A stretch of DNA of 25,355 bases from positions 1 through 25,355 of the IMG/VR virus record IMGVR_UViG_3300034375_000255. One strand, written 5' to 3'. This stretch comes from a virus. The position numbers and the translations under genes were made by a program. Below are positions 1 through 25,355 of the stretch, piece after piece. The notes under the pieces are model-generated. The model searched no databases and had not been told where the DNA came from. It saw only the letters and a program-made list of their open reading frames with translations. The stretch's first letter is position 1, and every line of letters starts with the position of its first letter.

Positions 1-3000
1 AATTCATTGTCTAGCGCATTATATCCAGCAGCCTCGAACGCCGCACGAGCTTCGTCACCCGTTACGTTCATGTTATCAAACTGTGCTACTAGGTATTCAG
101 TTTCGGCGGTTTTATCCTCGACACGACCTGCACGGGCCATAATCTCTTCGTCAGTAAGCTCTAGCCCCTCTGCCTCTGCATAGGCTTTAACTTCGGTGGG
201 GCTTAGGTAGCGAGAACCGACATACGTATTAACATACGTTACAACATCTTCTCCGGCACTGTTGAGTACTAGGTTGAGTAACTCTTCGTCGGTAGTGGCA
301 AATCCGGGGTTTTTAGCGAGTTCGTTAAGTACCTGTCCTGTACTGTGATAGTTATTGTCAACAGTACTCAGTAAGTTGTTAACAGATACTTGTTCGTCTA
401 CCCCTAACCCGGCAAGCTGTGTAGCTGCTACGTCTGACGTAATTGTACCGTTCTTTACATTATCAAGAATTGCATTGGCTTCGGGGCTAGTACGGATGAC
501 GAGATCAGCGAACGTGTCCCCTGTATATATACCTCCCGCTGTACCAAACCCTGCCACTGCCCCTAATGCCGCTGCTTGTGCCACGTTACCAAGCACATCG
601 CGATTTGGGTCAACTTGTGCAAGAACAGTCTCGACATAGAGGGTTGGCAAACCTTCTTCGATGAACTCTTGTTTGCCTTCAGATATAGATACTGACGTGC
701 CCTCCACAATTTTATCTTTTAGCCAATTAAACGCACTGGCGGTTGTACCCGCATTGTCCTTACCCAAGAACGCTTTTTCGAAGTCGTTACCGCCAAGCCC
801 GAAACTAGCTAGTGTAATTGTCGCACTAATAAGTCCTGCGCTTTGCGCTAGCTCCATAGCCGCTGATTTAGCTTCTTCTTCAGACATACCTACTGAGAGA
901 TATGTAGATAGAGCCTCATTATACGCGCTATCTGCTGCCCCACCAAAAGATTCAGCTAAGTCTAATGCAGAGGATGTACCGATACCTACACGCAACGCTG
1001 CTTGGTCAGATAGTTCTTTACCCATAGCTTGAAAAGTAGCTCTGGCTCCGGTCATTGTGCCTTTTGACGCAAGCAGCCATGGTAATTCCTGAATAATCTC
1101 GTTGCCGATTATTTCAGCTACAAACTGTTCAGGCGCTTCTTGGAACGCACCCCAAATATTACCAACACGCTCCCAGCCCTCGCCTTCCGCTAGTTTAGCA
1201 TCAATCCTACCCAACGCTTCTTGCCACTCATCAGTCTGTAGCCCTTCACCAAACTGAATTACATCATCAGCAAAAGCACCAACAGAGGAACTATTTGGAT
1301 CAAACCCTAACGTGATACTGACAAACGCATCCATGGTGCCAAGCAGTTCACCACCTGCCTTAGCGACTAGCCCACCGTAATCCCGAGCTGTATCGAAGTA
1401 GCCTGCGTCGTCGTATTTGTTAATGAAATCAACGACATCTTGACCAACTTCAGTCGCCATAACAGCTTGCGCTGCATCATCTAAACCTGCACCAATCTCT
1501 GCCCATAAACCGGGATTAGATTCACGTAGGTCGTCGTACCCAATTAGATTCCCTGTACCAATCACTGTTCTCAGTACGGAGCCGTCACTTAGCCGCTCAT
1601 TGGTAAATGCGTCAACTATCTCATAGGCACCCTCATTAGCTCTAAACCCTTCAGTGTAGTAAGCTCTCCTAACAAGCCTATTAAATTCGTTACTCCAATA
1701 AGGTGTGTTAAACTCTACTTTGCCCCACTCTAGTAGTCCGTCTGACCTAATACTTAATTTTGCGTTCCCATTGGCAATATCTTCATCAGTGACTCCCTCT
1801 GCTTTGACGGGTTCACTTCTTGTTTGTTTTAGTAGCGTACTTCCTAAATTCTTATCTACTATATCTAGGTCTTCTTGGATTATGTACTCACCGTCCACAA
1901 CATCGGTGAGGTCAACGCCATATTTAGTTAAGAATGCACGGGAATTAGCATCGATGGGTATTTCTGCGCCAGCGGCTAACTCATCTCTTAGTGAGTAATA
2001 CGTGCCAATATCTTGTACCTGTGCACCTGCGTTAGTGTTAGCAAACTGTCCCGCGAGGTCTACATACCCAATATTACGTAACGCATTAATATTTGTACCT
2101 ACTTTGTTACTAACAAACGCAGTCAGTTCTCTCATTTGTTGTGGAGTAACCCGCGTAGGATCGACGCCTAAGTCAGCTAAAACATTTGTAACTACACCGC
2201 TAAACCGTGCATCAAACTCTTCTCTAAACGCGGTCTGGTTAGTAGGTAGGTTTGCTTCTTTGCCTTCAGTCAGCCAGTGGTAATACGCATCTTCACCCGA
2301 ATCTAACCCTGCGATCTCACGGTATTCAGCTTCGTTAAAGTTCGGGTCCATAAACTCCACGAAGTTTTTATCTAGTTCTTCGTAGAGGGGTCTCAGTTCA
2401 TCATCTGCAAGTTCAACTGCGGTAGTAAGATCAGAAGTTAATACGTTATACTCTTCGGTAAGTTTAGAGAACGTTTCCTCCATCCCCGGCAGCATGTTAG
2501 CGATGTTGTCCATCTCAGCTTTAAGGTCAGGGTACTTAGTATCAAACGTACTTTCAAAATTAATATACGCGTTATACGCAGCTTCAAGCGCTGCAGTGTT
2601 CTCGCTAGACTCGTTCGCCTGAAAATTTTGCAGGGCGCGTTGGTACTCAGTTGCTAGGTTTGTAAGTGTTTCGCCATCTGCGCCAAGACTGTCTACAATT
2701 TCTCTATACCGTCCGGTTAACGCATCGTAGTTCTTACTTAGAGTGTCCATCTCCTCTGCTTTGGTTTGGACACGTTGATAATCACCCGTGATCTTGTCCA
2801 TCGTCTGAGTGATCTGGACACCTGCACTCGTGGTGTTAAACCAATTTTTAAACTCTTTATTTGCGTAAGAGTTAAGCTGATTAGCAAGCGTAGCTTCTAT
2901 GTCTCCACCACCGAATGCTGCGCTAGCTGTACGCTGCACCGCCGAAGTGATTGCCGCTATCTCTCCTTCGGAGTAACCTGTTGCGTCTTCGAAGAACCCA

Positions 3001-3692
3001 CTCACCGCATTGGTAACAGATTCGGCGGACAGAACCGCGTTCATGATAGCTTCAGGAGTTACATCTTCGCCTGTCAGTATTTTACTGAACGAAACATCTA
3101 ATACATTCTGCGCCACCTCAGGTAGTTCAGAGAACAGTCCATCCGTCTGCTCATCAACATACCCACGAATAGCAGGCATAGCTGTGGCTACACCACCTGT
3201 TATAAACGCTTGGACTGGGTCTTGCCCATAAACTATGGCTTTAGCCGCTTGCTCTGTACCTGCTTCAACGAATGTAGCAACGGCTGCGTTACCTGTTGCG
3301 CTTAGTACTGCATCGCCTGCAAGTTCACCTGTAACGTCGCCAATACCCTGTGCTGCATAAGATATAGCTGCGGCTTTTAGTGCGTCTCCAAGGTCGCCAC
3401 CTTCAGCTAGCTCCCCCGCACCGCTGATTAATGGTACTACCCACGGCGGTGCCCCCGCCGCTAACGCTGCTATTTTTAGTACCGCCTGTCCTACATCAGA
3501 ACGAAGAATGTCTCCTACACCATCACTTACAGGTTTAATTACAGCGTCGTATACGTCTCTTGCTACACCCGTTTCATGCGCGGCTATGGCTACGCCTGTA
3601 CCAATTATGGTAGCTCCTACGACACTAGCACCTAAAGCTGCTGCCCCTCCCGCAGCGGCGGCTCCGGCACCGAGGGCGATTAATACTGGCAT
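1..3692 (-). CDS. Giant virion-associated protein, N-terminal ~1230 residues (partial)
   Basis: This reading frame is open from an ATG at 3692 to the window edge with no stop, so the protein exceeds 1230 residues and its C-terminus is missing. It starts one base after the stop of the upstream gene, behind a GGAGG-type ribosome binding site. Residues 1-35 are a Gly/Ala-rich hydrophobic stretch (MPVLIALGAGAAAAGGAAAL), and further Ala/Gly-rich helical stretches follow to about residue 180. About 290-430 is heptad-rich and likely coiled coil. About 445-485 holds a DPNF...YYHWLTEGKEANLPTN segment resembling the DP-x-Y-Y...H-Y/W...G-x-x-E-x-R-x-P modules of large secreted and phage proteins. The visible end contains acidic helix-turn units such as LSPTEVKAYAEAEG and GDEARAAFEAAGY that may begin a repeat series. 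Size, lateness and membrane-active look suggest an internal virion/ejection or tail-associated protein; that role is inference. I recognise no enzymatic domain. Confidence 0.85.
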   Translation of the reverse strand, partial: MPVLIALGAGAAAAGGAAALGASVVGATIIGTGVAIAAHETGVARDVYDAVIKPVSDGVGDILRSDVGQAVLKIAALAAGAPPWVVPLISGAGELAEGGDLGDALKAAAISYAAQGIGDVTGELAGDAVLSATGNAAVATFVEAGTEQAAKAIVYGQDPVQAFITGGVATAMPAIRGYVDEQTDGLFSELPEVAQNVLDVSFSKILTGEDVTPEAIMNAVLSAESVTNAVSGFFEDATGYSEGEIAAITSAVQRTASAAFGGGDIEATLANQLNSYANKEFKNWFNTTSAGVQITQTMDKITGDYQRVQTKAEEMDTLSKNYDALTGRYREIVDSLGADGETLTNLATEYQRALQNFQANESSENTAALEAAYNAYINFESTFDTKYPDLKAEMDNIANMLPGMEETFSKLTEEYNVLTSDLTTAVELADDELRPLYEELDKNFVEFMDPNFNEAEYREIAGLDSGEDAYYHWLTEGKEANLPTNQTAFREEFDARFSGVVTNVLADLGVDPTRVTPQQMRELTAFVSNKVGTNINALRNIGYVDLAGQFANTNAGAQVQDIGTYYSLRDELAAGAEIPIDANSRAFLTKYGVDLTDVVDGEYIIQEDLDIVDKNLGSTLLKQTRSEPVKAEGVTDEDIANGNAKLSIRSDGLLEWGKVEFNTPYWSNEFNRLVRRAYYTEGFRANEGAYEIVDAFTNERLSDGSVLRTVIGTGNLIGYDDLRESNPGLWAEIGAGLDDAAQAVMATEVGQDVVDFINKYDDAGYFDTARDYGGLVAKAGGELLGTMDAFVSITLGFDPNSSSVGAFADDVIQFGEGLQTDEWQEALGRIDAKLAEGEGWERVGNIWGAFQEAPEQFVAEIIGNEIIQELPWLLASKGTMTGARATFQAMGKELSDQAALRVGIGTSSALDLAESFGGAADSAYNEALSTYLSVGMSEEEAKSAAMELAQSAGLISATITLASFGLGGNDFEKAFLGKDNAGTTASAFNWLKDKIVEGTSVSISEGKQEFIEEGLPTLYVETVLAQVDPNRDVLGNVAQAAALGAVAGFGTAGGIYTGDTFADLVIRTSPEANAILDNVKNGTITSDVAATQLAGLGVDEQVSVNNLLSTVDNNYHSTGQVLNELAKNPGFATTDEELLNLVLNSAGEDVVTYVNTYVGSRYLSPTEVKAYAEAEGLELTDEEIMARAGRVEDKTAETEYLVAQFDNMNVTGDEARAAFEAAGYNALDNE

Positions 3693-4166
3693 TTACAACC
3701 TCCAGAACTCAGCTAGTGAGTCTTCTCCAATTTTGATGAACGCACGGTAACCGCCAGTATCTAACTGTACTACATCTATTTCGGTGTCCGTACCCTCACT
3801 TTTATTGAACCAAAACTGAAACGCCGTAAGGTATTGTTTCTCGTCAAAGTCAGTACGGTAGTATTCAACACCTTTTCTTTGTAGGTACGCGATGTACTTT
3901 AGCCCATTACGCATAAAGTTTCGCGCAGTATCTAAGTTGAGCGCACGCCCTGCCATGACGTTCTTGTTCTTGCCTTTGCCACGGTGCCCGATAAACACTG
4001 TATTACCAATCTGCACCTGATCTGTATTCGGCATAGCGAGTTCTTGCGCTAGCGCAGCAATAACATTACCCACAGGACGACCTGTATTATTAAGTTCTGA
4101 CGCAGCGGTCATTATAATCTCAGGGGCTTGTAAGGGCTGCTTGGTGCTATCTACAACGGTAACCAT
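3693..4166 (-). CDS. 157-aa protein, possibly GNAT-like, unknown function
   Basis: The ATG at 4166 follows the KAS stop (4168-4170) by one base, and its ribosome binding site GGAGGTG lies inside the end of the KAS gene. The stop abuts the start of the giant gene, so the genes are cotranslated neighbours. The protein is soluble, without signal peptide or membrane segment. It has a basic motif HRGKGKNKN near residue 85 followed by a helix ending in YLQRKGVEYYRTDF, a pattern reminiscent of the small GNAT-fold proteins encoded beside internal virion proteins in T7-like phages. No definite acetyl-CoA loop is visible, so this is a weak guess. Given its place between the ACP/KAS pair and the giant gene, a role in modifying or assembling that protein is possible, but nothing in the sequence shows it. 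Confidence 0.85.
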   Translation of the reverse strand: MVTVVDSTKQPLQAPEIIMTAASELNNTGRPVGNVIAALAQELAMPNTDQVQIGNTVFIGHRGKGKNKNVMAGRALNLDTARNFMRNGLKYIAYLQRKGVEYYRTDFDEKQYLTAFQFWFNKSEGTDTEIDVVQLDTGGYRAFIKIGEDSLAEFWRL

Positions 4167-4167
4167 G

Positions 4168-5268
4168 CTACACCTCCGACGAAAACAGTGCAGCGGAATA
4201 AATATTTCCCATCCCTGCAGCGAGACTTAGGAACATATCCCCGCGTGGCGCGGTATCCTCAGACACAAAAACAGAATCCGCAGATGTGCGATTTGGTATC
4301 TTTGGAATAATCCCTTTGTTAATATCTCGCAACATGAGGTCCGTCTCCAACAATCCGCTAGCCCCCATTGTATGCCCTATGCGTGGTTTATAAGACGTAG
4401 CAATGAACTCGTTAAGAGTACGAGTTAAGGCTGTTTTTTCCGCAGCATTGTTTACCGACGTTCCGGTTCCATGCGTTTTAACCATATATACACTATTTCC
4501 GGGGGTTTTGGCTACCCATAAAGCGCCTTCTATTGCCTTACTGTATCCTGCGCCGTCTTCGCGTTGCCCCAGTGGGTTAGTGTTATCTTCTGACGCACTG
4601 TATGCCCCAAGGAATTTAGCACGTGGGGACTCGTGTGGTTCAGTCTCAAATACTGACAAAACTGCGCCCTGCCCGAGATAAAATCCTTTATTAATATCAT
4701 CAAACGAAGACGGTACAATATTGTCATCCCGTTGTATACTTGCACCCGCCTCCCCGAAAAACTCAAGAGACAAGTTGTTTACAGCATCTTCACCGCTCAG
4801 AACAATGACACGGGTAAACCCATAATTTGTTACTAAGTTATATACATCCATCAAGACTTTCAGGCTCGACGCGCAGGCACTGGCGTCCGTGGATACATGG
4901 TCAACAGGCCCAAACATACTAGCGATACGCCCTGCATAGATGTTGGTTAGTACTATGAATGGTACTTTTATTTTGTAGTGCAGCTCGGCATCTGGGTTCT
5001 TGTCGTACCGTCCGTTGTTACCCATCCAGCCTTGGTTACCAGCGGCGAAGATAAACGCTGTTTTACCAGAGGTCTTGTTATTCTGCACATACTCGCGTGT
5101 CTCTTTCGTTACAACGCTTTCTAATAGTTTGTGTGGAGGGTACGCCATGCCAGACTTTGCACGCCGAAATGTCTCTGGGATAATATGCGCATGTTGCGGG
5201 TAACGAATATCGTCCACTAGAGTAGTGGTTTCAGTGTAGGCGGTGTCACAACGAGTCAAATATATCAT
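4168..5268 (-). CDS. Beta-ketoacyl-ACP synthase (KAS I/II, FabF-like), phage-encoded
   Basis: The 366-residue protein has thiolase-fold condensing-enzyme signatures. The nucleophile is Cys132 in STDASACASSLKVLMD. The first histidine is His266 in KTHGTGTSVNNAAEKTAL. Lys294 and His299 lie in YKPRIGHTMGASGLLE, matching the K-x4-H spacing and GH-x-x-GA-x-G loop of FabF. In the family these residues catalyse decarboxylative Claisen condensation of malonyl-ACP onto an acyl chain. It is shorter than bacterial FabF (about 410 aa), mainly in the N-terminal half, and the C-terminal GFGGTN loop is altered to GMGNIYSA. Its ATG overlaps the stop of the upstream ACP gene by four bases (ATGA), so the pair is probably translationally coupled. 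No ketoreductase, dehydratase, enoyl reductase, malonyl transferase or phosphopantetheinyl transferase is in the window. An active condensing enzyme is likely; its substrate and product are unknown. Confidence 0.9.
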   Translation of the reverse strand: MIYLTRCDTAYTETTTLVDDIRYPQHAHIIPETFRRAKSGMAYPPHKLLESVVTKETREYVQNNKTSGKTAFIFAAGNQGWMGNNGRYDKNPDAELHYKIKVPFIVLTNIYAGRIASMFGPVDHVSTDASACASSLKVLMDVYNLVTNYGFTRVIVLSGEDAVNNLSLEFFGEAGASIQRDDNIVPSSFDDINKGFYLGQGAVLSVFETEPHESPRAKFLGAYSASEDNTNPLGQREDGAGYSKAIEGALWVAKTPGNSVYMVKTHGTGTSVNNAAEKTALTRTLNEFIATSYKPRIGHTMGASGLLETDLMLRDINKGIIPKIPNRTSADSVFVSEDTAPRGDMFLSLAAGMGNIYSAALFSSEV

Positions 5269-5549
5269 GCAGCCGCCCTCATAGCTTCTTCTACTGAGGC
5301 AAACTCACGGTTTTTGTGGCTGTCGATGAAATCCTTTGCGTCTTGTAGAGTAATGAGTTCGGGCGGGTTATCTGCGACTTCTTCTGGGATATCGTGCATA
5401 TCGCCAAGCATCATAAAAATCATTACAAAATCCAAGCTGTCTAACCCCATGGAAGCTAGCTCGGTGTCCATAGTCTCTGGCTTTACGTAGTCATCCAACA
5501 CAGGTTTGGATTCGCGTACTACAGCGTCAAAAAGTTCAATAAAATCCAT
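5265..5549 (-). CDS. Acyl carrier protein, phage-encoded
   Basis: A 94-residue acidic protein with the ACP fold signature. The stretch TELASMGLDSLDFVMIFMML contains the DSL motif, whose Ser38 would carry 4'-phosphopantetheine, at the start of the recognition helix. It is followed by acidic residues and the IPEE(V) turn typical of carrier proteins. The C-terminal ~20 residues (SHKNREFASVEEAMRAAA) extend past the usual fourth helix. The ATG at 5549 follows a run of six G that overlaps the end of the upstream C1q-like gene and serves as ribosome binding site. The TGA overlaps the ATG of the KAS gene. No holo-ACP synthase is visible, so the host enzyme would have to activate it. I am confident of the carrier-protein call; the pathway is unknown. 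Confidence 0.9.
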   Translation of the reverse strand: MDFIELFDAVVRESKPVLDDYVKPETMDTELASMGLDSLDFVMIFMMLGDMHDIPEEVADNPPELITLQDAKDFIDSHKNREFASVEEAMRAAA

Positions 5550-5557
5550 ATTCCCCC

Positions 5558-6181
5558 CTAGTGATTGCTAACGAACGATACTGCTACAACTGCTGACGGG
5601 ATGCCTTGGTGCGGGGCAGTGGCAGCTTCTGTGTGAAGACTAAGCGCCGTGTCATCAGTGGCCCAGTACATTTCGATATACTCATTTGTAGCAACATCTA
5701 TAGAGAAATTCCAATAGATAGGTTGATCTGAATTGCCTTTAATTGTTTGTTTTTTAGCGCCGTAAGCTACGTCTGTTCCGTTTTTGTTGATCCACGTCCA
5801 CACAGTAGCGTCAGAAGAGTTCGTGTGGTCAGTCATTAGGGTGACTTGGAAGTTATACACACCGTCTGCGCTAACCGTTATCTGTGTTTTGTCTGTGCCC
5901 TCTATTGTAACGCCGTTACCAATGTACACGTTTTCAAACTCTACAGGATACCCTGTATTCGTAGCCGCTGCGGTTTGCGCCGTAGTGCTATAGAACAAAC
6001 CACGTGGCATATAAATAAACTTACCGCCATCATCCGTAGTCAATAACGCAGACAAAACAGACGTAATCCTGTTAAAAAACAAGCGGAACACATTATCTTT
6101 CTGGTCTGTATACGGACGACTATATTCCCCCGGCGGGAGTGGTAAGGCCGGAGGTTCAGGGCGATCTAGTTGATTAGCCAT
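5558..6181 (-). CDS. Virion protein with C1q/TNF-like jelly-roll domain
   Basis: A 207-residue protein. The first 20 residues are proline-rich (PEPPALPLPPGEYSRPY) and are followed by a helix (DNVFRLFFNRITSVLSALL) probably used for virion attachment or trimerisation. Residues ~85-207 are beta-rich with a C1q-like pattern: DGVYNFQVTLMT near 107-118, a WTWINKNG strand, a YWNFSIDVATNEYIEMYWAT pair and a terminal AVVAVSFV strand. Such domains form trimers and decorate tails or fibres in many phages. The ATG at 6181 shares one base with the stop of the 628-aa upstream gene (TGATG), so the two are coupled. Receptor binding or accessory fibre is the likely role; the partner is not identifiable. Confidence 0.8.
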   Translation of the reverse strand: MANQLDRPEPPALPLPPGEYSRPYTDQKDNVFRLFFNRITSVLSALLTTDDGGKFIYMPRGLFYSTTAQTAAATNTGYPVEFENVYIGNGVTIEGTDKTQITVSADGVYNFQVTLMTDHTNSSDATVWTWINKNGTDVAYGAKKQTIKGNSDQPIYWNFSIDVATNEYIEMYWATDDTALSLHTEAATAPHQGIPSAVVAVSFVSNH

Positions 6182-8067
6182 CAGCGTCTCCCGTCAGGGC
6201 GAATATCTATCCTTGGAACTCCTAACTGCCACTGCACACCCACTGCATCGGATTCTATTTTAAACGACATCTGCCGCCCCCGCACGCGGGTGTTCACTTG
6301 CCCTGTATACTGTTCAATAGGTATTGTAGATGTACGTGTGACAGTTCCAGAATTAGAACCGCCTTCAGACGCAGGGCTATTATACCCCGATCCAGAGTTA
6401 GCAAGTGGTAGCAAGGTCATAGTTGCCACAGGAGATTCAACAGTTGAACCCGTAAATGTAAGGTCTGGCAACACGCGCCAAACAAAAGAGAATTTATCTC
6501 CAGTATCGATATCAAATTGACCCGATGTTATATACGCATTCATTCCGGCTACAGGTTGTCCCGGTGTCTCTGAATCATCGGTACCTATTTCGTGGTACAC
6601 TAAGGAATTAGAGTATGTAGCGGCAATGGGACTAGGACGTAATTCGGAATCTAACCAAGCGGTGCGCCCCATAGTACCATAGTACCAAATATTCTGGACA
6701 TAGTTATACACTACGTACCGATCAATTTCAGTTGAATCCGCGGAACAATAGAACCACCATACTTCATTGTACGCCTCGTTTGTCCCCGCATGTACTTGTA
6801 GATACTGAGATTTATTAAAATCATTAAATACATAGCGTTTAACCGTGCAGGGTAATGGCTGCACGCGCCCGTCGTACATATAAAACTTATCCAGCCCCAT
6901 CCAAAAAGACACACCCGCTGCATAGGCAGTAGCATTTTGAGACGCTATAGATATGTTATCCCCAATAAGCTGAGTGCTCCATATACCACTACCAAATCCA
7001 ACATACTGCATAGAATATAGTGTGGTATCAGTCCAAACTAGAATTTCTTGGCGAGATTGCTGTGCGGTTATAATTTCACTACCTTTAGATAGCCGAATGT
7101 CCCCTGCTTGGTTAGTATCTGAAGGCGTCCAACTAGCTATATCCTCTTGGTCTGACCACCGAATGAGCATAGGGTCTTGGGTACTACTACCTAGCGCGTT
7201 AGCACCGAAACAAAAAACAAAGCGGCTAGTATCGGATACAAGTATATAGTTTTGTACTGTAGGGACATCGGACGCTCCGGGTAACGAAGAAACCAATACC
7301 GCGCGGGAAGTAAGCCCCGCCGATATATCAGAATAATATAACCCCCCACCACGTGGGCCAAACACAAGGTCCTCTCCAAAATTACTTTGACTCCAAACGC
7401 GTAGCCCAGATAAATCAGTAGTGCTTGCGGCTCCATTACCCCACGTACCTGCGCTCCATCCCCCTGCACCCCAACCTGTTATAGCTATTACAAACTCAGG
7501 CCCAATGTTGATTTGATATTCCCCAACTGTTGATGCTCCCCCATTACCTGTGTCAGAAGAATTTGCAGTGGCGGTAGCAGTTATAGTGTAGTTGTCATTA
7601 TCTACTATAGTTACGATTTGGTATTCCGCATTTAACACATCAGCGGTAATATTACCCCCAAGAGACACTGCTCCACTAAACGTAACAAAATCTCCTTCAA
7701 GGGCACCATGATTTGCATCAGTCACAGTTAACGTTGCACTACCATCAGTAGCTGCAAAAGTTACGTCCCCTGCGGCTGTTGTATCTCGTACGGGAGTTAT
7801 GTCAAAATAGAAACCACCACGCTCAATGTAATATTTTAAGTTAGTCCCCAGACCTAACAATGTCTCTGGAGCCAAACTATTCCAATTAAACAGCGATCTA
7901 CATACCCCCTGAAAGGTGTAAACAGACACAGGTTCCCACCCACCGATTTTCTCGGGGAAGCCGTTACGGAAGCGAACTTTATCCATATCATACCAACCAC
8001 CTTCAGCGGTATAACTTGTTACTTCGCGGTTTATCCCCGGTTTAAATCTTAGTTGTTGGGTAGGCAT
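6181..8067 (-). CDS. Virion structural protein, podovirus tail-hub/propeller style
   Basis: The 628-residue protein opens with MPTQQLRFKPGINREVT and continues DKVRFRNGFPEKIGGWEP. This N-terminal signature is typical of the large structural proteins found in many podoviruses next to tail-tube and stabilisation proteins. The body is beta-rich with tryptophan- and aromatic-rich strands (GGWSAGTWGNG, RWSDQEDIASWTP, VWTDTTLYSMQYVGFGSG, NEVWWFYCSADS), consistent with a propeller. A Thr/Ala-rich insert near residues 95-180 (DGSATLTVTDANHGALEGD) is a separate beta module seen in many marine phage proteins. The C-terminus (VRGRQMSFKIESD...WQLGVPRIDIRPDGRR) resembles the conserved end of this family. 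The ribosome binding site TAGGAGG overlaps the stop of the zinc-ribbon gene. It probably forms part of the tail hub or nozzle; the match is from memory of the family pattern. Confidence 0.8.
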   Translation of the reverse strand: MPTQQLRFKPGINREVTSYTAEGGWYDMDKVRFRNGFPEKIGGWEPVSVYTFQGVCRSLFNWNSLAPETLLGLGTNLKYYIERGGFYFDITPVRDTTAAGDVTFAATDGSATLTVTDANHGALEGDFVTFSGAVSLGGNITADVLNAEYQIVTIVDNDNYTITATATANSSDTGNGGASTVGEYQINIGPEFVIAITGWGAGGWSAGTWGNGAASTTDLSGLRVWSQSNFGEDLVFGPRGGGLYYSDISAGLTSRAVLVSSLPGASDVPTVQNYILVSDTSRFVFCFGANALGSSTQDPMLIRWSDQEDIASWTPSDTNQAGDIRLSKGSEIITAQQSRQEILVWTDTTLYSMQYVGFGSGIWSTQLIGDNISIASQNATAYAAGVSFWMGLDKFYMYDGRVQPLPCTVKRYVFNDFNKSQYLQVHAGTNEAYNEVWWFYCSADSTEIDRYVVYNYVQNIWYYGTMGRTAWLDSELRPSPIAATYSNSLVYHEIGTDDSETPGQPVAGMNAYITSGQFDIDTGDKFSFVWRVLPDLTFTGSTVESPVATMTLLPLANSGSGYNSPASEGGSNSGTVTRTSTIPIEQYTGQVNTRVRGRQMSFKIESDAVGVQWQLGVPRIDIRPDGRR

Positions 8068-8076
8068 GGATACCTC

Positions 8077-8253
8077 CTACATAGAGTCGCCAAACAAAGG
8101 TGGTAAGGATACAGACACAGTTACATTCTGTTGTAATTCTAGCGTTTGTTTGCAATCGGGGCAATCGTTCTTGCTCGCATCTTCTGCTGTTAAATCATAA
8201 CCGCAATTACGGCACATCACTTCTACTTCGTGGTCTTCGTATTTTGTCTTCAT
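8077..8253 (-). CDS. 58-aa zinc-ribbon protein
   Basis: This small gene starts at ATG 8253 just after the endolysin stop and ends in TAG at 8077, whose bases form part of the ribosome binding site of the next gene. It encodes two CxxC knuckles, CRNC at residues 14-17 and CPDC at 31-34, separated by 13 residues: the spacing of a small zinc ribbon. The tail is TVSVSLPPLFGDSM. There is no membrane segment. Its position between the endolysin and a virion gene suggests a late-expressed accessory protein. Function is unknown. Confidence 0.7.
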   Translation of the reverse strand: MKTKYEDHEVEVMCRNCGYDLTAEDASKNDCPDCKQTLELQQNVTVSVSLPPLFGDSM

Positions 8254-8256
8254 AAG

Positions 8257-8769
8257 TTACACCATAAGTTCAAAATGTGGAGCGTCGATAAACGGACGGC
8301 GTTCTTGGTCACGCCGTATGTCTACATAATAGTTCATGGCATCTTCCATTGTGCTACTATATTCTTTTGTGATTTCCGCTTGCGTATTCTTTGGTTGGAA
8401 AGTGTGTTCTGTACCTTTCCATGCACCAATGTCTGAGATATTCCACGCAGCGCCCCAACGAACCTTGACGCCTACAGCCTCGGCTCCGCTCTTCATAGCG
8501 TCTGCAATTTCATCGTACAAATTCAACTCCCAACGGCCCCCATCCACATAGGCCATAAGGTCTACGGCGATACCGTCTAGGTGTTTTGATTTCATGGTTT
8601 GACTTGCACCTTTAGCAACCAATGCACGTTGCTCTTCAATGGTTCTGAGTCCACAAATCACAGAGAAGTCCTGCTTCGTCACCGTAATAGCATGGCGAAC
8701 AACTGCTACCATGCGTTCGTCCACGCCTTCTAGCTTTTCCAAGCTACGCTTTCCTAATTTGTAAGCCAT
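8257..8769 (-). CDS. Endolysin, M15-family L-Ala-D-Glu/D-Ala peptidase
   Basis: A 170-residue protein with the VanY/endolysin M15 metallopeptidase pattern. It shows SVICGLRTIEEQRALVAKGA, then SKHLDGIAVDLMAY with zinc ligands His63 and Asp70, and near the C-terminus DAPHFELMV with the third ligand His165. This is the arrangement of T5-type endolysins that cut the peptide stem of peptidoglycan. There is no signal peptide or wall-binding domain, as expected for a holin-dependent lysin. The insert between ligands (about residues 85-150) is longer than in minimal enzymes. It follows the Rz-like and holin genes directly, forming a lysis cassette. Confidence 0.9.
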   Translation of the reverse strand: MAYKLGKRSLEKLEGVDERMVAVVRHAITVTKQDFSVICGLRTIEEQRALVAKGASQTMKSKHLDGIAVDLMAYVDGGRWELNLYDEIADAMKSGAEAVGVKVRWGAAWNISDIGAWKGTEHTFQPKNTQAEITKEYSSTMEDAMNYYVDIRRDQERRPFIDAPHFELMV

Positions 8770-9134
8770 TATTTCATGCTCCCTTTCATATCTAACATAC
8801 CTTCATGGTCACGATTGATGTATTTTAGATCGTTTTCTATTAGTGCAACGCGCTGCTGTAGTGCGGTAATTGCTTTTATCGTAGAAGCAAGTTGTCCTTG
8901 CTCTTCCCACACTTCATCAATTTCGCCCCACAAATAATCTATCTCCATAGCGTTGTCTTGCACGTCACGCTTGAGATTGACGTTGTCTTCGATAGCCATC
9001 TTCGACCCAAGTTGGCTAACTGTTTCTTCTAAGCTCGCAATAGTTGCAGCTTGTTGTGATACCCACCAGACACCGCCAGCAAGTTGCACAGCCATCGCCG
9101 CTACAAGAGCTATAGGTACTTTTAGGTTTTCCAT
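8769..9134 (-). CDS. Rz/i-spanin-like TM plus coiled-coil protein
   Basis: I chose the ATG at 9134, which shares a base with the holin stop (TGATG); a GTG one codon earlier is also possible. The ~121-residue product has one N-terminal membrane segment (IALVAAMAVQLAGGVWWV) followed by a long heptad-rich helix (QQAATIASLEETVSQLGSKM and onward) ending in a basic tail. One TM plus a periplasmic coiled coil between holin and endolysin genes is the architecture of an inner-membrane spanin. No outer-membrane spanin with a lipobox is seen nested or nearby, so the assignment rests on topology and position. It could instead be a generic phage coiled-coil protein. Confidence 0.7.
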   Translation of the reverse strand: MENLKVPIALVAAMAVQLAGGVWWVSQQAATIASLEETVSQLGSKMAIEDNVNLKRDVQDNAMEIDYLWGEIDEVWEEQGQLASTIKAITALQQRVALIENDLKYINRDHEGMLDMKGSMK

Positions 9135-9523
9135 CACTTCTTACCAAAGAATTTAGTTGCTGACCGTACACCAAAACTTGCTGCTACAATAACACCAAGC
9201 GTATATTGATACCAGTCGGGCATAGATTCCAGTGCAGCAAAGCCGTTAGTTACAGCCCTCTCCGCCCACTCAAACGGCAGAAAACAAAGGATCAATGGTA
9301 CGCTAAATAGTATTGTTAACCACTCGTCTTTCCATGAGTTCTGAGAACCCTGTGCCATAAGACGTTCCCAATCAGCTTCTGACGTAGCCGCTGACTTCAT
9401 AATAGTCGCCTTGGCTTCAGCTTCTACAAGTTTAAGGTTTGCAGCCGCTGCTTGTGCGTTTGCTTTCCCTTTAAGCCAACCTCCGGCTAGCTCCGTAATC
9501 GGTCCTATTAATGCCTGAATCAT
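9134..9523 (-). CDS. Holin of the three-TM / gene-transfer-release family
   Basis: A 129-residue protein beginning MIQALIGPITELAGGWLKGK, an amphipathic N-terminal helix. It is followed by an Ala/Lys-rich linker, a strong membrane segment at about 69-84 (LTILFSVPLILCFLPF) and a second at about 104-118 (YQYTLGVIVAASFGV), ending in a basic FFGKK tail. This matches the 'holin of 3TMs, for gene-transfer release' pattern known from alphaproteobacterial gene-transfer agents and related phages. In the family the protein permeabilises the inner membrane to let the endolysin reach peptidoglycan. It sits immediately before the spanin-like and endolysin genes. Its start overlaps a micro-ORF stop by ATGA. 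Confidence 0.85.
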   Translation of the reverse strand: MIQALIGPITELAGGWLKGKANAQAAAANLKLVEAEAKATIMKSAATSEADWERLMAQGSQNSWKDEWLTILFSVPLILCFLPFEWAERAVTNGFAALESMPDWYQYTLGVIVAASFGVRSATKFFGKK

Positions 9524-9618
9524 ACCATTACACTCCCGTATAAGGTCATTTCAACGTTAAGCACCCATTCAAGTGCTTTAACCATTAAGAAAACTACAAA
9601 ATCTTCAGCGGTTGTCAT
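9520..9618 (-). CDS. Candidate 32-aa micro-protein coupled to the holin
   Basis: The frame runs from ATG 9618 to TGA 9520. It has a good ribosome binding site (GAGGAAAG about 3-9 bases upstream) and its stop overlaps the holin ATG as ATGA. The start lies inside the last codons of the 82-aa gene. The product begins MTTAEDFVVFLMVKALEWVL and is hydrophobic enough to be a short membrane peptide. It could be a small holin regulator or simply a leader that couples translation from the upstream gene into the holin. Evidence is limited to the ribosome binding site and junction geometry. Confidence 0.5.
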   Translation of the reverse strand: MTTAEDFVVFLMVKALEWVLNVEMTLYGSVMV

Positions 9619-9853
9619 AGCTTTCCTCATGCACAACTTTTGTAGGCGTCACCGTAGTTTTAGACTCCTTACCCATCCAAATACCGAAACAGCCTGTAAG
9701 TGCACCCATGCACACCGATACTAGACCTGACTGAGCTACAGACGGGTCCGGCAATGACATAAACCAATGCACCGCTTGGTAAGTTAAAATTGTGACCGCC
9801 AACATCATCAAACGAGGCAGTATCTTCCAATCATCCAGAATTGTGTGTGCCAT
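9605..9853 (-). CDS. 82-aa two-TM membrane protein, lysis cassette
   Basis: The protein begins MAHTILDDWKILPRLMMLAV. It has two predicted membrane segments (about 15-33 and 43-60, the second SGLVSVCMGALTGCFGIWMG) and a hydrophilic C-terminal tail. Proteins of this size and layout with the DDWK...PRL opening are common in marine phages, often near lysis genes. Two TMs and a charged tail would fit a small holin or antiholin-like protein working with the downstream 129-aa holin. No direct functional motif is visible. An upstream TATAAT at 9886-9891 could drive it. Confidence 0.75.
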   Translation of the reverse strand: MAHTILDDWKILPRLMMLAVTILTYQAVHWFMSLPDPSVAQSGLVSVCMGALTGCFGIWMGKESKTTVTPTKVVHEESYDNR

Positions 9854-9953
9854 AGTAATGCTCCGCTATGCGTTTATTTGATGTGATTATAACTACTTTT
9901 CCATTTTTGTATACACACCAAACATTTCGTCGAATCTCTATGAGTTCTACCAC
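9831..9953 (-). CDS. Candidate 40-aa small protein (GTG start)
   Basis: A GTG-initiated frame spans the otherwise empty 93-base gap and overlaps both neighbours (7 bases upstream, 23 downstream). The predicted product contains RRNVWCVYKNGKVVIITSNK and then a RIAEHYYG segment, which reads like a real small beta-hairpin/helix protein with amphipathic strands rather than random sequence. There is no strong ribosome binding site, and the same DNA contains a possible promoter -10 element, so this remains a tentative call. Confidence 0.35.
   Translation of the reverse strand: MVELIEIRRNVWCVYKNGKVVIITSNKRIAEHYYGTHNSG
9886..9891 (-). promoter_or_regulatory. Possible -10 element before the lysis cassette
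   Basis: On the minus strand these bases read TATAAT, a perfect sigma-70 -10 hexamer, 33 bases upstream of the 82-aa membrane protein. The -35 region at the right distance is poor (GTATAC-like), so it would be a weak or activator-dependent promoter for the holin/endolysin genes. Confidence 0.25.
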
Positions 9954-10414
9954 CGATCCAAGTATACGCCTAATAAATATATAGCCCCTACAACTCCTGA
10001 TGCAGCTAGAGCTATTATGGTAACTGTTTGGATTGTCTCTATCTGCTCGGCACGGCGTTGTTCTGCGGCTTTCTTAGCAGCGGCTCTTTGTTTTCGCGCT
10101 TCGGCTTGCCACTGAATCCACCTATCCCATTGGCCAGGTCTACCATACAAACGGATATAAGATTCGAGTTCGCGCCGTTTTTCTCTAATGTCTTCAAGGG
10201 CTTGGAACTCCTCCCAATCACCCTCTTCTCCACCTGTTATAGCAGTGAGTGGACTGTTCTTCTTTTTCTGTACGGCTTTCTTGATATCGTCTTCGGCTGT
10301 AAGAAACTTACCCACTGACGCCATAAGATCAGCGCCTTCACGCCCGTTCTGAATGCAGGTGCGAATCACCGAATACGCCGCGTTAGCAGCCGCGATAGTC
10401 TCCAGAATAGCCAT
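9947..10414 (-). CDS. Coiled-coil protein with C-terminal membrane anchor
   Basis: A 155-residue protein. Residues 1-40 are a hydrophobic/amphipathic helical region (MAILETIAAANAAYSVIRTC), 40-125 are highly charged and helical (EDIREKRRELESYIRLYG, EARKQRAAAKKAAEQRRA), and about 126-150 form one clear membrane segment (VTIIALAASGVVGAIYLLGV). The WDRWIQWQAEARKQR stretch is distinctive. Proteins of this layout occur beside lysis and fibre genes in marine phages, but no function is established that I can name. It could be a lysis accessory or a virion-associated membrane protein. Confidence 0.75.
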   Translation of the reverse strand: MAILETIAAANAAYSVIRTCIQNGREGADLMASVGKFLTAEDDIKKAVQKKKNSPLTAITGGEEGDWEEFQALEDIREKRRELESYIRLYGRPGQWDRWIQWQAEARKQRAAAKKAAEQRRAEQIETIQTVTIIALAASGVVGAIYLLGVYLDRW

Positions 10415-10423
10415 AACACATAA

Positions 10424-10669
10424 CTACCTTTTAGCCTCCATAAGGCGATCTATCTTCTCTTCTATCCTGTCAAACCTAGATACGATCTGGTTCATAACCG
10501 CAGAACTGTCAGATTTTGTGACGTACTCTTTAGCCATTTCTTCACGGGTGCGGTTTAATAGCACTTGAAGACGTTGCTGTTCCACATGTATCGCTTTTAT
10601 AATCCACCCACACGCAGCTATAGCTACAGTTAGTACGCCACTCCAAAGCATATCAGGACTTAGTTCCAC
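10424..10669 (-). CDS. Small TM plus coiled-coil protein (GTG start)
   Basis: I place the start at GTG 10669, which has a GGGGGAG ribosome binding site about seven bases upstream formed by the end of the preceding gene. The longer in-frame ATG at 10732 would overlap that gene by 59 bases. The 81-residue product has one membrane segment (LWSGVLTVAIAACGWIIKAI) then a charged helix with heptads (EQQRLQVLLNRTREEM; SRFDRIEEKIDRLMEA). The N-out, single-TM coiled-coil layout resembles small lysis-associated or antiholin-like phage proteins. Function is unknown. Confidence 0.7.
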   Translation of the reverse strand: MELSPDMLWSGVLTVAIAACGWIIKAIHVEQQRLQVLLNRTREEMAKEYVTKSDSSAVMNQIVSRFDRIEEKIDRLMEAKR

Positions 10670-10673
10670 CAGA

Positions 10674-11102
10674 TTACTCCCCCTCAACGGGCCAAATAAC
10701 AGAATAAGGAAACCCGTCTTGAGAAGGAACATCGCGCAGAGCTTGTCTGTACCTCTTTATACGATCGGGCATTACAACGTCAGAATACGCCATCCAGTCG
10801 TATTTTGCTAGTTTACTATTTCTATGACCTCGAATATTATCTTCGGCCTGCTTTTGTGGAAGGCGAACAACTTCCCAACTCTGCACCCAAGACCCGTCTA
10901 CCAGTGTTACCTTACTCTCTAACTTTTCAGTTAACGACTGGTAAGGAGGCCGCTCACTGCGTTTTACAGGAAACACCCCGTAAGACGCAAACAGACTGTC
11001 TGAAACTTTTCTGGGAAAACTTGTGTTGGGGTGTTCTCTACGTAAATCGTCTTGACTATAGGGAAACGAAACAGGCTTTCCTTCTCTAATCTTTGCATAC
11101 AC
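10674..11102 (-). CDS. Tail-fibre assembly chaperone-like protein (Phage_tail_APC type)
   Basis: A 142-residue protein starting at a GTG (11102) with AGGAG eight bases upstream. The C-terminal third has the assembly-chaperone pattern: KLAKYDWMAYSDVVMPD, then RIKRYRQALRDVPSQDGFPY and a final VIWP. The N-terminal 90 residues include proline-rich and basic segments (PYSQDDLRREHPNTSFPRKV) that probably give client specificity. It lies directly downstream of the 812-aa repeat fibre and ahead of the lysis genes. The position fits a dedicated chaperone for that fibre. A second, shorter protein of the same type is at 17937-18134. Confidence 0.7.
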   Translation of the reverse strand: MYAKIREGKPVSFPYSQDDLRREHPNTSFPRKVSDSLFASYGVFPVKRSERPPYQSLTEKLESKVTLVDGSWVQSWEVVRLPQKQAEDNIRGHRNSKLAKYDWMAYSDVVMPDRIKRYRQALRDVPSQDGFPYSVIWPVEGE

Positions 11103-11113
11103 GTTTCATCTCC

Positions 11114-13552
11114 TTACAGCGTCAGCTTGTAAATACCGAGCGCGGTTGTCACGAATAAATGAACCCCATCTAAGTTAATAAAAATACGCTCGGGGTCCGC
11201 TAACTCAGAAGGTAGTGTATATGTCTGCGTTAAAGCTACTGTTCCTGTGTCCCAAGGAGTTGTAAAAGTATACTCAGCTAGTTTACCGCCATCCCCTAAA
11301 ACAATCATCTTTCTTCCGTCAGGGTCTAACGCCAAGCTATCGACGGTACTTGTAAATGTGGTGCTTATATCTAAAGAGTATTCATCGTAACCAAACTGAA
11401 CGATAGTGTCTGAAAGATCCCAAGCAGTACTTAGATCACCCCTAATGATCTGGTCATACCCTGTGTCTGCCTGAAAAACCTTTGTCCCATCTGAAGAAAT
11501 GAAAAGACCGTTGCCGACCCAGTCACTCCCTGTGCTCATAACAGTGGTAGAACTCGTTGCAGTTCCTATAGTGCTAATATCCCAAGCCGTAGACAGAGGA
11601 TATATTGCAGCATTAGTACTGGATGCTTTCCCCACTATGATCTGAAGACCATCGCTCTTAAAACGTACATTTTCGTTACTGAATGACCCCGGAAGAGCGA
11701 ATGTCTGGTCAAAAGAAGCGGTAGAAATATCCCAAGCAGTAGACAACGAGTACTCATCCAAGGCTCCAGAGTTTACAACGTACATCTTTGTGCCATCCGT
11801 CTTAAACTCCACACCCGTAGGCTGTGTCCCCTCTGTAGAAACGTCTTTAACGGTGGTGTAGGAGGCAGTACTCACATCCCAAGCTGTGGACAAATCGTAC
11901 TCATAAATAGAGTCGTTTTGTTGTCCCGCAATGTACATCTTTGTGCCGTCAGATTTAAACGCCAAACCCCATGGATTATTATCCTCCCCAGAAACTAAGA
12001 AAGAAGTAGTCGAAGTGGCTGTTTCCAGATCAAATGCTGTAGACAAAGCGTACTCATAAACGCGGTCATTACTGGCTCGAATCCAAAACATCTTTGTGCC
12101 ATCGGGTTTAAAAAACACATCTCTGGGACTAGAACTGCCAATCACTAACGACTGCCATGGAGTAGGACTAACCAGACCAGGAAGGGAGGTGATAATACGA
12201 TCTGGCACCCCTCTTTGGCCTGCTTGTACGACCATCCATAGCCTGTCTTTATCTGCATCAATCCAAATATCTTTAGCACTTGTTCCGTCTATAATAGCGT
12301 TAGGAGCGTTGACTACAGAAGAAGAAGAGATAGAAGATATGTCGTCCGCGGTTCCGAGCGTCCAACTACGCCCAAAAATATTAAAAGCATCTGTTTGTAG
12401 TGTGTAGAAATTTAACCCATCAGAAGAAATCGAAGAACCTTTTGCAGCATAACTATTGTTTGCATCATATGTTGCGCTAGGAGAGCCTATTGCAGGTGCG
12501 CTTGCCAAAGCATACGCAGTGCTTAAATTATACTGAAAAAACTGATCCGAGGGTGAAGAAGACTGAGTAAGATAAAGTTTGGTCCCCGCACCATTAAGAG
12601 AAACCCCTGTAATAGTTTTATCAATAGTATCATAGAAGTTCGAGGCAGGGTAATCCACAGTGAATGTACTAATGTCCCAAGCGGTCGATAAGGTTCCTGA
12701 CATCAGGAAAGATGCGCTTGATATAAATGTATTACGGACGTAAAAAAATATCCTCGTGCCAGAACTGTCAAACGTCCACGCGGATGGAACTTTATAACGC
12801 CCCCAATCCATAGAAACATTTGCGGTAAAGCTAGCTGTTGTTATATCCCAAGCAGTGCTTAACGCATATTCGTTTATAAGACCTGTAGTCGCCCCTCTAT
12901 CAATATAAAAAGCAGAACCATCAGACTTAAACCACACGTTTCTTGGGGAAGAAACTTTTGTTCCGTCGTTGGGGTCAAACGAAGCCACATAAGTTGCCGT
13001 ACTTAAATCCCAAGCGGTAGACATACTATATTCAAAGATTAGATCGCTGGAATCTGTGTGATAAAGATGAGTGCCACTTGAATCTATAAAAATACCTCTT
13101 GGGTCATTAGAGGAGACATTAAGGTCTATATAAGTGGCATTAGAAAAAGTACTACTCGTATTCCACGCAACTGACACATCGTAGGAGTAAATACGTTCTA
13201 TGGCAACCGAATCGAATACAAAAAATATTTTCGTGCCATCCGGTTTCCAGAAAATACCTTTATGCACCTCAGTTAAAGGCGCATTGTTCTGTCTAGTATG
13301 CGACACCGTGGTTACGTCATAGGCCGTGCTTAAATCAAATGTCTCAAGTCTTGTGGCACTTAGACCAGCATCTTCCGCAAAGAAAACCTGCGTACCATCG
13401 GGCTTAAAAAACATAGAAAGATTTGTGGCGGCCACATTATCCGATATATCTACGACACCACCCAAATCTGGAACACGAACATTATTCAGCGTCCAGCCAC
13501 TCTCTGTGACGTCCGCTCCTGCCCCCATAGATAGTTTTCGAGTAATCGACAT
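11114..13552 (-). CDS. Adhesin/fibre with ~14 beta-propeller-type repeats
   Basis: I use ATG 13552, which shares a base with the upstream stop (TAATG); the frame extends 12 codons further but into the preceding gene. The 812-residue product consists almost wholly of ~50-55-residue repeats of the form FKPDGTKMYV ... IYEYDLSTAWDISTAS. I count about 14 copies, including degenerate ones (for example DLSTAYDVTT, SMSTAWDLSTAT, ALSTAWDITTAS, SLSTAWDISTAS, DLSTAWDLSDT). The SDGT/PDGT beta-turn and aromatic strand are typical of TolB/YncE-like propeller blades, so two seven-bladed propellers are plausible. Position among fibre genes and before a fibre chaperone suggests a receptor-binding virion protein. 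No catalytic motif is seen. Confidence 0.8.
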   Translation of the reverse strand: MSITRKLSMGAGADVTESGWTLNNVRVPDLGGVVDISDNVAATNLSMFFKPDGTQVFFAEDAGLSATRLETFDLSTAYDVTTVSHTRQNNAPLTEVHKGIFWKPDGTKIFFVFDSVAIERIYSYDVSVAWNTSSTFSNATYIDLNVSSNDPRGIFIDSSGTHLYHTDSSDLIFEYSMSTAWDLSTATYVASFDPNDGTKVSSPRNVWFKSDGSAFYIDRGATTGLINEYALSTAWDITTASFTANVSMDWGRYKVPSAWTFDSSGTRIFFYVRNTFISSASFLMSGTLSTAWDISTFTVDYPASNFYDTIDKTITGVSLNGAGTKLYLTQSSSPSDQFFQYNLSTAYALASAPAIGSPSATYDANNSYAAKGSSISSDGLNFYTLQTDAFNIFGRSWTLGTADDISSISSSSVVNAPNAIIDGTSAKDIWIDADKDRLWMVVQAGQRGVPDRIITSLPGLVSPTPWQSLVIGSSSPRDVFFKPDGTKMFWIRASNDRVYEYALSTAFDLETATSTTSFLVSGEDNNPWGLAFKSDGTKMYIAGQQNDSIYEYDLSTAWDVSTASYTTVKDVSTEGTQPTGVEFKTDGTKMYVVNSGALDEYSLSTAWDISTASFDQTFALPGSFSNENVRFKSDGLQIIVGKASSTNAAIYPLSTAWDISTIGTATSSTTVMSTGSDWVGNGLFISSDGTKVFQADTGYDQIIRGDLSTAWDLSDTIVQFGYDEYSLDISTTFTSTVDSLALDPDGRKMIVLGDGGKLAEYTFTTPWDTGTVALTQTYTLPSELADPERIFINLDGVHLFVTTALGIYKLTL

Positions 13553-14439
13553 TAAGCCATCGCCAATCCTGCGGTAAACCCATACCACGTTGCACCATTA
13601 TCGGAGGTGAAAAAAGTAAATACGTCAACCGCACCTGCTGTTGTTGTCAGAGTCGGAGCTAACGCCGAAGGCCAGACAACAGCAGGAGGCCAAGATACCG
13701 TAAATCCACTAGCACTTGCGTCCTGTACAATTTTAAGCGTAAACCCAAAGGCTCTTCCACTTGCAGGGGGGTTGGTAAACGAAAACGTGGTGTTTTCAGA
13801 AAGCGTTGTAGAAAATACGTTACCATCCCTACAGTTAACGGTAGTTGTGAGAGAGCTAGAGGACACCGTTGTTTCATCCTCTACAACCCCACCGTCAAAT
13901 ATAACCACGCCATTTGCATCTGCCGTAACGGTTTTGCTGGCCTCAGATGTGCCCAAGGTTGTTATGTCGTTATAGTTCACTTCTGCGGCGGTTGCTGTTA
14001 CCCCCAACTGCGATAGAGTTATTGCTAGGATAGACGTAAGGTCTACAACCTGCGCACCTGATCCAGCCCCATCGCTATAAATAATTGCGGAATCGCCATT
14101 GGCTACAGTAACATCTCCACCCGTGCCTTGTGTGAATATAGCGTCCTCTCCAGAGCTATTTTTAACAAAGTACAAATGCTCTGCATCGTTGGGACTTATA
14201 GTGACTGTGTTTGTTCCGCTAGGTGACCCACCTAAAATAAGGAGTTTGTACTGACCATCAGAAAGCGTACCATCAGAAAAGGACAAGGTATGTGTTGTCC
14301 CAGACAAAGAAATAGTACCAATTCCAGTTGCTAAACGCTCTAAAATCTGGAGGTTTGTGTTTGTTGCCGTGCCCCAAGTACCTGATCTTTCACCTGTACC
14401 TATAAGCTCAATGCCTGAGTTTTGTGTATATGTACTCAT
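13552..14439 (-). CDS. Tail-fibre-like protein, 295 aa
   Basis: It begins MSTYTQNSGIELIGTGERSG and continues TWGTATNTNLQILERLATG, a start seen in many marine phage fibre-like proteins in which a short N-terminal part anchors a beta-rich shaft. The remainder is Ser/Thr/Gly-rich with short strands (TNTVTISPNDAEHLYFVKN, GDVTVANGDSAIIYSDG) and a C-terminal beta domain (FGFTLKIVQDASASGFTVSW ... ATWYGFTAGLAMA). No enzymatic residues stand out. It is coupled by TAATG to the propeller-repeat gene downstream, so the two may work as anchor and tip of one fibre. Confidence 0.75.
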   Translation of the reverse strand: MSTYTQNSGIELIGTGERSGTWGTATNTNLQILERLATGIGTISLSGTTHTLSFSDGTLSDGQYKLLILGGSPSGTNTVTISPNDAEHLYFVKNSSGEDAIFTQGTGGDVTVANGDSAIIYSDGAGSGAQVVDLTSILAITLSQLGVTATAAEVNYNDITTLGTSEASKTVTADANGVVIFDGGVVEDETTVSSSSLTTTVNCRDGNVFSTTLSENTTFSFTNPPASGRAFGFTLKIVQDASASGFTVSWPPAVVWPSALAPTLTTTAGAVDVFTFFTSDNGATWYGFTAGLAMA

Positions 14440-14448
14440 TTTAGAATC

Positions 14449-14877
14449 CTATGCCGCCACTTCTGTCCAAATTGTTTCGGTGGAAGGTGTTATCTCAGTA
14501 TAGCTTGTTCCGGGGCTTGGAGCAATGGTTGTATACACGGTGCCGGGACTTGGAGCAATGGTTGTATACACGGTGCCGGGACTTGGAGCAATGGGTGTAT
14601 ACACGGTGCCGGGACTTGGAATTATTTCGCCCCAAATAAAAGGTATTCCAATCTGTCCTACAGCTGCTACGCCAGTCAAAGAAACAATAGCGTCACTTGT
14701 GACGGTAACCTCACCGACATCGGGGACAGCTGAAAGTCCTGTTACATCAATAACTGCCGATGCTTCAACTGTAACCTCACCGACAGAAACAACTGCTTCT
14801 AAACCTTCTAAGTAAACAACTGCGTTTCTGCCATCTTCCGCTAAGGGGATGGAAGATATCGGCATAAACCCAAGCAT
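14449..14877 (-). CDS. Repeat-containing 142-aa protein
   Basis: The ATG at 14877 has an excellent AAAGGAG ribosome binding site. Residues ~20-80 contain two copies of a ~23-residue unit built on VGEVTV (VVSVGEVTVEASAVIDVTG and VPDVGEVTVTSDAIVSLTG). Residues ~88-125 contain four copies of an 11-residue unit, SPGTVYTTIAP and variants (SPGTVYTPIAP, SPGTSYTEITP), encoded by 33-base direct repeats. The pattern is extended beta with proline-glycine turns. It sits between a helical small protein and a fibre gene and is probably a fibre segment or decoration protein. The repeat number may vary between relatives. Confidence 0.75.
   Translation of the reverse strand: MLGFMPISSIPLAEDGRNAVVYLEGLEAVVSVGEVTVEASAVIDVTGLSAVPDVGEVTVTSDAIVSLTGVAAVGQIGIPFIWGEIIPSPGTVYTPIAPSPGTVYTTIAPSPGTVYTTIAPSPGTSYTEITPSTETIWTEVAA
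14515..14613 (-). repeat. 33-bp direct tandem repeat, 3 near-perfect copies
   Basis: Three contiguous 33-base units lie at 14515-14547, 14548-14580 and 14581-14613. They differ at single positions (a G for A at the first base of unit 1, a G for T near the middle of unit 3), with partial copies on both sides. They are in frame and encode an 11-residue unit (SPGTVYTTIAP). The near identity points to recent duplication by slippage. Confidence 0.9.
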
Positions 14878-14902
14878 TGTTTACTCCTTTAATCTAGCGT
14901 CT

Positions 14903-15145
14903 TTATGACTTCCAGTAAGTACGACCAGACGTGATGGTGCTATTGATGCGCGTCATGTCTTTGCCGCCATCTGTGTACTTGCTGTCTAGCACTTCCGCTT
15001 CCAAGTGCATGACCATGTTGCCGACTTGCTTTTTCTTTTCAGCATCGCCCTCATGTTCCATCTTCATGCCGTTCTGGATGTTTTCAATCTGATCGCACAT
15101 GTGCAGCAACTTTAGGTAGTCGCGGTCTAATTCATTTACAGCCAT
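14903..15145 (-). CDS. 80-aa helical protein of unknown function
   Basis: A small soluble protein beginning MAVNELDRDYLKLLHMCDQI, largely helical in the first 55 residues with a heptad-like pattern (ENIQNGMKMEHEGDAEKKKQ). It ends in TRINSTITSGRTYWKS. The start has an AAGGAAAC ribosome binding site that overlaps the last codons of the S74 fibre gene. Position directly after a trimeric fibre suggests a fibre-associated chaperone or connector, but no known motif supports this. Confidence 0.7.
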   Translation of the reverse strand: MAVNELDRDYLKLLHMCDQIENIQNGMKMEHEGDAEKKKQVGNMVMHLEAEVLDSKYTDGGKDMTRINSTITSGRTYWKS

Positions 15146-15146
15146 C

Positions 15147-17420
15147 TTAGTTTCCTTCTAGTGTAGCTATACGCGCCTCTAGCGCATCACATTTAGCCGA
15201 CAACTCTTGCACGGCTTTTACAAGAATAGGATACGATCTAACGTAATCCGCTTCTAACTTTTCTGGGTTCGCCCAATTCACTAAGCGTGTGCGTGATGAC
15301 GATGAGTGGTCTAGCTCAACATCGTGCAACTCTTGCGCAATAAAGCCAATGTCTGGCTTTGCACCTAGTGACCCATCGCGGCGGTTCCAAGTGAACTGCA
15401 CAGGACGCATGTCGTTGATGAAATCTAGGCCATACGGAATGTCTGCGATTGCAGTCTTATCGCGCTCATCAGACAGGCTGCTTATTGTCTGAACATTGCA
15501 GCGCAGTGAGGTTATATTATTATCGCCAAGGGTGATTTCGTTTGTTGCAGTTGCACCACTAGGCATGGCCTCAAAACCAATGACTGTAACATTTGAGCCT
15601 GTTGTTAGTGCGTTTGTGGAAGAACCACCTTGTTGATACCCCGCATTTCTGCCGACAAGTGTATTATTTGATCCCGTACTGACACTAAAACCAGCACTAG
15701 TACCGCAAGCTACATTACTATCCCCTGACGTTACAGATTTTAAAGCACTGTTACCAAATCCTGAGTTTGCCCCGCCTGACGATAATGTGTATAAAGACGA
15801 CACGCCAACTCCTACATTAGCGTTGGCTGTCCCGCCAGAGTAACCTGCGTCATAACCCACAAAAATGTTGTAATCGCCGCCATCTAAATCATAGCCAGCT
15901 TGATAGCCTATCGCTACATTATAATAGCTATCATCGGTAGCACTCCCCATCACTTGGTAGCCAATGGATACGCTCTGGGTTGTTCCGCGCGAGTTTCCTC
16001 CGATAATAACTGCATTCGCGGTTGATGTGGATAATACATTTGATTGGTAACCTGCAATCGTATTATAGTCCCCACTAAATAAGGCACTGCCTGAACCATA
16101 ACCGATGGCTACGTTATAATATGGGTTGCCTGTGGAGCTACGTCCCAAAGCATCATAACCTATAGCAACTGAATTAACATGGAAGCCATCTGACATTGAT
16201 AAAGCGCCAACGGCTACTGACCTATCTCCAGTGCAGTCATCCATTGCGAGATAGCCAACTGCTACTTGGTAGTCTTTACTATCCGCATCTATATTCCCTG
16301 CATTGTAACCAAGATAAGTGCCGCCAGTTAAAAAATCACCACCGCCACTACCTACGCCAACCGCAGTTGAATAGCTATCTGTGGTATTCTGCGCCATGCT
16401 ATTTTGACCCACCGCCACATTATAAAAAGCTGTGGTTAGTGCGCCCCCAGCATTATATCCTAACAATACATGGCCACTACCTGTAGTTATTTCATCACCT
16501 GTGCGATTTCCTATCGCTACTGAAAAGCCGCCTGTTGTCGCATTTTGTAAGCAATTACGTCCAATAGCTACGTTATAGCTACCCCCAGATGACGTAAGGC
16601 TTTCCAGTGCGCCATCGCCTATTGCAATATTATCTGTATTAAGATCATCAGGCCATGCGCTTTGCCACAGCATCGCCGTGCCAGTTTGGTCAGGCAGCGT
16701 AATCGTGCGGTCAGCAGTTGGGTCAGTAACGGTTACAGTGGTTTCAAAGTCGTCTGCTGTTGCGCCTTCGAAGATGATATTTTCGGTCAAGTAAATCCGA
16801 CCTTCTACATCAATGCCTGTTGACGCGGTGTTTAGTTTTAATGATGAAAAACCAGTAGATTGATCTGTATATCTAAGCTGCGCTTCCCCACTTGTTCCAT
16901 CTGCTATTAATAAAGAAGCATAGCCGCCATTATTATTTTCTGCACCAATAAAAACACCTTTATTTGCAGCATGGTTTGTGATGTAAAGGTTGCCAGTGTT
17001 GTTGTCTATAACTCCTGATATTAAACCAGAGCTATGACTGATTTCTAGATCGGAACCATCCCCAAAGACAGCTTTGTCATTGTCGCCAAAAGATACATCC
17101 CCAGTAAACGCCCCGCCACTCGCTGGCACAATATCTTCTGCCGCCGCCGTAATAAACACAACTGCATCGCCCGACAAATCAAGCAATGCGCCCGTTGAAC
17201 TTTCTGTCAGTGTGCGTGAAAGCGTTGTTCCTGTGGCCGTATATGTACCTGTCCCAATTTCCCAGCTATCGCCATCTTCTATTGTGTAACGTACACTGTC
17301 GCCATCAGATACACCGCCATCAGCAAACGATTGATAACCTGTTTCGGCACTGCCTAGTGTGATGGTGCCTGTTCCAGTTGTGGACGTAGCGACCTTAACG
17401 CGATTGGCTAGAACAACCAT
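15147..17420 (-). CDS. Tail fibre with YadA-like head repeats and C-terminal S74 chaperone
   Basis: A 757-residue fibre. Residues 1-100 form a beta-rich attachment region ([40 protein letters not shown]). About 257-615 hold many short repeats of the form [13 protein letters not shown], with variants such as [11 protein letters not shown] and [14 protein letters not shown], resembling the left-handed head repeats of trimeric autotransporters. From about residue 650 a peptidase S74 intramolecular chaperone begins at SSLSDERDK, with Ser650 the expected self-cleavage nucleophile, followed by [17 protein letters not shown] and [11 protein letters not shown], then a terminal coiled coil ([20 protein letters not shown]). 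In this family the chaperone trimerises the fibre and then cuts itself off. It is probably a host-recognition fibre. Confidence 0.9.
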
Positions 17421-17431
17421 TTTTCACCTAC

Positions 17432-17869
17432 TTATGAAAGTTGAATAACACCGTTGCTGTCGTCAAAGTTGAACGTAAAGCTGTCGCCGTCATTCAGTGT
17501 TAGTGCAGAACCATAATCATAATAACCCAAGATAGGATCAGCGGGTGATGTCACTGTGTCATTGTAGATATACAAATATTGGAACGGGCCAACTGATCCA
17601 CCTGAAGCTGTCACCGTCAAATCGGCCAAGACAAGTTTATATGTGCCGCTTGTCTGCGATGATGATGTTGTAGTGATGTTTCGTGATGATAGGTTTGTAT
17701 AAGAAACTTCTGTCACATTACCCAGAATGCCATTGCCATCTGATGCAGGGTTAGATGTTTCTGAAGCGGGTGCAGTATTCGACAACGCAGCAACGAATTG
17801 ATCGCTCTCTAAGTCCATATTATGAACCATGTTTAAAACTGCATCGTTTACCTTGTTGAAGGATGCCAT
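17432..17869 (-). CDS. Small beta-rich virion protein, 145 aa
   Basis: It begins MASFNKVNDAVLNMVHNMDL and is followed by DQFVAALSNTAPASE, then alternating beta strands (GTYKLVLADLTVTASGG; GPFQYLYIYNDTV; GDSFTFNFDDSNGVIQLS). This pattern is common in marine siphophages and GTA-like elements just before fibre genes, usually annotated only as a structural protein. It may be an adaptor or decoration protein. It is the first gene after a possible promoter and precedes the S74 fibre by 11 bases. Confidence 0.75.
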   Translation of the reverse strand: MASFNKVNDAVLNMVHNMDLESDQFVAALSNTAPASETSNPASDGNGILGNVTEVSYTNLSSRNITTTSSSQTSGTYKLVLADLTVTASGGSVGPFQYLYIYNDTVTSPADPILGYYDYGSALTLNDGDSFTFNFDDSNGVIQLS

Positions 17870-17905
17870 GTGAGGAACTCCGTAAATTAAAGCATATGCA
17901 AGCGC

Positions 17906-17933
17906 ATTCTAGCGCATTTGCGGTTATTTGCAA
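17906..17933 (-). promoter_or_regulatory. Possible sigma-70-like promoter before the fibre cassette
   Basis: On the minus strand TTGCAA (17933-17928) and TAGAAT (17911-17906) are separated by 16 bases, immediately after the stop of the small chaperone gene and about 36 bases before the 17869 start. The 8-base direct repeat AATGCGCT flanks the -10 and could be an operator. This is the only gap of this kind in the tail/fibre half. Confidence 0.35.
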
Positions 17934-17936
17934 AGA

Positions 17937-18134
17937 CTAGGTTGGCGGTGCTGGCCATGTCGGGTTTGCAGGGTCAGTTGTGTTGGACGGCAAATCACGC
18001 AAAGCCTGTCGATAGCTGCGCCATGATGCCTTTTGGTCATCGCTTAAAGGCGCATCTGGCATCTGCGTCCAATCAGTAGCTTTGAGCTTAGTATTTCTAT
18101 CAATGCGCAATTTACCCCAATCAAAATCACTCAT
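17937..18134 (-). CDS. Small tail-fibre assembly chaperone (Phage_tail_APC type)
   Basis: I place the start at ATG 18134, which overlaps the gpJ-like stop as ATGA; a longer frame (to 18266) would run inside that gene. The 65-residue protein reads MSDFDWGKLRIDRNTKLKAT, then DWTQMPDAPLSDDQKASW and RSYRQALRDLP with a terminal TWP, the classic signature of this chaperone family. In the family it helps fibres or tail-tip proteins fold and is not in the mature virion. Its position points to the gpJ-like protein or the fibre downstream as client. Confidence 0.85.
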   Translation of the reverse strand: MSDFDWGKLRIDRNTKLKATDWTQMPDAPLSDDQKASWRSYRQALRDLPSNTTDPANPTWPAPPT

Positions 18135-21100
18135 TTCTTCACCTCTAGCGCAAATAAACCATATACGATGCCTATGACCGAAGAAGTATTGCCACTGTTT
18201 GCAGTTATGCGAACCCCTACAGTATTTGTCCCCGCTGATGCTGTAATTCGCATCATGTAGGCACAAGGTAATCCAAAGAAGTCTTGCACGGGTGCATTTG
18301 AAACAGCCCCTATTCCAGATGCTACACTGCCATTTTGCAGAATGCTTAGATTGACCGTATCACCAGCCGTAGAGGAACCCGCTGTCCAGTTAAAGAGGAT
18401 AACCAATTCTGATCCACTGTCACAGTTTGTAATTGATGCCGTTACGTCTTTTGTGCTGCCAGCCGTAAGGGTAAATGCACTTTGCCCACTTGTACCAGCC
18501 TTTGTTACTGAATTTGCTGCAAGTTGTGCTGTATCAACGCCACCCGATTTGATAATCAGGTTGCCCGAACCGTCACTGTCTAAGGTTACGTTATCAATTT
18601 GTATTTGGCTTGCTGTCAGGGTTCCGCGTATGGCCGCTGAACCAAATTCAGCAAATCCAGTGTCGCGTTCTATTTTCCAGCCTGACGTATCAGCAACATA
18701 GTTATCGCTTTCAAGGTCAGCGGCAACTTGAATTGCGCCAGTTGGTGTGGTGAATACGATGGTTTGCGCAGATGTAACTCCGTCAATCGTCACCGTGAAG
18801 GCTGATGACCACTCCTTTAGATTAGTGTCTGTTATGTCAATCTGTGGCTGCGTCAAAGCCCAATCTGTAGTTAAGCCTGTGAACGATGCGGTTGATACGC
18901 TGTAGCTAGTTGCAGACGGTGTGCTTGGCGCATCTGCATCTGGTTCAAGTAACTGATAATAAACACGACCTGAAATAACCGTATCACCAGTATCACCATC
19001 AGCACCTGTCGCACCTGTCGCACCATCGGCACCATCTTGCGGGTCAGCTTCAGTTGTTACAGCACCAGTGCCAGTAGAAAAGTCAGACGCATTGCCCGTA
19101 AAATCTACTGCTTTAAGGAAGTAATACCGTGTTGTGTTTTGCGCTAGACCACCATGCACAAATTCGGTTGCGGCTGTTGTACCTAATAAAGTTGCGCCCG
19201 TAGATGTATTGCTGGTGTTTACATAAATCTGGACTTCCTTGAAATCATCATCAGTTGGATTTGTCCACGATATAAAGTTAGAGCGATACCCACCAGAACC
19301 GCTAACTGATGTAGGTACAGCGGGTGCATCTGTATCCGCATCAGCGGTAAATGTTACATCAGCTTGGGTTCCCACATAGCCACTGTCCGTAATAGCGGCA
19401 ACGACGAATGTATAACTATCACCATCAACAAGAAAACCTGTCTCGAAAGAATTGGTGTCTGTAGTGCTTTTATTAAAGATACCTGTTGTGTTGTTCTTAT
19501 ATCCTACAAGATAATTACTAAGGAAAACATTATCAGGCGCATCCCAAGTCAGTGTAGCAGTAACGGTGTGCGTTCCATCAGTCGCTATATTTGTATTTTG
19601 TGGGGTGGTAACGGCTAAGTTTGAAATGTCCAAATTCGCCCGTGGATCAGGCAATGTGCTGCCATTGCTTGTAATGTCAGCTTCTTCTGCCGTCCAACTA
19701 AATGCTGCCGAAGATGTTTCGAGTAGTGTAAGTGCAACGCGCAGATCACCCGCATCGCCATCATTCTTAAACTTCCAGCCGATAACCTCAAACTCTTTTG
19801 ATGACCATCCGTAACGGTCAATCGTCAAAGATATAATATCGCCGCACTCTACCTCAAACGCCTCTAGGCCAAAGTCAGCCGTGAATGTCATCTGCTCACG
19901 ACCACGGTATAGCGTCATCTTCGCTAGTCGCTGCGCCATAGCTGATGACGTTGTGAATGGCAGTGTAAGGTCTAGCGCACTTTCCACATCACTGTCGTCA
20001 CTGATAAATACGTCTGAGCGTATTTCAGGGTAGTCAGCCTGAACGTAGCGATTTTCAGCATCAATAAATGTGCCGCGCACGATGTTAAAGTTGTCACGCC
20101 GCGAATGCTTCGTTTGTAAATTTATTTCACTGCGCAGATCATCAAGTGTAAAGGTTTTTACAGGTGAGACATATTCTCCAACCTTTAGGTGCCATTTCCC
20201 CGCGCCCCAGAACAAAGTGCCAGCGCAAGCCGTCATCATGTCGCCCAAGATGTTAGATGGTGTCCTAGCTAGGCTGATAACACCGTTAATTTCATAACGC
20301 TTTTCTGTTAATGAACTGCCGCGCACCGCTGTACCAGTTCCACTGCCTACGCCAGTTGCCGTAAATGTAACCCCTACTGTATTTGCGCTTGCACCAATAG
20401 CAGTGAAATCTGTCGTTCCGACGGTTTTAATAGTGTAAGACTTGCCAACAATAAAAGACCCAGCATCTGTTGCAGCTAGATTTACAGTTTCATCACACGC
20501 ATCTGCCGCAACCTCAAAAGATAGACTTGCTGCGTCGCCGTCGTTGTCTAAACCGTACGTTGATGTCAGATAATCACGAATACACAACGCAGCATTTGCA
20601 CTGTATGAAGTTGTGCTTGTGCGCGGATCGTAGACCTTCTTGCCCTTAACTTTAGCTGTAATAAGGGGTATTCCATCTGCAAATATATTTTGGTTGTAAT
20701 TAAATTTGACATAAAGACAGGCAATGCCCTCACCTTTAAAATTGCTATCTTCATTATTTGTTGGGTCTAACCCATCAACTTGCCAAGATGGCCGCTCATC
20801 AGACGCTATTGGGGAAGATGCGCCAGTTATTGTGGAATATATATTTTGATTATCTGCGCCCGTAAACTTTAAGATTTGCACCCTTTTAAGGCCATTACTA
20901 TCCGTCCAATCATCCTCATCCACAAATCCATCTGCATCTAACGCAACAACTTTATCGTTGAGGTAGATGTCACCAATTTCTTCCACTTCGTGACCCGCAA
21001 GGCAGATTATTTGGTGTAGATAGCGATTTTTGTATCCATCATTACCCGTGGTAGTTTCAGCAAAAGTAATTATGCCTCCCTTGCGTACTTCACCGTAAAC

Positions 21101-21361
21101 TATTTGTTGTGGGGCAGTTGCTTCTCGAATGTTTACAAGCAAGTTTTGAATGCCAAAGTCTGGTTTTGGCCCAAGGGCAGCCAATGCCCATGATGTGACT
21201 TGGCCTACACCAACATAAACTGCTGCCGTAACCAAAAATTGCCCGAATCCTGATGTGATGTTCAGTGCTTCAATAACATAAGCTGAGATAGCTTCAACGC
21301 GCGGAACACGATCCCAATCATTCCAATTCTTAATTGTAATATCGCCTAGCTTGTACTTCAT
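18131..21361 (-). CDS. gpJ-like central tail tip / host-specificity protein
   Basis: A 1076-residue protein at the end of the tail-tip module, after the NlpC/P60-like gene, which is the standard place of lambda gpJ homologues. The N-terminal ~290 residues contain the hub region (LVNIREATAPQQIVYGEVRK; HEVEEIGDIYLNDKVV). Residues ~297-345 are an inserted beta module (FIVGKSYTIKTVGTTDFTAI) that recurs in many marine phage proteins. About 360-560 continue the hub (DDSDVESALDLTLPFTTSSA). Two FN3-like domains lie at about 565-672 and 678-770, followed by a six-triplet collagen-like run (DGADGATGATGADGDTGDT) near 775-792. The C-terminal part has the fibre-like motif FAEFGSAAIRGTLTASQIQI, then a beta domain. 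It probably contacts the receptor or positions fibres. Confidence 0.88.
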   Translation of the reverse strand: MKYKLGDITIKNWNDWDRVPRVEAISAYVIEALNITSGFGQFLVTAAVYVGVGQVTSWALAALGPKPDFGIQNLLVNIREATAPQQIVYGEVRKGGIITFAETTTGNDGYKNRYLHQIICLAGHEVEEIGDIYLNDKVVALDADGFVDEDDWTDSNGLKRVQILKFTGADNQNIYSTITGASSPIASDERPSWQVDGLDPTNNEDSNFKGEGIACLYVKFNYNQNIFADGIPLITAKVKGKKVYDPRTSTTSYSANAALCIRDYLTSTYGLDNDGDAASLSFEVAADACDETVNLAATDAGSFIVGKSYTIKTVGTTDFTAIGASANTVGVTFTATGVGSGTGTAVRGSSLTEKRYEINGVISLARTPSNILGDMMTACAGTLFWGAGKWHLKVGEYVSPVKTFTLDDLRSEINLQTKHSRRDNFNIVRGTFIDAENRYVQADYPEIRSDVFISDDSDVESALDLTLPFTTSSAMAQRLAKMTLYRGREQMTFTADFGLEAFEVECGDIISLTIDRYGWSSKEFEVIGWKFKNDGDAGDLRVALTLLETSSAAFSWTAEEADITSNGSTLPDPRANLDISNLAVTTPQNTNIATDGTHTVTATLTWDAPDNVFLSNYLVGYKNNTTGIFNKSTTDTNSFETGFLVDGDSYTFVVAAITDSGYVGTQADVTFTADADTDAPAVPTSVSGSGGYRSNFISWTNPTDDDFKEVQIYVNTSNTSTGATLLGTTAATEFVHGGLAQNTTRYYFLKAVDFTGNASDFSTGTGAVTTEADPQDGADGATGATGADGDTGDTVISGRVYYQLLEPDADAPSTPSATSYSVSTASFTGLTTDWALTQPQIDITDTNLKEWSSAFTVTIDGVTSAQTIVFTTPTGAIQVAADLESDNYVADTSGWKIERDTGFAEFGSAAIRGTLTASQIQIDNVTLDSDGSGNLIIKSGGVDTAQLAANSVTKAGTSGQSAFTLTAGSTKDVTASITNCDSGSELVILFNWTAGSSTAGDTVNLSILQNGSVASGIGAVSNAPVQDFFGLPCAYMMRITASAGTNTVGVRITANSGNTSSVIGIVYGLFALEVKK

Positions 21362-21774
21362 GCCTTAATCCACGCGCTTTTGATAAAGTCTATCTGTTGA
21401 GAAATTACACCTTTCTCACCCAGAAAGATAGCCTTTGTGCCTATCGCTATGCCTAGCGCATCACCTATAACCCACCGCCTTGCACGATCAGTCGTAACCA
21501 GCGCACCCTTCGGCGGTATGCGATCTATGCGCTTCATCTTTCGGTCAATCGCTTCATCAAGAGAATTAGCCTGAAACACCTTACGCAGTTCGTCGCGCTT
21601 TAGGTACAGACCATTCTTTGTGTATTTCCCAACCCAATCGTCGGCCCAACCTTCGCCGTACATCGCCCGATACGCATTGTTGGTGAACATAAAGCAATCA
21701 TTTGTGTGCCACTGAAACGGCACATCACGCATCTTGCGTATGTACTCATTCAGCGCATCAAGGTCAGGCTTCAT
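21358..21774 (-). CDS. NlpC/P60-like tail tip protein
   Basis: I chose ATG 21774 (MKPDLDALNEYIRKMRDVPF). The frame extends to an upstream ATG at 21858, but that would overlap the preceding gene by 95 bases. The motif VPFQWHTNDCFMFTNNAYRA holds the putative catalytic Cys of the NlpC/P60-like phage tail family, followed by GEGWADDWVGKYT. A later GDALGIAIGTKAIFLGEKG segment would carry the central strands. In lambda-like tails this position (gpK) is a peptidase that aids passage through peptidoglycan. The catalytic His is not obvious, so activity is uncertain. It overlaps gpJ by ATGA. Confidence 0.75.
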   Translation of the reverse strand: MKPDLDALNEYIRKMRDVPFQWHTNDCFMFTNNAYRAMYGEGWADDWVGKYTKNGLYLKRDELRKVFQANSLDEAIDRKMKRIDRIPPKGALVTTDRARRWVIGDALGIAIGTKAIFLGEKGVISQQIDFIKSAWIKA

Positions 21775-22345
21775 CCCTACCCCAGACAATTTTCGTGTCT
21801 TGCAATCCCTGCACCCAATCAAAGAACGTGTCGGCTGCGGGATCACCACTGTTGCCATCGTCTAGCCACTTACGTTTTCGCACCTGCGCATGACTTTCTG
21901 ACGTGTAACGGCGCACGTTAGGACGCTCCAGAATAATAAGACGGCTCTCTACTGTCAGGCTGATCGTTGACGTTTCACCACTGTCTTGGATCGTCATTTG
22001 ATCCATGTAGCCACGGAATATTTCCACAGTTTCGCTGCCAATACCCCAATAGATTGTCACAAGCCGACCTTGGTATTCTTCTGTCAGCGCATAAGTCAGG
22101 ATCGTAGATGATATGCCACTCAGCGTAAGCGTAGTGCCACGCGCAGATAGGTCTGACGCTTCTTCTAGCCCCTGAATGGTAAGCAAGCTGCCTGACCCAG
22201 TGTAAGTGTCGCTGCCAATGGTTTTGTCACCGTACCCTGTCCATAGACGCACGTTTGCCGTTTCAAACGCCAGATCAACTGCGTAGAATGGCTCAATCTG
22301 GTCTGCGTCTATCGCCGTAAGTAATGCCGCTGGAACTGTTCTCAT
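21764..22345 (-). CDS. Minor tail / tail-tip protein (gpL-like or DUF2163-like)
   Basis: The 193-residue protein starts MRTVPAALLTAIDADQIEPF and continues YAVDLAFETANVRLWTG. It has the beta-rich body (TLTLSGISSTILTYALTEEY; QGRLVTIYWGIGSETVEIFR; GETSTISLTVESRLIILERP) seen in alphaproteobacterial phage and GTA proteins that sit before the NlpC/P60 gene. The end (WLDDGNSGDPAADTFFDWVQ) resembles the conserved 'YP.D..F.WV' tail of that family. It overlaps its upstream neighbour by ATGA. Role by position: tail-tip hub component. Confidence 0.78.
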   Translation of the reverse strand: MRTVPAALLTAIDADQIEPFYAVDLAFETANVRLWTGYGDKTIGSDTYTGSGSLLTIQGLEEASDLSARGTTLTLSGISSTILTYALTEEYQGRLVTIYWGIGSETVEIFRGYMDQMTIQDSGETSTISLTVESRLIILERPNVRRYTSESHAQVRKRKWLDDGNSGDPAADTFFDWVQGLQDTKIVWGRDEA

Positions 22346-22923
22346 AGTGCTTCAAACGCTCCGAATGTGATGCCGTAAATGCTGGCCTCATTGACTGACC
22401 AGCTTTGCTGATTGCTTGCAAGTCTAAATGTACCTGATGCACTGGTCAAATCCGCTGTAGCTGATGATGCTGCATCGCGTAGCGCGGGCCATATCTCAAG
22501 TGTGCCGCTGCCGCTTTGATCTTCCAGAACCTTGTATAGGCGTGTACTTGTGCCTGTGCCTAATGAGAAATAATCGCCAGCTTTTAGCGTACCCGTCATC
22601 GCCACAGTTACGCTGCGATCCCCAACTGAGCCTGTGATAGTCGCAGAAGTCGCTGTGCCGCGCACTGAGGTGGCAGAAGGGTCATTTAGTAAGAATGTAC
22701 CGAACTGACCGCGTAAGCTCATCAGGAAGGCAATCCACTGATCTGCGTCGGCGCGTTTCATTGGTGGCAGTGTAATATCAGCTTGCCATGCTTCGCCGCT
22801 GTAAGCGTGGGCCTGACCTTTTAGCGTGAAAGGCGACTGACTATAGGCAACCGTATTGACCGCCCGTAGTTCAATAGAAGCAATGCCCGTATGTGACGGC
22901 AGGGTTAAGGGGTACGAAATCAT
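22342..22923 (-). CDS. Minor tail protein, distal tail (Dit)-like position
   Basis: I prefer the ATG at 22923, because GGGAG lies six bases upstream and its ATGA overlaps the HNH stop; the in-frame ATG at 22929 has the ribosome binding site too close. The ~193-residue beta-rich protein has TLPSHTGIASIELRAVNTVA, then an ADITLPPMKRADADQWIAFL helix and FGTFLLNDPSA. These are features shared by short tail proteins that follow the tape measure in marine phages and probably form the first tail-tip ring. The middle carries a Thr/Ser-rich beta insert (SATITGSVGDRSVTVAMTG). Confidence 0.75.
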   Translation of the reverse strand: MISYPLTLPSHTGIASIELRAVNTVAYSQSPFTLKGQAHAYSGEAWQADITLPPMKRADADQWIAFLMSLRGQFGTFLLNDPSATSVRGTATSATITGSVGDRSVTVAMTGTLKAGDYFSLGTGTSTRLYKVLEDQSGSGTLEIWPALRDAASSATADLTSASGTFRLASNQQSWSVNEASIYGITFGAFEAL

Positions 22924-23402
22924 GTCCATCTCCCATGATTTTTGTGATACATGTTTTCACATTCAGCACTTTTTCTCATACGAACTGCCTCCGCGAAACA
23001 ACCAGAATACCCAACATACTGACTTCCAATCCGAACCTTCCATCCTTTTTGGTGATGATTAATGCCAAGAATACCGCTTCTGTTATCGGCTCTGCGCTTT
23101 ATATTCCTTGCATTCTGTGTTCTTGAAGCACCTCTAAGATTTTTAATGTTATTGTTATCTGGATTGCCATCAATGTGGTCAACTTCATCAGGCCAATAAC
23201 CGTGATGAATAGCAAATATTACTCTATGCTGAAGTAACCTTTCACCGCAAAAGCCTATATACCAATAGCCATTTTTCTTTTTATCGCCAGCTATTTTACC
23301 CGCCCAACGTCTTGTTGCAGACTTAGTTTTAAGTTTGTTTTTCCAGATCAACTTACCATCTTGATATCTAAGATATTTTTTTAATTCAGATATAGAAGCC
23401 AT
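22920..23402 (-). CDS. HNH homing endonuclease with AP2-like DNA-binding domain
   Basis: A 160-residue protein. The HNH core is HRVIFAIHHGYWPDEVDHID with GNPDNNNIKNLR and SRTQNARN, giving the His/Asp-His/Asn pattern of metal-dependent phage homing nucleases. A basic N-terminal segment (KNKLKTKSATRRWAGKIAGD) and a C-terminal AP2-like domain (SGILGINHHQKGWKVRIGSQ) provide DNA binding. The ATG shares a base with the tape-measure stop (TAATG) and the stop overlaps the next gene's ATG (ATGA), so the element is fitted cleanly between two genes. Its coding region looks A+T-richer than its neighbours, consistent with recent arrival. Confidence 0.92.
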   Translation of the reverse strand: MASISELKKYLRYQDGKLIWKNKLKTKSATRRWAGKIAGDKKKNGYWYIGFCGERLLQHRVIFAIHHGYWPDEVDHIDGNPDNNNIKNLRGASRTQNARNIKRRADNRSGILGINHHQKGWKVRIGSQYVGYSGCFAEAVRMRKSAECENMYHKNHGRWT

Positions 23403-24865
23403 TATGCAAACGCCCTTCCATATGAACCGCCACGCCGTTTCGCATCCGCGACTGCCGCTTTCGCGCTTTCCGCAATCTGTGGCATTAGTGACTTGATTTC
23501 AGTGCGTACAGTTTGTTGTACGCCTGTTGATACGTTGATGGTTTGGTTGACTACTACCGAACCGCCACCGGCCATCTTATCGTTAGGCACGATAGAACCG
23601 GTGCGGGAAGGCACAAACAATTCTGGCCCACGTTCACCCACGACATAAGGGTTTCCGCGCTGTACGGGGCCACCTATGGCCTTCATAGGTGTACCGCCAA
23701 GCGATGGAAATGCTGCCGTTATCGCATTCGTGATAAAGCCGGTGATCTGTTTGACAACAAACACGCGGTAAAGTTCCTTGATAATATCAGCGGCCATTGC
23801 GCGGAATGCATCTTTGGCCTTCATGGTGCCGTCAACCATAGACATGAATGCATCACCAAACTTGTCACCGATCATGTCAGCAACGGTTTCCACCTTCGCG
23901 CCGGTTTCTTCTGTTTCTTTACGGATGCGCTTGAAGTATGAAAATACGTCAATGACAGTCATGTTTTTCAGGTTATCGCGCAAATCTTGAATACTTGTGT
24001 ATGGCTGATCTAATTCAGTACTCAAATCTTGTGATTTGAATAGCAAGTCTTGCATTGCAGCGTTGTTTGCATCCAGCCTATCCTGAAGCCCCTGAAATGC
24101 TTCAGCACCTATATCTGTCGGCAAGTTTAAATCGAAGTTTCTGTTAATCTCCTCTGCGGTTGCTCTAGTAAACTTTAAGAACTTTTCCGTTATGTTTGAA
24201 ATCATAGTGAGAAACTGAAATTCTAGTTCATTGAAGTATAAAAGAGCGTTTGTTTTGAACAACTCAATTTGCTTTGCGCCACGGGTAAACGCTTCGCGCA
24301 CAATTGCCGGAATGCCTGACACAACAATTACGAATGCATTTAATCCGTTTATCAATCCATTTATTACGGCTTTGCCAACTCGTCGAAGTAAGTCAAAACC
24401 TTTTACAACCAGATCAACCGCCGGACGCACAAAGTCAATAAGTGGCTGGAATGCAGTTTTCATATCTGCACCAAACCGCTTGAAGTCGAATGATAGCTTG
24501 GTTGTTTTATCGCCCATCATTGCGATAGCACCGCCAACCGCAATCAATGCACCCAAGATCATCCCTTTTGGCCCGAAGATGGAAGCAAGTTGAGGTGCTT
24601 GCATGGTCATAATGCGCAGTGCATCAGTACCCATAGAAGCCTGAACCGCCATATCTTGGAACTGCAAAGATGCCATGCCCAAACTACGGGTCATGTTTTT
24701 ATTGGCCTTGCCAACGCCCTGCATCCCGCGAACGTGGCGGTTCATATTGGCCGTTGACTTCATCATGGTCTTATCAAGTGAACCAAGCTGCGCTTGTACC
24801 TTCTTCATTTCAGGCACAGCGTTTCCAACGGCATCCATGCGAATGGTTAAATTAGTCTGTGCCAT
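23402..24865 (-). CDS. Tail tape measure protein
   Basis: The 487-residue protein has the tape-measure pattern of a small siphovirus. A coiled-coil N-terminus (MKKVQAQLGSLDKTM) is followed by QFQDMAVQASMGTDALRIMT and the hydrophobic GPKGMILGALIAVGGAIAM segment. A second hydrophobic region (VIVVSGIPAIVREAF) follows, then long helices, and the conserved C-terminus GGPVQRGNPYVVGERGPELF with VPSRTGSIVPND and RRGGSYGRAFA. If tail length follows the usual ~0.15 nm per residue, the tail would be only about 70 nm. Its start lies inside the end of the gpT-like frame. Confidence 0.92.
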   Translation of the reverse strand: MAQTNLTIRMDAVGNAVPEMKKVQAQLGSLDKTMMKSTANMNRHVRGMQGVGKANKNMTRSLGMASLQFQDMAVQASMGTDALRIMTMQAPQLASIFGPKGMILGALIAVGGAIAMMGDKTTKLSFDFKRFGADMKTAFQPLIDFVRPAVDLVVKGFDLLRRVGKAVINGLINGLNAFVIVVSGIPAIVREAFTRGAKQIELFKTNALLYFNELEFQFLTMISNITEKFLKFTRATAEEINRNFDLNLPTDIGAEAFQGLQDRLDANNAAMQDLLFKSQDLSTELDQPYTSIQDLRDNLKNMTVIDVFSYFKRIRKETEETGAKVETVADMIGDKFGDAFMSMVDGTMKAKDAFRAMAADIIKELYRVFVVKQITGFITNAITAAFPSLGGTPMKAIGGPVQRGNPYVVGERGPELFVPSRTGSIVPNDKMAGGGSVVVNQTINVSTGVQQTVRTEIKSLMPQIAESAKAAVADAKRRGGSYGRAFA

Positions 24866-25007
24866 TGTCTTTTTGCTCCGACTTGATCTTAAAGTATGCG
24901 ACCCATTCGTTATATTCTGAAAGGCTGATTTGCTCTATTTCACCTATGGTTTTGCCAAGCAATTCAGCCAATGCAATCAGATTATATCTAAACGGATCGC
25001 TTCTTAG
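24852..25007 (-). CDS. gpT-like extension read by -1 frameshift
   Basis: After the slippery site the -1 frame is open for 51 codons to TAA at 24852, overlapping the tape-measure start by 14 bases. It encodes IALAELLGKTIGEIEQISLS and EYNEWVAYFKIKSEQ, the signature of the second tail-chaperone domain in GTA/siphovirus modules (AELLGKT...EYNEWVAYF). No good independent start or ribosome binding site precedes it. Fused to the upstream frame the product would be 165 aa. Confidence 0.8.
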   Translation of the reverse strand, partial: LRSDPFRYNLIALAELLGKTIGEIEQISLSEYNEWVAYFKIKSEQKDNGTD

Positions 25008-25348
25008 TTTTTTTCGTGTTCCTCTATAGTCACACTTTCAAGAACCGCACCAAACACCTTCGCAATCAAGTTGATTGGTTCGCCCATCAATATTGGCTTA
25101 TCTTCAAGTGAAAATGCCTTTTCACCGGCATCGTCTTCACACTTGCGGATGATCATATCAATCATAGCCGACATAGTTGGGTTGTTGATGAAATCCTTGT
25201 GTTTACGTTGGATTTGCTCCATGTCACGCGCTGAAACCGTTGTGAAATATAGGCGAAGCGGTGTATCCCCTTCGCCCCATTCTTCCACATCCAGAAAACC
25301 CCGTTCTTGTTCCGCCCGTTTTGCTGCAATGCGTTTCGCTAGTGACAT
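25004..25348 (-). CDS. Tail assembly chaperone (gpG-like)
   Basis: A 114-residue acidic/helical protein located just before the tape measure, the invariant position of lambda gpG-type chaperones. It begins MSLAKRIAAKRAEQERGFLD and has a beta-containing N-terminal part (DTPLRLYFTTVSARDMEQIQ) followed by helices (MSAMIDMIIRKCEDDAGE). In this family the protein coats the tape measure during tail assembly and a minor fraction is extended by frameshifting. The first base is seven from the window edge, so its ribosome binding site cannot be judged. Confidence 0.85.
   Translation of the reverse strand: MSLAKRIAAKRAEQERGFLDVEEWGEGDTPLRLYFTTVSARDMEQIQRKHKDFINNPTMSAMIDMIIRKCEDDAGEKAFSLEDKPILMGEPINLIAKVFGAVLESVTIEEHEKN
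25007..25013 (-). promoter_or_regulatory. -1 programmed frameshift slippery heptamer
   Basis: On the minus strand the bases read A AAA AAC in the phase of the gpG-like frame (GAA AAA AAC TAA), one codon before its stop. This is a canonical X-XXY-YYZ slippery sequence. A slip back by one base enters the gpT-like frame at CTA AGA. I did not confirm a stimulatory RNA structure. Confidence 0.8.
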
Positions 25349-25355
25349 ATTACGC

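Follow-up and report, generated by a model that had tools for sequence, protein, structure and literature searches.

A phage acyl carrier protein and ketoacyl synthase pair and its predicted GNAT-fold neighbour in a viral gene cluster

Why a phage should encode both an acyl carrier protein (ACP) and a beta-ketoacyl-ACP synthase (KAS) among its virion genes, and where an acyl chain made by such a pair would end, are the questions raised by the locus described here. The window, which is the whole stretch of viral DNA that was analysed (25,355 nucleotides, IMG/VR record IMGVR_UViG_3300034375_000255), carries the pair in a cluster that is transcribed from the minus strand in the following order:

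6181–8067, minus strand: 628-aa virion structural protein (phrog_3287), whose homologues are annotated as phage stabilization or needle head proteins and which has relatives in Roseobacter and Pelagibacter phages
5558–6181, minus strand: 207-aa protein, weakly BclA/C1q-like, upstream neighbour of the ACP
5265–5549, minus strand: ACP, 94 aa, with the phosphopantetheine site Asp37-Ser38-Leu39-Asp40 (DSLD)
4168–5268, minus strand: KAS I/II-like enzyme, 366 aa, with Cys132, His266, Lys294 and His299
3693–4166, minus strand: predicted GNAT-fold protein, 157 aa, candidate acyltransferase, in which the canonical CoA loop is absent
3–3692, minus strand: giant protein of at least 1230 aa, first gene after the GNAT-fold gene, which runs off the window

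The gene cluster and its contig

The first-pass annotation of this DNA had described an ACP with an intact Ser38 that overlaps a condensing enzyme by ATGA, and both reading frames are present at these places on the minus strand. The ATGA at 5265–5268 contains the stop codon of the ACP gene and the start codon of the KAS gene, which gives a four-base overlap, and the four catalytic residues named for the KAS are all found. The same annotation had set the pair between a C1q-like virion protein and a giant protein. These neighbours are there, but the 157-aa gene at 3693–4166 had been overlooked and the C1q assignment is weak (BclA_C 0.001, C1q 0.08). The gene of the 207-aa protein is present in most relatives and absent from some. 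The cluster is presumably a late one, as its timing is read from gene position.

Between 1481 and about 17117 the window is 97.4% identical to a related contig (L265); the two then diverge inside a tail-fibre gene (window 15147–17420). Beyond about 17.1 kb the window has siphovirus J and tape-measure genes, while L265 has different tail genes without J, so the window is either a recombinant or a chimeric assembly near 17117. The ACP–KAS finding does not depend on this junction. Two minor features of the window are a 142-aa open reading frame at 14449–14877 with short tandem repeats (SPGTVYTTIAP) and an HNH endonuclease gene at 22920–23402 (phrog_99, E=1e-46), which lies between the tape-measure and distal tail genes and is probably of the homing type.

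The ACP and KAS families

The profile search of both proteins that was proposed in the first-pass annotation gives a clear result for the KAS and a weak one for the ACP. The KAS matches both halves of its Pfam family above cut-off (Ketoacyl-synt_C, E=1.4e-15; ketoacyl-synt, E=7.7e-8), and it matches the FabF model with E=4.9e-26, although its 91 bits fall far short of the 494 that are the cut-off for FabF. Its best PDB relatives are FabF/KasA-type enzymes, which align over residues 100 to 330 approximately. The ACP taken alone has weak matches (PP-binding, 0.025; TIGR00517, 4.4e-6), and a profile built from 14 members finds carrier proteins in all of the 60 PDB matches listed. The predicted structure of the KAS is poor (pLDDT 49.5), and its PDB matches are KAS enzymes with low TM.

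When viral contigs were scanned with the KAS, 321 relatives came up and 80 of them were kept; a second scan, which used the homologue of phage ctpbd312 as query, gave 66 loci. The ACP gene is directly upstream of the KAS gene in every one of the first 82 loci, with the four-base overlap in 81 of them. In the wider set, which includes a bacterial comparator (L083), an ACP match is found at 143 of 146 distinct KAS; two of the three exceptions are cut near a contig or locus edge and the third is the comparator itself. The overlap is seen here in 120 of the 143 pairs, a set in which the automatic choice of start codons varies. The survey suggested for the pair thus finds it at over 140 distinct phage loci, so that its occurrence is not due to chance and it belongs to many uncultured phages of aquatic origin. 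In one locus (L013:266-1645) the frames of both ACP and KAS are broken, by sequence error or decay, and the KAS frame begins only far beyond the normal start site.

Conservation is concentrated at the residues expected to act. Cys132, His266, Lys294 and His299 are invariant in 139 of 139 distinct phage KAS, whose minimum pairwise identity is 44%, and Asp-Ser is kept in 130 of 130 distinct ACPs. D37, S38, L39, D40 and K79 are the only invariant positions of a 14-row ACP alignment (most rows at 29–48% identity). Where dN/dS could be computed it is 0.03–0.08 for the KAS and 0.03–0.14 for the ACP, several of these comparisons being at saturated or nearly saturated dS. Between the window and ctpbd312 the KAS is the best conserved protein of the cluster (52%), followed by the ACP (33%) and the 157-aa protein (28%). 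To judge from these sequences, ACP–KAS is a genuine, widespread, phage-only module, which is very probably catalytic.

Identity of the KAS to the bacterial FabF used as comparator is about 20%, and the gate GFGG near the C-terminus is replaced by GMG, as nearly all phage KAS read AAGMGN where the comparator reads SFGFGG. Because of this replacement the phage KAS is classed as a divergent enzyme of the KS family and not as FabF or FabB, and ordinary chain elongation by it is not assured. The AAGMGN gate is a hint that the acyl pocket or the reaction has changed.

Queried with the KAS, 84,980 prokaryote genomes yielded a single match, a bacterial FabF-like protein at 25%. A tree was built with 21 cellular KAS, sampled from one phylum. 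The 32 phage KAS in it fall together with 100/100 support and are set off from the cellular ones by a very long branch; the program gave a long-branch warning. By this tree the phage KAS is a deep phage-only clade. Recent acquisition from a host was rejected on the tree and on the otherwise empty genome scan, so that the gene is unlikely to be a recent host copy. Further matches in phage collections, at 25–30% identity, are mostly unannotated records or carry fabB-like annotations, and they were not counted as relatives.

The GNAT-fold protein and natural variants of the module

The sequence of the 157-aa protein has no convincing match in Pfam, PHROG, NCBIfam or PDB. Its AlphaFold2 model is confident (pLDDT 92.3, pTM 0.86) and has the order helix-helix-three strands-helix-strand-helix-two strands. 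Compared with the PDB by Foldseek, this model matches GNAT enzymes almost exclusively, although the scores are modest (best E 8e-4, TM about 0.5); viral models of the same kind match it up to TM 0.83. In GNAT enzymes the junction of strand 4 and helix 3 is where the acyl donor is held. The alignment of the family has there an invariant Asp79-Thr80-x-x-Asn83-Phe84, and the junction reads GRA(L/F)NxDTxxNF, while the CoA pyrophosphate loop R/Q-x-x-G-x-G/A is absent. By its model the 157-aa protein is a candidate acyltransferase with a GNAT fold.

The absence of CoA-binding elements sets apart the RtxC acyltransferases, which have a GNAT fold and depend on acyl-ACP, according to PMC8339906. HlyC/RtxC and CdiC share with the phage system a GNAT fold that lacks CoA elements, an acyl-ACP donor, and a gene beside that of a giant exported protein (PMC8339906, PMC8510554, accessible parts), and these parts mention no dedicated ACP–KAS pair. 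No sequence similarity to them is seen in the 157-aa protein. In its alignment Asp79 and Asp127 are invariant but no His is, and it is not filed as a member of the HlyC family because the His/Asp dyad is not conserved.

The usual gene order in relatives is ACP, KAS, GNAT and giant protein. A scan started from the ACP gave 129 loci with ACP-KAS-GNAT, 5 with ACP-GNAT and 3 with ACP-KAS; away from contig ends it found no orphan ACP, as KAS or GNAT is always next. ACP and GNAT are adjacent without KAS in five distinct loci from at least three lineages (L098, L103, L134, L345, L346), and GNAT and giant protein occur without ACP and KAS in three (L139, L147, L156). ACP and KAS without an adjacent GNAT are found in one lineage (L180, L184, L185, L190, L267; 3 distinct). 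None of its contigs exceeds 13.5 kb, and the genomes may have a GNAT gene elsewhere. In this lineage (in L180, the stretch 2262-5690) the pair has a SNF2-type helicase gene on one side and small genes on the other, one of unknown family and one with DUF3310, and it is upstream of a terminase-like gene, in a region that looks early or replication-like and is away from virion genes.

As both ACP-KAS without GNAT and GNAT without ACP and KAS occur, the three genes are separable. The ACP, whose partner is KAS, GNAT or the two together, is the hub of the arrangement, and this is the main evidence for a chain that would run from KAS through ACP to GNAT. The same variation implies that virion acylation is not the sole role of the pair. 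The link to virion genes drawn in the first-pass annotation fits the window and its late cluster, but it is not general, since the helicase-associated lineage departs from it.

The slot is also filled in the Roseobacter phage CRP-901, by a canonical GNAT (gp34, L227:13957-14391) that precedes ejection-type genes. ACP and KAS are absent there, and no sequence kinship between this GNAT and the 157-aa protein is detectable. Because this GNAT is different and canonical, a GNAT in the slot may serve another purpose, and it may be a general feature of the slot which the ACP module has joined.

Possible roles of the module

The evidence leans modestly towards a working, phage-specific acyl-ACP module which in most of these phages feeds the neighbouring GNAT-type transferase. 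A host phosphopantetheinyl transferase (PPTase) would arm Ser38 of the phage ACP, and malonyl groups would come from host FabD or by self-loading. The phage KAS would condense these groups onto an acyl starter, so that a chain is made or extended on the phage's own ACP, where it may be completed by reductases of the host. Once loaded, the ACP would in most of these phages be the donor for the GNAT-fold protein, which would move the chain to an amine on a protein, of the virion or of the host, or on a small molecule. The arrangement suggests that the virus builds and places a special acyl chain during infection. No PPTase was found in 17 records of relatives, and 10 records, contigs of 57–65 kb among them, gave neither a FabG- nor a FabD-type family; all three families were detected in control genomes. 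With none of them found in these records, arming and loading of the ACP must fall to host enzymes, as must any reduction of the product.

A possible but rather unlikely alternative is an auxiliary module of lipid metabolism, in which KAS and ACP alter the length or amount of fatty acids in the host membrane and the GNAT is an unrelated virion gene of the late operon. Host fatty acid synthesis enzymes could act on an acyl chain carried by the phage ACP. The non-virion setting of the pair in L180, L184, L185 and L190 and the occurrence of GNAT-fold genes in the slot without ACP or KAS fit this alternative, whereas an ACP that serves only KAS would not explain why it directly precedes GNAT in the five loci that lack KAS. 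It is improbable that the product is a small diffusible acyl compound (an AHL-like signal, an N-acyl amine or a short beta-keto product), with the GNAT as an N-acyl synthase. The synthases of AHL and of N-acyl amino acids have a GNAT fold and use acyl-ACP, and one AHL synthase, TofI, appears in the Foldseek matches of the 157-aa model (rank 44, E=6e-3); however, most of these matches are ordinary acetyltransferases, the tight spacing to the giant virion-type protein points to a protein partner, and no receptor or regulator gene is seen beside the module.

It is highly improbable that KAS, ACP and GNAT-fold protein are non-catalytic, either as packaged internal proteins or as decoys that sequester host partners of fatty acid synthesis. 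Their place among virion genes would suit such a role, and the poor KAS model does not reveal the geometry of the site, but strong purifying selection and the strict invariance of the catalytic residues and of the ACP serine argue for enzymes.

Bacterial type II AcpP and FabF/FabB share with the phage pair the fold family, the Cys-His-Lys-His residues and the gene order acpP then fabF; the phage KAS differs in being shorter, in its low identity and changed gate, and in that no other fab genes were found nearby. Phage-encoded ACPs have for years been noted as auxiliary genes of unclear function (PMC5463345, PMC11705849, PMC8224337). The passages on phages such as R6L and R22Y name an ACP and no KAS. 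Prophage regions in Roseobacter have fabG-acpP-fabF trios in the order of the E. coli fab operon, and fabF is among listed viral metabolic genes. A homologue of the phage KAS is already in PHROGs, without function there (phrog_35856). In phage ctpbd312 (MW202545) the KAS, 52% identical, is likewise flanked by an ACP in front and a homologue of the 157-aa protein behind; it is the only one of the three that is named, both partners being annotated as hypothetical. The literature searched, in which few subscription journals were covered, holds no description of the ACP–KAS pair or of the trio with GNAT, in agreement with the first-pass annotation, which knew of no characterised phage system of this form. 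With the present data, from hundreds of viral contigs, the phage ACP gains a fixed partner in the phage-only KAS, on which purifying selection is strong, and in most cases a candidate transferase too; the role of a viral acyl-ACP becomes directly testable.

The recipient of the chain may be the giant protein. Its position suggests an ejection-type virion protein, as the order after a stabilization-type protein and GNAT resembles the ejection-protein loci of podoviruses, and a 65-kb relative encodes a podovirus-type head-tail adaptor or portal and further giant proteins. Where its end was found, the giant protein has 309 to 2484 aa, the short ones being perhaps frame breaks or split genes, and its N-terminus has a hydrophobic or amphipathic stretch, often with a WAIPLIDGA-like segment. 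By analogy with the acylation of RTX proteins or CdiA, a chain made by KAS and ACP might be put by a CoA-independent GNAT-fold enzyme on the adjacent giant protein, giving a membrane-active acylated virion protein, a reading which is doubtful. The first-pass annotation had raised the acylation of a virion protein; the GNAT-fold protein encoded right after KAS supplies the candidate enzyme for acyl transfer to a protein, but no universally conserved lysine target is seen at the N-terminus of the giant protein across relatives, and virion acylation by the module is possible and unproven. Should a virion protein indeed be where the chain ends, phages would have a new means of engaging the membranes of their hosts. 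Near the end of its late cluster, a 65-kb relative encodes a 2271-aa protein with a DarB-like antirestriction match (L091:7735-14550).
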